From assembly GCF_003054445.1 (NCBI RefSeq), contig NC_042509.1, positions 868,001 to 932,000 on the forward strand: 64,000 nt of DNA, read 5' to 3'. Below the pieces are notes generated by a model. It was not told where the DNA came from and did no database searches. It was given only the letters and a program-made list of their open reading frames with translations. This stretch comes from Pichia kudriavzevii. Its lineage: Eukaryota; Ascomycota; Pichiomycetes; Pichiales; Pichiaceae. Position numbers and translations under genes: made by a program. Positions 1-64,000 of the stretch are shown here, piece after piece (within the stretch, counting starts at the first letter, position 1; every line of letters begins with the position of its first letter).

Positions 1-423
1 TCGCCTAACATTAACGTCAATCAAACTCTGATCGTTTTTTACGTCTTCTGATATATCATTGAAAGCGTTAAAGTCCTCAAATTTACTACCATCGTCCATC
101 AACCCATCACCCCTATTGAGCTGTGTCCCTACTTGTGCGTTACCATCTAAAATATTTTGTATTTTTTCTTCTGAAAGTCTGTTGAATGACCCATATTTAT
201 CAATTATTCTTCTAACCGTATTTTCAGAAAGATGCGTGTAGTCATTTAATTCTCTCTCCGCCTCTAGTTGCTGCCTGTAATAAGGATTTGGAAGATCGAG
301 ATGTTCACCTTTAATAATTGATGTGTTAAACTTAAGGTAGTTTATCTGAGGAAGTGGGTAGATAGAATCCACCTCCGATGTCTCGCTTTTTTCCATGGAA
401 TGATCTTCGGCAATGGGTTCCAT
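1..423 (-). CDS. Partial uncharacterised protein, N-terminal 141 residues
   Basis: An open frame reads leftward from an ATG at 423 and runs off the window edge without a stop, so only the first 141 residues are visible. The N-terminus begins MEPIAEDHSMEKSE and is acidic. It is followed by a short segment (LPNPYYRQQLEAERELNDY, about residues 45-65) and a predicted helical stretch around TVRRIIDKYGSFNRL that could be a small folded unit. No signal peptide, membrane segment or familiar motif is visible, and I do not recognise the family. It is divergent from the TGL4-like gene and shares the 424-708 spacer with it as a likely bidirectional promoter. I am fairly sure it is coding because 141 codons are open in AT-rich DNA and the start is well placed; the function is unknown. 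Confidence 0.6.
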   Translation of the reverse strand, partial: MEPIAEDHSMEKSETSEVDSIYPLPQINYLKFNTSIIKGEHLDLPNPYYRQQLEAERELNDYTHLSENTVRRIIDKYGSFNRLSEEKIQNILDGNAQVGTQLNRGDGLMDDGSKFEDFNAFNDISEDVKNDQSLIDVNVRR

Positions 424-685
424 TTATATATCTATATAAATATATTCAAAACTATCTTATTCTTGTAAAAATAGCAGTAGAATGGAAAAGCAAAAACGAG
501 AGGTAGGCATATACATTTCTTAGTGGTGAAATTTGTAATTTTTGTGAGAATCGCACATCGGAGGCTGGTAAATATATTTAGTTATCTCTACTCTCACTCC
601 TGGTTGCAGATTGTTTCCTTACTCACATATATTTGCAACTTCTTATTCTTAAGAGTACACGTTCTTTGCTAATCTCATATATTCT

Positions 686-710
686 TATATATATATATAT
701 ATATATATAT
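686..710. repeat. (TA)n microsatellite running into the TGL4-like start codon
   Basis: An uninterrupted alternating TA run of 25 bases ends inside the ATG of the lipase gene: the A and T of the start codon are the last two bases of the repeat. Slippage would change leader length without touching the reading frame. It may also supply TATA-type promoter sequence. Confidence 0.9.
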
Positions 711-3108
711 GGAGAAGGAAACGCATTTACCTACCGGTTTTGAAGAAGACTATATCAACGAGTCTCATATCCAGGAATTTGAAAAAGCTTTAAAGTATGA
801 GGATCAGGAGGACAACAGCTATTTATCAAGGGACGACTCCGTAGTTTCTCTTGGCGGAGTCACAACTCCAAAGAGTACAGGCATAGAAACAATAACGTCT
901 CAATCTGACTGGATGCCTGTTTACAACAAGACAAAAAGAAAAACTAGGCGGAATTCAAGTTTCACTGAGAGGCACCCCCTATTGCGCAGGCAAACTTCAA
1001 ATATCCATACAAGTGGTGCTGAAACCGAAACAGAGAAACCACTGTCGTCAGCTTCCTCCCAATATATGGGTGCATATGATGAATACTCGCTCACATTCAC
1101 GATCCTGAGATACCCCTTGCTTGCTTTTATAATAGGATGGACATGCGTATTATCTTTCCTTTATTTTCTCGTAAGATTATCAATTACTCTTTCTGAAAAG
1201 TTGATACTTGCCAAAGATAAAAAAAGAACACAGTTGCTAGATAGCCTGAAAAATTCAAAGAATTATGATGAATACATTGCCCATGCAAAAAAACTAGATG
1301 AATATTTGGGACTAGCAGAATGGTGTAACCAAGATAAATATAAATATTACGATTGGAGAAATCTTAGGAAAACAATTCACAATCTCCGAAAGTTTAGGTA
1401 TACTCAAAGATACGACGATTTAATGGTGGTTTTGCAAACATGCGTGAAATCCAACTTTGCAGGTACAGAAAACCCATTGCTGTATTCCCACTGCTATTAT
1501 GGAACTAAAAAGCTCATTGAAAGGTATAACGCCGAAGTGGTAAAATCGCTAGAAACCATTATAAAGGCTGAAAACATTAGTCTTAAGGAGAAAAGAATAT
1601 TTTTCAAGATAATCAATAAAAATTTTGGTAGAACTTGTTTAGTGTTGAGCGGCGGTGCATCCTTCTGCTATAATCATTTTGGCGTCATCAAGGCTCTTAT
1701 TGAAAATGATCTTATGCCGAAGATTGTAAGTGGCACTTCTGGCGGTGGTATGATTGCGGCATTGGTGGGATCACGGACCAATGAAGAATTACTTAAATTG
1801 ATTACACCTAAGCTATCAAGTAAAATGAATGCATTTGGCACTGAACCGTTTTGGGAAGGCATAAAACGTTGGTGGAAAACTGGAGCTAGATTTGATTCAG
1901 TTGATTGGGCAAGAAAGGCCCAGTGGTGGACAAGGGGATCAACTACATTTGAAGAGTCATACAAGAAAACGGGGAAAATTATAAACATTTCAACAGTTCC
2001 AAATGATATCCACTCACCAACCATTTTATGCAACTACATAACTTCGCCAAGTTGTTGTATATGGTCTGCTATGTTGGCATCTGCTGCAGTTCCAGGGATT
2101 TTGAATCCTGTCATGTTGATGGAGAAAACTAAAGATGGTACAGTCAGGCCTTTTTCATTGGGCAGTAAGTGGAAGGATGGATCACTTAGAACCGACGTTC
2201 CATTGTCTACTTTGAACATGTATTTCAATACCAAGTTTTCGATTGTCTCTCAGGTTAACCCGCATGTAATGCTTTGGATATTTAAGAACAGAGGTGATAT
2301 TGGAAAGCCTGTTGTCAGATCAAAGGGTAAGACATATAGAGGTGGTTTTATTCTAAGCTATCTAGAGAACTTGATCAAACTAGAGATTATAAAATGGCTG
2401 AAGTTAGTTAAAGAGTTTCAGCTATTTCCTAATTTGCTTGAAAGTGATTGGTCTAATATATTTTTACAGAATTTTGGTGGTACAATTACCCTATTTCCCA
2501 AAATTGTATTGTCGGACTATAAATATATTCTTTCAGATCCGAATGAGGAACGCTTAGAATCCAAGATTAGAAACGGAGAGTCAGTGACTTACCCTAAACT
2601 TTTATTCATAAAACATCGACTGAATATAGAAAGAACAATTGAAAAGGGGCTGGAAGCCACCAGAATAAATATTGACGACACCGCAGACGCCCCACCGAAT
2701 CTAGTGCAAAATATTATTGAAAATAATAATAATCTAAAAAATTCAGAAGATGCTATAAATAGTGAAGTCGATGATGTTATTCCCGACGCTGCAAATTGTA
2801 AAAACACTCAAGTTGTCGATAAAGATCAGGATATCTCAAATGAGGAAGATTTAAGTCACAGTTTATCCTCTGAAAGTGATGTCCCTTATGGATCTGACGA
2901 TCTTCCAAGTGACCACTCTGAATATAAGGATGAAAGTGATGACGTATATGGTAATAATTTGGACACTTTACTGAATACCGAACATATAGGTAGAGCAAAC
3001 TTAGGATTTCTGGGGATTCAGATGGGCATTGATATTGAGAATTCAAGTGATTTCTCTGCAAATGATGGATCTTTTAACGAAGACAACTTCTTTAAGAACG
3101 ACAGCTAA
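709..3108 (+). CDS. TGL4: Patatin-type triacylglycerol lipase of lipid droplets (Tgl4/Tgl5 family)
   Basis: A 799-residue protein of the yeast Tgl3/4/5 family, which hydrolyses stored triacylglycerol at the lipid-droplet surface. The patatin core is clear: an oxyanion-loop-like GGASFCYNHFG near residues 313-325, the nucleophile elbow GTSGG with Ser344, and the catalytic Asp490 in KDGS. A hydrophobic stretch near residues 135-157 precedes the catalytic domain and probably anchors the protein to the droplet or ER. The C-terminal 170 residues are acidic and disordered, as in Tgl4. S. cerevisiae Tgl4 is 910 and Tgl5 749 residues, so length does not decide between them; the symbol is the nearest family name. 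The start ATG abuts a TA repeat. It is convergent with the EFM2-like gene, 68 bases apart. Confidence 0.85.
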   Translation: MEKETHLPTGFEEDYINESHIQEFEKALKYEDQEDNSYLSRDDSVVSLGGVTTPKSTGIETITSQSDWMPVYNKTKRKTRRNSSFTERHPLLRRQTSNIHTSGAETETEKPLSSASSQYMGAYDEYSLTFTILRYPLLAFIIGWTCVLSFLYFLVRLSITLSEKLILAKDKKRTQLLDSLKNSKNYDEYIAHAKKLDEYLGLAEWCNQDKYKYYDWRNLRKTIHNLRKFRYTQRYDDLMVVLQTCVKSNFAGTENPLLYSHCYYGTKKLIERYNAEVVKSLETIIKAENISLKEKRIFFKIINKNFGRTCLVLSGGASFCYNHFGVIKALIENDLMPKIVSGTSGGGMIAALVGSRTNEELLKLITPKLSSKMNAFGTEPFWEGIKRWWKTGARFDSVDWARKAQWWTRGSTTFEESYKKTGKIINISTVPNDIHSPTILCNYITSPSCCIWSAMLASAAVPGILNPVMLMEKTKDGTVRPFSLGSKWKDGSLRTDVPLSTLNMYFNTKFSIVSQVNPHVMLWIFKNRGDIGKPVVRSKGKTYRGGFILSYLENLIKLEIIKWLKLVKEFQLFPNLLESDWSNIFLQNFGGTITLFPKIVLSDYKYILSDPNEERLESKIRNGESVTYPKLLFIKHRLNIERTIEKGLEATRINIDDTADAPPNLVQNIIENNNNLKNSEDAINSEVDDVIPDAANCKNTQVVDKDQDISNEEDLSHSLSSESDVPYGSDDLPSDHSEYKDESDDVYGNNLDTLLNTEHIGRANLGFLGIQMGIDIENSSDFSANDGSFNEDNFFKNDS

Positions 3109-3176
3109 TTTTGAGCTTTAGCCATCGACAGTGTATAATTTGCAGGTATAAAATTTATACAAGTATAAATGTGCAC

Positions 3177-4412
3177 TTAGTTCCAGCCGAAAACTTTGTA
3201 ATCATATGGTAATTCCCCGTAGTCATCAAAACCATTGATAACTTTCTCACTAATCACCTTAAGGCCTGACTCAATCATTAGCCTCCATAAGTTATCTCGC
3301 ACATCTTGGAATCTGTCTCTTTGGCCTACCATGAAGACAACACGTGAACTATCGTCCTTTGAAAGTGTTGCATTTACAGCCTTTTGAACCCAATATGGAT
3401 GTTGGGAAGAATATACGGGATCTGAAATAACAATTGTTTTATAGCCCTCGGGTTGATGTGTTCTTTGAAGGAAATCCAACGGATCCCTCCAGTCTAAAGA
3501 AGTGACGTTTATTAACGACGTATCGTCAAAGGTTTCAAAAGATTGGGACAAGGTACAGTGGAGTTTATTCAACATTATATTTTTGGATAAATTGTCAATG
3601 ATCTCAGGCAAATCCGTAGAAACTACCTTATGCATCAATATTCCTAGCACAATAGTAACTAAACCTGTTCCTGCTCCCAGTTCCAGAATCGTGGTTTCCT
3701 TGTTGCTTATCCATTCTTCACTACATCCGTCAACAATGAGTTTAGCCAGTTCCAGCGACGCACCCCAAGTGATGTTACCCACTTTATCTTCAGTTAATGC
3801 AGGCTCATAAAGCAAAATCTCCCTTTCAAGCCCATCTATTTGAACCATTCTTGTAGTATTACCTTTTAGTGCAGGTGCAAAATTGGCAGTCATGACAAAG
3901 GAAGCCAAATCATAAATGGTATTTCGTTCCTCTTCTGTGAGATTTAAAAATGGACATGCAATAATCTTGGTCAAATAGGCAGTTACTTCGGAAGAGCTAC
4001 AAGTAGGAAGTTGTGTTATGGTTAGCGTTGACTTGAGGTTATGCCCAATATACTCTGAGAGCTTAACAACTTCGACCATAGTGAGATGTTTTGAATTGAG
4101 ATACTCTTGGAGTTCTTCTGTTGTAAACAGAGAAGGAATTTGTCGACGTTGATTGCCAAAATTTTTGACCTGCTCTGGCTGTAACAGTTTTAAAACTGTA
4201 GTTATTACTTCAGTTGGAAGTGAAGTTGAAATAGTGGGTAAATCCAAAACCTCTAAAGGAACAAAATTGGCCTCTTCGTCTTTCGGTTCTTCTTCGGTTA
4301 CCTTTTCATAAGTATTTTGTGATTCAAGGTTGAATGTTTCAATTTCGTCCTGTTCACCAACCCGTTTCACCTTTGTATCAGGTTCGAAAAAAGACAAGGG
4401 TTCAAAGCTCAT
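3177..4412 (-). CDS. EFM2: Protein-lysine methyltransferase EFM2 (elongation factor methylation)
   Basis: A 411-residue seven-beta-strand methyltransferase of the Methyltransf_16 family. The S-adenosylmethionine loop ELGAGTG lies at residues 244-250 and the post-I acidic motif STDLPE near 265-270. The DPVY motif at 331-334 is the signature of this lysine-methyltransferase group, where the (D/E)xx(Y/F) residues contact the target lysine. About 190 N-terminal residues form a lineage-typical extension, giving a length close to S. cerevisiae Efm2 (419). In S. cerevisiae Efm2 methylates translation elongation factors eEF2 and eEF3 in the cytosol. The gene is divergent from PSF2 with about 200 bases between the starts. 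Other members of the same fold (Efm3, Efm6, Efm7) are shorter, so EFM2 is preferred. Confidence 0.85.
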   Translation of the reverse strand: MSFEPLSFFEPDTKVKRVGEQDEIETFNLESQNTYEKVTEEEPKDEEANFVPLEVLDLPTISTSLPTEVITTVLKLLQPEQVKNFGNQRRQIPSLFTTEELQEYLNSKHLTMVEVVKLSEYIGHNLKSTLTITQLPTCSSSEVTAYLTKIIACPFLNLTEEERNTIYDLASFVMTANFAPALKGNTTRMVQIDGLEREILLYEPALTEDKVGNITWGASLELAKLIVDGCSEEWISNKETTILELGAGTGLVTIVLGILMHKVVSTDLPEIIDNLSKNIMLNKLHCTLSQSFETFDDTSLINVTSLDWRDPLDFLQRTHQPEGYKTIVISDPVYSSQHPYWVQKAVNATLSKDDSSRVVFMVGQRDRFQDVRDNLWRLMIESGLKVISEKVINGFDDYGELPYDYKVFGWN

Positions 4413-4616
4413 CTGAACGATACTCTATGCCAAGTGAAAGAATCCACGATAATCAAAATATTCAAATGTAAGTGTTTACATGAAAAATCGCAAAAAACTA
4501 TAAAATTGTTAAAGTTTTTCATATGCGGTCTCATGATGAATGTAAAAATCCCACGTATCTATATGTTTTCTGGCAATTAACCAAAGACGAAACAAGTACT
4601 CATAAACCTTGGCAGC

Positions 4617-5495
4617 ATGGTTCTGGATAAAAGGCTTATCGAGAGAAGCCTTTCTGTGAAAGAAGTGGCGTTTCTGGCTGAACAAGAACCAATTTCAATT
4701 CTTCCAAGGTACACAATGAACGGCATCAAGCTTATTGGGCGAGATATGAAGAAGCTAAAGCCTTTACAAAAAACAGACGTGCCGTTATGGATTGCACTAT
4801 TATTAAAAAAGCAGCACAAATGTAACATAGTAATCCCCCCATGGCTGAGTGTCCCATATTTGAAGAACAAACACGCTGAAGAACAGAGGTTAAAAGACCG
4901 AGTCACAGATCTTCCTTGGCATTGGATACCTACGGCCAAACTTCTTTTGGAGGCCTGCCCTGACGACTTTATTGACTCTCCACATGAGATTAGGTCATTA
5001 ATACAAGACTTGCGAGAAGTTCGATTGTTGAAAACACGGCAAGGTTTCACTCAGATAGACGATGATTATTTGGAGCTTACTGGTTTAAGTTTAATGGAAA
5101 TCAACGAAATAAGGCCCTTCTTATTACAAACTATGGATAAGCTACATGACCTAAAGAAAGTCTCAGCAGAGGAAGATGTAAACAATGCCGAAAAGGGGGA
5201 TTATTCCAGACACAACTCGAATCATGAAAACCTAAATGAAAATTACAATCATAACATTAACATTAATAGCAGCTTCCAGGGAAATGGCAGCCGGTATGAC
5301 TCGTCAGATGTAGACGAAGAGCTTTCTCACAATGTTTCTGCAAATGATGCTACTCTTGTGGAGCAACAACCTGCACCAATGCCTGCTACGAAAAGACAAA
5401 GAGTTGGACCTCGGGCAAACACAAGCACAGAAGCCCATACAAACAACATGGCTTCAGATTCAGATTCAGATTCAGATGTAGAATATAGGCGCTAA
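4617..5495 (+). CDS. PSF2: GINS complex subunit Psf2
   Basis: A 292-residue protein whose first 170 residues match Psf2: an N-terminal segment with EVAFLAEQEPISILPR (15-31), then VPLWIALLLKKQHKCNI (55-71), PPWLSV (74-79), the LPWHWIPTAKLL segment and a LMEINEIRPFL helix. Psf2 is one of four GINS subunits that join Cdc45 and Mcm2-7 into the replicative helicase in the nucleus. S. cerevisiae Psf2 has 213 residues; the extra 80 or so here are an Asn-rich and acidic low-complexity tail ending in an SD repeat, so the extension is probably disordered. The start is the first ATG and aligns with the family. It shares a short divergent promoter with EFM2. Confidence 0.92.
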   Translation: MVLDKRLIERSLSVKEVAFLAEQEPISILPRYTMNGIKLIGRDMKKLKPLQKTDVPLWIALLLKKQHKCNIVIPPWLSVPYLKNKHAEEQRLKDRVTDLPWHWIPTAKLLLEACPDDFIDSPHEIRSLIQDLREVRLLKTRQGFTQIDDDYLELTGLSLMEINEIRPFLLQTMDKLHDLKKVSAEEDVNNAEKGDYSRHNSNHENLNENYNHNININSSFQGNGSRYDSSDVDEELSHNVSANDATLVEQQPAPMPATKRQRVGPRANTSTEAHTNNMASDSDSDSDVEYRR

Positions 5496-5752
5496 TAGAT
5501 GCATGAAATCCGCAGATAATCCAAGTTTTAATGAGGCTCCACTTGGAGGTAATGTTGACTTTTGTAATTATATATGCGACTGGAAAAAAATAAACTGTTG
5601 ATTTTTTTTCTAACTAATTTTTGGAAACTGCGAAGTTTCATGAAATTTTATGAATTTCCATAGTTGGTTCTGTTGTGTACTTCATGTATTGGTCCCGTCT
5701 TGAATATTTATTTCGTTTTACCAACTGAGTTCGTATAAATATATATTAGATA

Positions 5753-6616
5753 ATGTTGTCAAGATCATTGCTGCAAGGCGCACGCATACCTATAGCTCCA
5801 AGAGCTTTCCTCAGATATGCGTCCACAACTGAGATTGTTACCGAGAAGAAGGATACTAGTCTTGGACTAGGTACCAAATCAAGAAAGAAGAAACAACAAC
5901 GTCCGACTATAAATAAAGTTGGGGTTCCTCACGATCCTTACATTCCTGTGAGCTACAATCACTTGAAACTTTCCCAACCGGGTAAGGTTTTGCGTGCATT
6001 GTGGAACAGGGTCAAACTATTTGCTTTTAACTGGGTTCAGGTTTATCAATTTAAAAGCGGCATGGGTAAAGGCTATAAGCCACAGTTTGTTGCATGGAAG
6101 AATAAAGCAATTACAGAATTTGTTAGAGTCAATAAAGCATTTTCTGAGCGTAGAATTGAGTCTATCCGTGACGAAGTGTCGGAGTTTGTTTACTTCCAAC
6201 TTGGTAAAAGACAGGCGGCATTACCAAACGCATTGATTGAATGGGAATTAGTTAAATTTAACTCCCCTCCAAAGCTATTATCATTTAATGCATTTCCTCA
6301 TGAAGACGGTTCTACCTTGTTATGTCAAATTATATATAAATTTGATACTAAACAGAAGTGGATTGTTAAAAAAAGAGGTGAAGACAAAATTACTGAAACT
6401 GAAAGAGATATGGTTGAGTATCTTGCATTTAACATTGATCCATACAATGATAACGTCTGTTTGGCGGGCTCTGTTTTTGAAGCACCTTTAGATAGAAAAT
6501 TAGAGTCTAAGGTTGTTGCTTCCCAAACAAAGGCATTAGAGTATATGAACATCAATGGTGATATCTACAGAACTGAACCTACTGACGAGGAAAAGATGCT
6601 TCAATATAAGGACTAA
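5753..6616 (+). CDS. MBA1: Mitoribosome receptor Mba1 (Tim44-like fold)
   Basis: A 287-residue protein with a classic mitochondrial presequence (MLSRSLLQGARIPIAPRAF, Arg-rich and without acids). A Tim44/MRPL45-like domain spans about residues 90-250, including RRIESIRDEVSEFVY and CQIIYKFDTKQKWIVK. The length agrees with S. cerevisiae Mba1 (278). Mba1 sits on the matrix face of the inner membrane, binds the exit region of mitochondrial ribosomes and, with Oxa1, guides insertion of mitochondrially made proteins. The ATG follows an AT-rich leader and is the only sensible start because the presequence begins there. It is convergent with the ECM21-like arrestin. Confidence 0.85.
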   Translation: MLSRSLLQGARIPIAPRAFLRYASTTEIVTEKKDTSLGLGTKSRKKKQQRPTINKVGVPHDPYIPVSYNHLKLSQPGKVLRALWNRVKLFAFNWVQVYQFKSGMGKGYKPQFVAWKNKAITEFVRVNKAFSERRIESIRDEVSEFVYFQLGKRQAALPNALIEWELVKFNSPPKLLSFNAFPHEDGSTLLCQIIYKFDTKQKWIVKKRGEDKITETERDMVEYLAFNIDPYNDNVCLAGSVFEAPLDRKLESKVVASQTKALEYMNINGDIYRTEPTDEEKMLQYKD

Positions 6617-6774
6617 TTAACATTGCATAGTGTTGGCAATGATCAATCAAATCAAAAACTTGTAAATAATACTTTTAAAATTATGTATGTAAAATTTTAA
6701 ATAATTAGAAAAAGAAGTAGTTGACAGATGAGCTGTTCACAAGAACGGTATATAAAGCCTATTTGATGCTTGTT

Positions 6775-9700
6775 TTATCTCTCATTATGACTTGTGGTTA
6801 AATTTAGGGTAGCTATTTTTCCCACGTTCATGTTGACTATGCTTTCGATATCCTCTCTACTATTAACCTCCAAACTGTTTGGTCGTGTTTCAGTATCAAG
6901 GTTGATGTTAAAAGAACTCGTACTATGTAATTTCATCAGAAGGTCAGAATCTTTATTTTCATCTTCATTAATTAGCTTTAAATTTTCCGATGCTGTGCTA
7001 GCTTTAGACAAAGAAGATCGGGCATCAAAAGGCGTATTTTCTTGCTCATTCATAGATCCCATGACAGATAATTTGGATCCGGTATCAGTCTCTAAGGTAT
7101 CTTTCAGCTCAGCCTCGATGTTTACAGGCTTGTCCACTCTAAGCCGTGATTTATCAATATATTGTGGAGATAAGACTGTTTCAACCTTTGATTTTAAGCT
7201 ATTTTCAACAACAGTGTCATACACCGGTGGTATTGAAGGGATACCCGTATCATCTTTCCGAATTTCGTTATAATTTGGTGGCAGAGTAATATTAGAGTTG
7301 GATTCTGAAGATTTTAGAGATAAAGAACTCATTTCGTTACTAGCAAGCATGGAATTTAGACTATTAGCTCTATTCCTCGATTTGGCAAAAGCTGCAGATA
7401 ACAGTGACGTCGCATTCATTGGATTAGCATTGCTATGCTGTGAGCTATTACTTCTCTTTCGATTAAATAAAATTTCAGAACTGGTATAGCTTGGTAGGGT
7501 CGAAGCGATTTCATATTGTGATTGAGGTGATGCTCCTAAAGCATTGGTTATTGGGCTCCCGGGGAAGCTCATGATAGGGCTTCCGTGAGAATAGTCGTGA
7601 TTGATTTGTGGAAGTGTACCACTCATCAAAGGAGAGCAGGGCGCAAATGTAGGATCACTATCAAGATCAGTAAATGCTAAGTCATCAGAAGTAACTGGAG
7701 AAATGGAAAACTTGTTACTTGGTAACGTACAATCAAAAGTTTTCATATTAACCGCATCATCATATGATGGTAACTCCAGGGCGTCAACGACGCAAAATGG
7801 GGATATGAGTACAATAGGAGTATCGACAATAACTTCGTAGTGGTGCATTTTGGGTTTTCCATCTGGATTCTTCAACTTAGGATCTGGCTTGCTGATTCGA
7901 AAAGAAATCTGTAACCGGTGCCTAATCTTTAGGTGTGGTGATGTTGTATCAGGTAAAAATGTGTGACTGTCACTTTTATCAGACGGGGAAGCGCCAGTTT
8001 CTTTATCCTTTGATTTCAGGCTTGAAAATGAGAATCCACGTTGACGTTTTGGTGAAAATTTAGATGTCAAACTAAACGAGTCGTCATCGGAAAACTGGTC
8101 ATGGTTATCATTGGCGGAGTTCACAGAAAAAATGGACATGGAGTCAACTTTGCTGCTGGATTCTGGTAAATCATTCAATTCGTTTAAATCGGTTACATCG
8201 GTAGATAAATGGTCATAAACCGATGCTATGAATTTTTCATCGTCATTTGCAACGAAGTTCAGCGGGCATTGTAACTTAACGGGGTTGGTAATTACAACAT
8301 CAGGCTCTGTGAAGAATGAACAAGTGTCTTGCTGGGAATCAGAATACTTCGACGATTTTTTAGGACTTTTCAAAATAGAGCTAGGATGGAACCCAGTATT
8401 AGTTGTATGCGAGTGGGCCTTGACCGGAACTTCCGATGTAAACTTCTTCTTCGGATCTGAGGATGTTTCAGCTTCATAGCAGTATGTTAGTAAATTATCA
8501 TTTTGACAATCTTTAATAATATGAGTCTTTAGTGGTACTTGAGAACCACTTCCCTTAAAAGTTTGTTTTTCTTTCGTTGTAATCTCAAGCATTGAAATTA
8601 CTCTCTCCTCACTCCTAGTGTTTTTCCTTTCCACAGGAATAGAATTTGAGATATAAGTTACCTTCTCCACTATGTTTATCTTAATCCTTTTTAACAATAA
8701 GCTCTTTTGTAGCGGTACCAACTTCATTTGAAGCAGGTAGTTGTTTTCTTTCAAAAATTTATCATTTGCTCCAACATGTATGTTCTTGGGAGGCGAAAGT
8801 TGGGTGAACTTTCTAGGCAACAATAGCTCATAATTTAAAGCATCATTCCAAACCTTATTAACATAGATTGATTTGTTGAGGGTGGAAGTTGCATCTGAAG
8901 GTGGTAGCCTAATAGCAGGCAATTTATAGTTATAATGATATATCGTCGGATTCTTCGAATGGTGGGTATTGAAGGGATTTTGCTTCATTGGAGTAGGTGG
9001 ACTCCCAATATTTATATGGTCAGACGTATTTGAAGACACAGAGTTTCTCCGAATACCAAGTTTCTTGAAAAATGAAGACTTTAAAGTATTAGTAGTGGAG
9101 ATACTATCATTTACGTTGACCATTGTCTGTGAAGATAAAGCAGAGGAAAACGAGTTCGATTGATCATCATAATGCTTGTTATGTGTCGGTGAGGTTGACA
9201 AAAAAACTGTCTGTGGTGCTTTCAAAGTGGGGATAGCAACGGCACCTTTTTGTATTTGTATGGAGAAAGAGTGTTGCAAAGCAGCATTTCGTAAGTATAT
9301 TGTTTCCGGGGTATTCAAGGGATAAACTACTGGAAGCAAAAAAATGTAATACCCAGCACTAAAAGACTTGGTTGAGTTTTCAATTGTAGCCTGAAACATA
9401 TTTTCTTCAACAAACGTGTCATTGTTTAACTGTGTTGACTCCGGTACTAAATTTTTAGATGATAATGGGGTATATTTTTTGATGTTCTGAGTAGGTTTAG
9501 CAGAATATTCAATGTCGGAATATTTTCTCAAGTTTGATAAAGACTCCATCGAAATTGAGTCAGATGAATCGTCAATCGTAGACATTTCAGTGTTTATGCT
9601 CGGGTCTGCATTCAAATCCATAGGGATATAACAATCAGGGTTTGAAAGGTTCAAATCCCAATTAATATTTTCAGAACATTTGAACCGCTCATCAATTGGT

Positions 9701-10566
9701 TCTTTTTTGGAATAATCAGGACCTGACCACTTCAAAGATAAGTGGGTATGATAATCCACCTTGATTAATTGATTTAAACTTGTTGACTTCCTAATTTTTA
9801 CAATCACTCCAAATGTATGGTATGTTATGTTGTGATTTAACTCTGATGATTGGATATTCTGCTGAGTATTTGAATCGTTAAGGATATTGCTACACGAAGC
9901 ATTATTGTAATCACAAGGATCATAAGGTTCATCTGCTTCCATGTTTTGCTCGTTATCATCCATATCTTCGTGGTCGTTGTCTTCATCATTGTATTCATCT
10001 TGTGAAGACCTATTCCTTCTGCGTCTTTTCTTCTTCTGTGGATTATAAGGTAAAAATAAAATTTGTCCGTTGCCAGTGATGAATGTCTCAATATTTGGGT
10101 TTGCGCTCGGAGACAAATGGAATAAACCATGATGGTGGTGTCCAAGGTTGTTGATGATGCTTTTCTCCTTGATATGGAAAGGAGATAATTTCAGCGGATT
10201 CATATTAAGGCCCTGTTGATTCAAATATGCGATTAGAGCCTTATTATGCTCCTTCAAGTTGGTGTCCATAAGGATATTGTTGGATGCCACCGGAGATACT
10301 ATACTTGCATTTGTGGTTAGATTCTGCCGCATCACTGTGTCTTTGTACAAAGAAAAATCGTCTGTAGGTTCTGATAAGGCACTGAAATTGTCCATGTCGT
10401 TTCCATTGATGACTATATGTGGGGCAACTTTGTCAACATCGTGGTTTCTGCTTCCGATTTGGGGGCTCTTTCGGTCCTCCTGGGACGAGGAAGTGTTGTT
10501 TGGCAGTAAAACACTGGACAGAGACTGCGGAACAGTGTGACTATCAGGAAGACGGAGAGAAGGCAT
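6775..10566 (-). CDS. ECM21: Alpha-arrestin of the Ecm21/Csr2 (Art2/Art8) type
   Basis: A very long (1263 residues) arrestin-related trafficking adaptor. Such proteins recruit the ubiquitin ligase Rsp5 to plasma-membrane transporters and so trigger endocytosis. An interrupted arrestin core lies in the middle, including SFSIQIQKGAVAIPTLKAP and a KLVPLQKSLLLKRIKINIVE strand pair, followed by a C-terminal half rich in Ser/Thr. Rsp5-binding PY motifs are visible: LPSYDD near residue 931, LPPNY near 1094 and PPVY near 1112. The open frame extends 19 codons further upstream but only from a TTG; the first ATG (10566, MPSLRLPDS) is used here. It is divergent from the Q/N-rich gene at 10800 with a 233-base shared promoter. 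The assignment to Ecm21/Csr2 rests on size and arrestin-core wording; another large arrestin cannot be excluded. Confidence 0.78.
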   Translation of the reverse strand: MPSLRLPDSHTVPQSLSSVLLPNNTSSSQEDRKSPQIGSRNHDVDKVAPHIVINGNDMDNFSALSEPTDDFSLYKDTVMRQNLTTNASIVSPVASNNILMDTNLKEHNKALIAYLNQQGLNMNPLKLSPFHIKEKSIINNLGHHHHGLFHLSPSANPNIETFITGNGQILFLPYNPQKKKRRRRNRSSQDEYNDEDNDHEDMDDNEQNMEADEPYDPCDYNNASCSNILNDSNTQQNIQSSELNHNITYHTFGVIVKIRKSTSLNQLIKVDYHTHLSLKWSGPDYSKKEPIDERFKCSENINWDLNLSNPDCYIPMDLNADPSINTEMSTIDDSSDSISMESLSNLRKYSDIEYSAKPTQNIKKYTPLSSKNLVPESTQLNNDTFVEENMFQATIENSTKSFSAGYYIFLLPVVYPLNTPETIYLRNAALQHSFSIQIQKGAVAIPTLKAPQTVFLSTSPTHNKHYDDQSNSFSSALSSQTMVNVNDSISTTNTLKSSFFKKLGIRRNSVSSNTSDHINIGSPPTPMKQNPFNTHHSKNPTIYHYNYKLPAIRLPPSDATSTLNKSIYVNKVWNDALNYELLLPRKFTQLSPPKNIHVGANDKFLKENNYLLQMKLVPLQKSLLLKRIKINIVEKVTYISNSIPVERKNTRSEERVISMLEITTKEKQTFKGSGSQVPLKTHIIKDCQNDNLLTYCYEAETSSDPKKKFTSEVPVKAHSHTTNTGFHPSSILKSPKKSSKYSDSQQDTCSFFTEPDVVITNPVKLQCPLNFVANDDEKFIASVYDHLSTDVTDLNELNDLPESSSKVDSMSIFSVNSANDNHDQFSDDDSFSLTSKFSPKRQRGFSFSSLKSKDKETGASPSDKSDSHTFLPDTTSPHLKIRHRLQISFRISKPDPKLKNPDGKPKMHHYEVIVDTPIVLISPFCVVDALELPSYDDAVNMKTFDCTLPSNKFSISPVTSDDLAFTDLDSDPTFAPCSPLMSGTLPQINHDYSHGSPIMSFPGSPITNALGASPQSQYEIASTLPSYTSSEILFNRKRSNSSQHSNANPMNATSLLSAAFAKSRNRANSLNSMLASNEMSSLSLKSSESNSNITLPPNYNEIRKDDTGIPSIPPVYDTVVENSLKSKVETVLSPQYIDKSRLRVDKPVNIEAELKDTLETDTGSKLSVMGSMNEQENTPFDARSSLSKASTASENLKLINEDENKDSDLLMKLHSTSSFNINLDTETRPNSLEVNSREDIESIVNMNVGKIATLNLTTSHNER

Positions 10567-10799
10567 TGTCGGAAGCAGGAACTCTCCTGATGTAGAAATG
10601 CCGGAACAAATATATAGGTACAATATGAAGGTGTCAGGCTATAAATTGATCAGACACATCGATTTTGTTTTCTGGAAGTGAGCATGGATTTATTTGTATA
10701 TATCTTTTTTGGGTGATCACCTTTTTATTTTGAATTTATTTTTAAGAATGAATTTTATGGAAGTATAAAAGTTCCTGTACAACACGTTGGTAACTTCCA

Positions 10800-12224
10800 A
10801 TGTCTAAAACGAAGCCAATGGAGGAGCTTACAAGAGAGGAAGCTTTTTTAGAAGAAACCCCGATATCAGATTCTGGGATATCAAATTTTCATGTTCAAGA
10901 CCCAATCATAGAATGTGACAAATCCCCACGTCTTGAATTCAATCAAAGACAATCTTTGGAGAGCTATATAAACCCGCCCCTGGAACTATACAAAAATCAA
11001 GATCTCTCTTCCACCTCTTCACCGAATATGGTTTTGTTGGAGTCTACCAAAGATTATTCGTTGTCTAGTAGTAGCAACAATTGTAGTGAAAACACCAAAA
11101 TCAACCACAACAACAACTACTGCAGCAACGACAACGACGAAAACAACAGGAACAAAAATAACCACAGCAGTAACGATACGGCAAGGAGTTTTAACCCAGC
11201 TGAATCACATGCAAACTCGGAATCTAATTTACACCCCAAGAAAACTTCTACTGTTCCTTCACCGTTGAATCTACCTAAACGCTTCAAGAAAAATCAACTT
11301 GATCAGAATAGCATTCAAATGCTTGAGCCACTCCAGTCACTGCAGAATGCCATGCACCAATTGTTCTATAATCCTTCAACAGGTCAGATAATAGCATTAC
11401 CTGTACGCAACTCCATGGCGACTCCTGTTCAAAGCAGTGTAGTAAATGGTACTCCTTGTCACCAGCAACTTTTGCCTACCGTCTCTAACCGGCAACAATC
11501 AATGATCCCCCAATACCAAATAGTTTACATGAGGGCTGCGAATGGACAGTTGGTTCCTTTACTTGCTCCAATTTCTGGACAACAAGTTCAAAGACAGACT
11601 CCAGGAACTTCGTGCATGAAAAGGAGTAGTTCCTCTGATGCAAACGACTCACCTACATCATTTTCTTCGCAGCACGCCTCCAATCTATACAAGCGGATGA
11701 AACCCGAGGAGAGCCAACCTTGCATGCAGACTCAAAGAAACTCTACAGCCATTTCTAGTAATTCTAATGTTCTAGCTCGACTATCACCAACACAGCGTGC
11801 CGAACAAATACAGAGGCAACAGATTTGGCTGCAAATGCAACTGCATCCGGACCTGATTAAAGGACAGGGGAACACCAATGTATCCGATATATATGAAAAC
11901 AATTTACCGAATGGGAAAGTTAGTTCTACATCTGCCGACGAGACACATGATGAGGTTCCGGTGCCATCTGGGAATAACCGTGAAACTCTTTCCTCCTCAT
12001 CTGGAAATAATCAGCTCAATACTTCCGCTCAATCTTTAGACACACAGACATTACCTTTGGACACTGAATTGCTGGTTGATAGTCAAAAAGTGATTGGAAC
12101 CGTCACAGTTGGCTCTTTTACATACAAATATAGCCAAACCCTGTCGGGTAATATTGTCAAGGACAGAGAACTTTTTGATCGTTTGACAGATAATGCTTGG
12201 AAAACATGTATCTCGAAACACTAA
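10800..12224 (+). CDS. Q/N-rich nuclear-type protein, possibly Msa1/Msa2-like cofactor
   Basis: A 474-residue, largely disordered protein. Residues about 95-130 are Asn-rich and coded by AAC-rich DNA. A central block includes YQIVYMRAANGQLVPLLAPI, and LARLSPTQRAEQIQRQQIWL follows near residue 330. The only clearly ordered part is the C-terminus, with GTVTVGSFTYKYSQTLSGN followed by a Trp-containing last helix. This layout, low complexity with a short conserved C-terminal box, resembles yeast transcription cofactors; Msa1/Msa2 of the G1/S transcription program is a guess from memory of the C-terminal box and is not proven. There are no membrane segments or catalytic motifs. It shares a bidirectional promoter with the arrestin gene. 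Confidence 0.55.
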   Translation: MSKTKPMEELTREEAFLEETPISDSGISNFHVQDPIIECDKSPRLEFNQRQSLESYINPPLELYKNQDLSSTSSPNMVLLESTKDYSLSSSSNNCSENTKINHNNNYCSNDNDENNRNKNNHSSNDTARSFNPAESHANSESNLHPKKTSTVPSPLNLPKRFKKNQLDQNSIQMLEPLQSLQNAMHQLFYNPSTGQIIALPVRNSMATPVQSSVVNGTPCHQQLLPTVSNRQQSMIPQYQIVYMRAANGQLVPLLAPISGQQVQRQTPGTSCMKRSSSSDANDSPTSFSSQHASNLYKRMKPEESQPCMQTQRNSTAISSNSNVLARLSPTQRAEQIQRQQIWLQMQLHPDLIKGQGNTNVSDIYENNLPNGKVSSTSADETHDEVPVPSGNNRETLSSSSGNNQLNTSAQSLDTQTLPLDTELLVDSQKVIGTVTVGSFTYKYSQTLSGNIVKDRELFDRLTDNAWKTCISKH

Positions 12225-12545
12225 TTAGTGTTCTTTGAACAACTTACATTTTATATATCTAGTACTCCCTATTGTATTGTAGCTATTTTCTTACTTTCTG
12301 CTTTTACTTATGTCTTCTTCTTTAGTTAAAAAAGACGATTAGCTGTTCTTGTGTTCCTTAGCCGGTTTCATAATCTGGGGTACATGCAATATTAATTGCA
12401 GGTCACGTGTTTTAATTTACATGCGCCTCTCTTGTTTGTTTTTTCAGATGCATTGAAAATCCAAAATGTTAATACTGAAAGCTGTGACAATAAACTACTA
12501 CTTTCCACTTTACCCACAAGTCCGAAGAGGTAGCAAGCAAACAGA
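12225..12545. other. Spacer upstream of OCT1 with one E-box
   Basis: No open frame here looks coding. A CACGTG palindrome (12404-12409, in GTCACGTG context, the Cbf1-type site) lies 137 bases before the OCT1 ATG and is the only regulatory-looking site I see. Confidence 0.5.
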
Positions 12546-14912
12546 ATGAGGTCCAGCACAGCTCTTTGCAACCGGCAACAAGTTTGCCGATATGGCCCCA
12601 GACTCTTCATTAGACTCTTGAGCCACACAAAACGGAACTTGATCCCCACAGATCTTGAAAATGAAAAAATAATTACAAAGATTTTCGATTCTCCGGAATA
12701 TTGGAGAAGTTTCAACAGACCTGATGACTCCAGAAATTCTAATCCCTTTCAATCGACAAGGAAAATCCTGAGCTCTCTGCAATCTAATAGTAGTAATTCG
12801 GTGGGGTTATTTGCAAATCCGTATTTAACTAGTCCTAATGGTTTAAAAGAATTTGCCAATGAAACCTTAGAAAAGGCCAGAGCTTTAACTAGGCATATGA
12901 TTGAGGACCAATCTTTTAGTGCAATGAAAGATTATATTAAAGAACTTGACAGGCTATCTGATATGTTGTGTCGTGTGATTGACCTTTGTGAATTCGTGCG
13001 GGTCGCCCATCCTAATTCTTCGTTCGTCAAGGCCGCAGAAGAATGTCACTACGCATTGTTTGAGCATATGAATGTCTTAAACACTTCTAAACCACTGTTT
13101 GAAAAACTAGGGAAGGTTCTCTATGATGACCAGCTTGGTATCAACAAACAGTTATCGAAAGAGGAAATATCAGTTGGTAAGTTGTTGTATGCCGATTTTA
13201 AAAAATCAGGCATCGATATGGATGAGCAAACGGGTGAAACATTTGTCCAGTTATCTTCTTATATCGCTAACGCAGGGCAGGAGTTCAATAATAACATCAC
13301 TATCCCTAAGGATACATCGGTTCGGATACTGCCGTCGGAATGGAAGAAGGAAGACATTAAACCAGAATATCTAAAGCAAATGACACAGAGCTTCGATGGA
13401 GCATTAGCCATCCCTATTTATGGACATATTCCCTTTGAAATTTTAAGATCATGTCCTAATAGAATCATAAGAGAGAAAGTCTGGATTGCGTTGCATAGTG
13501 TTCCTGAAGAACAGCTGACCTTGTTGACTAACCTCTTGAAATGTCGTCAATATTTGGCTAAATTAATGGGTTGTGAAAATTACGCCCAATATGCTTTGGC
13601 TGACAAGATGGCCCACAATCCAGAGAATGTCATGAGGTTTTTACAAGGACTTATCAAAGATTTACAACCGGAAGTGCTAAAAGAGTTAAAATTGCTAAGT
13701 AAGTATTTGCCAGATATCAAAGGAAACGTAAAGAATGAAGAACTGGTTGATATGATTAAGCCTTGGGATAGGGAATATTTACTTACCAAGTATATCTTAT
13801 CATTAAAATCATCACAGAATGAAGATATTTCTCAGTACTTCTCACTAGGTACTGTTGTCTCTGGTTTATCGAAGTTATTCAACTCCATATATGGTATTAA
13901 ACTTGTCCCACAAAAACTTCAATATGGCGAGGTATGGTCAGATGATGTACGCCGACTTGATGCAATCAGTGATAAAGATGGAAAAGTTGGAATTATGTAT
14001 CTTGACCTGTTACAAAGAAATGGTAAGACTCCCCATCCGGCCCATTTTACAGTGTGTTGTTCAAGAAAGATAGACGAAAGGGAGCTAGATACCAATGACC
14101 CATTTAACTTAACACTACCTACAACCGCAACTGTTGAAACTATCAAGCAGAATGGAGATACTTATCAATTGCCAGTTATTTCACTTGTTTGCAATTATAC
14201 AATGAACCCCCATACCAAAATGGTCTTTTTGACACTGGATCAGGTTTCGACTTTATTCCATGAAATGGGGCATGCAATGCACAGTATGTTAGGGAGGACA
14301 GAATTGCATAATGTTTCTGGAACCAGATGTCAAACAGATTTTGTTGAATTGCCATCAATTTTGCACGAAACCTTTGCCAACGACGTGAGGGTCCTTTCAT
14401 CGTTCGGTAAGCACTATCAAACAGGTGAAAAAGTGCCAGAAACATTAATCAAGAGACATCTAGAATCAGAAAAGGCTTTAAAACATTGTGAAACTTTAGG
14501 GCAGGTAAAAATGGCCTTGTTGGATCAATTATACCATGGATCTACAGGGTTTAATCTGGATGATGAATCATTCAATATCATTGATCTCTATCATCAATTA
14601 GAGTCTAATATTCGTATTTTCGCAGATACGAAATCTTCATGGCCTGGCAAATTTGGCCATTTGTATTCATACGGTGCTGTGTATTACTCATACCTTCTAG
14701 ACCGTGCAATTGCTTCCAAAATATGGGATGAATTGTTTGAGGATGATCCTTTCTCAAGAGAGGCTGGAGAAAAATTCAAGAATGAAGTATTGAAGTGGGG
14801 TGGTTCCCGTGACCCATGGGTTTGCATTTCCCACGTATTAAATGTCAAAGAATTAGAGGAAGGTGATGCTAATGCTATGCAATTTATAAGTAAAGCTCAA
14901 GGGAAATTATAG
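12546..14912 (+). CDS. OCT1: Mitochondrial intermediate peptidase Oct1 (M3 metallopeptidase)
   Basis: A 788-residue zinc peptidase of the thimet-oligopeptidase (M3) family. The zinc motif FHEMGHAMHS gives ligands His572 and His576 with catalytic Glu573. The third ligand Glu601 sits in DFVELPS, exactly 29 residues after His572 as in the family. The N-terminus is basic with hydroxyl residues (MRSSTALCNRQQVCRYGPRL), a mitochondrial presequence. Length matches S. cerevisiae Oct1 (772). The enzyme removes an octapeptide from matrix proteins after the main processing peptidase has cut, including ribosomal proteins and respiratory subunits. It is convergent with the Den1-like protease gene. All catalytic residues are intact. 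Confidence 0.95.
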   Translation: MRSSTALCNRQQVCRYGPRLFIRLLSHTKRNLIPTDLENEKIITKIFDSPEYWRSFNRPDDSRNSNPFQSTRKILSSLQSNSSNSVGLFANPYLTSPNGLKEFANETLEKARALTRHMIEDQSFSAMKDYIKELDRLSDMLCRVIDLCEFVRVAHPNSSFVKAAEECHYALFEHMNVLNTSKPLFEKLGKVLYDDQLGINKQLSKEEISVGKLLYADFKKSGIDMDEQTGETFVQLSSYIANAGQEFNNNITIPKDTSVRILPSEWKKEDIKPEYLKQMTQSFDGALAIPIYGHIPFEILRSCPNRIIREKVWIALHSVPEEQLTLLTNLLKCRQYLAKLMGCENYAQYALADKMAHNPENVMRFLQGLIKDLQPEVLKELKLLSKYLPDIKGNVKNEELVDMIKPWDREYLLTKYILSLKSSQNEDISQYFSLGTVVSGLSKLFNSIYGIKLVPQKLQYGEVWSDDVRRLDAISDKDGKVGIMYLDLLQRNGKTPHPAHFTVCCSRKIDERELDTNDPFNLTLPTTATVETIKQNGDTYQLPVISLVCNYTMNPHTKMVFLTLDQVSTLFHEMGHAMHSMLGRTELHNVSGTRCQTDFVELPSILHETFANDVRVLSSFGKHYQTGEKVPETLIKRHLESEKALKHCETLGQVKMALLDQLYHGSTGFNLDDESFNIIDLYHQLESNIRIFADTKSSWPGKFGHLYSYGAVYYSYLLDRAIASKIWDELFEDDPFSREAGEKFKNEVLKWGGSRDPWVCISHVLNVKELEEGDANAMQFISKAQGKL

Positions 14913-15024
14913 AAGATAGAAAGAAAAAAATGAAGCTGCATAGCATCCTATAGGGCTAGAAACATATCATTTTTAAAATAAGTTGCATTGTCTATAGATA
15001 GCTCTATAATTTAATTTCATTAAT

Positions 15025-16452
15025 TTATTCATCATTTTCTAAAGAATTCAAAATTGTAGACAGAATCCAAATACGTGAATCAACTGCACTGAACCTCAAA
15101 TTAGATAAAGAAAAATCAATGTACGAGTTCTCTCCTGAAAGAGCCAAAAACACTAATTGTGCTGTTAATGAAGCTGTAATACTAGCTACATAAACACCAC
15201 AGTCAGAGTTATTGGTTTGTTGTGGTGTATCTCTTACATGAACAATTTCCCAATCCGCCTGGCATTTCGAATCATCTGGATTGTATAAAATGGCTGCCAT
15301 ATTCTTCACCAAACTCTCTGTTTCCAAAGAGTTTGCCTCATAGAGTGAATCAAAAACAAGTGCCTTTTGAACATAGCTGTTTTTGTTTTTGTGATCAGTC
15401 GAAAGCAATTTGGTAAAGACCACCAAGCTCCAGTGGGAGCCACCCTCTGATGACGCAAAATCGTCATTGTCATTCAAGGGGCAAAATATAAACTGTGCTT
15501 CCTTAATATTGTCTGGTAACACATGTACCAGCTCTTTAGGATCAGGATGATTAGCTATTAAAAAGGTAAAAGATGGAAAAAGCAAGGATATAGGTGACTT
15601 GAATATATGTTTTTGTTCTTCATATTGATACTGAACAAATTTAGAATTCTGTAGTTTCACTGATAATAAAGGCAAAATATAACCATACTCGAGGAAAGCA
15701 TAAACCCATGATATATTATTATCTGATAGCCATTCATCGTCTAGCAAATTTCGCAAATCGGAGTTATAAATTGGAGCATCCTCAATCTGTACAATTTTGG
15801 AACACTCCAAGAGTGGTTCTCCTGATTTTGCTCCAGCGACTGATAAACAATCATGTAGCAGACTCTTCAAAATACTCACTTTGGACTCTACTGGTTGCTC
15901 AGCATGGAGATCATTAGGTTTTGATTGCCTTTTCGTTTGCTTTTTTTTCAGTTGTTTGTCCATCTTAGCTTTATGTTTGTGGTTTTTCGCAAGATGCCGA
16001 ATATGTCTCTGCTCTTCTAGGGAATTCTTAAACTTAGAACCCTTCTTTCCTTCATCTACATTCACCGATTGGAGGTCATTCTCATCTTCGTCCTGATCCA
16101 ATACTTCCTGGCCATAGAGCGAAGTGTGGGAACTCAACTGGTCTTCCCTTGTTTCATTTGAGATCGATACATGGCAGCAATCACGAAGTCGGCGCCCATT
16201 GTTTTGCAGCGTCACAAATGTTTCACTATCACTTCTGTCAAGATCGGCTTCCCCGAACGGGTCGAACGGCAATATGGTCCATGCTATATTGAGGGAGTCA
16301 AAACCGGTGGTAACATATTTGGGATGATTTTTTTTCCTAGTTTTAGCCGTTTGCTCTAGAAGCGGTAATTTGGTGTTCACATTTATATACTCATCAGCTA
16401 AACCAGCTGTGTCTTCCAGAGACCCCTTGTATTTATTAAAAGTTATACGCAT
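15025..16452 (-). CDS. C48-family Ubl protease, Den1/NEP1/Senp8-like (possible Ulp3)
   Basis: A 475-residue cysteine protease. The C-terminal 250 residues follow the Senp8/Den1 pattern: DDEWLSDNNISWVYAFLEYG at the start of the domain, then catalytic His340 in GSHWSLVVF, Asp368 in VFDSLY, the oxyanion Gln of QQTNNSDCGVY and nucleophile Cys418. Senp8/Den1 removes NEDD8 (Rub1) from substrates, whereas Ulp1 and Ulp2 act on SUMO; the compact ending and short spacing favour Den1. The N-terminal 220 residues are charged, with a Lys-rich stretch near residues 150-175 that could be a nuclear signal. S. cerevisiae relies on Yuh1 for Rub1 processing and to my knowledge has no close Den1, so this gene marks a difference from that yeast. 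Substrate specificity is inferred. Confidence 0.75.
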   Translation of the reverse strand: MRITFNKYKGSLEDTAGLADEYINVNTKLPLLEQTAKTRKKNHPKYVTTGFDSLNIAWTILPFDPFGEADLDRSDSETFVTLQNNGRRLRDCCHVSISNETREDQLSSHTSLYGQEVLDQDEDENDLQSVNVDEGKKGSKFKNSLEEQRHIRHLAKNHKHKAKMDKQLKKKQTKRQSKPNDLHAEQPVESKVSILKSLLHDCLSVAGAKSGEPLLECSKIVQIEDAPIYNSDLRNLLDDEWLSDNNISWVYAFLEYGYILPLLSVKLQNSKFVQYQYEEQKHIFKSPISLLFPSFTFLIANHPDPKELVHVLPDNIKEAQFIFCPLNDNDDFASSEGGSHWSLVVFTKLLSTDHKNKNSYVQKALVFDSLYEANSLETESLVKNMAAILYNPDDSKCQADWEIVHVRDTPQQTNNSDCGVYVASITASLTAQLVFLALSGENSYIDFSLSNLRFSAVDSRIWILSTILNSLENDE

Positions 16453-16619
16453 GAGAAAGAAAAATCAACAAAATTAAACTCCAAAATAAACAGATACATT
16501 TGGAAATTGCAAATATTTAAAACGTCATTACAAAAAATTAGTTTAAGCACTCTCATCGTCTTACCTTCCCATCTACCTTCTCGAAACAGTACACGTGAAG
16601 GATAAGCCACCCAGTATCT

Positions 16620-17057
16620 ATGAGTGAATATAACATTGAAGAACCGTTAACATCCACGGCAAGACCGCTAAATGACTCTGTTCTAACTGTACGGATCATC
16701 AAATCTTTTCCTTACCGGAACATCCGAAACCACGTTTTCCAACATGTCGATCTCACGAGCACCACACCAAGACAACTCCTGGAACTCGTTAAAAGAACAA
16801 TTGCAACTGAAGGCTCTCTCAGGCCATACCGTAACGTTGATCTGGACACTTTGAAGGTGTATACCCATGCACATGGCACCAAAACTATGAATCTTGTCAT
16901 CAATACGGATCATGACGACGATCCAAATTGGGTATTAGACCTCTCAGAAAACGGGCGTCCTCTAGCTGAGTACGGTGTTTCTAACGAGACGGAGCTTTCT
17001 GTGTTCAACCTGGCGGACTATGAGGCATACAAGGCTAATCCAGAAGACAAGTGGTGA
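16620..17057 (+). CDS. C2orf76 / UPF0538 family protein
   Basis: A 145-residue protein matching the conserved eukaryotic C2orf76 (UPF0538, DUF2340) family along its length. Landmarks are LTVRIIKSFPYRNIRN near residues 22-37, the AHGTKTMNLVIN segment near 85-96, and the family-typical ending in which an acidic DY pair is followed by YKANP and a final Trp. The fold looks ubiquitin-like (beta-grasp), with the mid-protein LxxYGVSNETELSVF strand, but that is inference. The function of the family is not established. There is no signal peptide or membrane segment, so it is probably soluble. A CACGTG lies about 25 bases upstream (16592-16597). Confidence 0.85.
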   Translation: MSEYNIEEPLTSTARPLNDSVLTVRIIKSFPYRNIRNHVFQHVDLTSTTPRQLLELVKRTIATEGSLRPYRNVDLDTLKVYTHAHGTKTMNLVINTDHDDDPNWVLDLSENGRPLAEYGVSNETELSVFNLADYEAYKANPEDKW

Positions 17058-17287
17058 TAAAAAAATGTGTTTTAGAACTTCATAAATACATGTACAGTTT
17101 TATATGCAGGAATATATATATATTTAAGTATCGTAATAAGCACGATGAAGTTCTCGTAAATCTGTTGTCTATCATCACAACTTTGATACAAAATTCTACA
17201 TACTATTGTAAAGTTGGATTTAAAACTAACTTAGTGCCCAAACCTCAAAAGAAATTTTTAGAAGGAGATTTGACAGGACAAAAAAAT

Positions 17288-17306
17288 ACTGTGGTGGCGC
17301 CACAGT
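17288..17306. promoter_or_regulatory. Met31/Met32-like palindrome before MET30
   Basis: ACTGTGG-N5-CCACAGT is a perfect 7-base inverted repeat. Each arm is the core of the yeast Met31/Met32 zinc-finger site (AAACTGTGG), and the right arm continues into T's, giving the full CCACAGTTT. MET30 is a known target of the Met4-Met31/32 sulfur regulon in S. cerevisiae. The site lies only 14 bases before the first in-frame ATG, which suggests that transcription or translation starts further downstream. Confidence 0.7.
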
Positions 17307-17314
17307 TTTTTTTC

Positions 17315-17320
17315 ATGTGA
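17315..17320 (+). promoter_or_regulatory. Minimal start-stop uORF (ATG-TGA) overlapping the MET30 ATG
   Basis: The bases ATGTGATG contain a complete two-codon uORF whose last base is the first base of the in-frame ATG at 17320. Start-stop elements can stall or recycle ribosomes. This would matter only if the mRNA begins upstream of 17315, which the sequence alone cannot show. Confidence 0.5.
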
Positions 17321-19123
17321 TGAAGTTACATTTCTCCAGGTTTTCTAAATGCCTACCTTCTCTACAGCAGATAAACGACTACTTCATTCTGCCTATTGGC
17401 TTCTCAACTAAACCGTTTTATCTGTACCCCAAAATGAAATCGAGAATGCAATACTTACAGCGAAGCTGTCTTGAAGGTGTGTTCCCAGATCCGTCATCGC
17501 TTGAAAACCAGGCGCAAGAAAGCGTTCAAGAGGATCAAAACAAAGTGCCACATTCTACACAAAATATAAACGCATTAGAAGTACCTATAACCGAACTAGA
17601 TACAAAAACAGGCAAACCTTTGGCCGAGACCAAATCAGATGCTGGAATTGCGGATAGTTCATGTAAACATGCTCTAGATTTGCATAAACACGGTGATGAT
17701 AATATGAAGTCTCCCAGAAAAAAATCAAAGGTTGATTCTACATTGCAGGTGTTTAATATGGACACGAAATACTGCTACCGTCATAACCCAAGAATAAGGT
17801 GCAACAAAATGGCGGACAAAAAGCAACTCACTGAGATCCAGAATAAACTAGAAACATTTTCAAGGTCGGACCAGCAAACAATTACTAGTGTTTGGTCCAC
17901 CTTTGCCAACGCATCTAGCAGTCAGCGTTCGCTCATTTTACAAGGGCTTATTGCACAATGTTGCTTTCCGCAACTTTCTCTTATATCTCACGAAATCTCA
18001 CATTTGCTTAAGATCGATTTCCTTGAAATGTTACCGGGTGAATTGGCTTTAAAGATCTTATGTTACTTAGACTGTCAGTCACTTTGTAATGCGGCACAAG
18101 TATCGACCAAATGGAAGCAATTGGCAGATGATGATCGTGTTTGGAGATACATGTGTGAACAGCACATTGATAGGAAATGTCCTCAGTGTGGTTGGGGGCT
18201 ACCTTTAATGGCTGTTCAGAAATTGCAAGAGAACTCAAAAAGTAGCAGAAGGTTTTCGGATGGGGAAGACACTGCATCTCAACCTCAATTTTTGGCAGTA
18301 AGTTCGTCAGTGCCACAGTGCCCTACACTGGCACCAGCATCAACTGCTTTGGTAGATGGTAGCAGCAATGGCAATCCTACGTGTGCACCTTATAAAGTCC
18401 TGAGGAAGAAGAGGCCGTGGAAAGCGGTTTATTCAGAGAGATACACCGTTGAGAGACATTGGAGGAAGGGCTACTATTCTGTCAGAACCTTTGAAGGTCA
18501 TAAAGATGGTGTTTTATGTTGTCAGTACGATAATAAAAATTTATTACTTACAGGTTCGTATGATGCAACTGTTAAGATTTGGGACGCAAATACTGGTAAA
18601 CTCATTCGGACTTTAAAAGGACATACTCTTGGAGTCAAGTCCCTTATTTTTGACGACCATAAGCTAATAACGGGAAGTTTGGATTCCACCATCAAGGTGT
18701 GGAATCTTAAAACTGGAGAATGCATATCTACTTATCCAGGCCATAGAGAAGGAGTTATCAGTGTTGATTACATTTGCAAATTGATTGTTAGTGGAAGTGC
18801 TGATAAAACAATAAAAGTCTGGCACGTTGATACCAGGACTTGTTACACACTAAGAGGACACACAGATTGGGTTACTTGTGTCAAAATTCACAGTAAAAGC
18901 AGGACTTTGTTTAGTGCAAGTGATGATTCCACTATTAAATTATGGGATTTAGATACCAATCAATGCATTGCCACATTTGGCGGTATTGAAAATGGTGGAC
19001 ATACAGCCCAAGTTCAATGTGTTATTCCATTCTCATACTCTGATGAAATAACAACTGATGCCAATGTCAATGAAAAGGACAATTCTAGAAATAACCATGG
19101 TGAAGATGGTGGTGCGGGAGATA

Positions 19124-19170
<47 letters not shown>

Positions 19171-19557
19171 AATGAGCATGATGAGGATAATGATGATGGT
19201 GTCGATGAAACACCATTAGAGAAATTCGTTAAAACCCGTGCCAATCTTCCGAACTACATTTTAACTGCATCTTTAGATAACACCATTAAATTATGGGACG
19301 TTAAAACTGGAAAATGTGTCAGAACCCAATTTGGTCATATTGAAGGTGTATGGTCTATTTCTGCAGATACATTTAGAATTGTTAGTGGTTCTCATGATAA
19401 AAGCATAAAGATTTGGGATCTTCAAAATGGACAATGTATGCATACTTTAACTAATGCAAGTTCCGTCACCTGTGTAGGATTAGGTGATTCTAGGATTGTA
19501 TGTGGTCTAGAAAATGGTGAAGTCAAAATGTATTGCTTTGACTGCCCTGATCCATAA
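17320..19557 (+). CDS. MET30: F-box/WD40 protein Met30 (SCF ubiquitin ligase, sulfur regulon)
   Basis: A 745-residue protein with all Met30 hallmarks: the CYRHNP segment, an F-box starting LPGELALKILCYLDCQSLC near residue 238, the following CPQCGWGLPLM motif, and WD40 repeats from about residue 388 to the end. SCF-Met30 ubiquitinates the activator Met4 and governs sulfur-amino-acid synthesis and cadmium response. S. cerevisiae Met30 is 640 residues. Extra length here comes from the N-terminus and an acidic insert between WD blades with 15 consecutive Asp. The open frame begins at a GTG; the first ATG is 17320, but it overlaps a start-stop uORF and sits 14 bases after a promoter-like palindrome. 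The true start may therefore be ATG 17434 or 17446. It is convergent with the TMEM170-like gene. Confidence 0.95.
19126..19170 (+). repeat. (GAT)15 microsatellite coding poly-Asp inside MET30
   Basis: Fifteen perfect GAT codons encode an uninterrupted Asp run in the linker between WD40 repeats, in a position where S. cerevisiae Met30 also has an acidic, low-complexity insert. The repeat stays in frame and is a likely site of length variation between strains. Confidence 0.95.
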
Positions 19558-19743
19558 TCGTCTTTCTCTAAGCTTCATTTTATTATATACCTTTATATAG
19601 ATACATATATATATATATATGTATGTATATTTGCTTTAATTTTGGGAGGAATAAGTTAAACTCACGTATGTCTTGGTTTTAAATTTTGTGTAGACTATAC
19701 AAATGTCTGAGAAAAAAGACTCCAATAATATACATAATAAACT

Positions 19744-20322
19744 TCAGAGATATGAAACCGTAAAAGAGTAAGAACTTGCTATATTGAATAACATGATAAT
19801 TAACGAAAAAACAAACGGGATCCATGGCGTTACTCTGAATTGAGCCGAATTATAAACCGCAGCAATTAACAATCCAACCATAGATCCGGAGAAAAAGCCT
19901 AAAAATGCACCACTAAAAATATATGTAGCAACAGCAAGAACTAATAGCTTTGTATTTCCTGAAAACAAAGATTTAACAAACCGGTGGCCATACCCTGCAC
20001 CACTCGTGGTTCTATCTATAAGATTATAATTGAAACTTTTCATTTCAATATTCCTATTCCTAATGCCTTCTTCACTTAAAACTTCTGAGCTCCTCATAAA
20101 CGTTGGATGTTTATATGAGCCCGCATAGTGGGTGATGAGGAGCAAACCTGCTGCTGCCGTATACAACCCCGTCATAAAGATTATCGACCATGCTGTTGTA
20201 AACAACCAAATGTCTTTAAAATGATAAAGGTCTGCTTCATCAAACTCTTTTGCCTTTGGACCCACTGGCCAGTATAATGAGGGAAATGACGGCCTCTGGT
20301 ATCCCACTGGTGCAGAAACCAT
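19744..20322 (-). CDS. TMEM170-family membrane protein
   Basis: A 192-residue protein with about four hydrophobic helices: residues 41-65, 128-145, 147-163 and 168-190. The pattern IWLFTTAWSIIFMTGLYTAAA, then small-residue-rich helices with GFFSGSMVGLLIAAVYNS, and a terminal aromatic-Pro-Phe helix ending in SSY fits the eukaryotic TMEM170 family. Animal TMEM170A is linked to ER-sheet shape and nuclear-pore formation; the role in yeast is not established. There is no cleavable signal peptide. The start ATG gives an N-terminus rich in Pro and aromatics, likely cytosolic. It is divergent from DSK2 by 234 bases. Confidence 0.6.
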   Translation of the reverse strand: MVSAPVGYQRPSFPSLYWPVGPKAKEFDEADLYHFKDIWLFTTAWSIIFMTGLYTAAAGLLLITHYAGSYKHPTFMRSSEVLSEEGIRNRNIEMKSFNYNLIDRTTSGAGYGHRFVKSLFSGNTKLLVLAVATYIFSGAFLGFFSGSMVGLLIAAVYNSAQFRVTPWIPFVFSLIIMLFNIASSYSFTVSYL

Positions 20323-20556
20323 ACTTCATTGCATAATGAGGACATTTTAATACATTGCACTGTCTCTAAGAGATTTTCGGTTTCTGAAAAACAAGTTGAC
20401 CAAAACACATGTCGGTGAGCCGCGGTGGCAAATTTAGAACTTCACTTACATCATGAATTCTGGAACTTGTTTGACAAGCATTGGGGTATCTTCTAGTTTT
20501 GCAAGACATATACTCTCATTAATCATAGTTTACAGCAATACAAGCATCCATATAGC

Positions 20557-21651
20557 ATGTCTGAGTTTACAATTACCATTAAAATGACGGGGGACAAGAA
20601 ACACGAAGTTACAGTTTCCCCGGAAATGACCGTTCTGCAACTCAAGGAAAAGATTGCTTCTGATTTGGACATTTCCGTAGACCGTCAACGCCTCATCTTC
20701 TCAGGTAAGGTGTTAAAAGATAATGACACTCTTGATGTCTACAAAATTAAGCAAGGACATTCGATCCATTTAGTCAAAGGTGCCGCAAAGTCAACCTCAC
20801 AACCACCTCAGCCTCTCTCAACAGAAACTAACACCACCAATACAACGGGGAATAATCCTTCAACTTCGGCTGTTCCGTCAAATATTGAATCAGGTCAAGG
20901 CGCGTTCAATCCGTTGGCCGGCTTAACAGATGCGAGATATGCAGGTTACAATATTCCAATGCCAACTATGGATCAACTTGGTTTTGGTGCTGATGGCATG
21001 CAATTACCTCCTGAAAACCAATTGGAACAAATGATGGACAATCCTTTGTTTCAAGAAAGTATGAGATCGATGCTTTCAAATCCTCAAATGTTGGACTATA
21101 TGATACAACAGTCACCTCAATTGAGAGCTATGGGTCCAGCTGCCAGGGAATTATTGCAATCGGATTATGTCAAAAACATGCTGACAAACCCTCAGGCAAT
21201 GAGGAGTATGATGGAGATGCAGAGAGCCATGGGTGGCATAGGTGCCACTGGGGCAAACACAAACTTCCCATCACCCGGAAATCCATCTGACTCTAACACT
21301 GCAAACACGGATTCGCCACGTAATTCAACTTCAAACTCTTCAGGTTCCTCTGTACCAAGCAATCCATTTGCGTCACTATTTGGAGCAGGTGTTCCTGGAG
21401 CAGGTTTAGGAGGTAATCCCTTTTTGGCAAATCCTAATTTAATGAATCTCTTTGGTGGTGCCAGTACTGGTACTGGTTCAACTGCACCTTCTGCTTCCGA
21501 TACAAGGCCTCCAGAAGAAGTCTATGCAACACAATTACGTCAATTAAACGATATGGGCTTCTTTGACTTCGACCGTAACATTGCCGCATTGAAACGTAGC
21601 GGTGGATCTGTGGAAGGTGCTATTGAAATGTTGCTAAACGGCTCTGTTTAA
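20557..21651 (+). CDS. DSK2: Ubiquilin Dsk2 (UBL-UBA proteasome shuttle)
   Basis: A 364-residue ubiquilin. An N-terminal ubiquitin-like domain occupies residues 1-75 (FTITIKMTGDKKHEVTVSP to IHLVKG). Met-rich STI1-type repeats follow near 145-230 (MMDNPLFQESMRSMLSNPQM), then a Gly/Asn/Ser-rich linker, and a C-terminal UBA domain at about 322-364 (QLRQLNDMGFFDFDRNIAAL). The UBL domain binds the proteasome and the UBA domain binds polyubiquitin, so Dsk2 carries substrates to degradation. S. cerevisiae Dsk2 is 373 residues, so the protein is full length. A CTG codon at a conserved hydrophobic UBL position suggests that CTG is read as Leu in this yeast. It is convergent with dehydrogenase copy A. 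Confidence 0.95.
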   Translation: MSEFTITIKMTGDKKHEVTVSPEMTVLQLKEKIASDLDISVDRQRLIFSGKVLKDNDTLDVYKIKQGHSIHLVKGAAKSTSQPPQPLSTETNTTNTTGNNPSTSAVPSNIESGQGAFNPLAGLTDARYAGYNIPMPTMDQLGFGADGMQLPPENQLEQMMDNPLFQESMRSMLSNPQMLDYMIQQSPQLRAMGPAARELLQSDYVKNMLTNPQAMRSMMEMQRAMGGIGATGANTNFPSPGNPSDSNTANTDSPRNSTSNSSGSSVPSNPFASLFGAGVPGAGLGGNPFLANPNLMNLFGGASTGTGSTAPSASDTRPPEEVYATQLRQLNDMGFFDFDRNIAALKRSGGSVEGAIEMLLNGSV

Positions 21652-21758
21652 TATGACTGACTAGCATTTTGTTTTAAGTATAAATGTACAAACATTCAGC
21701 GTAGTATATAAACAAGTCTGGGCATTCTAATTCGTATGCAATAGAAAACAACACCAAA

Positions 21759-22838
21759 CTATTTAAAATATTTATCATAACCAGTCAAGACAAACCTGAA
21801 TCTAACATCACCCTTAACCATCCTCTCCCATGCAGTCTTGACATTCTCCTCAGAAATGTCAATTGTCTCAATCATTGGCTTGATGTTGTTTTTGGATGCA
21901 ACTTCCAACATGTACTCAATATCGCTAGGAGAACCAGTAACCGAACCACCAATCGAGATGTTGTTGAATAAAAAGAACATTGGATCAATGGTGAGCTTCT
22001 CACTAACAGGTGGTGCAGTGATGAATGTCATGTGTCCGTAGGCTCTCAACAAGGACAACACGTCCTGAATCGCTCCTTCCGAGAACGACGAACCCGTGTT
22101 GACAATCAACTCCAACGTGTCCATGTGCTCCTCCATTGCCTTCTTGTCCGATGTCGCAACATAGTGGTCTGCTCCCAAGCTCGATGCCAACTCCTTCTTT
22201 GCATATGTCCTGGATATTGCTGTGACCTCGGCACCTAAAGCCTTGGCAAATAGGATCGTCATGTGTCCAATACCTCCGATACCGTTCACACCAACCTTCG
22301 TGCCCTTCTTCACTCCAGCCGTCATCAACGGTCTGAAGCCTGTAATACCACCACACAACAATGGTGCAACGTCTTCCGACTTCATGTTCTCTGGAATCTT
22401 GAACGCAAACTCAGAGTTGACTCTGACATGCGAAGCATATCCACCTTGTGTAGGTTGGCCAGATGGATACACGCCAAGGTAGGTGCCTACCTGCTTCTTG
22501 CATGTATTTTGATGGCCTTCGGTACATCTTGTACACGTGTGGCATGAATCACATTCTGCACCAACACCAACTCTGTCACCAATCTTAAATCTAGCGTCCG
22601 GGCCCGCATTCACTACAGTACCAACGATTTCATGTCCAACTGCAAGCGGAGTGTATGGCTGGCCCCAGTCTCCGTTGGCAGCATGGATATCTGATCCACA
22701 GATACCACATGCCTCCACCTTGATTTCCACATCATAAGGTCTTAGCTCTTGTGGCTTGTAGGTGAATTCCTTTGGATTGGTCCAGTCATTGAAATCAAGG
22801 ACACCAATAGCTCTAATTTCTTTTAACTCTTGTGGCAT
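21759..22838 (-). CDS. NADP-dependent cinnamyl-alcohol-type dehydrogenase, copy A
   Basis: A 359-residue zinc alcohol dehydrogenase of the Adh6/Adh7 (CAD) group, which reduces aromatic and branched aldehydes in the cytosol with NADPH. Catalytic zinc ligands are Cys47 in CGICGSD, with His69 and Glu70 in VGHE. Structural-zinc cysteines lie in CDSCHTCTRC and the Cys of HQNTC. The nucleotide loop GIGGIG follows, near residue 187. The protein is identical to copy B at 24525-25604, and as far as I can compare by eye the DNA is identical from the first base of the ATG to inside the stop codon. The stop codon differs (TAG here, TAA in copy B) and both flanks diverge at once. CGG half sites lie upstream. 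Confidence 0.92.
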   Translation of the reverse strand: MPQELKEIRAIGVLDFNDWTNPKEFTYKPQELRPYDVEIKVEACGICGSDIHAANGDWGQPYTPLAVGHEIVGTVVNAGPDARFKIGDRVGVGAECDSCHTCTRCTEGHQNTCKKQVGTYLGVYPSGQPTQGGYASHVRVNSEFAFKIPENMKSEDVAPLLCGGITGFRPLMTAGVKKGTKVGVNGIGGIGHMTILFAKALGAEVTAISRTYAKKELASSLGADHYVATSDKKAMEEHMDTLELIVNTGSSFSEGAIQDVLSLLRAYGHMTFITAPPVSEKLTIDPMFFLFNNISIGGSVTGSPSDIEYMLEVASKNNIKPMIETIDISEENVKTAWERMVKGDVRFRFVLTGYDKYFK

Positions 22839-24524
22839 TTTAATACCAAATTCTGTTGTTGCTTACTATATCGTATATTATTCGGAATTTCAGGGGTATC
22901 CATGGGGCAGCTCAGCTACTTTAAATACTCAACAGTTCTCATGACCTTCCCCATCTTTGTCATTCGGATATCGGATTTTGACTATCGGTGATACCATCTA
23001 TTTCCCAGATGAAACTAACAATCGCCTTGTTGCCGTACCAAAATGTCACTTCCTTACAAATGTCATATTGAAAATCGGTTTTCGGGATTTAGTGCTCGGT
23101 CTGAAGTTTCAAAATCCGGGTACCGTGCGCCTCCCTTATCTGTGTGAGACCAATATGACATTCTGTTTATGTAAACACGTTTTATGAGAAGGCATCGGGC
23201 ATGTAATTGCAATATCTCACATCTACCAGACAAGCTGCTTAAAAGTAATTTCTATACTTCAAGAAGATTCATTTAGTATTTGGTAAAGTGTATAGAAATG
23301 TATGTATAATAAACTTCAGGCAAGTACAAAGAGAGTGTCCATTTGAAAAACTAGAATCTAAATTACAGAGAAACCAATTCAGACATGGACATACATGAAT
23401 CTAATTATAATATGGATGCAGATGTATCTATAAGGGCCACATTCGAGGGTCTCTCTCAATATGGCGAGATTACAATGAGAGTTATGATGAGTTCTTCATC
23501 AAGAGTAAGTTGGTGAAACACAAGAAGGTGCTCTCAATACAACTCCTGAAAGGTTATTATGAATTTACCAAGTGGGACGACCCGTACGGCCTGCCATCGA
23601 ACAAAATCTACAAAAGCCTTCTCAGAGACCTCTTACAATCCTCACGGTATTCAGAGTTCACGGGATATGGAACTCTTGAATCTGAGAATTCTATCGTTAA
23701 TCCTGATCGATCACTAACATGGACTTATTTAGCTCGCAGATATCAGGCCTTCTCGTCGAAAGTAAACAGAAATTTGTAGTCGGTGTTGTACCAATTCACT
23801 CTCAACAATGGATTCATTATAGCTCTTTTTTTGATGTTAACGTCTTATTCTGGTGGACTCCTTAGACATGCCGATAATATATTTTACGAATTTCATGCCA
23901 AAACTAGATCCGTCGGCCTCTATTGTGCAACTAGGCTCTGCATTACCCAGTCTAACAACCTAAATAGGCACGTTGTTTGTTTTGCTTAAAAACGCATCAT
24001 ATTTATATGTCTTTCTATATACGTGTGAGATCACCAATTGAATCCTTTTTAAAGAAGGGATGTAGTAAGAATCCAATTTATCGAACAAGACTCAAGCATT
24101 TTTTTACCTTTTCGATGCCTTTTCATAATTGGTTGATTACATAATCACAGTGATATCTCATTTACACATAAAATATTCATGAAGGTTTGAAAGAGTATAG
24201 CAAGTATATTTTCATTATTCACAACAAATATAACACTGCTTCCACAAAGAACAGACTACTACAAAATATCCCTGAAAGACATGTAACTAGCGAGTTAAAA
24301 TAGTGTGTTTGTATAAAAGCAGGAATATTTTGCAAGGTTACTATAATATCCCCGCCTACAGAAAAATCTACACTAATAGGAGGAGCACTCAACTTAGTGA
24401 CTGTATACATATTAGGGATCTGTGGCGGTAAAAAGATTTGCATTTACCAATATTTAACGAAAGCGCAATGCGTGCTTGTCTAACAAATGATGTAAATATA
24501 TATGAATATATGTGTTTATAACTT
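22839..24524. other. Gene-poor spacer between the two dehydrogenase copies
   Basis: This 1.7-kb spacer holds the copy A promoter and has no convincing gene. The first 300 bases carry several CGG half sites. Between about 23360 and 23840 lie overlapping open stretches in different frames. One, ending at 23779, reads YEFTKWDDPYGLPSNK without a well-placed ATG. Another, from an ATG at 23719, reads MDLFSSQISGLLVESKQKF and stops after 48 codons. These could be remnants of an old host gene, but I cannot name a family. The remainder is AT-rich. Confidence 0.45.
22964..23125. promoter_or_regulatory. Cluster of CGG half sites upstream of dehydrogenase copy A
   Basis: CGG or CCG triplets occur at 22965, 22972, 22986, 23076, 23083, 23097, 23116 and 23123, with a proximal one at 22883 (TTCGGAATT). 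The 9-mer TTCGGATAT at 22964-22972 is also found in the promoter of the Zn2Cys6 gene downstream (29253-29261). Zn2Cys6 proteins typically bind paired CGG triplets, so this is a candidate operator region. Confidence 0.45.
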
Positions 24525-25604
24525 TTATTTAAAATATTTATCATAACCAGTCAAGACAAACCTGAATCTAACATCACCCTTAACCATCCTCTCCCATGCA
24601 GTCTTGACATTCTCCTCAGAAATGTCAATTGTCTCAATCATTGGCTTGATGTTGTTTTTGGATGCAACTTCCAACATGTACTCAATATCGCTAGGAGAAC
24701 CAGTAACCGAACCACCAATCGAGATGTTGTTGAATAAAAAGAACATTGGATCAATGGTGAGCTTCTCACTAACAGGTGGTGCAGTGATGAATGTCATGTG
24801 TCCGTAGGCTCTCAACAAGGACAACACGTCCTGAATCGCTCCTTCCGAGAACGACGAACCCGTGTTGACAATCAACTCCAACGTGTCCATGTGCTCCTCC
24901 ATTGCCTTCTTGTCCGATGTCGCAACATAGTGGTCTGCTCCCAAGCTCGATGCCAACTCCTTCTTTGCATATGTCCTGGATATTGCTGTGACCTCGGCAC
25001 CTAAAGCCTTGGCAAATAGGATCGTCATGTGTCCAATACCTCCGATACCGTTCACACCAACCTTCGTGCCCTTCTTCACTCCAGCCGTCATCAACGGTCT
25101 GAAGCCTGTAATACCACCACACAACAATGGTGCAACGTCTTCCGACTTCATGTTCTCTGGAATCTTGAACGCAAACTCAGAGTTGACTCTGACATGCGAA
25201 GCATATCCACCTTGTGTAGGTTGGCCAGATGGATACACGCCAAGGTAGGTGCCTACCTGCTTCTTGCATGTATTTTGATGGCCTTCGGTACATCTTGTAC
25301 ACGTGTGGCATGAATCACATTCTGCACCAACACCAACTCTGTCACCAATCTTAAATCTAGCGTCCGGGCCCGCATTCACTACAGTACCAACGATTTCATG
25401 TCCAACTGCAAGCGGAGTGTATGGCTGGCCCCAGTCTCCGTTGGCAGCATGGATATCTGATCCACAGATACCACATGCCTCCACCTTGATTTCCACATCA
25501 TAAGGTCTTAGCTCTTGTGGCTTGTAGGTGAATTCCTTTGGATTGGTCCAGTCATTGAAATCAAGGACACCAATAGCTCTAATTTCTTTTAACTCTTGTG
25601 GCAT
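24525..25604 (-). CDS. NADP-dependent cinnamyl-alcohol-type dehydrogenase, copy B
   Basis: The second copy of the 359-residue Adh6/Adh7-type enzyme, in the same orientation and 2766 bases downstream of copy A, with an identical predicted protein. All catalytic and structural zinc ligands and the GIGGIG cofactor loop are intact. The stop codon is TAA rather than TAG, and neither the 3' flank nor the promoter resembles copy A. Its own promoter contains a perfect 9-base inverted repeat with CGG cores (25821-25850) and a Yap1-like TTAGTAA (25859-25865), so the copies may respond to different signals. It lies directly downstream of the Zn2Cys6 gene on the same strand. Confidence 0.92.
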   Translation of the reverse strand: MPQELKEIRAIGVLDFNDWTNPKEFTYKPQELRPYDVEIKVEACGICGSDIHAANGDWGQPYTPLAVGHEIVGTVVNAGPDARFKIGDRVGVGAECDSCHTCTRCTEGHQNTCKKQVGTYLGVYPSGQPTQGGYASHVRVNSEFAFKIPENMKSEDVAPLLCGGITGFRPLMTAGVKKGTKVGVNGIGGIGHMTILFAKALGAEVTAISRTYAKKELASSLGADHYVATSDKKAMEEHMDTLELIVNTGSSFSEGAIQDVLSLLRAYGHMTFITAPPVSEKLTIDPMFFLFNNISIGGSVTGSPSDIEYMLEVASKNNIKPMIETIDISEENVKTAWERMVKGDVRFRFVLTGYDKYFK

Positions 25605-25921
25605 TTCTTCTTGGATGTTACTGCCTCTGTAAATAAAGTAAAAGAAAGTATCATGTGAGAATTCATGGGGGATAGTGGTCGTCTTCTTATAACACCATCC
25701 ATATTATTGAACGATCTACTTTGGTAAACGCTGGAACTTTAATTTCTGTGGAAAAAAAAAATACATCTTAAACCCGGTGATATCCGTGAAAGAAAGAAGC
25801 TTTAGAAAAACCCTCATTTTTTCGGAAACACTTGATGAGACGTTTCCGAATGTAATAATTAGTAAGCACCACTCAATTTTTAAACCAGTGACGTAGGGAT
25901 TCAGTCTAAATTTAGAAATTT
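25605..25921. promoter_or_regulatory. Promoter region of dehydrogenase copy B with paired CGG site
   Basis: TTCGGAAAC (25821-25829) and GTTTCCGAA (25842-25850) form a perfect 9-base inverted repeat with a 12-base spacer, 217-246 bases before the ATG. The arms hold CGG and CCG, the usual contact triplets of a Zn2Cys6 dimer. TTAGTAAG (25859-25866) resembles a Yap1 oxidative-stress site, which would suit an aldehyde reductase. Confidence 0.6.
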
Positions 25922-28900
25922 CTATGGCATTTTCATTCTAGAAAAATCAATGTCAAAACTCGTTATACCGGAGGTAAACCTTTCATCGTTGATGAACAAG
26001 TGAATCATTGATACAAGTTGATCTGGAGGGAGAAGGTCTTGCGAATTATCTGTCTTTAATGAATGCAATTGAATCGCGCGATTATTACCACCTAAATCAA
26101 TCTTACCGTTCCAAGTTTGGTGTTGTAGTTGGATATTTCCAGGTTGTAGTCTCTGCGGGTCTGTTTGTTCCATAAGAGTTGCAATATTTGGATTCAGACC
26201 ATAGGGAACTTCCTCTACCTCTTCATCATTAAGAATTACACTGAGTAATGCGTCCCTTTTACATGACTTGCTATGTTGCAATTCATATAGTCGCTGTGTG
26301 ACAATACGAGAAAGAACACTATACAATCCGAGTTCTTTAACATCATGATGTTTTTTTAATTCACTGAACATGGTGAGAACATATACTGCCAATCCAATAA
26401 TCTTTGATTTGATGTAAAACTCAAAATTATCAGATAATATAGGATTGCTTCGAGCCGCTTCGTAGATGCGGATAATAAATTGGGTATTCTTCGGGAAGTC
26501 TAAATACCCAATCCCAATCTCTTTGTTATATTTTTTGATCAACTGCTCATCTCTGAGAATGACATCAAGTTCATTTAAGGGAATATCATTGATATCAATT
26601 TGGTTTGGCCTTTCATCGTTTGAGGCATCTCCATATAATGTTAGAACGCAATCCAAAGTACAAAGTGTAGGGAAACCAAAACACGGTATCAACTCACCTC
26701 TTAAGCATAACAAAATTTCTTTTGTAGCATTGTTATCATTGCTTAAAAACTCAATCAGCCTGTAAGTCAGACAAATTAGAAGCAGAATTCTCATACCGCA
26801 AAGTTTTCGAATTTCAACAATTTCGATATAATGTGGTGAATCAAAACCCATTTCAGGGAAATTTCTCTTTATATTTTCCTTTTTGAAACAACAAAATAGA
26901 AGTAAATTTAGGAAAAAGATTAGTTTGATATATTTGATCTTAATATCAAGGTTGAATCGATCTTCAACTGTGTAATAAAGTTTCCCGTTGGTACTCTGCC
27001 CGTTACTATGGTTATCATCGCAGTTGTTATCATGATACCTTAGAGTCTCGCGTGTTTTGAAACATTCCAAAGTATCATAGGATTCCATCACACGATCCAT
27101 GAAGGTCGAGATAGATCCATAGTTGGTACCTGATTTTGAATTGAGTAAATGAGCCAAGTCTCTAACTAAACTTACATAATTCATTGATTTCATTTCAAGA
27201 GGATCAGTTGGATCAACTAGGTGAAACTTCTCACAAAACTCATCATTTATGAGTAGTGGAGTTCCTAGTCTAACAGAATACTCTCCATCGAGCTGAAGAT
27301 AGAAATTCCATAGAAACCACAAGTCCTTCTTTTTAATTGAGAAATTTCTATATTTTTCAACTACATTTTCAGAGTCATTTGGATCATGATTCAGATGGTA
27401 CCCTAGCTGAAATAACATACCAATATGTTCCCTAAGAAGAGGGTATATGTATTCTCGATTCAACCCTGTATATGCATTCTTATTATAAATGAGACTTGTG
27501 TATGAAATCATAAGAAATGTGATAAGACCAACATAATTAGTGCGTTGTTTATAGTTGGTCATATTAATTAAGGAAATGCAAACATCCGTCAAATTTTCAA
27601 ATGTATTATCCAATTGAAACTCATATTTAGATGTGTTGTTGAGCTTATCGAAAGTTTCAGATATATTAATGATCGCAAAAATGAGGGCTATTTCAAAATA
27701 ACACTCTTTGTACTTCTCACTATACTTTAGATGACCATATATCAAATCGAAGTTGATGATTGACTCTAACAACTGAACGGGAATCAACTTTCCAAAAATA
27801 AAAAAGTTCAAGTTGGTTTTGAAATACTCAACTCTTTCTTGTATGGCTTTGAGATTGTGGATCATAAACGGCTTGATCTTAGTGATGATACCATCAATTT
27901 TAGATCGATCAGTCAAATTCAAATCAATAAGAACTTTCCTACATTTCACTTTTTCCCAACGCTTAAAATATAGTTCCAATAAAGGATCAAATAACTCAGT
28001 GGCAAGATAGACAAAGTCCCTAGAGTTCCATAAAGTGGATGCATAATTGAGAGTAGTAACTCGATTTCTGATTATTCCTGTATCCTTAGATAACTTCCAT
28101 ACATTTGCATCAAGAATGACATTGGCATTTTCGCTTAGTCGAGAAACCGGCACAGTACTTTTTGTTTGTAATGTTAGCTTTAGTTGCTCTAACAGTTGTA
28201 GCATTAGGATTCTATTCGTCTTGGTTGGGTTTACCGCTAATTGATTGATTTTTTCAGATAATCTCTTGATCCTATCATCTTCCAATCCCGACTTTGCTGC
28301 ACTTGTATTGTTCCCGGGATGTTGAATCAAATCCTTATCCATAACTGGCAAACCATCATGTTCTTTCCCTAGCAATTCTGTTTGATTCAATGACTGTCTT
28401 GAATGGTTTGGATGACACGATGGTATACTGATAACTTGATTTTCGAGAATCTCTGGTTCTGCTTGATAGCTTGATTGGTAGTTTATAGGGAACCCACTCT
28501 GATAATCGGATTGATATTTTGCTTGGAACGGTACAGAATGCTGATTGGTTATATAGGTGGTGGGATAACCAATGGGATAATTGGCTGGAATATTAGCTGG
28601 ATAATTCGGTTGAGTGTTGTTTAGAACGCTGGATTGACAAGTTATTTTAGAACTTGGCTGAAAATTTGATTTGTAATCATATGAGATTTGCGAGCTCTGA
28701 TAAGATGTTTGTTCATTATGTTTGTAATTAAGAGGAAACCCTTCCGAGTACTTTGGCAAATGCGATTGTGGTGAAGCCGTCAGTTTATTTGACAGTGAGA
28801 TACTCCTCAAAGGGCTAAAGGGATCAGGAAGACCAGAACTCTTTAAAGCCTGTGAACTGTCAAGTTGCAACGGAAGGTATTCTTCGTTTGTAGGGTATAG

Positions 28901-29158
28901 TATAAACTGATTCGATGCTGGGTCATTGAAGGTATTTGATGAGTTGATTGGTTGGATCACATTATAAGTACAAGTACTAGCCTTACCAGAGTTTATGCAT
29001 CTTGTACAAGGCTGTTTTTTGTCACATTTAGTCTTGCGACGTTTACAATTGGTGCACACCAAGGTCGATCTGTTTCTTTGCTTCTTTACTTTCTTAATCT
29101 CGGCATCTGACTCTGTCATATTGCCGTGTGTAATGTGATCCATTCTGTCATTTTGCAT
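25922..29158 (-). CDS. Zn2Cys6 fungal transcription factor
   Basis: A 1078-residue regulator. The binuclear zinc cluster is complete: Cys35-x2-Cys38-x6-Cys45-x5-Cys51-x2-Cys54-x8-Cys63, preceded by a basic KKVKKQRNR stretch. Residues about 85-260 are low complexity, with loosely repeated NYP/YQS units. The C-terminal 700 residues form the helical fungal-specific regulatory domain (LWNSRDFVYLATELFDPL, WFLWNFYLQLDGEYSVRLG). I cannot assign it to a named yeast factor. The open frame begins at a TTG 16 codons upstream; ATG 29158 is the first usable start. Its promoter carries an inverted CGG repeat, suggesting autoregulation, and it lies directly upstream of dehydrogenase copy B, a plausible target. 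Confidence 0.85.
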   Translation of the reverse strand: MQNDRMDHITHGNMTESDAEIKKVKKQRNRSTLVCTNCKRRKTKCDKKQPCTRCINSGKASTCTYNVIQPINSSNTFNDPASNQFILYPTNEEYLPLQLDSSQALKSSGLPDPFSPLRSISLSNKLTASPQSHLPKYSEGFPLNYKHNEQTSYQSSQISYDYKSNFQPSSKITCQSSVLNNTQPNYPANIPANYPIGYPTTYITNQHSVPFQAKYQSDYQSGFPINYQSSYQAEPEILENQVISIPSCHPNHSRQSLNQTELLGKEHDGLPVMDKDLIQHPGNNTSAAKSGLEDDRIKRLSEKINQLAVNPTKTNRILMLQLLEQLKLTLQTKSTVPVSRLSENANVILDANVWKLSKDTGIIRNRVTTLNYASTLWNSRDFVYLATELFDPLLELYFKRWEKVKCRKVLIDLNLTDRSKIDGIITKIKPFMIHNLKAIQERVEYFKTNLNFFIFGKLIPVQLLESIINFDLIYGHLKYSEKYKECYFEIALIFAIINISETFDKLNNTSKYEFQLDNTFENLTDVCISLINMTNYKQRTNYVGLITFLMISYTSLIYNKNAYTGLNREYIYPLLREHIGMLFQLGYHLNHDPNDSENVVEKYRNFSIKKKDLWFLWNFYLQLDGEYSVRLGTPLLINDEFCEKFHLVDPTDPLEMKSMNYVSLVRDLAHLLNSKSGTNYGSISTFMDRVMESYDTLECFKTRETLRYHDNNCDDNHSNGQSTNGKLYYTVEDRFNLDIKIKYIKLIFFLNLLLFCCFKKENIKRNFPEMGFDSPHYIEIVEIRKLCGMRILLLICLTYRLIEFLSNDNNATKEILLCLRGELIPCFGFPTLCTLDCVLTLYGDASNDERPNQIDINDIPLNELDVILRDEQLIKKYNKEIGIGYLDFPKNTQFIIRIYEAARSNPILSDNFEFYIKSKIIGLAVYVLTMFSELKKHHDVKELGLYSVLSRIVTQRLYELQHSKSCKRDALLSVILNDEEVEEVPYGLNPNIATLMEQTDPQRLQPGNIQLQHQTWNGKIDLGGNNRAIQLHSLKTDNSQDLLPPDQLVSMIHLFINDERFTSGITSFDIDFSRMKMP

Positions 29159-29254
29159 CTTGCCGATAAGAACGAGTGCTATCCGAGCAACATCAGTAAC
29201 AGCCAAGGTACTTTCTTTAAAAAAAAAAAAGACAACACTCCTTGTAAACTACTT

Positions 29255-29285
29255 CGGATATAATTAAATAGCCCCGTTATATCCG
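29255..29285. promoter_or_regulatory. Inverted CGGATATAA repeat upstream of the Zn2Cys6 gene
   Basis: CGGATATAA (29255-29263) and TTATATCCG (29277-29285) are exact reverse complements separated by 13 bases, about 100-127 bases before the ATG at 29158. The geometry, CGG triplets pointing toward each other, is a classic Zn2Cys6 dimer site, and the TTCGGA core recurs upstream of both dehydrogenase copies. Confidence 0.6.
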
Positions 29286-31136
29286 GTGTTTCTCGGAAGC
29301 GCTTTTATTTACCAGAAAAAAAAAAAGCAAACTAACAGTCAAGACAGATTAAATGGGCAGTATTCTAGTGGGGAAGAGATCTTATCTAACTGGTGGGAAA
29401 CCACATCTTGCTGATAAATTCATCTGCAATGCATTATAATGCAATTATAGAAACTGTGTGCTCGGGTTTAGGCATTTTTCGATCACATTCTTTTTCTTCG
29501 TAAATTTTTTAGACAATTTGGCTCCTTCAGCCTTAAGGCTTGCATTACAATAAGGGTAAATGGAGATTACACAGTAGAACAAGTGGGGGGGAAGGTTTTA
29601 GGAATGGAATAATCATGGGTCTGCAACTAGGGTAAATTATGAACTAGGAGATTGTGCATGTGCCCCATTTGTGTCCATAAAGGACACAAATGGGGTGCAA
29701 CTGAGTGCCCGCTTGGGTAGTTAAGTTGCGGACAAGCCCAAAGTATAAAACGCACAGATTTCCAAAGTACTGTTGTAGTTGTTTTCGGGAACACTCATGC
29801 ATGTTACTATTGTAGCAGCTTCTAACTTTGATTGGGATTTTTCTCCTCTCCATGCACATTTTCTTCTATCAAGCACCTTATGCATTTCACGCCCCAATAC
29901 AAGAGAAACTCAAATTAGGAAATAGAAGAAACTAAGGCGCATGGCTGTGCGGTCACGTGCATGCGTGTCTCCATCTCCCTCATGCGCCACGCGCGGTATA
30001 TGAGAAATAGGTAGATCAAGTGTCGTGTACTTTAATTTTTCTATAGTGTGGTCTCAAGTTATCGTGGTTGTCTGTGCAGCTCCATAGCGAACATGTCGTG
30101 TCTCCAGATACCGTAACTATGGGTGATGTCATTATGGATCGGATCCTGGGAATGGGACTGGGGGATACGCATAGGCAACACTGTCGGGGGAAGGAATCTA
30201 CATATGGGAAGTGTTATCAAATAGCCGGTATTTTAAAGTCCAACATGAAGAGTGAGCCGAGCACGGTAGTTGTGCTATCCACCAACCGCAGACAGCAAAC
30301 AGAAAATGGCATCATCCACATAATAGAACACTTTCCCCTACATGGAGAGACCACGCTATCGGCCAAAAAGTATGCAAATACCTGCCCTCGTATTGAGGCA
30401 ATTCGCGAGAAGGACATTGGAGAATCAAACTACGTCATTAGGCCAATGATGATCTTCTACAACATAGGACAAGAGTGAGCTGACAGTAAAAAGGTTGTTG
30501 ACAAGCAACAACGTCAGTAATCAGATGGATTTTATGCACTTGTAGGAGCCGGAAAAAACAAAAAAAACAAAAACAAAAACAAAACAAAACAGAATCAGAG
30601 ACAACGAAAACTATATTATGGTATTGACTTCTCAAAGAGGAGAACCTATAAGATCTCGGAATTAGTTCTCCTTTTCCAAACCATACTCTCCAGTCTTTGT
30701 TGATGTTCCAAACGAGGACCCCCATAGGGTAGGGGGGACTTAGATAATAAACTTTTGTAGTGTTGAATGTCGGTGTTAGTATTATCCATGAGTTATGAAC
30801 TGTAAATACAAGTCACAGATAATTCCACAATGCTATTGTAGCGTATAAAATGTAAAAGTCTCTAGAGTTTAGGCAATCCACAAAAAGTAACAATCGAGAT
30901 TAAGCTGGCTGTTCTTGATGAAGCACTAAAAGCCGCACACCAAATTTTAGTTGCTGTGTATTCATCCATTTTACCTAATTTTTCAAAGGAAAAAAATTAA
31001 AAAAAATTAAAAAATTAAAAACAGTGGAGAACTTGTTTTCTTTTCTTTTTTCCCCCCGAGTATTCCTTGTTTACATGATTTTATAGTACTAATTTACATA
31101 AATAACATACGCTGGGGAGGTAAACAATATCAAAAG
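29286..31136. other. Gene-poor region between the Zn2Cys6 gene and the p24-like gene
   Basis: About 1.85 kb with no gene I can support. An open stretch (30068-30478) begins only at TTG, has its first ATG at 30119, and shows no recognisable domain. The region does contain a strong 14-base hairpin (29663-29695), a CACGTG (29953-29958) and a GC-rich 14-mer (29981-29994) that recurs at 32849. A/T-only tracts at about 30980-31020 precede the p24-like gene. Confidence 0.5.
29663..29695. repeat. Perfect 14-bp inverted repeat (hairpin) with 5-base loop
   Basis: CCCCATTTGTGTCC at 29663-29676 is followed by the loop ATAAA and the exact reverse complement at 29682-29695. It lies in non-coding DNA. It could form a stable RNA hairpin or cruciform, or be a dimeric protein-binding site. 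No U tract follows, so it is not a bacterial-style terminator. Confidence 0.9.
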
Positions 31137-32024
31137 ATGATTATATTTGGAATGGTGTTTCGTTTGCTTGCTTTTCTGAGTATTTTTGTCAGTGAAGCTG
31201 TGCATGTTAGTGCCACACAACTATGCATGGAGATACCGCCAAGCAGAACCGATTCGCAAGAACTAATGACTGAACTAAACATGCTACATCAACACCTATA
31301 TTCCATGGATGCATCTAAGAGTAAGAACCAGAATGAAATCCAACTATTGAATGACAAAATCGACAAGGTTGTCAATGATTATCTGATAAGTAATAGTTGC
31401 TTACGTTATTATTTTAAAGAATATATATCATTTGAAGAGGTTGAAAATAGTCTACTTTTAAACAATGGGATAGTTGTATCATTACGCTTAAAACTTGACG
31501 ATTACCACATTGACCAAAGAAAACAAAAGCTTAATTTGAATATTATCGATCCAATGGCCAATACATTGAGGAGGATCAACAGCATTGAAGAAACAGAACT
31601 AAGGTTTTTATTTGATTATCCAATTGAGGAGAAGACACGAGATTATTTCAATGAGCAATATTTCGATGTATGTTTGGAAAATATCAAATACGATAAATCA
31701 TGGAGTTCGACTATATCAATAATCAATGGAGAACTTGAACTCATTTTCGGTATGAACTCAATTAATAAAAAATACGCTGAATCGACAGAGAAAGTCAACT
31801 CCATCTTTGAACAGCTCCAACTAATTGACAGTGAGTTAGACTTAGTTTATAAACAACTTGTACATAACCTCAGAACAAGTGAACCACTGTTAAGAGATAA
31901 AAATGAGGATACATTAACAAAATCACTGATTTGGTTTATTGTGATATTTGTTATCTATTTAATTGTCAATTTTATACAAATTTCATGGTTGATCAAATAC
32001 CTGAAAAACAAAAATCTTATTTGA
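31137..32024 (+). CDS. Divergent p24 (emp24/gp25L) family cargo receptor, Rrt6-like
   Basis: A 295-residue type I membrane protein. It has an N-terminal signal peptide (MIIFGMVFRLLAFLSIFVSEA), then a GOLD-like lumenal domain with LCMEIPP at the start, the strand LNLNIIDPMANTL near residues 136-148, and YFDVCLENI near 175-183. These mirror the p24 pattern of an early Cys and a later VCF/VCL. A coiled-coil neck precedes a single transmembrane helix (about 261-282) and a short basic tail. p24 proteins select cargo for COPII and COPI vesicles between ER and Golgi. Standard p24s are about 200 residues; the excess here is an extended helical insert after the first strand. S. cerevisiae Rrt6 is a similarly long, divergent p24. 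The tail (KYLKNKNLI) lacks a clean KKxx. Confidence 0.65.
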   Translation: MIIFGMVFRLLAFLSIFVSEAVHVSATQLCMEIPPSRTDSQELMTELNMLHQHLYSMDASKSKNQNEIQLLNDKIDKVVNDYLISNSCLRYYFKEYISFEEVENSLLLNNGIVVSLRLKLDDYHIDQRKQKLNLNIIDPMANTLRRINSIEETELRFLFDYPIEEKTRDYFNEQYFDVCLENIKYDKSWSSTISIINGELELIFGMNSINKKYAESTEKVNSIFEQLQLIDSELDLVYKQLVHNLRTSEPLLRDKNEDTLTKSLIWFIVIFVIYLIVNFIQISWLIKYLKNKNLI

Positions 32025-32107
32025 TTAAACCACCGTCTGACTCTATCCAATCAGATAAATCTGTGTACAAATTTATATAAAACTAATAGAAATATCAACT
32101 AGCCAAA

Positions 32108-32539
32108 CTAAACATCATTGTCCGTACTCATTGGTATAGTAGTGGAATCGTACTTGTTTGGAGACATGCCCTGAAAAGGTCGATCAGAAGCAGAATCGTC
32201 CAATGGAACCTGTCGATGGAGGTTCCGATTCTTCAGTTCCTCCCTCAATATCTCTATTCTCTCTTGTTGGTTATTCATCACAACCATGTTTTCCGCTATA
32301 CTGTCTCTGTATATTTTAACATCATCTTCCGTTACAGGACCAAACTCATCGTCCTCTTCTCCGTCATAATTCTGTTTCTTCTCCTTCTTCATTAACGACT
32401 CCATCAACTTATTCGAGTCTTTCAGTCTAGCCACTGAATTTTCTAGCCTCTCTAATATAAGTGCCAATTGCTCATCCGAGGAATCTCTGATGGCCAATTG
32501 GAAATCAATAATGGAAATGGGACGCTTGTATTCGGACAT
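32108..32539 (-). CDS. TMA17: Proteasome assembly chaperone Tma17/Adc17
   Basis: A 143-residue helical protein that follows Tma17 throughout: RPISIIDFQLAIRDSSDEQ at the start, LERLENSVARLKDSNKLM, an acidic EEDDEFG linker, then DVKIYRDSIAENMVVMNNQ and an EQERIEIL-like helix, with a low-complexity tail. S. cerevisiae Tma17 is 150 residues. Tma17/Adc17 binds the Rpt6-Rpt3 ATPases and supports regulatory-particle assembly under proteotoxic stress. The first ATG fits the family. It is convergent with the p24-like gene (83 bases apart). Confidence 0.85.
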   Translation of the reverse strand: MSEYKRPISIIDFQLAIRDSSDEQLALILERLENSVARLKDSNKLMESLMKKEKKQNYDGEEDDEFGPVTEDDVKIYRDSIAENMVVMNNQQERIEILREELKNRNLHRQVPLDDSASDRPFQGMSPNKYDSTTIPMSTDNDV

Positions 32540-32991
32540 TATTCCTAATAGGTGGAAATGTGTGTAATTTCAGAAACCTCCTTGATTAAACTTAATTCAA
32601 ATTGCTAAGGGACCAATAGGATTTCAGAAATGTGGATTCCTCCCTTTATATACTCAATACCTAAAGACCAATCCCCTTGAAGGAGGTCATCAACATCAGT
32701 GTACCCTTCATCATCCCATGCCTCTGCATGTGCCCCCAATTGGTGTTTGCACCATCTCTCCGCGTTGTACAGGCAGCATGCGCCACGTCTGTCAGCAAAT
32801 GAGGAGTGCGGGGAGAAGGAGAGAAGGGGAAGAAAAACTACTCCTCCGCATGCGCCACGCGCCACAGGAGAAATTGCCCGTTTTGGCAGGGTGTTACGTT
32901 TTCTCAATTACGTCAGGACGGCGATTAATGAGATAGTTGGAGATGCGTTGTCCGGATTTATTTACGAGCGTATTGGGAAGGGAAGAACGGG

Positions 32992-33063
32992 AAATAGAAA
33001 ATGGATAATAGACAATGGAAAATGGAAAATGGAAAATAGAAAATGGAAAATGGAAAATGGAAA
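32992..33063. repeat. Tandem array of about ten ATGGAAA-type 7-mers
   Basis: Units of AAAATGG or AAAATAG repeat across roughly 70 bases with few changes. The array is out of any supported gene. Confidence 0.85.
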
Positions 33064-33104
33064 CTAAATAATGAAAAAATGGAGAATAGTGAAAAGGGGA
33101 AATG

Positions 33105-33157
33105 CGCAATGTGTAATGTGTAATTTGTAATGTGTAATGAGTAATGTGTAATGAGTG
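33105..33157. repeat. Tandem array of GTAATGT/GTAATGA units
   Basis: Six or so units built on TGTGTAATG with T/A changes follow the previous array by about 40 bases. It is non-coding minisatellite DNA with no sign of a gene. Confidence 0.8.
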
Positions 33158-33787
33158 GTATGCTAGTGGTTATGGGAGGTGTGCCAAAAATGGGCCACTG
33201 CTGTCCTATGGAATCTGTTGGAATTTATTGGAACATGTTGCAGGTATGTTTGTGCTGTGTATAGCCCATCTAGCATATAGCTCTTATATTAACTATATGG
33301 GTATGTGTTTAAATGTGTGTATACTATAAGGAATTGTTCCTCTTGAATAATTTCGCTGATTTATCTAGAGATAGCCAATGCAGGGGCAGATTTTAGTTTA
33401 CAACTGGCAATGTTCTAGCTCTATTTTTCGAGCTGAAACAGATAAAAAACTTAATGCATTAGAAGCCAGTTAGCGAAATCGGAGACAAATTGGAAAATAT
33501 GGTTCGTGCCCAATTTTCGTTGTAACATTCCATTCCTGTGATCGCCATGCATGACGGAGTAAATTACATAAACGCATGCATTGTGTATGATTATGTCCTT
33601 CCCTAAATAGTCGAGTTTGGATGTTTCCGCAGTTTTTAGTAGTTATAAAAACTCTGTTATTTAAAGTTGGTGTTGTCCCTCGTGGTTCCTTTTTTTTTCT
33701 CTTAGACATGCATCTTAATCTAATTTGGTTATTTATAATAATATTAAAATTGGTATTGTCTGCTAATATATCTCTAACTAAGTGATC

Positions 33788-35413
33788 ATGTACTCCTCTA
33801 CTATTCCGAAACACGTCCATTCAGAATTCCGAGTCGACTCTCCAACGCTTGCCGAATTCGGCAATAGGTCCGGCGGAGTAGCGAGTACCATCAATAATTC
33901 TGTCTTGAATAACGGTCAACCAGCAATTCCAAATGCCGGTACCCCCTATTCGAATTTGATGAATTTGAACAGCCAATATGCTTCTAACTCAAACATATTC
34001 CAAACTGACCAGCTTGGTAAAACAATTGATGAGGAGAGCTTCAAGTTCACCCCGAGGTGTTTGACCCCGCTAAATTTCGATATCAACCAATCCTCGCAAC
34101 AAATGGGTAATCTCTTGAACGCCACAGCTAGTGACAATTTGGGTCTTGTCAATGAATCGATGTATGGTTCGATGTTTGTCACTCAAAAGAAGGACCCCAT
34201 CCAAAGGGGTCTTGACTATGATGCTGGATTGCAAATGTTGGGCTCGAATCAGCAAGAACAACCAGAACTCCAACAACAGGAGGGTTATAAGGAACCTCTA
34301 ACTGGCTTCCGAAAGAATATACACTATACCACACTGAGTAGTCCTATGGATTCTAACAGTTCTTTATCGCCATATCAAAGAAATAGTTTGCTAAGTACTG
34401 AAGATTACATTAATGCACAGCAAACCATTGACACTAATCAAAGTGATATAACTTATTCAAACTCAGGATCAGATATTTATAATAATAATGCAACTAGTAC
34501 TATTGGTGAATTAGGTGAGATTTATAAAGACCGCATCTTATCGAACTTATCTGACATGGATCTGTTTGTTGGCGACTTAAAAGATAATTACAATGCAGCA
34601 TTACCAATGCCACTACTACCTTCACAGACATTTGATTTTAGATTTAGAGATAACAACGAAGATAACATTAATTATGCAAACAATATCATCAACAACAGTA
34701 ACGAGGGCAACCATTACAGTAATGACAATAATAACAATGATACTAACAGTGATAACAATAATGAGAACAATAATGATAACAACAACAACAACGACAATAA
34801 CGAAAGTAGTAATAATAACAATAATATTAACAATGGTCAATACCCGGATGGCAATGATGAAGGTGCCTATTATGATGGCGAATATACCAAGAGCCCAATT
34901 GTTGGTAACAAGCGCTCTAAATCAGTCGCTGTCTCCTTGTCTCCAAACACGGTGGGCGAAGAAGACAACTGTCTGAACAGAAACCCAAGAAAAAGAAGAA
35001 ATACTGTTGTAGTACCGCCATCTACACGTGTGATGCGCAAACGTACTAAGAAGGCTGCAGAAGAAGAAGAACTACATGGAGCTAGCGGGGAAGAAGAAGG
35101 AAGTGTAGGTTTCCACGATAATCACCATCATCACAGCCACTCTCATCACTCGGATAAGCAATTCAAGTGTACCCAATGTTCTAGTTCTTTTACTAGGAAA
35201 ACCAGATTAACTGAACACATGAACAGGGTCCACCTGGGGAAAGTGTACCATTTTGAGTGTGAGCAGTGTGGTACCAGGTTGTCATCAAAGGAAAACCTTA
35301 CTAGACATTCAATTGTCCATACAGACAAATTCAAATGTCATGGTTGCGATAGACGATTCGATAGAAGCTACAGATACCTGAGACACATTGAAAAATGTAG
35401 TAGACTACACTGA
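33788..35413 (+). CDS. C2H2 zinc-finger transcription factor with poly-Asn tract
   Basis: A 541-residue protein. Three zinc fingers end the chain: finger 1 Cys461/Cys464/His477/His482, finger 2 Cys491/Cys494/His507/His511, and finger 3 Cys517/Cys520/His533/Cys537, the last being C2HC. A basic RKRRN cluster near residue 405 probably imports the protein into the nucleus. Residues about 295-355 are Asn/Asp-rich, and HHHHSHSHH precedes the fingers. The open frame begins at GTG two codons upstream; ATG 33788 is used. The fingers do not match a named S. cerevisiae factor that I recognise. Long gene-poor flanks on both sides fit a heavily regulated regulatory gene. Confidence 0.85.
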   Translation: MYSSTIPKHVHSEFRVDSPTLAEFGNRSGGVASTINNSVLNNGQPAIPNAGTPYSNLMNLNSQYASNSNIFQTDQLGKTIDEESFKFTPRCLTPLNFDINQSSQQMGNLLNATASDNLGLVNESMYGSMFVTQKKDPIQRGLDYDAGLQMLGSNQQEQPELQQQEGYKEPLTGFRKNIHYTTLSSPMDSNSSLSPYQRNSLLSTEDYINAQQTIDTNQSDITYSNSGSDIYNNNATSTIGELGEIYKDRILSNLSDMDLFVGDLKDNYNAALPMPLLPSQTFDFRFRDNNEDNINYANNIINNSNEGNHYSNDNNNNDTNSDNNNENNNDNNNNNDNNESSNNNNNINNGQYPDGNDEGAYYDGEYTKSPIVGNKRSKSVAVSLSPNTVGEEDNCLNRNPRKRRNTVVVPPSTRVMRKRTKKAAEEEELHGASGEEEGSVGFHDNHHHHSHSHHSDKQFKCTQCSSSFTRKTRLTEHMNRVHLGKVYHFECEQCGTRLSSKENLTRHSIVHTDKFKCHGCDRRFDRSYRYLRHIEKCSRLH

Positions 35414-38057
35414 TTTATAGCCTTCTTATAACTGTATACCTTATATATTCATATATACCCTTGACTTTCAGCTAACGCTATTTATTGACAACGCTTACTG
35501 TGCTTGGTAACCCTCCACTTTGTCATTTATAAACAAACACCACTTCTAATCGGAAATATCCGCATCCATCTGTCTCGTTTACTTGATATTACAAATTAGC
35601 CCGCGTTCTAGAACTCTCAAGCCCCGCATTTATCGATTTCATACGTTTGCTCTTATCTCCACGCGGGAAAATGCTGAACACTTAAGGTTCTATGCATGGA
35701 ATTATTAAATGTTTGAGCTTCGAAGGGCGCACAGTGCAGGCGTCATGAAAACAAGTTGCTGGTGATACAGCTACATACTTAGCCTAGGGATCTTATTCGA
35801 GGTACATACTTGTTCAGGCAAAATATAGATCTCGTTGGAAAGTAGTGGAACCACATGGAATAAGATAAAATTCTGTAATGTTACATCGGCGTAGAGTAAC
35901 TATAGTGAAGGAGCTGTTGCCATTCCCATGTGCAGGATATGTAAGGGGAGCTATTGAAGCCAGTGTATCGTATGTTAATATTTCCCTATGACCTTCTTGA
36001 TTTAGACAATGGTTGGAAGCACATTCCATCGCCCAAATCTTTGTATTCCCGGTAGGATTTTACCCTTGGCTGGTCATCAGCACAACTATGTGTCTCTTCA
36101 AACTTTGATACATTCAGAGGCATGTGTTCTTGGAGAGCCTCGGGATGGATTTACCCTAACAGAGAGTCTGTCTCCTTTGATTGTTTCTGGAGGTATAGTT
36201 CTTCCTTTTTTAAGACAGAGAAGTAGACACAACAAAAATAGGTATGTCTGCATCTCGTACGTCGGCTATGTATTGCTGCCAAGACCTTAACGAATGACAG
36301 CTCAGGGGGGAAGAAATAAGTTAGATTTGTAATCAATACTTACTCTCTCTTTTTCTACCTAAATCGGTTGCATAGTTATCTCTTGCCACAATTTCAGTAT
36401 ATTCTATGTTCACAAAACCCAGTAGCTGTCTATGCAACAAATCTTTATAGCAGAAGGACTTCAATCATGGAATAAGAAAATTAACAAGAATATAATACAG
36501 TACTGCAAACTAAAATTTGCTAGAAGAAGTAACTCAAAACCAAAGTCAGTCAAAGTACTTCTTCAAGCATATGGTCATTATTCAATACCCTCCTCCCCAC
36601 AGCACTTTGTTTTGGCGACATAAATAGAGTTTCATTGGCAACTCAAGTATCACCAACTAACATTTTGAATAGGTGTGCTAACTGACTCTCTTAGATCTAC
36701 TGGTAGTCATTTCTCGAGGTCGGGTTATATTGGTTTCTTCTTATTATTAGAAATACATTCAGCATTGGTTATCCAATAATAACACAGGAAGCTTTCACTA
36801 TTGCACGTTTATGGTATTTATGGAGGAAAGAGAGGAGATGAAACATTTACCTACTTTTATACATTAAAGATTGTTGTGTTTGGCTGAGCTCCTAAAAATA
36901 GCCAGGTGCAACGTTAATTGAATTGGGACGGCAAATAGTATATCAGAATGTAAATTTATTCTACGAGAATAGTGAGCTGTTTGCAGAGGGCATTACTACA
37001 ATGACAAGTGAAAGCTTGGTCGGTAATCGGTATAGTTGAAGCATTTTGTTTTCTGATACTGATCTCAGTAAAACACTACTTCACAATACACAAATACAAT
37101 TGTCAACAAAACCTACAACTTGAGCCACAGCATTTTAACAATCAGATCAATTTCTCAGCCATCCCTGGAAACCTATATAGGGGTTTTGTTAAGTTGCAAT
37201 GAACACTGGAGGAAAAAGGAAACTTGACTGAATAGTGAGCATTGCTTTTTCTTTGCCAGCAAAGTCACATCCGGAAGAGAATATTTGCAACAAAGATGCA
37301 ACTGCAACAGTTTATAAGTTTCCCTTGACATTCCTATTATTTCATTTTGAAAACATCAATTCTTTAAATAATATCAATAGGAATAACCCGCACCATTATA
37401 GCTAACATGCTACTAATAAAAAAGAGAAAAAATCGCATTTGAGCATGAAAACAAGGTTTTATCTGTTGTTGCAGTGCATGTTTGCATGCCATGCACCTCT
37501 CTCAATAGAGATTTCAAGATCTCTACTAAGGCATTTATTATAGATTTGAGTCCTTGCCAAATAATTCCGTATAAATCATGTTTGCTGTGTATATGTTCGC
37601 TTTCTTTTTGGTATCAGAAAGGTCTCTCAAGGTGTAAATATAGTAGTTAGCACTTTTAATAAGAAATAAAGAAAAAAAATTCTCAACTCATATATTCACA
37701 AAATTTAGCAGATTATTTAAATTATAAATTTAGTATATTATATTTATTCATCATCAATTATCCTTGGCACTACCATAGATATAATCATTCTCAGTATGAA
37801 ATGTGGGTATACGTTATTACATGATACTGGAAGAAGGGTAAAGAAAGGCTTGGTCTTTTTGCAAGTATACTAATGGAAGCGTAACATTATTCAACATTAG
37901 ATACAACAACACAACTGTCGCGGTGTACGGGTAGCTGTAGGCTAGGCTCAAACAATAATTATGCAACAGAAAGTACATTCTAAATAATCAGTGAGAAGCC
38001 TCACATCACCTCCCGTTCGAATTAAATGTTTACTTTTTGACTAAAACCAGAACTACC
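35414..38057. other. 2.6-kb gene desert between the C2H2 gene and SEC17
   Basis: I find no supported protein gene, tRNA or known structured RNA. Open frames are short (under 140 codons), lack domain signals and lie on both strands. A small inverted repeat (AGAGAT-TTCAAG-ATCTCT, 37507-37524) is the only local structure I noticed. The stretch is AT-rich with scattered GC-richer patches near 35560-35700. A non-coding transcript or replication origin would be invisible to this reading. Confidence 0.5.
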
Positions 38058-38957
38058 ATGTCAAATCCAGAGGGGTTGATCAGTGAGGCAACTAAAAAAT
38101 TGAACAAAAGTAGTGGATTTCTTGGGTCCATCTTTGGAGGCTCAAGTACCACAAAGTATGAAGAAGCAAGTGAATTATTCACACAAGCTGCAAACTTATA
38201 TAAACTACAACGTCGAAATTTTGAAGCTGGTTCAGCTTTCGAAAAAGCCTCAGAGTGTCAAGTTAAAGCAGGCTCACTGGATGAAGCGTCAAACACTTTA
38301 GTCGAAGCATATAAGTCGTACAAATTGGAGAATCCAAGCAATGCAGCAAAGTGCCTTGAAAAGGCAATTGAAATGTTCATCCAAAGAGGACAGTTTAGAA
38401 GAAGTGCTAACTTCAAAAGCGATCTAGGTGAATTGTATGAGAATGAACTACAGGATATCAAATCAGCAATCAAAAGCTATGAAGATGCCAGCGATTGGTA
38501 CAAGGGCGATGGTGCAAATGCCTTGAGTAACAAGTGTCTATTAAAAGTAGCTGATTTGAATTGTGATGAGAAGATTAAAGATTACAAGAAAGCTGCAACA
38601 ATCTATGAACAAATTGCCAAAGAATCTCTCAACAATAACCTGGCAAAATGGTCATTGAAGGAATATTTCCTAAAAGCAATCATCTGCAGACTAGCGGATA
38701 ACAATGACTATGCAAGTGCAAATGCGTTATTAACAAGATTTTTATCGTGGGATCCCAGTTTTGAAACCACTAAAGAATTTGAGTTTTGTAACTCCTTAAT
38801 TGAGGCTGTCAGATCGGGTAATGCAGACGATATTGCTATTGCATCAAAGAAATTCGACAAGTTTACCAGGCTCGATGGTATGAAGATAAAGATATTGAAC
38901 AACATCAAGAACAACATAGTGGAAGCGCCTGTAGATATTGAAGAAGATTTTACTTAG
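38058..38957 (+). CDS. SEC17: Alpha-SNAP Sec17
   Basis: A 299-residue all-helical protein with TPR-like hairpins, matching Sec17/alpha-SNAP. Markers are SSGFLGSIFGGS near residues 20-31, YEEASELFTQAANLYKLQ, the central RGQFRRSANFKSDLGELYEN, the NKCLLKVADLNC segment and a C-terminal LDGMKIKILNNIK ahead of an acidic end. Sec17 binds SNARE bundles and recruits the ATPase Sec18 to recycle them after membrane fusion. S. cerevisiae Sec17 has 292 residues. The open frame extends upstream only to TTG; ATG 38058 gives the family N-terminus (MSNPEGLI). It is convergent with GAR1. Confidence 0.95.
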   Translation: MSNPEGLISEATKKLNKSSGFLGSIFGGSSTTKYEEASELFTQAANLYKLQRRNFEAGSAFEKASECQVKAGSLDEASNTLVEAYKSYKLENPSNAAKCLEKAIEMFIQRGQFRRSANFKSDLGELYENELQDIKSAIKSYEDASDWYKGDGANALSNKCLLKVADLNCDEKIKDYKKAATIYEQIAKESLNNNLAKWSLKEYFLKAIICRLADNNDYASANALLTRFLSWDPSFETTKEFEFCNSLIEAVRSGNADDIAIASKKFDKFTRLDGMKIKILNNIKNNIVEAPVDIEEDFT

Positions 38958-39192
38958 TGTTTCCCGAAACAAATTGGTTTTCTTCTTAATCTCCTTGCGA
39001 TTATATTTTGTTTGCTTTTTTCTCGGATTAAATATATAAATATATATAATTAGTAAATAAAAATACATAAAGTATGAAGACAATGAAATCTTGTAATGTA
39101 TTAGCATAAGAATGGGAGGGAAACAGAGCAAGAGGTGTATAATTTCTGCAGTTTTTATCTTTATTTGATCTTAAAAAGATTTAATTAGCTAT

Positions 39193-39780
39193 TTAGTTTC
39201 TACCTCTGCCAGAGAAACCACCACGGCCACCTCTTGATCCACCACGGCCACCTCTACCACCAAAGCCGCCACGGCCACCTCTAGATGCACCAAAACCACC
39301 ACGGCCACCTCTACCACCAAAGCCGCCACGGCCACCTCTAGATGCACCGAAACCACCACGGCTACCAAAACCACCTCTTGAGGCGCCTTGTCCCTTTGGA
39401 CCCTTCTTCTTTGGAGGCTTTGGAGCATACGACTTTGGTTTCGGTAAGAATCTCTCCAATGGTAATAGTTTGTCACCACCAATGTAAAATTTATCACCTT
39501 CTTTAAATGAGGTAGCCTGAACACCTTCACTTGGCTTGATGGTAAAAAAGACTTCGTTCAAAGGACCTAGGATTTCGTCGACCTTACCAACCTGTGTCTT
39601 GTTTTCCAAATATATTGGGGCATTGAAGTAAGGTATCTTTTCATTGATTGATTTACAAACGATATCACCCTCACATGAATGTAAGAATTCACCCATTTCG
39701 AAAACTCTATCTGGAGGACCCTGTGGGGCAAACGATCTGCCGCCACGGCCACCTCTGAAACCACCTCTACCTCTGTTCAT
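39193..39780 (-). CDS. GAR1: H/ACA snoRNP protein Gar1
   Basis: A 195-residue protein with Gly-Arg-rich ends ([15 protein letters not shown] at the start and a longer RGG/GFGA repeat region after residue 125) around the conserved Gar1 core. The core includes [35 protein letters not shown] and [17 protein letters not shown]. Gar1 is part of H/ACA particles that make pseudouridine in rRNA. S. cerevisiae Gar1 is 205 residues. The C-terminal RGG region contains near-identical internal repeats at DNA level (about 39215-39350). It is divergent from the RNase P RNA gene, and a CACGTG at 39983-39988 lies between them. Confidence 0.95.
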
Positions 39781-39925
39781 TGTGTAACTAGTAGTTGTGA
39801 AATTGGAATAACTACTTACTATTTTGGGTTAACTACACTTGAAGATTTTCAATAAAATTTTTTCTTCTGAATAAAACTGTGAAATTCATGAGTGTGTTCT
39901 CCAAGTGATGCACAAAGCATTGTGA

Positions 39926-39989
39926 AAAAAAAAAAAAAAAAGTCCAAAAGGCTCCACCAAAAAAAAAGGTAAAAAACACGACCACGTGA
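39926..39989. promoter_or_regulatory. Shared GAR1/RPR1 upstream region: poly-A tract and E-box
   Basis: A run of about 17 A's near 39926-39943, a second A7 near 39961, and CACGTGAC (39983-39990) lie between GAR1 and the RNase P RNA gene. Poly(dA:dT) plus a Cbf1/E-box site is a common nucleosome-free yeast promoter arrangement. Confidence 0.5.
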
Positions 39990-40063
39990 CCCACATGTCC
40001 ACCCGTGCACCGCAACAGTGTTCCCAGCGCTTCCCCCTCCTTTGATACGAGTTTGTGCTGCCG

Positions 40064-40074
40064 TAGCCTAGCGG
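40064..40074 (+). promoter_or_regulatory. A box of the RPR1 Pol III promoter
   Basis: TAGCCTAGCGG fits the A-box consensus TRGCNNAGYGG at every position. It precedes the mature RNA, as in the RPR1 leader of S. cerevisiae, and pairs functionally with the B box 22 bases further on. Confidence 0.8.
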
Positions 40075-40095
40075 TGAAGGGCAGTTCCAAGCGCC

Positions 40096-40106
40096 CTTTC
40101 GAAGCC
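40096..40106 (+). promoter_or_regulatory. B box of the RPR1 Pol III promoter
   Basis: CTTTCGAAGCC keeps the TTCGA core of the consensus GGTTCGANNCC. Together with the A box it would bind TFIIIC. It abuts the predicted mature 5' end. No tRNA cloverleaf can be folded around the two boxes. Confidence 0.7.
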
Positions 40107-40524
40107 CGCCGTTGCCAATAGTCCATGCGTACTCGTATACAAAAGGATTCCATTAAGTAATCAATTATTTAAGCGAGTGGGAAATTCGGTGGTATGCGCC
40201 GTCCCCGGGCTTTCTCTCTAATAGAGTAGCTCGGTCCCCTGGATAGCTTATTGCTGTCTTCCTCTTGAGAGGTTCCTGGGCGTGCAAGCGCCGGGCAGTT
40301 CCACAAGAAATTTCTGGGGGGCGATGCGGAGAGAAAAAGAAGGGTTTCCCACGAATCCCGTCTCTCGTCTCCCCCGTCGCCCTCCACTGGGAGTGTTCTG
40401 CGGACGGTTGGCCCTTTAAATTGGTACTTGCTTGTACAACTTTGGAGGGCTGTTGAGTGCAATGCGTGGATCCTTGTCATCTTGACATGGAAACTCGATA
40501 CCGATCACTATGGTGACGGTGGGC

Positions 40525-40529
40525 TTTTT
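40525..40529 (+). terminator. Pol III T-run terminator of RPR1
   Basis: TTTTT directly follows the 3' strand of the predicted P1 helix, and a second T5 (40534-40538) is a backup. Confidence 0.75.
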
Positions 40530-40626
40530 GTTGTTTTTACATCTTCCGCCTGACACAGGGTCTGCACATTCTCTCAGAATGTTTTATGTTGTTCTCTACA
40601 GTCTGTTATTATATACCTTACGTACA

Positions 40627-42762
40627 TTAAGCAAGATTTTGAGATTTGACACCATTGAGATCCGAAGACACCGTTTGAATCTCTCCGGTTGTATCACCCT
40701 CTGCCGGCTTATGATAGCTTAAGTTCTTGTAGAGACCACCACGGCCACGGAGCCCTCTCACCACCCCTCTGCCTCTAAACGCTCCTCTTCCTCTTCCTCG
40801 GCCTCTGTTCTTGCCATTACCTCTGCCTCTTGTCGAGATGGATTCATAGGAGACATCCGGACCTTCACATTCTATGGGATCAGTGAAAACGACGCCGGAC
40901 GAACGATGATTCTCCTGTTTGGCGGAGGTGGAGCTTTGTTTGCCAGAAGAGGAGTTTACCTCTTGTACAACACTTTCCACTTCTTCGCCAATACCAACAT
41001 CCTTGTCGCTCTTACTATGGGCAGCATCTTCAATATTCTGATCAATTCCACTACTGGCTTCTCTGACTTCTACTGACACATCCGTGGTCTCACCATGTTT
41101 GCTTCCAGGTCTTTTGTCGTTTCTGGATGCTTCATTACCCTTATTTTCATTTTCACCTTTATCGTGCCTTTTCTGTACCCTGTGCTTCGGACGACGTGTG
41201 GATTTCGTTCCATTGAAGAGGTGGAGCTTCTTCAACTCTTCCTCGTATTCTTCCTTACTTAATTCACGCGCAACACGTCTCTCTATATTGGCCTTCTCGG
41301 TAGCGTCTGTCTTGCCATTAACATCTTGCTTGACAGTATCCTTGTCTTTCTCCTGAACTTTATTACTTTCCTGGTTATTTTCCTTGTGGCCTTCATTGTT
41401 GTCCTCCTTATCACTTTCCCTACCGCTTTCCTTATTACCATCCTTACTATTTTCCTTGTAGTCATTCTTACTGTTTTCCTTTTTAGCTTCCTTTTTAGCT
41501 TCCTTTTTAGCTTCTTTTTTAGTTTCCTTTTTATTTTCCTTTTTACGTTCCTTACGATTTTCCTGGCTTTTTTCCCTATTATGATGAATTAGAGAAATAT
41601 CAAAAGTAGTATCATTGATAGCTGCCTTTTTCAATGTTTTTTCAATTTCCAATTGTTTCTTTAGTGTGTCCACTGGCTTGGCATTACCAAAAGGATTGAT
41701 TTTCCGTTCCCTCTGCGCTTTCTTTTGTTCTGCTGGACCTTCTTCCTTTTGCTTAGTGTGCTCCCCCGGTATGCCATTCGAGCTATTCGGAACATCGATG
41801 GCAGTACTAGAAGGGGGCTTACCAGACGCATCTGGTTTAGAGCTCTGAATCTTCTTCTTCTGTAAAATTTGTGCAACTTCACGAGTGTTCTCAGAGACAA
41901 TAGGGATTTCAGGAACAGTTACCGGTTTTGCATTTCCAAAGGGATTTTCCTTTGCTTTTTTTTTCTGTAGTATTTGAGCAACTTCACGAGTATTTTCCGA
42001 AACCACTGGAATCTCAGGAACAGTAACTGGCTTAGCAGCGCCAAATGGATTAGCCTTTGGCATTGTGCGTATTGGGGGTCTTTCATGGTGATCTACATCA
42101 GGAGTTTTATTATTATGACGTTCTCTTCGTTCACGTTCTGCGTTTTCAATGCGTTCATCTTCCTCATCTTCATCATAGTTGATAGATCTATTATACTCCA
42201 TGATACTATTGAATTCTGTAATTGGAATTGGTTCCACAAAAATCTTGTTTCTTTCAATGTTAAACCCATTCCATTTACAAACTTTTTGCAAATCTTGATT
42301 ATTATGGAGGAAGACAAAAGCCAATTTACGTTTCTTGGATTCGTCTGATGGGTCAATTAGAACATGACATTTTATGAATCTCGTGTATCTGGACTCAAAT
42401 AATTCCTTCAACAATTGACGTGTGCAGTAGCTGGGGACATTGTCAAATACAACAATATATTGACTACCACTCAGAGATGACGTATTGAATCGACTATTTC
42501 GGTCAAACCTATCGAACCTATAATTTGACGAATTCGACAACGAGAGGTTATTCATTGAATTGGGAGAGCTCAATGTACTTGTAATATCAAAGTCATCTTC
42601 GATCCAAGATGGAGTGCCCAAACTGGCATCAGCCATGAACTCAGTTAATGACATTTTCTTGGTACCTGTAAAGATGAGCAATTAACATTGTGATTTGAAG
42701 TTAGTATGTGTTACAAAATATGGCTAATTGACTAGCAACTTGTAAATCAATAACATACCCAT
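40627..42762 (-). CDS. TIF3: Translation initiation factor eIF4B (Tif3), one intron after ATGG
   Basis: Spliced from exon 1 (42762-42759) and exon 2 (42665-40627) into 680 residues beginning MGTKKMSLTEFMAD, which lines up with the Tif3 start (basic KK-M then a DLTSF-like segment and a Trp-acidic motif, here PSWIEDDFD). An RRM follows at about residues 70-150 (IVVFDNVPSYCTRQLL, KLAFVFLHN). Three copies of the NPFG(A/N)AKPV motif come next, then a long charged KKE/KEN-rich region and a Gly-Arg-rich tail (RGRGRGRGAFRGRG). eIF4B stimulates the eIF4A helicase and 40S recruitment. S. cerevisiae Tif3 has 436 residues; the repeat region is much longer here. Without the intron the frame could start only at a TTG. 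Confidence 0.85.
42666..42758 (-). other. 93-nt spliceosomal intron in TIF3
   Basis: On the minus strand the donor is GTATGT (42758-42753), the branch site TACTAAC (42706-42700) and the acceptor TTTACAG ending at 42666. All three are consensus yeast signals, and splicing joins ATGG to GTACCAAG in frame. The upstream exon contributes only the initiator codon plus one base. Confidence 0.9.
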
Positions 42763-43272
42763 ATTTAATTAACGAGTCTATGCGTGTGAGTGTGTTCTTA
42801 CTTGTATTTGGCTATTTGGTTAAGCCTTATTTACATTCCATTCGCAGTCACACAAACATGTGTTATTTACATGACAACATAGTTTCTGTAAAGGTTACCC
42901 GGCGTAAATACCCTTTCTTCAACTTGTCCAGTTTCCTTATTAGGACATAAATAGCAGCAAATGCGAAATGACCTAATGAGGAAATCAAAAGCCCGGCGAA
43001 TTTTTGAACCCTTGGCAATTCGGTACAACTCGGCTTCACTGTCCGGAGTCCGATTGTTGAATATGCATTTAGGGGGTAGGCATGAAAGATAGAAGTTTAA
43101 GATGGGGTGATTTACAATATCGATGAGTCGATGTGACCGAAAAAGGACCTGTATACTGCGGAGAAGCAAGGAATTATGTTACCACGTGAGTGGGGTGAAT
43201 AACAATGATACACAGGTAGGTATTCGTTCAAGGAAATATGTGCATATGCATGTTGTGATTTGGGCATGTACA

Positions 43273-43313
<41 letters not shown>

Positions 43314-43398
43314 GGATGTCTCCAAATTGTGAAGAAGAGTGATTTTTCCATTTAGTCGAATACCTAAGAGAACAACCCATACATATCAAGAGAGAAAT
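42763..43398. other. Divergent promoter region of TIF3 and the zinc dehydrogenase
   Basis: No gene is visible in these 636 bases. The right part contains a long (AT)n run (43276-43310) about 90 bases before the dehydrogenase ATG. The left part is the presumed TIF3 promoter. Short open frames across it have no domain signal. Confidence 0.5.
43276..43310. repeat. (AT)17 microsatellite in a dehydrogenase promoter
   Basis: A 35-base perfect AT alternation lies where a TATA element would be expected for the gene starting at 43399. Length changes could tune its expression. Confidence 0.9.
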
Positions 43399-44505
43399 AT
43401 GTTTATGAAAGGACTTACCTATTTGAAGCCAGGGATTGTATCTTGGCAATCTATTCCAAAGCCGGTTTTGAAAAAACCTACCGATGTTATTGGTAAAGTT
43501 GTAACAACTACCATTTGCGGTTCTGACCTCCACATCCTCAAGGGGGATGTCCCTGAGACAACAGCCTTAGCTGCAACAACTGGCCATGGTGTTGTTTTAG
43601 GTCATGAAGCAATAATTGAAATTGAGTCTGTGGGGGATGCAGTGAAGAACTTCAGCAAGGGTGACGTATGTATTGTTTCTTGCATTACATCTTGTGGTAA
43701 ATGTTATTATTGCAAGAGAAACTTGCAATCCCATTGTACAGGTCATATGGAGGGTACATCGGGTTGGGTCTTTGGTCATGAAATTGATGGCACTCAAGCG
43801 GAATATGTCAGGGTCCCTTGCGCAGACTACGGTCTATACAAGGTTCCAGAAGGCGTCGCTTATGAGAAGTTATTGATGTTATCCGATGCAATTCCAACGT
43901 CATATGAAATTGGTATTTTGAATGGTGAAGTTAAAGAGGGCGACTCAGTTGCAGTTGTTGGTCTGGGTCCTGTTGGTTTATCTGCCTTGTTGACTGCTAT
44001 CAATAAAAAGCCAAAACAACTCATTGCCATTGATATGGATGAAAATAGATTGGACTTGGCAAAACAATTGGGTGCTACCCATATCATCAACTCTACAAAT
44101 ATGCCAAATGAGGAAGTTGCCAAGAAAGTTCAGGAAATCTCAAAGGATTTAGAACCTGGAAGAGAATCTGGTGTCGATGTTGCCATTGAATGTGTTGGTG
44201 TCCCACCAACGTTTGAATTGTGTGAAGACTTGATTGCTTCAGGTGGTACAATTGCCAATGTCGGGGTTCATGGTGCAAAGGTTGACTTGAAATTACAAGA
44301 ACTTTGGATTAAAAACTGTAAAATTACTACTGGTCTAGTCTCTACTTACAGTATTCCAGATTTGCTGAATCAAGTTGCTGATGGCTCATTGGATCCATCT
44401 CCAATTATCACTCACCACTTCAAGTTTGACGAATTTGAAAAAGCTTATCAAGTATTTAAAGATGCTAAAAATACAAAGGCCATGAAAATAATTCTCACTC
44501 CCTGA
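43399..44505 (+). CDS. Zinc-dependent alcohol dehydrogenase, bacterial secondary-ADH type
   Basis: A 368-residue medium-chain dehydrogenase. The catalytic zinc region TTICGSDLHILKGDVP (Cys40 and His45), GHE near residues 68-70, structural cysteines in CITSCGKCYYC, and cofactor loop GLGPVG near residue 194 are intact. GSDLHILKGDVP, IASGGTIANVGVHG and KVDLKLQELW closely resemble bacterial alcohol dehydrogenases of the Cupriavidus/Klebsiella type, more than fungal Adh1 or Adh6. Substrate is probably a short secondary or primary alcohol; this is inference. The open frame begins at GTG 20 codons upstream; ATG 43399 or 43405 aligns with the family start. It is convergent with ATG2, 57 bases apart. 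Confidence 0.88.
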   Translation: MFMKGLTYLKPGIVSWQSIPKPVLKKPTDVIGKVVTTTICGSDLHILKGDVPETTALAATTGHGVVLGHEAIIEIESVGDAVKNFSKGDVCIVSCITSCGKCYYCKRNLQSHCTGHMEGTSGWVFGHEIDGTQAEYVRVPCADYGLYKVPEGVAYEKLLMLSDAIPTSYEIGILNGEVKEGDSVAVVGLGPVGLSALLTAINKKPKQLIAIDMDENRLDLAKQLGATHIINSTNMPNEEVAKKVQEISKDLEPGRESGVDVAIECVGVPPTFELCEDLIASGGTIANVGVHGAKVDLKLQELWIKNCKITTGLVSTYSIPDLLNQVADGSLDPSPIITHHFKFDEFEKAYQVFKDAKNTKAMKIILTP

Positions 44506-44562
44506 ATAACTTACCCATATATATATATTACCCATGTATTGTCATTCGTACTCAACAGCAGA

Positions 44563-47500
44563 TCAGTCCTCTTCTTCGACCTTTTTGTACTTTTCCTCAG
44601 CTCTTTGTTTTTCTTCTGGGTTAATCTCATTAACACCACCAAGCAACCCTTTACTCAGGGCTTCTGTAGCTGCAATAGCAGGCCTAATTAAAACCACAGG
44701 TGTCACTTTTGCATATTCTTTAATTACGCCACTAGTGGTTTCTGCTTCGTTTGCTTTAGATTTGGCCTCATACACTGCATTTCTTGCAATCTTCAGATTT
44801 CTTTGTATTGAGCCGTACGCCACTTTCAACCCTTCGTTGAAATTGGATGGCTGGTTGGAATATAAGCTCTTAATATATGAACTTTCTTTATCAATGCCCT
44901 CATGAGAGTTACCTTCATCACTATCGCCATCTTCGTCAGTAATTGCACACTCCTCACTATGAACATCTTGTTTCCTATCACCACTATTGATTATATTTTT
45001 ATTCTGGAAGAAGTATCGGTGGTAGTCATTTTCATCTTCATCCCCAAAAGATGCGGCAGAGCTTCTGCGTCTTTCGTGGCTTTCCCTTGAATCAGCCGCT
45101 TGCCCTTCGTTAACTACTCGCATAGATGACCCCGCTCCTCCTAACATTTGTTCGGTATTCTCCAATATTGTTTGTGTACCGGCTGCCAGTTTAGCTCCTA
45201 GTTTTAAAATTTCCCCACTAGTTGCTTTTGTAAATGCTAATGCACCTATCTGTAAACTCCTAATGACCCTACCGTCTTTTCTATATTCTCTTACCGGCAC
45301 GCTTACAATCTTATTCATACCAGCACTAACGTTAATTATCGACCTCACAGGAGCCAACCCAGATAGTACACCCACTAGCTGATTTCTCTTGATATCGGGA
45401 GACCAGTAGCTAGTTAAAATACTATTGAGGTTACTCATACCATTAATTCCGTATAGCTTGACCTCATTCAAAGTAATTTCTGAGCCATCAATTATAAATA
45501 TATTGACGAACTCTCCAGTATGTCCTGTCCTTATATCTGCATAGTCAATTTTCTTTGGTTTATAGTCTAGCTTAAGTTTAACTGTATCAATAATTAATCT
45601 TTGTATGAACATCTCCTCATCATCTACAGCAGGTGGAATAAATCTCTTATCTTTGAACTCTAAAAATCGAGTTAGGAATTCCAAAGTATCTTGATCAACA
45701 TAGAATCTCAACGGCAATACCTGCACTCGTAATCTCATTTCAATTGCTGCTAATTCCTTGATCGGTCTTACCAACTCAATATTGACTTTTACCATACTTT
45801 TTCCCACCTCACGTTCTCCGTATTCTCGCATGTATCCCGCAAACATGTTCCAGCTGGAAGTGGGGACATTGTCAAAAATTGTAAATTTGTCTATGCTGAG
45901 ACCAATTTCGTTCACAACTTCAAAATCGCCCTCTTTTCCGGAATAAAAGTCCGGCTTGACGTCAGGATGCGGTTCATTTGTTGACAATAGCTTAAAATCA
46001 ACATCAATATCCTCCAGCATTATTTGCACTTTGTTTTTCAAAGACCGAGTTAACAACTTCGGTGTGCCATCCGCTTTCTTACCTAAATAAATGGTATTAA
46101 TATACTCGTTAATAGCTCCATTGTTATCGTTTTCGGGACCAGCCTCAACGAGTACACTTTTGTATAATGTTTCTTCGATGTTAAAACCCTCCTCAACATT
46201 GGAATCGCTTACACCAATTTTATTTAGTTCGCTTGCTGTTTTAGACACTCGTTCAAGCGCATTTTTAATCTGAAAACGTGTTTCCTTCCAATCGTAACCA
46301 TCGTGCAAATTTAGATTAATCTGGGAAACACTGAAGTGTACTTTCACTGGAATTGAATAATGCGCATCGCCTGAACTACCAGCCTCCTGCTCTTTTTGAC
46401 GTAATTTATTATTCATATTTCTCACATAGTCCTCCACGATTTCAAGACTTTGACTTGAGCTCAAATCTGCACTATCCCCACCATTTTGGGACAGATTAGA
46501 TATTGCACGCTCTAGTTGTGGTAAAGTGGAAAGAACCTGTTTTGATGAATCAAAATAGTCTAAATCAATATCATGGAAAACGTCAATTAATTCATTTTTA
46601 TCTTTGTATTTATCGTCATATGAGAAATAGACAGGTTTCTTAATATTTTTTAGCAGTTGAATAAAACATTGAGTAGAATCACTACATAGGTCAAGTGTTA
46701 TTTTTTCCAAGTTAGCTTGAATATCAATGGGTGAATGATCAAAGTGTGTCTTTAAAGATGTTTTAGAGTTTAAAGCAATTTTTAGTGAAATTGTACTCAA
46801 AGTCCCAATATTAACATATCCTTTACTTGTCCAAATTGATGCAATTTTCCAAGGATCATCTGAATCAATTATATTTCCAGGAGCTTTTTCATTGCCTTTG
46901 GTATCATCTATTAGAAAAAGCGAAATCAAATTCGAGCTGAGTTGGAAAATTAAACTGGAGTCTGTGTATTTGTAGATATCAAGGTTAGATTTATTCAAAA
47001 CCAAAACTGCACAGCTATCTAGATCCACTGGTTTTAATCCTATACTAACATCTGTCAGTGACACAAATATTTCTATCATCAACTTCCTTTTCACTTGTTC
47101 AATCGATTCGGCTTTTATATGAGTGACGGAGGTGTCGACGACATTCTCTCCACTACTGAACATCTCCAACCACCTCCCATTATAGTTGATTAGCCAGTTA
47201 TTAATATATATATTGATTGCATGTTGTACTTTTATGAATAACATCGGCGAGCTAGACCATTTGTTCGGTTTTTCAACTATTTTTTCAACATTCTCAGCGT
47301 ATAATCTGCAAATTGAAAACTCTGGAACTGATATCTGGTGGTCTAAGCTTGAAGTTATGAAACTTATGTTTCTAGTAGTACCAACAATATCACCAAATTC
47401 TTCATTGATACTACTGATTTTCACATCAAAGTTTTTAATAAGAAGATATATGTCAATTATTCTTTGTTTCAGCATTATACTTTGCATCATTCTGTTTCTT

Positions 47501-49845
47501 TGGGTTGATGGCGTGCCGCTAAACGATACACCCGGGTCATTGTTTTTATCATAATGACTAAACTTTTCTTTAAGCCCCTTCAAAATTTGTAATGACTGGA
47601 ACAATGTCTTCCATGGAGAGTTGAATGTAATAGAGTCAATCGCCATCGTTTTTTTAGTATAACATTTTATCACACTTTGCGTGTTTACATCATATGTTCG
47701 AAACGAAGTAGGTTCTGTCGGAAGAGTCACTCGAATGTCTTGAAGATTCAACTTTGCAGTTCCCAGTATTGTACTTAGTTCTAAATTGATGAATTCTAGT
47801 GTTGAAATACGGTTAATATCATCGTATAGAAAGGGAGCTATTGAGAAACTCAAAGTTTCCTTCCCATCATCAGAGAGGCTGATTATGCCTTCAGTTTTGC
47901 CTGCTTTAAAAACAAAGTAAAATGGTTTATTCTGACGTCGTGTTGAATTGGGATTTCCGAGACCGAATCCTGTTCGAGGATTTGGAGTCCTCCATGACAT
48001 TGGGCCTTCAGTATTATTTTTTTTCATACTTTTTGCTTTAAACTGTTGGATTTGATGCCAAATCGGCTGAAATTCATTCTTCAACCCAATCAAAGTCTCT
48101 AACAAAGCATAGTCAACTTTAATGTGCAAAGAATGACTGAAAATTATTGTTGTGATATGTTCTTTTTCTAATGTCTGTGTTTCTATTCTGATATCTGCAT
48201 GACTACTGGAGGTTCGTTCAAAATAGGTAACCTTTTGATCGTCAAAAAACAGTTCCATTTCTTCTAATGACCCTTGTACTAATGTAGAACTTCTCTGCTG
48301 CAATAAAAATTTTGAAAACTGACAAATAAAGGGGGTTTTATCTTCAAAATTATTGGATTTATTCAATTTTGATTGTAATCCAACTTGTATTAGTTCAATT
48401 GAGAACAAGCTTAGAGTTAGTTTTGAATTTGCGTTTAGAGATGTTTTTTCATTAGGAGCTGCATTTTGTTGTGTTTTCGAAAAGCATTTTTGTTTGTCCA
48501 TGTGAGATAACAATTCAATAAAGGAGGAAATAACTCTAGGAAACGGATTTAGACTTACTTTGATAATCCCAATCTCTATAGATAATTTAGTACGATCTTC
48601 AAGAGATATTTTGATCCTATCAATATTCACCAAGATATCTTTATCATCTTCTTTTGTCCGATCCACTTCCACAGGTGAAGGTTTGAAGTCGCCCTCTATA
48701 GCACTAAGATAAACGCTTTTGCCTGATGTTGAGTAAATCGCACTTTCCATTAATGATTGTTCCATTTCTTCTCTATGCTCTACCATAAATGAAGATGACA
48801 TCAGATGCTCATCATATTCATCGTCACCACCTTCGCTCCCACTCACATTATCTGTCTTATAACCATTGGTATTTTCACTTTCAGCATCTACATCATTATT
48901 GGTTTGATTATCATCCACATGATACTCTTTCTTATTACCGTGACTACTATTAAACGTAGTTTTACCTTTTTGGTGACCCAAACCAGATACCTCAATGTTC
49001 TCAATTGTACACCGCCTTTTAGAGTTATCACCACATGCCTCGATCAATGCAACGGTCAGCATCATCGAAATTGGGTCCGATATGATCTTAAACTTTATAT
49101 TAGTAAGCAATACACTGGTTTTGTTGAGAATATATTCAACTGCATATTTGAGTATTAGATTATTGGGTGATTTTGTGCGATTAGATCCTCTCTTCAACGC
49201 ACTATCAAGGTCAGTATTGACATCCAAATCATTGTTCAAGATAGCTTCCGACAAAGCTGCTTCATTTCCTTTCTTATTTCTACTTTTATTTTTTTCACCA
49301 CTTAGATGACTATTCCGGCCATCAGCATGATGATCTTGATCACCAGCATCATCTATTTCATCACCCCAGGGTTGACTATTGGTAGTATTTGGCGCATCAG
49401 GACACAATGAATTCACACCGCTCATTGCATCAACAAAACCCACCACACTCTCCATCATCTCCCCCAATCCTTCCACCGGATCATCTATCCCATTCATGAA
49501 TATGGAACTTGCAGAGTTTGCAAATTCTGATTTTCCGAAACTTGTTTTGGGATTCACAATACAATCGATTCCATCAACTGTAATTTTGATTCCATTTGTA
49601 TTTATTTGTATTTTTAGATCAGATGCAAAAGCATGTCTCACATTGAAAGGCATGGATAAAGGTAAGTATTGTGTTTGTAGCCTATCAATATCTAATGCTA
49701 TATCTGTTAAATGCAGCGAAAGTCCGGAGTCCCCATTAAATGCAAATGATGATTGTTGTGGTATGTCCACCGGGTGTAATGGTAATCTTGCCAATATGAA
49801 GGACATCACATGCTGCTGGATTGCAGCCGTAAACATAGAAGCCAT
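44563..49845 (-). CDS. ATG2: Autophagy lipid-transfer protein Atg2
   Basis: A 1760-residue protein of the Atg2/VPS13 bridge family, which transfers phospholipids from the ER to the growing autophagosome together with Atg18 and Atg9. The N-terminus has the chorein-like start (IQQHVMSFILARLPLHPVD, then LSLHLTDIALDIDRLQTQYL). The C-terminal Atg2 domain is recognisable by RSIINVSAGMNKIVSVPVRE, YRKDGRVIRSLQIGALAF and the amphipathic helix that follows. S. cerevisiae Atg2 has 1592 residues; the extra length lies mostly in acidic, disordered linkers near residues 150-230 and 290-360. The ATG at 49845 gives a family-like N-terminus. A TTTATAG just upstream resembles a splice acceptor, but no donor is evident. 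Confidence 0.9.
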   Translation of the reverse strand: MASMFTAAIQQHVMSFILARLPLHPVDIPQQSSFAFNGDSGLSLHLTDIALDIDRLQTQYLPLSMPFNVRHAFASDLKIQINTNGIKITVDGIDCIVNPKTSFGKSEFANSASSIFMNGIDDPVEGLGEMMESVVGFVDAMSGVNSLCPDAPNTTNSQPWGDEIDDAGDQDHHADGRNSHLSGEKNKSRNKKGNEAALSEAILNNDLDVNTDLDSALKRGSNRTKSPNNLILKYAVEYILNKTSVLLTNIKFKIISDPISMMLTVALIEACGDNSKRRCTIENIEVSGLGHQKGKTTFNSSHGNKKEYHVDDNQTNNDVDAESENTNGYKTDNVSGSEGGDDEYDEHLMSSSFMVEHREEMEQSLMESAIYSTSGKSVYLSAIEGDFKPSPVEVDRTKEDDKDILVNIDRIKISLEDRTKLSIEIGIIKVSLNPFPRVISSFIELLSHMDKQKCFSKTQQNAAPNEKTSLNANSKLTLSLFSIELIQVGLQSKLNKSNNFEDKTPFICQFSKFLLQQRSSTLVQGSLEEMELFFDDQKVTYFERTSSSHADIRIETQTLEKEHITTIIFSHSLHIKVDYALLETLIGLKNEFQPIWHQIQQFKAKSMKKNNTEGPMSWRTPNPRTGFGLGNPNSTRRQNKPFYFVFKAGKTEGIISLSDDGKETLSFSIAPFLYDDINRISTLEFINLELSTILGTAKLNLQDIRVTLPTEPTSFRTYDVNTQSVIKCYTKKTMAIDSITFNSPWKTLFQSLQILKGLKEKFSHYDKNNDPGVSFSGTPSTQRNRMMQSIMLKQRIIDIYLLIKNFDVKISSINEEFGDIVGTTRNISFITSSLDHQISVPEFSICRLYAENVEKIVEKPNKWSSSPMLFIKVQHAINIYINNWLINYNGRWLEMFSSGENVVDTSVTHIKAESIEQVKRKLMIEIFVSLTDVSIGLKPVDLDSCAVLVLNKSNLDIYKYTDSSLIFQLSSNLISLFLIDDTKGNEKAPGNIIDSDDPWKIASIWTSKGYVNIGTLSTISLKIALNSKTSLKTHFDHSPIDIQANLEKITLDLCSDSTQCFIQLLKNIKKPVYFSYDDKYKDKNELIDVFHDIDLDYFDSSKQVLSTLPQLERAISNLSQNGGDSADLSSSQSLEIVEDYVRNMNNKLRQKEQEAGSSGDAHYSIPVKVHFSVSQINLNLHDGYDWKETRFQIKNALERVSKTASELNKIGVSDSNVEEGFNIEETLYKSVLVEAGPENDNNGAINEYINTIYLGKKADGTPKLLTRSLKNKVQIMLEDIDVDFKLLSTNEPHPDVKPDFYSGKEGDFEVVNEIGLSIDKFTIFDNVPTSSWNMFAGYMREYGEREVGKSMVKVNIELVRPIKELAAIEMRLRVQVLPLRFYVDQDTLEFLTRFLEFKDKRFIPPAVDDEEMFIQRLIIDTVKLKLDYKPKKIDYADIRTGHTGEFVNIFIIDGSEITLNEVKLYGINGMSNLNSILTSYWSPDIKRNQLVGVLSGLAPVRSIINVSAGMNKIVSVPVREYRKDGRVIRSLQIGALAFTKATSGEILKLGAKLAAGTQTILENTEQMLGGAGSSMRVVNEGQAADSRESHERRRSSAASFGDEDENDYHRYFFQNKNIINSGDRKQDVHSEECAITDEDGDSDEGNSHEGIDKESSYIKSLYSNQPSNFNEGLKVAYGSIQRNLKIARNAVYEAKSKANEAETTSGVIKEYAKVTPVVLIRPAIAATEALSKGLLGGVNEINPEEKQRAEEKYKKVEEED

Positions 49846-50114
49846 AACCTATAAACAAAAGTTAGTTACTTGAACACAAGGTGATTCATATCACTGGAGA
49901 GTTGGTATAGGTACTTGTGTTAACACCATCAATATTCATGTCCTTCTCTTTAAAAAAGTGGCAATGAGCCCGCATATTTCCCAAAGGAGAAATTTCTGCG
50001 CAGCCCGAGGTTTCCATCAATCACGATTACAAATACTTGCGATAAGATAAGACATTGTATAACGCTGAGTGAATGTCTGTGCTAATATTAGTACAACTTT
50101 ATACACATTCAAGC

Positions 50115-51683
50115 CTATAAAAAGTTTGGGTCAATGGCGTCTTCAATGACATGTGCTCTTATGAGAGCCTTCTCTTGGTGTTTTATATAGAGCAACATCG
50201 ATCCACCGGATAGAACAGTTAAAGTGACAAGCAAGGTATTTATAGGAGTTGGATCATTACCAAATTGAAAATGTGTAGCGTTGTCTAGTAATGTTTGTGA
50301 TATATTCATCATACCACTAATAAAAATAATTGCACCATAGACAGTACCAAAGTTGGCATAACCAAACACTTTCACGCAATAGTCAGACACTGCAGTATAA
50401 TAGAAAGGTCTATATAACACCAACAGCAAGATTCCAATATACTGGAGCACTTGGTTACATGTCATACCGAAAAGACCAATGGAGGTAGAGACAGTTAGCA
50501 AAATCATCAAAATTTTGTAAGTTTGTAAATTATCAAGAATGAGGCCAATAAATGGAATTGAAATAATTCCACCAAGAGGCAATGCAATATCGAAAAATTT
50601 ATTAATTCTAATGGCAATTTCTGGGTTAAAGTAATATTCCATTTGAGATGCAATTGTAGCAACAAAATAATTAATTCTTAGCATTTGGATTGTCGTAAAC
50701 ATACACATCAAGTACCACCAAGGGGATTTAAATTGCTCATACAAGGGTACCGAATGTAACACACCAAAAATACCACCAGAAGCTTCTTTCAATTGATGGT
50801 CTGCAATCTCCTCATACACAGATTTAGCAGAAACAACAGAACCTCGACGTGCTCTGTCGGTTTCCCGATCTGCAATCTCATCTGGCTGATAGCGTGAATC
50901 ATGGGGATTCATTGGTAAGCCATGTTCGTCCAACCCAGTTTCAGCCTCTTTAGCTAAAGTTTCGATAGTCTTGTAAGATCTATGTGGCATGATAAAGAAT
51001 TGGCAGAGTAATATAAACAGAGGAACCACCAGATAGTAAGAGAAAAATGTTTTCAATGTCAAATTTGAAATATAGTTATTCTGATAAACAACACGATAAA
51101 ATAAGAATAATGCAGACGAGGTATCAAATGCGCCTGTCAGCAATGCCAAGATCAATCCCGATCTACCAGGGAAAGAATTGGCCAATTGGAAACAGCTGAT
51201 AAATACGAATGGCCCACCAAAGGCCAAAGCAATGTATCCAAACAAATAAGCATCAATTGATTTAATGGATGAACCATTTGACAGTAAAAGTGATGCCATT
51301 GCAAGAATGAAAGATCCAATTATACCAGTGACTCTAGGCCCATAATTATCGAGAATTGGACCAACTAATAATGCGGTTGCATTAGTGATGACAGCTGCAT
51401 AAGTGAACATTCTGTTTAATTTTAGGTCCTGTTCAACACAAGCAGCCTCAAGAATAGACGGGACAGATCCAGTACCTACTTCACATGCCTCCTTATAAAC
51501 TCCCTGGGAGATGAGAACAGGTTTCAATGCAGCAAAACCAAACACCGGTCCTGCTGCAAATAAACACCACACCATTGCACATCCAACTTGTGTAATTCTC
51601 AGTGCTAGAGAAGGTGTTTGCTGAGTGGAAACACGAGTGTGTGATCCAATGGGGAGAAGAGGAGTATTTTCATCAGAAGCCAT
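50115..51683 (-). CDS. FMP42: MFS transporter of the Fmp42 (SLC43-like) family
   Basis: A 522-residue membrane protein with about 12 hydrophobic helices split by a hydrophilic loop (about residues 235-300, including RRGSVVSAKSVYEEIADHQ). The first helix region (VGCAMVWCLFAAGPVFGFAAL), the DNYGPRVTGIIGSF loop between helices 2 and 3, and VLYRPFYYTAVSDYCVKVFG near the C-terminus match Fmp42 (504 residues in S. cerevisiae), a relative of SLC43 amino-acid transporters. The substrate in yeast is not established; S. cerevisiae Fmp42 was found in mitochondrial and vacuolar preparations. The N-terminal ENTPLLP dileucine-type signal suits vacuolar sorting. It shares no promoter with ATG2 (same strand, 269 bases apart). 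Confidence 0.85.
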   Translation of the reverse strand: MASDENTPLLPIGSHTRVSTQQTPSLALRITQVGCAMVWCLFAAGPVFGFAALKPVLISQGVYKEACEVGTGSVPSILEAACVEQDLKLNRMFTYAAVITNATALLVGPILDNYGPRVTGIIGSFILAMASLLLSNGSSIKSIDAYLFGYIALAFGGPFVFISCFQLANSFPGRSGLILALLTGAFDTSSALFLFYRVVYQNNYISNLTLKTFFSYYLVVPLFILLCQFFIMPHRSYKTIETLAKEAETGLDEHGLPMNPHDSRYQPDEIADRETDRARRGSVVSAKSVYEEIADHQLKEASGGIFGVLHSVPLYEQFKSPWWYLMCMFTTIQMLRINYFVATIASQMEYYFNPEIAIRINKFFDIALPLGGIISIPFIGLILDNLQTYKILMILLTVSTSIGLFGMTCNQVLQYIGILLLVLYRPFYYTAVSDYCVKVFGYANFGTVYGAIIFISGMMNISQTLLDNATHFQFGNDPTPINTLLVTLTVLSGGSMLLYIKHQEKALIRAHVIEDAIDPNFL

Positions 51684-51959
51684 CTGCTAGTATGCACGGT
51701 GACAAGTATTAGAACTATAGACGTGTAGTACCTACAAAGAGGAAACAGAGACATCAAAAGGAGGAAAACCAAGAGGAAACTCGAGGACATTTACTCCAAG
51801 AGATAACCAACCAAGATTTTCCCTTTTCATGCTTATCGATAAAGGGTGCGGAATTCGCCGACGCTATATAACTTGTCTGTATTTACTCATCCAAGATACT
51901 CTATGGTGATTGTAATCTATAAAGACGAAAGATGGGGGGGGGGTTTCTGTGATAGACGA

Positions 51960-52709
51960 CTAAGCCTTACCAAGATTGTCGAGCTGATTAGCAAGCTTGG
52001 AGACGTCGTCCTCTTTGTCTTTGGAAGCCTCTTCCTTTTTCTCTTCGCCAGCAAGCACACTTTCAACCCAGGCAACTTCTTGTTTGAGAAGATCCTTGGT
52101 ACTTGGACAGTAATGTCCACCTGGATGCTTGAGGATGGTGTGGTTTTCGCAGATTTCTGCAAAAGCAAGAGATCTCTCATTGGCAACCAGTGTATCGAGT
52201 TCACCAATGACGTGAAGTGTAGGAAGTGTTACCTTTTTTTCGTAGTAGTGTTGGGCTGAAGGATTTTCAAGCTTAAACCCGGAATACAAGATTGCGAATT
52301 TCAAGTGTTCAAAGGCCTTTTCATCTCCAACCACCTTATCAAACGTGGACAGGAGAGCACCAACAACACCGGAACCCTGAGAGAATCCCATAATACCAAC
52401 AAATGGACCGTGTTCCTCCCATGCCTTCTTGATGGTATCCAATGATGGCTGAATGTCAAATTTCTCCGGTTGGGTATAGACCCAGCCTCTAAAGTCAACT
52501 TCTTCGGCCTTATCGTCGGCACCCAAACTTGATGCAGCAAATGGCAAGTCTGCCGGTGTCAACTTGATTGGACCGTCGATGAAAACAGTATGATAGCCTG
52601 CCTTCTTTAACGCTTTTCTTATACCCGACGCTTTGACGGAGAAAACCTTGCCGTTTTGGGCAAAACCGTGCAGACAGAGAATGGTACCTTTCATAACCTT
52701 CTGAGACAT
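51960..52709 (-). CDS. FSH1: Serine hydrolase Fsh1-like
   Basis: A 249-residue alpha/beta hydrolase of the FSH family. Landmarks are ILCLHGFAQNGKVFS near residues 10-24, the nucleophile Ser110 in GFSQGSG, an Asp in IGELDTLV and the catalytic His in HPGGHYCP. S. cerevisiae Fsh1 has 243 residues and the same Ser position. The family is related to human OVCA2; the natural substrate is unclear, though small esters and thioesters are likely. A Glu/Lys-rich tail is added. The open frame continues 30 codons upstream but only from TTG, so ATG 52709 is used; Fsh2 or Fsh3 is possible instead. Confidence 0.85.
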   Translation of the reverse strand: MSQKVMKGTILCLHGFAQNGKVFSVKASGIRKALKKAGYHTVFIDGPIKLTPADLPFAASSLGADDKAEEVDFRGWVYTQPEKFDIQPSLDTIKKAWEEHGPFVGIMGFSQGSGVVGALLSTFDKVVGDEKAFEHLKFAILYSGFKLENPSAQHYYEKKVTLPTLHVIGELDTLVANERSLAFAEICENHTILKHPGGHYCPSTKDLLKQEVAWVESVLAGEEKKEEASKDKEDDVSKLANQLDNLGKA

Positions 52710-53250
52710 GATGGGTGCTGATGTCAATATTCGATAGCTAAATGAGAAAAGATATTGGTGGATTCGGAATAGGAGGAAAGAAGAAGAGAAAGTGAACAAA
52801 TGGACCTAAAAAGTGAAATATCTCTACGGTGTTAAGAGACTTTGCACTTTCTCGTTTATTTCCAACCTTGTTTGAAAACATTTTTTCCTCTACAGTAGGG
52901 AATACACGAAAACGGTCTCCTTGTCAGACGTAAACCTCTTGTTGATCGTCACATATTACACACCATACAGAACACACTGTAGTAACCAAAGAGCCATTAT
53001 TCTCGCTTGGAGGAGTATATCTATTCAATTTTTGTTCATTATGCGTTTCTCTATAAATCTTTCATTAATGTGACGTTCCCGTTAGGGACTAAATGTTGAG
53101 TTAGCCCGTCCCTTAAAAAAAAAAAGGATATGCACGGCAGAAAGGTTGAGATGGCTTTTTCTTCCATTTTGCAAGCCACAAATGTTCTTTCCAGGTGGAG
53201 TCTTCCCCCCCTCCAAATAGAATATACTGGTAGCAAGGAGAGAGTTGGAA
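52710..53250. other. Divergent promoter region of FSH1 and the PhoD-like gene
   Basis: These 541 bases contain no supported gene. There is an A11-type tract near 53115-53125 and a short pyrimidine-rich stretch near 53205. No clear operator is seen. Confidence 0.5.
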
Positions 53251-55323
53251 ATGAGCTATTCTCAACAAAAGATATTAGATGCCTGGTTCAAACCGTTACC
53301 GCTTGAGGAGTATTGTGATTTGGTGAAGGACAATATTCCAGAAAACATCCCCAAGACAGACTCTTGCCCAAAGGATTACAGGTTGGGCAGGCTAGACATA
53401 GCATGTGGACCACTAGTGAGATTTTTGGCGTCCCATGAGAATAACTCAAATAATTACAGGGGCTCGATTATGATTGTCGTGAGGAATATTGATGACGGCA
53501 TCGACGTCCCCACTCTGCAGTTTGTCATTGGACCATCTGTTTCAGACGGTACAAAAGAGCATTCCATTGCCGAAGAAGCTCCAATCGATTCAAAAGTTAT
53601 CTATAAGGAGCAAAATTTCACATTTATTCGATACTCATTTATGTTCCAGCTAAAAGAATTTGAACAAAGGGTTAGATACTCAATTGATGGTGATTTCAAA
53701 CCGCACTTTCAGTTTTTCCTACCTTCCTCCTTGAAATCAATGAATGTCATGTCTTACTCCTGTAATGGATTTTCCTTGGCAGTGGAAACTGAATCTTTTA
53801 AGAGTTCCCTTTGGCTAGACGTTTTACGTAAACATAATCAAACCAATTTCCATTACCATGTGATGGTAGGCGGTGGTGACCAAATTTATGCAGATAGTGT
53901 GAAGAATAGCTCTACTGAGCTCGCTAAATGGCTAAAACATAAACATCTACATGCATATGAGAAAAGTACCCCTGAAATGGTGGAATCCCTGAATGACTTT
54001 TATCTCAACCATTATATAAAATGGTTTGGAAAAGGTTACTGGGAAGGTATCAATGGTAAAACCATCCAGGCTGCATATCCAATTGCATTGTCTACTATTC
54101 CGCAAATTAACATTTTTGATGATCATGATATCATTGATGGGTATGGGTCATATAAGGATATTACAATGCGTCAGGATATTTTCAAAACACTTGGCCAACG
54201 TGCTTTCTTTTATTATATGTTATTCCAACACCACACTCATCCGGATGAGCCAACAGAACCAGAATCTTCATGGATCATTGGGAAAAAACCTGGTCCTTAC
54301 ATCAACCAGCTATCGAGATCTGTGTTTGCCAAATTAGGAAGAAATATTGGATTTCTAGGTATGGATAACAGAACTGAGCGTACCAAGAAGCAGGTAGTGA
54401 TGCCAGAAACTTACGATGCGATTTTTAATAGATTGGAAGATGAGGTTTCAAAATCAGAAAGTGCCGGCAAACCACTAAAACATCTCTATGTCTTGTTGGG
54501 TGTCCCCATCTGCTATCCAAGGATGGTATTTTTAGAACGACTTGCATCATCACCACTAGCGAGACCCTTAAAGTTTCTTGCTCGTCATGGAGTAATTGCA
54601 AGGGGATTAGTTAATGAGTTTGATGGTGAAATAGAGTTGTTGGATGACATGGAAGACCACTGGTGCTCTCATCATCATAAAAAGGAAAGAAATGCTTTAA
54701 TGAAAAGACTCATTGCATTTGGGCATGAACACAGCATTAGAATTACCATCTTATCAGGTGATGTTCATCTATGTTGCATTTCAAGATTTAGAGATGACTC
54801 TGGTAGAAAATCATACAAATCCCCCGAAAACGATCCCAGCTTTATCATCAATCTTATTTCATCAGCAATTGTAAACGTTGCACCACCTGACGGAATGGCA
54901 AAGTTTTTGTCGTATCGTGCAAAGGAGCACATTTTTGAGAGTTTTATCAAGGAAGACATGGTACCGCTTTTTGAGCTTGAACCCGCAAGCAATAAGAAAC
55001 GTGCTACCAATATGTTTATGAACAAAAGAAACTACGCGGACTTGGTCCCTGTGGAAAATATATCTACTGAATATAAAAGTGAAAGGTTTGGAGTTGACAC
55101 GGCAAACAAATACTTCGTTCCTGGAGCAGTCGATGGACCTTCTCTTAGTATAACATACGATGAGAATAAACATGAAAGTTCCAAAACTAATGGCAAGATC
55201 GGCTATCCATTTGATGAGGATGGCATTTTAGCAACCCTGCATGTTGAGGTTGATCACAGTGATGTCAGCAGCAAAACCGGAGATTACGATTTTGTTGTCC
55301 CTTCGTTAAAGTTATCTGATTAA
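53251..55323 (+). CDS. PhoD-like metallophosphatase-domain protein (YGR266W family)
   Basis: A 690-residue protein of the eukaryotic PhoD-like family. Metal-site motifs are visible in order: GGGDQIYADS near residue 209, IFDDHDIIDGYG near 290, and LSGDVHLCCISRF near 500. The family (S. cerevisiae YGR266W, about 700 residues; fungal PhoD_2) is predicted to be phosphodiesterase-like but has no settled substrate. No signal peptide or strong membrane helix is evident. The frame extends two codons upstream to TTG; ATG 53251 (MSYSQQKILDAWF) is preferred. It is convergent with YIP1. Confidence 0.8.
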   Translation: MSYSQQKILDAWFKPLPLEEYCDLVKDNIPENIPKTDSCPKDYRLGRLDIACGPLVRFLASHENNSNNYRGSIMIVVRNIDDGIDVPTLQFVIGPSVSDGTKEHSIAEEAPIDSKVIYKEQNFTFIRYSFMFQLKEFEQRVRYSIDGDFKPHFQFFLPSSLKSMNVMSYSCNGFSLAVETESFKSSLWLDVLRKHNQTNFHYHVMVGGGDQIYADSVKNSSTELAKWLKHKHLHAYEKSTPEMVESLNDFYLNHYIKWFGKGYWEGINGKTIQAAYPIALSTIPQINIFDDHDIIDGYGSYKDITMRQDIFKTLGQRAFFYYMLFQHHTHPDEPTEPESSWIIGKKPGPYINQLSRSVFAKLGRNIGFLGMDNRTERTKKQVVMPETYDAIFNRLEDEVSKSESAGKPLKHLYVLLGVPICYPRMVFLERLASSPLARPLKFLARHGVIARGLVNEFDGEIELLDDMEDHWCSHHHKKERNALMKRLIAFGHEHSIRITILSGDVHLCCISRFRDDSGRKSYKSPENDPSFIINLISSAIVNVAPPDGMAKFLSYRAKEHIFESFIKEDMVPLFELEPASNKKRATNMFMNKRNYADLVPVENISTEYKSERFGVDTANKYFVPGAVDGPSLSITYDENKHESSKTNGKIGYPFDEDGILATLHVEVDHSDVSSKTGDYDFVVPSLKLSD

Positions 55324-55468
55324 GTAACACTGGTCAACTCTACACGTATTTTTCTCCTGTCTCGTAATCCATTCTCTTATTTTTGCTAATTGAATGTACC
55401 TTCAACGTACACTTGGAAAGATTCTAACATATCTTTTATAAATATTCTGTACACCTCTTATAAATTAT

Positions 55469-56239
55469 TCATGCTTTTTTTTCAGCAAAGACAGTCATTA
55501 ATGCAAAGACAGAATAAAACATTCCTAATGGATATGCAATCAAAGGTCTAGCATTGGACAACTTCAAGACTCTGACAAAGAATCCACTGGCTGCCCAGGT
55601 GCACCAGGCGACACATATAACAGAGAAGGTGTATCCAATGAAATTGTTTAGCTGTAGAAGAACTGCAATGGCACTTAGCAGTACTAGAGGTAATAAACAG
55701 TACCCTATAACACTAGCGGTTCTTAAAAAGTCTAAATCACCGTCAGTGGCAGAACTCATTAGCTTGAATAACCAGTGCAAACTAACAGTTCCAAACAATG
55801 CAACACCATAGATATAACCAAAATGTGTTTTCCCACTTAGCAGTAATAGCGTACCAAATAGTAGACAGAAAAGAATAGGTCCAGCCATGTCACTATCCTG
55901 GATGATGTCTTCTCCCAATGAGTTACTCTTTAAGCTCAACACTGCCATTGTCTTGGCCCTGATGTGACCGAAATTTACGCCCAATTCTTCGAAAAGTGGA
56001 GCTTCCCCAGGATACCCCGATGTCGAAAATGCCGCCAGTATTCCTGGCGGTAAAGGGGCTTCATAGTCAACTGTCCTTGCAGATGGCGTCGCCATTGATC
56101 CAGAAGGCATGAAGTTGGTTGGTGGAATATTCGTAGTAGAGTTGGTATTCAAGGAATAGCCGCCGTTGTAGCCACCGTATTGTCCATAATTACCAGTGGA
56201 GTTATTCGCTGTATGCTGGTATTGCTGGTAGTAGGACAT
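55469..56239 (-). CDS. YIP1: Yip1, Rab-interacting ER-Golgi membrane protein
   Basis: A 256-residue protein with a Tyr/Gln/Asn/Gly-rich cytosolic N-terminus (QYGGYNGGYS) and the Yip domain: APLFEELGVNFGHIRAKT near residues 110-127, then about five membrane helices starting at GPILFCLLFGTLLLL and including the GYCLLPLVLLS segment. Yip1 binds prenylated Rab proteins such as Ypt1 and Ypt31 and is needed for COPII vesicle formation. S. cerevisiae Yip1 has 248 residues. The open frame extends five codons upstream to TTG; ATG 56239 (MSYYQQYQ) is the family start. Confidence 0.93.
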   Translation of the reverse strand: MSYYQQYQHTANNSTGNYGQYGGYNGGYSLNTNSTTNIPPTNFMPSGSMATPSARTVDYEAPLPPGILAAFSTSGYPGEAPLFEELGVNFGHIRAKTMAVLSLKSNSLGEDIIQDSDMAGPILFCLLFGTLLLLSGKTHFGYIYGVALFGTVSLHWLFKLMSSATDGDLDFLRTASVIGYCLLPLVLLSAIAVLLQLNNFIGYTFSVICVAWCTWAASGFFVRVLKLSNARPLIAYPLGMFYSVFALMTVFAEKKA

Positions 56240-56457
56240 TTTGTGTTGTATCAAGCAAGTGGTTTTGCCTTAGATTGGGCAAGGGAAAAGTGTATGTATG
56301 AAGAACTGCTTGAGTCTTGACCATGATTAAGAAGTGCTACATTGTAAAAAAAACATGCTGATCGAGCATCGAAACACGTTAAAATAGTAACAACAAATAT
56401 AGACAGCACTAGATTGCCGGATTGATACCCCTTCTTTGCACAAAAAGTCCCATCAAG

Positions 56458-57387
56458 ATGTCAGACATTCTGATAGAAAACTATGTACAGCAACTAAACG
56501 ACCCCGAAACATACACCGATGTTCATGCGGCGGTTATAGATTTGGTCATGAGTGTGCGTACTATAAGTAAGGATCAACTAATGGTATATCTTCAAAAAGC
56601 CATTCTGACTGTTTTACTCGATTCGACTGAAGATTCCACAATAGAGGAGGAACTGAGGAGTAGTATAGACTCTACTGTTAAAAACCAATATATAAACATC
56701 AATACTTTGCACTCTGTCTTACATTCAATAAATGTGAAACTAGATGTTTTTGGAATGGAAATCGCCGAATCCAGAGACATGGATACATCAACCGAGATAT
56801 TGTATTCCTTCATCAATAAGAAAGGTACTGGTGCAATACAACTATCGACAAAATACACTCAGAATGACATTCAACTTGTGAAACACGTGGTTGATCGGAT
56901 CTTTGCTCCTGAACATGTGCTGCAATCAAGTGTAACTGATGCCGAAGGGAATATCCTTCATCGTATTACATACTCTGTCCCTTATATGAGCATGATCAAA
57001 CATTTGCGAAATGGCCCCGAGCAGTTAGATGACGAAGATATGCCGCTGATGACCAAATTGTCATTTGATGAATCCGAGTTGTTTTTACAAGATCTGGAAC
57101 TATACGGCTGGTTGGAGCTGTATAACGATTGTTTTACACTATCTACAAGGGGGTTAGTCGAGTTGAAAGATTTCCTTATAAAAACGTATGGAAGCTATCC
57201 CGATGGGACCATCTCCACGTGCTTTGGATGCAAAGATATACTCACTCGTGGATGTGCATGTCCGAATTCTTCATGTAACGTACGTTTTCACAAGGATTGT
57301 AAAAACCTATTTCGAAAATCTAGGAATACCAGTGCTTGCCCTAATTCTGATTGTGATGCAGATATTGAGGATTTTTATAGTTTCTAA
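56458..57387 (+). CDS. NSE1: Smc5/6 complex subunit Nse1 (RING-like)
   Basis: A 309-residue protein with Nse1 features: winged-helix halves in the first 245 residues (FINKKGTGAIQLSTKYTQND, YGWLELYNDCFTLSTRGLVE) and a C-terminal variant RING with Cys255, Cys258, Cys273, His278, Cys281, Cys294 and Cys299 among the likely zinc ligands. Nse1 pairs with Nse3 on the Smc5/6 complex, which protects chromosomes during replication and repair, and has ubiquitin-ligase activity. The open frame begins at TTG 12 codons upstream; ATG 56458 (MSDILIENYV) is used. It is convergent with BRE2 with only 11 bases between the stop codons. Confidence 0.88.
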   Translation: MSDILIENYVQQLNDPETYTDVHAAVIDLVMSVRTISKDQLMVYLQKAILTVLLDSTEDSTIEEELRSSIDSTVKNQYININTLHSVLHSINVKLDVFGMEIAESRDMDTSTEILYSFINKKGTGAIQLSTKYTQNDIQLVKHVVDRIFAPEHVLQSSVTDAEGNILHRITYSVPYMSMIKHLRNGPEQLDDEDMPLMTKLSFDESELFLQDLELYGWLELYNDCFTLSTRGLVELKDFLIKTYGSYPDGTISTCFGCKDILTRGCACPNSSCNVRFHKDCKNLFRKSRNTSACPNSDCDADIEDFYSF

Positions 57388-57398
57388 CATACCTGCCT

Positions 57399-58763
57399 CT
57401 ATAACTTTTCTGCAAGAAAATCTCTCTCTTTTCTATCCAAATATTTGTTCACTGCGTCTTCTATTAAGTCATAGACAGTTTGTTCCACAATGCTTGAATG
57501 CATGCGTAATCCATATGGCTTAATGGTACCTGAGTTCAGGGCGGAATCTAAATCCTGAGGAACTCTCCATACTTTACTACTAGTATTAAGTTTGACTGCT
57601 CCTCCCCTGAAGCAACTGACCATTGGATAGTAGCCCAAAGTCCCGTCATCTCGATCAACAATAAAGTCATCTAGCTGCTTTTTAGATTTCTGGTCCCTGG
57701 CTGCCCTTTGCTCACTAGCAGGTGGTAGAAACGCAATTAAATTTGTAAATGGCACACCAAATTTCTCACCATTTATATATAGAGTCATTGAAGAATTTGG
57801 CAGTTTGGCTGGCTGTGATCGTTTGTTATCAGGCATAGCATGTTCACCAAAAACAGTCACTGGATTGAGTAGATGGTCCATTTGCTTAGAACCAGTATAT
57901 TCGTACTCCTCAAAGTATAAGTTGTTTTTATATTTTATTGGAATCATCTCTCTTTCTACACCTTTTCCAATGAATGAATCATTGATGTTCTTTGAGTCCA
58001 ATGCAGGGTCCAGCTTTTGGGGCTCTTCCAACGTTTTTTCGTAAATCATAGCCTTTGATATTTCTTTCTGTGTTTGTATGTCTGGTAGTTCAATTAATAT
58101 TCCAATGATATCACCAATCTTAAGATCTCTTTTTGTTCCAATATCACCCCTTCTACTCAAATGGACTTTCTCACAATTGATATCTCTAATTCCATAACCA
58201 TATCCATCAAAGCCAACTGGTGCTTCCAGCGAGGCCTCTCTACGAGCGATTCCCACTCGTACATGGGCAACTGAACTTCCGGCTTCAATAACTGGTGTAT
58301 GCGACCTCGAATCAGCGTTATTGTTAATGGATTCATCACCTCCAACCTTAGGAATACCACTGATAATCTCATATTCAATGTACCATCGCTTTTCTCGTAA
58401 TCCGTACTCTGCACGTACACTTCTCCACCCGTCTCCTTCCTGACATCCTACTATTGCCATATCCTCATCGACTAAGATGTCCGGAGATCTATCAAAGTAC
58501 GACCAATGGGCCGTAAACGGTGGGAGGTCTGTTGTTGAATATAGTGAAGAATCTAAAAGTGGATTCGGCCGGCATGGTGTGTACTTAAACCCCCGTTTGT
58601 TGTTAGGTAAATCTGGTGTTGTGTACAGTTGAATTGTATCACAATCCTTAGTATAAAGCTTTGCGCTTGGTACTAATTGGGGTTGCTTCAATGTTGTAAT
58701 CAAATCGTTCAGTTCATAGGGTGTAGGTTTAAGCCGTGGAATAACTTTTTGTTTTTTGGCCAT
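57399..58763 (-). CDS. BRE2: COMPASS subunit Bre2 (Ash2L-like SPRY protein)
   Basis: A 454-residue protein with a split SPRY domain: GFKYTPCRPNPLL near residue 58, HWSYFDRSPDILVDEDMAI near 86-104, WYIEYEIISGIPKVG, an ARREASLEAPVGFDGYGYGI block near 175-195, then KIGDIIGILIELPD and the late LYINGEKFGVPF strand. Bre2 (Cps60) with Sdc1 activates Set1 for histone H3 Lys4 methylation. S. cerevisiae Bre2 has 505 residues. The N-terminus is Lys-rich. It starts close to HER2 on the opposite strand, so a 186-base region serves both genes. Confidence 0.85.
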   Translation of the reverse strand: MAKKQKVIPRLKPTPYELNDLITTLKQPQLVPSAKLYTKDCDTIQLYTTPDLPNNKRGFKYTPCRPNPLLDSSLYSTTDLPPFTAHWSYFDRSPDILVDEDMAIVGCQEGDGWRSVRAEYGLREKRWYIEYEIISGIPKVGGDESINNNADSRSHTPVIEAGSSVAHVRVGIARREASLEAPVGFDGYGYGIRDINCEKVHLSRRGDIGTKRDLKIGDIIGILIELPDIQTQKEISKAMIYEKTLEEPQKLDPALDSKNINDSFIGKGVEREMIPIKYKNNLYFEEYEYTGSKQMDHLLNPVTVFGEHAMPDNKRSQPAKLPNSSMTLYINGEKFGVPFTNLIAFLPPASEQRAARDQKSKKQLDDFIVDRDDGTLGYYPMVSCFRGGAVKLNTSSKVWRVPQDLDSALNSGTIKPYGLRMHSSIVEQTVYDLIEDAVNKYLDRKERDFLAEKL

Positions 58764-58936
58764 GGTTACTATAATCCACTACTTCATGTAGCAACTACAC
58801 GTCGTACAGTAGTAACCATTGTTAAGGATGTTGCCACTGTTACTATAACGGTGCAAAATTTCAGAAAAAAAAAACCGGTGAGCACAAAACTTGATACTGG
58901 AAAGTCCTTATTGACAATATTTCTTGTTCTATAGTT

Positions 58937-58996
58937 ATGGAAAGCAAGGATGAAGACAAATTTGAATCACATAAAGCAGGTCAACAAACGATATAA
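58937..58996 (+). promoter_or_regulatory. Out-of-frame uORF overlapping the HER2 start
   Basis: ATG at 58937 opens a 19-codon frame (starting MESKDEDKFESHK) that runs past the HER2 ATG at 58950 in a different frame and stops at 58996. If transcription begins upstream of 58937, HER2 translation would need leaky scanning. Confidence 0.5.
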
Positions 58997-60533
58997 TATC
59001 TTTACATCGTTGAGAAAAGCTCCAGTTGTACATGAAGACTTCAGCTATGCACCTTTAGTACATACAACCTACGCTATTAAAGATAACTTTACAACTAGAG
59101 AGGAGCCTACAACATGCTCATCAAAGATATTATCGTCCTACATCTCTCCATTCGATTCCACTGTTGTTACTTTGTTGAAACAAAATGGGACCCATTGCAT
59201 TGGTAAAACCAATATGGACGAATTTGCAATGGGTAATTCCACCACTTCTGGGGTTTTTGGTCCCACATTGAACCCACTGTATGAACAAAACGAGGATTTG
59301 GTTGAGAAATACGAAGAATTTGAGTTTGGGACAAAGGATTCTATCTCAGAAACCGATGGAGAAACAATTTCAAGGGAAATCTTATTTGGAAAAGGTGAAG
59401 ATATTAGTGAACACTCATATCTTGTTCCGAAGCTTTCTAGCGATTTCAGTGCCAAGATCTCCGATAAACAAAGAATAGTTGGAGGCTCCAGTGGAGGTTC
59501 TGCTGCAGCAGTTGCCAGTGATTTAGTGGATTTTTCAATTGGCTCCGATACAGGCGGTTCGGTTAGGTTGCCTGCAAGCTATACTGGCATTTATGGATTC
59601 AAACCTACATATGGCCGTATCTCAAGATGGGGGTTGGTTGCATACTCGCAGAGCTTAGACACTGTTGGTATAATGTCGAAGAGTGTCGACAACATATGGA
59701 AAGTCTTCACGTGCTTAGATTTACCTGATGCCAAAGATCCCTCGTGTTTGACTGAATCTGTTAGAGAAGACATGGCTATCGAAAGACTGAACAGTAAGAA
59801 AAATGTGGGGAAGAAGTTCAAGGTTGGTATTCCAGTTGAGCTGCAGTTGGAAGGCATGAGTGGAGCAGTTAAGGGAGCCTGGAAAGATTTATTGATAAAA
59901 TTGCAAAAATCGAAACTAATCGAGGTGTATTCTGTTAGTGTACCATCAATTAAGTATGCTTTGCCTACATATTATACGCTAGTGACATCTGAAGCCTCCT
60001 CTAATTTGAGTAGGTACGATGGTATTAGGTACGGTTATCGGGCAGGAGAGAGTGTGTGTGACCTCGCCAAGGAGCCTGAGTTTGTGACTACACGGAGTAG
60101 AGGGTTTGGAGAAGAAGTCAAGAGCCGTATACTATTGGGTAACTATACACTCAGTTCGTACGGATACAACTCACACTTCATGAAAGCGACTGGTGTGAGA
60201 GGCATGCTAATTGACGAGTTCAACAAAGTGTTTAGAGATCGTAACATGTTGGTCGACAAGTACTTCCCCAACAGCGCTGGCGTGGATATGATGATTGTAC
60301 CTACTGCCGTTCACGAGCCTGCTCCGATCAATGAGGTATGTGGCTCCACTGATGCAGTCAAAAGCTACATGGATGATGTGTGTACTATTCCAATGTCCCT
60401 AGCGGGTCTACCGTCAATGTCGATTCCCTTTGGCGGCAAGTCTATGGGATTTCAACTAGTTGGGCAACACGGACAGGACTATAAGGTGCTCGAGTTCACT
60501 CGTTTGGTGGAAGAAGTGCTGGACGCCAAATAG
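58950..60533 (+). CDS. HER2: Mitochondrial Glu-tRNA(Gln) amidotransferase subunit A (Her2/GatA)
   Basis: A 527-residue amidase-signature protein. The catalytic triad is visible: Lys44 in AIKDNF, Ser180/Ser181 in GGSSGGSAAAVA and nucleophile Ser204 in DTGGSVRLPAS. Her2 with Pet112 and Gtf1 forms the mitochondrial GatFAB enzyme, which converts Glu-tRNA(Gln) to Gln-tRNA(Gln). S. cerevisiae Her2 is 464 residues. Most of the difference is an acidic insert of about 55 residues between GPTLNP and the GGSSGG motif. The N-terminus is basic (MKTNLNHIKQVNKRYN) and may act as the import signal, as the catalytic domain starts within 30 residues. The start is debatable because of the overlapping uORF. Confidence 0.93.
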   Translation: MKTNLNHIKQVNKRYNIFTSLRKAPVVHEDFSYAPLVHTTYAIKDNFTTREEPTTCSSKILSSYISPFDSTVVTLLKQNGTHCIGKTNMDEFAMGNSTTSGVFGPTLNPLYEQNEDLVEKYEEFEFGTKDSISETDGETISREILFGKGEDISEHSYLVPKLSSDFSAKISDKQRIVGGSSGGSAAAVASDLVDFSIGSDTGGSVRLPASYTGIYGFKPTYGRISRWGLVAYSQSLDTVGIMSKSVDNIWKVFTCLDLPDAKDPSCLTESVREDMAIERLNSKKNVGKKFKVGIPVELQLEGMSGAVKGAWKDLLIKLQKSKLIEVYSVSVPSIKYALPTYYTLVTSEASSNLSRYDGIRYGYRAGESVCDLAKEPEFVTTRSRGFGEEVKSRILLGNYTLSSYGYNSHFMKATGVRGMLIDEFNKVFRDRNMLVDKYFPNSAGVDMMIVPTAVHEPAPINEVCGSTDAVKSYMDDVCTIPMSLAGLPSMSIPFGGKSMGFQLVGQHGQDYKVLEFTRLVEEVLDAK

Positions 60534-60675
60534 AGTGAGGAGAGTGCATTTCTAGGAGCACTACAATTTTCTGAAATGCTTGTACATAAATAAATAAATA
60601 TACACATATATATGTATATATAGATGGATGGATACTTCAATCATATTATGTTACACGGGTCTGTATAATGGTGTA

Positions 60676-61095
60676 TCAGATTGGAAGGACACGAACACCT
60701 GCAATTCTGTCCACCACTGGAGCAACCATAGGATGGGATAAGAATGGTCCAATGACTGGCATTGACCTCAAGAACTGGACTAGAGTTGCAAAGAACTCGC
60801 CAAACAAGGCCAGTATTCCAAATGTTTCAACAACAAACCCAATAAATGGCCGCTTGGAGAGAATGAGAATGATTCCTATAGCAAAAGCAAGTGTCCCACG
60901 TATTTTTTCCGGTCTTGTGAAAAAGTACAGAGTTTTCTGTGGACCAATAATAAGACAAATCCCCACCAAGAAGAGTATATTGGCCATTGACAGCAAACCA
61001 GCATCAAAGAAGGACATAATCCCAAGGAAAAAAAGTAGGGCCCCGGCAGAGGTGAAAAAAACACCAAACTTCTGTGTCTGAGAAAGCCAGAGCAT
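60676..61095 (-). CDS. GOT1: Golgi transport protein Got1
   Basis: A 139-residue, four-helix membrane protein (S. cerevisiae Got1 is 138). The N-terminal [19 protein letters not shown], the middle [18 protein letters not shown] with a following [11 protein letters not shown] loop, and the C-terminal [18 protein letters not shown] are typical. Got1 acts in ER-to-Golgi and Golgi transport with Sft2. The length agrees almost exactly, so the start at 61095 is secure. It is convergent with HER2, and its promoter faces the HUA1 leader. Confidence 0.93.
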
Positions 61096-61442
61096 TTTTT
61101 TTTTGGTTCAAGATAAGACTTATTTCACCAAAACAACAAAGTGGCAATTAGAAACATATCTGATCGGTACCTGACGAAAACATGTTGGCTCAAAAGAGAA
61201 ACAATATGGATTTTCTTAGAAAAACATCCAGCTGCGAAACACGGACAAACCAAAGAAGCAAAAAAAAAAAAAGAAAAAAAACAGGTTAAACTCGAGCAAG
61301 AAAAAAAAAAAAAATTTCAATGGCGGGAAAATAAAGTAAAGGGAGGCTTGGCTCTTCAAGAGATGAAATATTGGTCATTTGATCAAGTTGAAGAAGAAGG
61401 TTCTTTGTTTTGGCTTGGATGTTCAAAGCAATAGAGAGATAA
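61096..61442. other. A-rich promoter/leader between GOT1 and HUA1
   Basis: These 347 bases are strongly A-rich on the plus strand (poly-A blocks near 61259-61272, 61274-61281 and 61300-61313). No gene is supported. Poly(dA:dT) tracts of this kind usually exclude nucleosomes. Confidence 0.6.
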
Positions 61443-62357
61443 ATGAGTTTCCAGAACAATAGGCGGCCCCAGCGTTCAGGGGGATCGACACCGGCGGCAA
61501 GCGATCTGCCTGTGTTTGATCCAAACACAGACATTCCCGATGAACCTCCACCATCATATGACGAATCTGTTGCAGATCCGTCCATTCCAGACAACTACGA
61601 AGCGGAACAACCGCCACGCCAGCCTTTGAGACCGCCAGAGCAGCCACCGAGACGAAGCTCCAGTACAAGGCGTCCAGGGAACTCTGAAAAGCTACAGCCT
61701 CCTTTGGTCCATGCAACATCCAACACCTCATCGACACACTCATCTAGTACGTCTACATATAGCATGTCCACATCTGTCCATAGTGGTGGCCATTCGCCGT
61801 ATGTGAGCAGCTCGCAGTTCAGACCTCCCCCAAACCCACCCACACCCACCAGCTACCAAGCAAGTGCTACAGAGCTTCCCCCTCCAACTGCGATCAATCC
61901 AAATCCTTATCTCCCCTGGAGATACTCACCGTCTTATCGATGTTCGAAATGTGAAAATACTGGTTTCAAAAAGAAAAACGGACATCCGTGCAAGAAATGT
62001 TGGGGCAAGTTCAGACCTGGAGTTGTTCCTCCAAAGTCTCAGGCAGAACTAGAGAGACTCACCAATCATAAGCCGGCACCCAAACCGTTGAATCCAAACG
62101 TTTTCAAGCTGCCGCCAGGTACAGTTTCCATGTCAATGCCATCCATGCCAATGGTTCCACAAATGCCTATGGCTCCCCAAATGGCCATGCCAATGCCGCC
62201 TCAACCTGCCATTGTTTCCCCCGGTGACCCCAGAATCGGCGGTGTCTTGTGCCCAAGATGCAAGGGTAGAGGTATGGTGCATTTCTTCCTAGATCTTGAA
62301 AGATGCCACGTCTGTAATGGATTGGGAAGGGTTGCTTCTAACGGTAGACCGCTATAA
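61443..62357 (+). CDS. HUA1: Hua1-like zinc-finger protein with PY motif
   Basis: A 304-residue protein. The proline-rich N-terminal 150 residues contain PPPSYDES (about 35-42), a PPxY motif for WW-domain ligases such as Rsp5. Two DnaJ-like zinc modules follow: CSKCENTGFKKKNGHPCKKC near residues 168-187 and CPRCKGRGMVHFF with CHVCNGLGRV at the C-terminus. S. cerevisiae Hua1 (198 residues) has the same zinc module and is thought to act in actin patch and Rsp5-linked sorting. The Met/Pro repeat before the last module (about 225-260) is lineage-specific. The first ATG after the A-rich leader is used. It is convergent with BRF1. Confidence 0.85.
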   Translation: MSFQNNRRPQRSGGSTPAASDLPVFDPNTDIPDEPPPSYDESVADPSIPDNYEAEQPPRQPLRPPEQPPRRSSSTRRPGNSEKLQPPLVHATSNTSSTHSSSTSTYSMSTSVHSGGHSPYVSSSQFRPPPNPPTPTSYQASATELPPPTAINPNPYLPWRYSPSYRCSKCENTGFKKKNGHPCKKCWGKFRPGVVPPKSQAELERLTNHKPAPKPLNPNVFKLPPGTVSMSMPSMPMVPQMPMAPQMAMPMPPQPAIVSPGDPRIGGVLCPRCKGRGMVHFFLDLERCHVCNGLGRVASNGRPL

Positions 62358-62532
62358 TGACCGTATTCTCCTTACACATCCTCTAGAATATGTATGTATA
62401 TTTCCATTTTCCTTGCGTCACTTACTTAATTTAATGAGTTTTCTCTACTATTTTATACATTTACGCCCACCCAGAAGATAACAACAGAGAAACTCTTACT
62501 TTCTGAAACGTAAAAAAAAAAGAAAAGATATG

Positions 62533-64000
62533 TTAATCATCAAATAAACTGTTCACTGCGTTGTAGTTGATTTTTTTGCTCAATGTCTTGCTTGTCAATA
62601 AAGCCTTGGCATTGTCTGTAGCAGAGGAATTCCCAGACATAGTTGCACGCATAAACCCAGCAAACCCACCCAAGCCACTCTGCTTGTTTTCTGTCTCACC
62701 GCTTTCTTCCTTCTTACGGCGCTTTCTTGTCTGAGTGGAATGTCCAGCAATCTTGTCCGTTTCCACCTTGAGCCTCTTTCGTTCTTGTTCAACAAGAAAG
62801 TCATGGTTGGTACCCACCCATAGTCGCTCCTTCAATTCACTTTCTTCTTTGCTTAAAATAAGAGCGTTTAGTTCATCATCATCAATCAATTTATCCAATT
62901 CTTCTTCGTCGTCAGGTATCTTTTTTAGCATCTCCTCCGTCGTTGGTAATGTTGTCAATAAATTTCTAGGCTTATTTTCTTCGATCATTTTTTCTATCTC
63001 ACTTTGCCCCTTTGGCATGCTTGTATTTCGTTCGGAATCGTCCTCCTCGTTTATGTATTCGTAGTTAGGCTCAATGGAAATCCCACTCTCGTTATCTATT
63101 TCCACACAAGTGCTACCATCTTTGAAGGTTAGCTTGCTCGTGATTTTTCTGGACAAGTCACGCTTCTTCCTGTCCAAGATTCTCTTTATATTCATTTGTA
63201 TTTCGTCCTCGGTGATGTCGGCGTCTTCCAACATGGCCCCTAAAACCGGATCGTTCATCATCTTATCACCTGCAGATTCTAGCTCTTTAAGTTCCTGTCG
63301 TAGTTTGGACTCGCTATCTTTACCTTTCACATAAGATGGCGGCAAAGCCGCCTCCACCTTCTTGCCAGCCTTGAATTCTTCAACCGTCAACTTGGAGGCA
63401 TTGCTTTTCTTGAATTCATGAAGTCTCTGCTGGATCGTTGGGGCACTGACATGTGTAACAGCAACAATTTCTAAATGCGACCTTCTGAAATTATTCATAC
63501 GTGCAGAAAGTAAGATACATGCGCCAGCTATACCAGCAGGTCTTCTACCCTCGTATAACCAATCGTTTGACATTCTTTTGGCTAGCTTTTTGGCATCATT
63601 TATGACTTTGGGTGTTTTCTTCCCAAAGTTGAGTTTTTCAGCAAAATGTTGGATATATAACGACGGATCGACTAGTGGCAATCCAGTAATATGCAAAGCT
63701 TTAACCATTTTCAGAAACGTGGCGCCGATGGCATAAACACTAACTTGTAATCTTATTGAGAAATCAATCAGCATATGATGAGTGTTAAACTTTCTGCAGG
63801 CAATATACAAGCACGCTGCAATGACATTCTGTGATCTTCGACCTTGTACAAAGTTGTTTGTTAATGCCAATTTAAACCACGAATGAGCACTATCGGATAC
63901 ATGCTCGGGTATGCCCAATGCTAATGCGACATTCTTGATTCTCCTTTTACCGTTTTGGATGGTCTGCTCCCTAGACTCTAGAGACCCACGGTTACCAAAG
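62533..64000 (-). CDS. BRF1: TFIIIB subunit Brf1, partial at the right edge
   Basis: An open frame of about 488 codons runs from its stop near 62533 to the window edge; the visible N-terminal end reads GSLESREQTIQNGKRRIKN in frame, so the N-terminal zinc ribbon lies outside. Two TFIIB-like cyclin repeats are present (NNFVQGRRSQNVIAACLYI and WLYEGRRPAGIAGACILLSA), followed by the charged Brf1 C-terminal half with its conserved acidic block (IDDDELNALILSKEE) and ELKERLWVGTNHDFL. Brf1 with TBP and Bdp1 makes TFIIIB, needed for all Pol III genes including RPR1 in this window. The apparent start at 63918 is a TTG inside the protein and is not real. Confidence 0.95.
   Translation of the reverse strand, partial: FGNRGSLESREQTIQNGKRRIKNVALALGIPEHVSDSAHSWFKLALTNNFVQGRRSQNVIAACLYIACRKFNTHHMLIDFSIRLQVSVYAIGATFLKMVKALHITGLPLVDPSLYIQHFAEKLNFGKKTPKVINDAKKLAKRMSNDWLYEGRRPAGIAGACILLSARMNNFRRSHLEIVAVTHVSAPTIQQRLHEFKKSNASKLTVEEFKAGKKVEAALPPSYVKGKDSESKLRQELKELESAGDKMMNDPVLGAMLEDADITEDEIQMNIKRILDRKKRDLSRKITSKLTFKDGSTCVEIDNESGISIEPNYEYINEEDDSERNTSMPKGQSEIEKMIEENKPRNLLTTLPTTEEMLKKIPDDEEELDKLIDDDELNALILSKEESELKERLWVGTNHDFLVEQERKRLKVETDKIAGHSTQTRKRRKKEESGETENKQSGLGGFAGFMRATMSGNSSATDNAKALLTSKTLSKKINYNAVNSLFDD

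What the first reader, a model, noticed from the sequence alone, without database searches (positions are those of the whole stretch)
21759..25604. Two dehydrogenase copies identical across the CDS but diverging at the start and stop codons
By eye the 1080-base coding regions are identical, down to the same shadow frames on the other strand. The flanks share nothing: identity ends inside the stop codon (TAG versus TAA) and within two or three bases of the ATG. A recent segmental duplication would carry flanks. The pattern suggests repeated gene conversion limited by diverged flanks, conversion from an mRNA-like template, or, less excitingly, an assembly artefact or engineered insertion.
Basis: partly seen in the sequence, partly recalled or inferred. 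Interest (0 to 1): 0.8.

Follow-up and report, generated by a model that had tools for sequence, protein, structure and literature searches.

The report
Twin yeast dehydrogenase genes, recently homogenised
A yeast carries two neighbouring copies of one alcohol/aldehyde dehydrogenase gene that are letter-for-letter identical inside the coding region but unrelated outside it, most likely because one copy was recently used to overwrite the other during DNA repair, a known process called gene conversion.

Summary
Two head-to-tail 1080-base genes (21759-22838, 24525-25604, minus strand) are identical at 1079 of 1080 bases; only the last stop-codon base differs. Identity runs 2 bases beyond the ATG, and the flanks match no better than shuffles. 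The genome is probably Pichia kudriavzevii (Candida krusei) CBS573. Its third close paralogue has saturated silent sites (41 of 121 fourfold sites alike), and codon bias is at background level, so selection on codons cannot explain 158 identical fourfold codons. The flanks occur once in the genome, and the spacer ORF has named P. kudriavzevii relatives, so an engineered cassette is not supported; a mild polishing effect is not excluded. Best reading: tandem paralogues with diverged flanks, overwritten across the whole coding region by recent ectopic gene conversion. One event suffices; 'repeated' is not shown. An EF-1-alpha pair in this genome is a looser parallel: 98.5% alike in the CDS, silent differences only, downstream flanks unrelated, but some upstream similarity. 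Recurrent conversion is published for another tandem pair of this species. A clean new case of a known process, somewhat unusual because the gene is not codon-optimised.

The parts
21759..22838 (-). Copy A of the ADH6-type dehydrogenase gene (359 aa, stop TAG)
   Evidence: closest solved structure by sequence 1piw
24525..25604 (-). Copy B, identical to copy A except the last base of the stop codon (TAA)
22839..24524 (.). 1686-base spacer between the copies, including the 5' flank of copy A and the 3' flank of copy B; 22843-24524 was searched and found once in the genome
23411..23779 (+). 122-aa open frame in the spacer; its piece 23459-23776 matches hypothetical proteins of P. kudriavzevii (BOH78_4956, JL09_g5252); coding status doubtful
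25605..25921 (-). 317-base 5' flank (promoter region) of copy B, unrelated to that of copy A; 25608-25960 is found once in the genome
21652..21758 (-). 107-base 3' flank of copy A, up to the convergent neighbour; found once in the genome
25922..29206 (-). Upstream neighbour: ORF (start codon as listed, TTG) with a Zn2Cys6 transcription-factor domain
20557..21651 (+). Downstream neighbour: ubiquitin-like/UBA protein (Dsk2/ubiquilin type; the name Dsk2 is recalled), convergent with copy A

Best explanation
The two genes are tandem paralogues of an ADH6-type, probably NADPH-dependent, alcohol/aldehyde dehydrogenase, old enough that their flanks have lost detectable similarity. The coding regions stayed alike through selection on the protein and perhaps earlier exchange (inferred). 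Recently a break or gap in one copy was repaired from the other. Strand exchange stopped where homology stopped, at the ATG and inside the stop codon, so the whole CDS was overwritten while each copy kept its own promoter and terminator. Shown: identity, its edges, flanks without detectable similarity and found once in the genome, no codon-bias explanation. Inferred: the repair event, its recency, and that the duplication is older than the last conversion. Not shown: that it recurred.
For: 1079 of 1080 bases identical, with flanks at shuffle level. All 158 fourfold codons are identical in the pair, while the third paralogue on contig C2 agrees at 41 of 121 comparable fourfold sites (268 of 360 aligned codons give the same residue, stop included), so silent sites do drift in this family. 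Codon adaptation of the pair is 0.376, inside the 0.281-0.427 range of 12 other window ORFs, against 0.83-0.85 for the EF-1-alpha pair, one member of which was in the reference set. Zero differences in 1079 bases bounds divergence at 0.28% (95%), with P = 0.013 at 0.4%, 0.4% being the published distance between two type strains (PMC6053246, abstract and passages). The EF-1-alpha pair on contigs C2 and C3 has 21 differences in 1377 bases, all silent third positions, with downstream flanks at shuffle level in 8 of 8 tests. Recurrent conversion of the tandem ABC11/ABC1 pair is published for this species (PMC6053246, passage). Edges at start and stop are not expected of random breakpoints (about 5e-5).
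Against: No second strain's or sister species' DNA could be compared, so concerted evolution was not tested. No flank similarity survives to prove that the copies arose as an ordinary tandem duplication. The identity is absolute to the last homologous bases, whereas tracts that need intact homology at both ends should leave eroded edges (toy simulation; roughly calibrated). The EF-1-alpha parallel is imperfect: its upstream flanks are more alike than 100 of 100 shuffles in 8 of 8 tests, and BLAST carries that match about 84 bases beyond the CDS length; the leader is pyrimidine-rich, which single-base shuffles do not model. A protein with one change (S253L, P0002), from a source labelled lgn (which I take to be Logan short-read assemblies), lies on a 3.5-kb contig, longer than I would expect for an identical 1.08-kb repeat, so some sample may have one copy or two differing copies.
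Confidence: 0.76

Rival explanations
1. cDNA-templated conversion: a reverse transcript of one copy recombined into its diverged paralogue, homology limiting the tract to the CDS.
For: Would also give CDS-limited identity. RNA-based conversion mechanisms in yeast are mentioned, with citations, in PMC4700949 (passage).
Against: No poly-A, shared UTR or lost intron; codon adaptation is at background level, giving no sign of high expression; ordinary DNA-templated conversion between neighbours needs no extra step.
Confidence: 0.07
2. Assembly or polishing effect: two copies that truly differ at a few sites were made identical in the consensus.
For: The published CBS573 assembly used HGAP3, then Illumina correction with Pilon and manual comparison with SPAdes contigs (PMC6053246 passage). 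The contig of P0002 is 3.5 kb.
Against: PacBio coverage was 115x (applies if this is that assembly) and both copies sit in distinct flanks found once in the genome. In the same genome the EF-1-alpha pair keeps its 21 differences, so near-identical pairs were not generally flattened.
Confidence: 0.09
3. Recent copy of the CDS alone into a new place (template switch, retrocopy or engineered cassette).
For: No flank similarity is detectable.
Against: Both edges at start and stop need about a 5e-5 coincidence for random breakpoints; a retrocopy should carry UTRs and poly-A; an engineered cassette would normally bring a promoter, terminator or marker found elsewhere, but the flanks are found once in the genome (no vector library was searched); the spacer ORF has named P. 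kudriavzevii relatives.
Confidence: 0.04
4. Selection on codon use or on an overlapping signal keeps the two CDSs identical without exchange.
For: Highly expressed duplicates can be constrained at silent sites (general knowledge).
Against: Codon adaptation is at background level (0.376) and the third paralogue's fourfold sites are saturated (41 of 121).
Confidence: 0.02

Closest known systems
EF-1-alpha gene pair of the same genome (L045/L046; found with Pfam PF00009, the name EF-1-alpha recalled from the sequence)
   Same: CDS nearly identical (1356 of 1377), all 21 differences silent third positions, downstream flanks at shuffle level
   Different: On different chromosomes, codon-optimised (0.83-0.85), 1.5% divergence rather than zero, and upstream flanks keep some similarity
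ABC11/ABC1 tandem pair of P. kudriavzevii (PMC6053246 passage; the original paper, Lamping et al. 2017, is not held)
   Same: Same species and chromosome, tandem, homogenised by recurrent gene conversion
   Different: 98% identity; copy-number variation among strains is documented there and untested here; whether its tracts end at the CDS was not checked
Homogenised histone duplicates of yeasts (PMC4700949, start of abstract and passages) and the Saccharomyces flip/flop inverted repeats (PMC9731477, abstract and passages)
   Same: Interlocus gene conversion keeps paralogues alike within a species
   Different: Histones are core genes and the converted copies are described as not identical in DNA; the flip/flop repeats include intergenic sequence and are inverted
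Saccharomyces cerevisiae Adh6 (1piw; the name Adh6 for that entry is recalled)
   Same: Best match among solved structures, nearly full length, zinc-type medium-chain dehydrogenase
   Different: Cofactor and substrate of this protein untested

Membership tests
Interlocus (ectopic) gene conversion pair | Paralogues more alike, silent sites included, than their age allows | tested here: met
   0 differences at 158 fourfold codons with flanks no better than shuffles; the third paralogue is saturated. That the pair is old rests on the flanks alone
Interlocus (ectopic) gene conversion pair | Paralogues within a species closer than orthologues between species at synonymous sites | not testable with these tools
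   No DNA of relatives could be fetched; apart from P0002, the 120 listed proteins reach at most 77% identity
Interlocus (ectopic) gene conversion pair | Identity block ends at the limit of shared homology | tested here: met
   Edges at ATG minus 2 bases and inside the stop codon; weak as a test, since homology outside is judged from the same sequences
Interlocus (ectopic) gene conversion pair | Recurrence (concerted evolution) | not testable with these tools
   Needs strain and sister-species DNA
Recent tandem segmental duplication | Flanking DNA duplicated along with the gene | tested here: not met
   16 of 16 flank alignments at shuffle level
Retrocopy | Poly-A tract, UTR carried along, intron loss | tested here: not met
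   No poly-A or shared UTR at the edge; intron loss uninformative, as both copies are uninterrupted open frames
ADH6-type / cinnamyl-alcohol-dehydrogenase-like medium-chain dehydrogenase | ADH_N and ADH_zinc_N domains, near full-length match to yeast Adh6 | tested here: met
   (query residues 9-358 of 359 aligned to 1piw)
ADH6-type / cinnamyl-alcohol-dehydrogenase-like medium-chain dehydrogenase | NADPH-dependent aldehyde reduction | not testable with these tools
   The NCBIfam model for NADPH-dependent aldehyde reductase Ahr is the top hit but below its cut-off (277.9 of 470 bits)

The most novel reading that the evidence does not exclude
A reverse transcript of one copy overwrote the other, so that RNA-templated repair homogenised exactly the coding region while the promoters evolved apart; in effect the enzyme is kept single while its regulation is split in two.
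Probability: 0.06. Interest if true: 0.65.

Novelty: new member of a known kind. Interest (0 to 1): 0.3.

Why it matters
It is a clean natural example of conversion stopping at the edge of coding homology in a gene that is not codon-optimised, whereas the familiar homogenised yeast pairs (histones, ribosomal proteins; PMC9731477 passage) are thought to be duplicated for high expression. It lets one ask whether such homogenisation needs selection at all, and it warns that short-read assemblies, copy-number calls and expression estimates may merge the two genes. If it recurs between strains, two promoters driving one shared enzyme sequence would be a handy system for measuring conversion rates.

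Tried and rejected
Segmental duplication was rejected because no flank similarity is detectable. Engineered cassette: not supported. Codon constraint was rejected. Prokaryotic and viral collections were tried for contaminating yeast contigs: genome contigs gave 1 relative in 63 candidate stretches, a bacterial locus at 32% identity; viral contigs gave none in 10 candidates; both tools say that records of the window's own or a very near genome may be left out. But the database is clustered at 90%, so homogenised pairs would have been merged and could not appear there. A protein tree of 40 rows (the window protein, the C2 paralogue and 38 of the 120 listed hits) groups the pair with the C2 paralogue (99/99 support) in a 22-row set that also holds the named P. 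californica, P. inconspicua and P. membranifaciens proteins; it cannot date the tandem pair. The toy simulation of conversion tracts was imperfectly calibrated (mean divergence up to about three times the target) and is used only for direction. In one search the rows for L001/L002 and L001/L003 picked neighbouring open frames and are discarded, and read L003 on the wrong strand; replace them (the count of 158 fourfold codons concerns copy A and stands). On checking, I had described the EF-1-alpha flanks as wholly unrelated from a global alignment; a local test shows upstream similarity, so that parallel was weakened and confidence in the main reading lowered from 0.78 to 0.76. Literature: nine searches showed no paper about this pair in the rows listed; five of them held more papers than were listed (25 of 101, 10 of 31, 15 of 59, 15 of 875; some searches listed all). 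'Alcohol dehydrogenase' occurs nowhere in the main text of PMC6053246 or PMC11881565. PMC8694134 (passages) measured a P. kudriavzevii gene called ADH6 by RT-qPCR; which locus that is could not be told.
Full report
Observation. The window holds two open frames of 359 codons on the minus strand, 21759-22838 (copy A) and 24525-25604 (copy B), 2766 bases apart. Self-BLAST gives a single ungapped 1081-base match at 100%. Base-by-base comparison finds one difference in 1080, the last base of the stop codon (TAG versus TAA), and two shared bases (AA) before the ATG. Local alignments of 150-1000 bases of flank are no better than shuffles in 16 of 16 tests.

Where it is. The window is C4:868001-932000 of a 10,791,929-base genome in 5 contigs. 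Contig lengths for C3, C4 and C5 (2,541,747, 1,383,544 and 1,289,138) match the published CBS573 chromosomes 3, 4 and 5 (2.542, 1.384 and 1.289 Mb; PMC6053246 passage); C1 and C2 (2,842,500 and 2,735,000) are slightly shorter than published (2.852 and 2.746 Mb). The spacer frame matches two proteins named P. kudriavzevii. I infer that the source is P. kudriavzevii (= Candida krusei), probably CBS573; the genome itself is unnamed.

What the gene is. The protein has ADH_N and ADH_zinc_N domains, and its best solved relative is 1piw (E 8e-93), which I recall as S. cerevisiae Adh6, followed by R-specific carbonyl reductases. An NADPH-dependent aldehyde reductase is therefore likely, but cofactor and substrate are inferred. 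Copy A faces a ubiquitin-like/UBA gene, and copy B follows a Zn2Cys6 transcription-factor ORF.

Third paralogue. The genome has one more close relative, at C2:73232-74299: 747 of 1080 bases, 268 of 360 aligned codons with the same residue (stop included), and 41 of 121 fourfold sites. So silent sites in this family are free to saturate, and this dispersed member has not been homogenised. Among the 12 places found with the protein in this genome, two are the identical pair, one is this paralogue (75%), and the other nine are at 28-41%.

Flanks. The spacer (22843-24524), the 5' flank of copy B (25608-25960) and the 3' flank of copy A (21652-21758) each match only themselves in the genome (that search skips simple repeats).

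Codon bias is no explanation. With a reference set of one EF-1-alpha, two HSP70s and one aldehyde dehydrogenase, the pair scores 0.376; 12 other window ORFs score 0.281-0.427; the two EF-1-alpha genes score 0.85 and 0.83, the first being part of the reference set.

Comparison pairs in the same genome. In 9 valid comparison pairs that I chose from the families searched (EF-1-alpha, HSP70, sugar transporters, ADH, two ADH rows discarded) none is identical. The highest is EF-1-alpha with 21 differences in 1377 bases, all silent third positions. By global alignment its flanks look random (143 matches in 280 columns upstream, 130 in 284 downstream, against a random-pair mean of about 138 per 300). 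By local alignment the downstream flanks are at shuffle level (8 of 8 tests) but the upstream flanks beat 100 of 100 shuffles in 8 of 8 tests, and BLAST carries the match about 84 bases beyond the CDS length. The leader is pyrimidine-rich, so part of this may be composition. The EF-1-alpha pair is therefore a parallel for coding homogenisation, with a sharp edge at its 3' end only. Some sugar-transporter pairs share flanks (221 of 290 upstream for L025/L028), and a tandem transporter pair (L030/L031) is 84% identical with flanks that look unrelated by global alignment: tandem position alone does not guarantee homogenisation. This is not a genome-wide survey, and histone and old-yellow-enzyme loci could not be cut out.

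Timing. Zero differences in 1079 bases bounds divergence since the last exchange at 0.28% (95%); at the 0.4% by which two type strains differ (PMC6053246), zero differences has P = 0.013. The last exchange is thus probably younger than the split of those two strains, if the assembly is right and mutation is ordinary.

Mechanism. A segmental duplication carries flanks; none are detectable here. A random CDS-sized insertion would need both edges to fall at start and stop by chance (about 5e-5). Conversion between paralogues whose only remaining homology is the CDS predicts these edges. A cDNA template with homologous integration predicts them too, and the two cannot be told apart here; DNA templating is preferred because the copies are neighbours and nothing points to RNA. 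PMC4700949 (passage) mentions RNA-based conversion in yeast as real, and says that for ribosomal proteins expression level alone did not explain conversion frequency. Whether exchange was once or often is open. In a toy simulation whole-CDS events gave zero differences in 6% and 20% of runs (two target divergences), and the five kinds of partial tract in 0-3%; calibration was rough and partly favours whole-CDS events.

Against the reading. No strain or sister-species DNA was available. A protein one residue off (P0002, S253L; the listing rounds its identity to 100%) comes from a 3.5-kb contig, which suggests that in some sample the copies differ or one is absent; the C2 paralogue's cluster (P0003) reaches a 23.4-kb contig. 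Polishing could have erased a few differences, although the EF-1-alpha pair kept its own.

Literature. Recurrent conversion of the tandem ABC11/ABC1 genes in this species (98% identity) is stated in PMC6053246 (passage), citing a paper that is not held. Tandem paralogues in yeasts are on average less divergent than dispersed ones, with conversion offered as one cause (PMC2822764, abstract and passages). Nine searches showed no paper about this dehydrogenase pair in the rows listed, several lists being capped. One paper reports induction of a P. kudriavzevii gene called ADH6 (PMC8694134, passages); which locus was measured is not stated in what I saw.

Verdict. A real, well-bounded and probably recent case of coding-limited gene conversion: a new member of a known kind, of modest interest.

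Noticed in passing
window 40108-40520 (+): Nuclear RNase P RNA gene (Rfam RF00009, 69.2 bits).
   Followed up: no
window 43276-43309, 19595-19630 and about 676-711: Similar palindrome-like stretches of about 35 bases; the one at 43276 is a perfect inverted repeat and matches the other two at 85-91%. Possibly a dispersed terminator-like or mobile element.
   Followed up: no
window 41852-41954 and 41957-42059: Adjacent 103-base direct repeats at 77% identity inside the ORF 40627-42681.
   Followed up: no
L045 / L046 (genome C3:2415995, C2:42414): EF-1-alpha pair on two chromosomes: 1356 of 1377 CDS bases identical, silent differences only, downstream flanks unrelated, upstream flanks partly alike.
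   Followed up: partly
genome C3:254837-255885: Old-yellow-enzyme-type gene found as four separate pieces, one with two in-frame stops, apparently a relic.
   Followed up: no
window 23411-23779 (+): Spacer open frame with relatives of 152 and 126 aa named P. kudriavzevii, the 2 hits among 3 candidates scored (only proteins of similar length are candidates); species-restricted or not a real gene.
   Followed up: partly
genome C5:388766-389617: Partial aldehyde dehydrogenase match with one in-frame TAA, possibly a decaying copy or an unrelated weak match.
   Followed up: no
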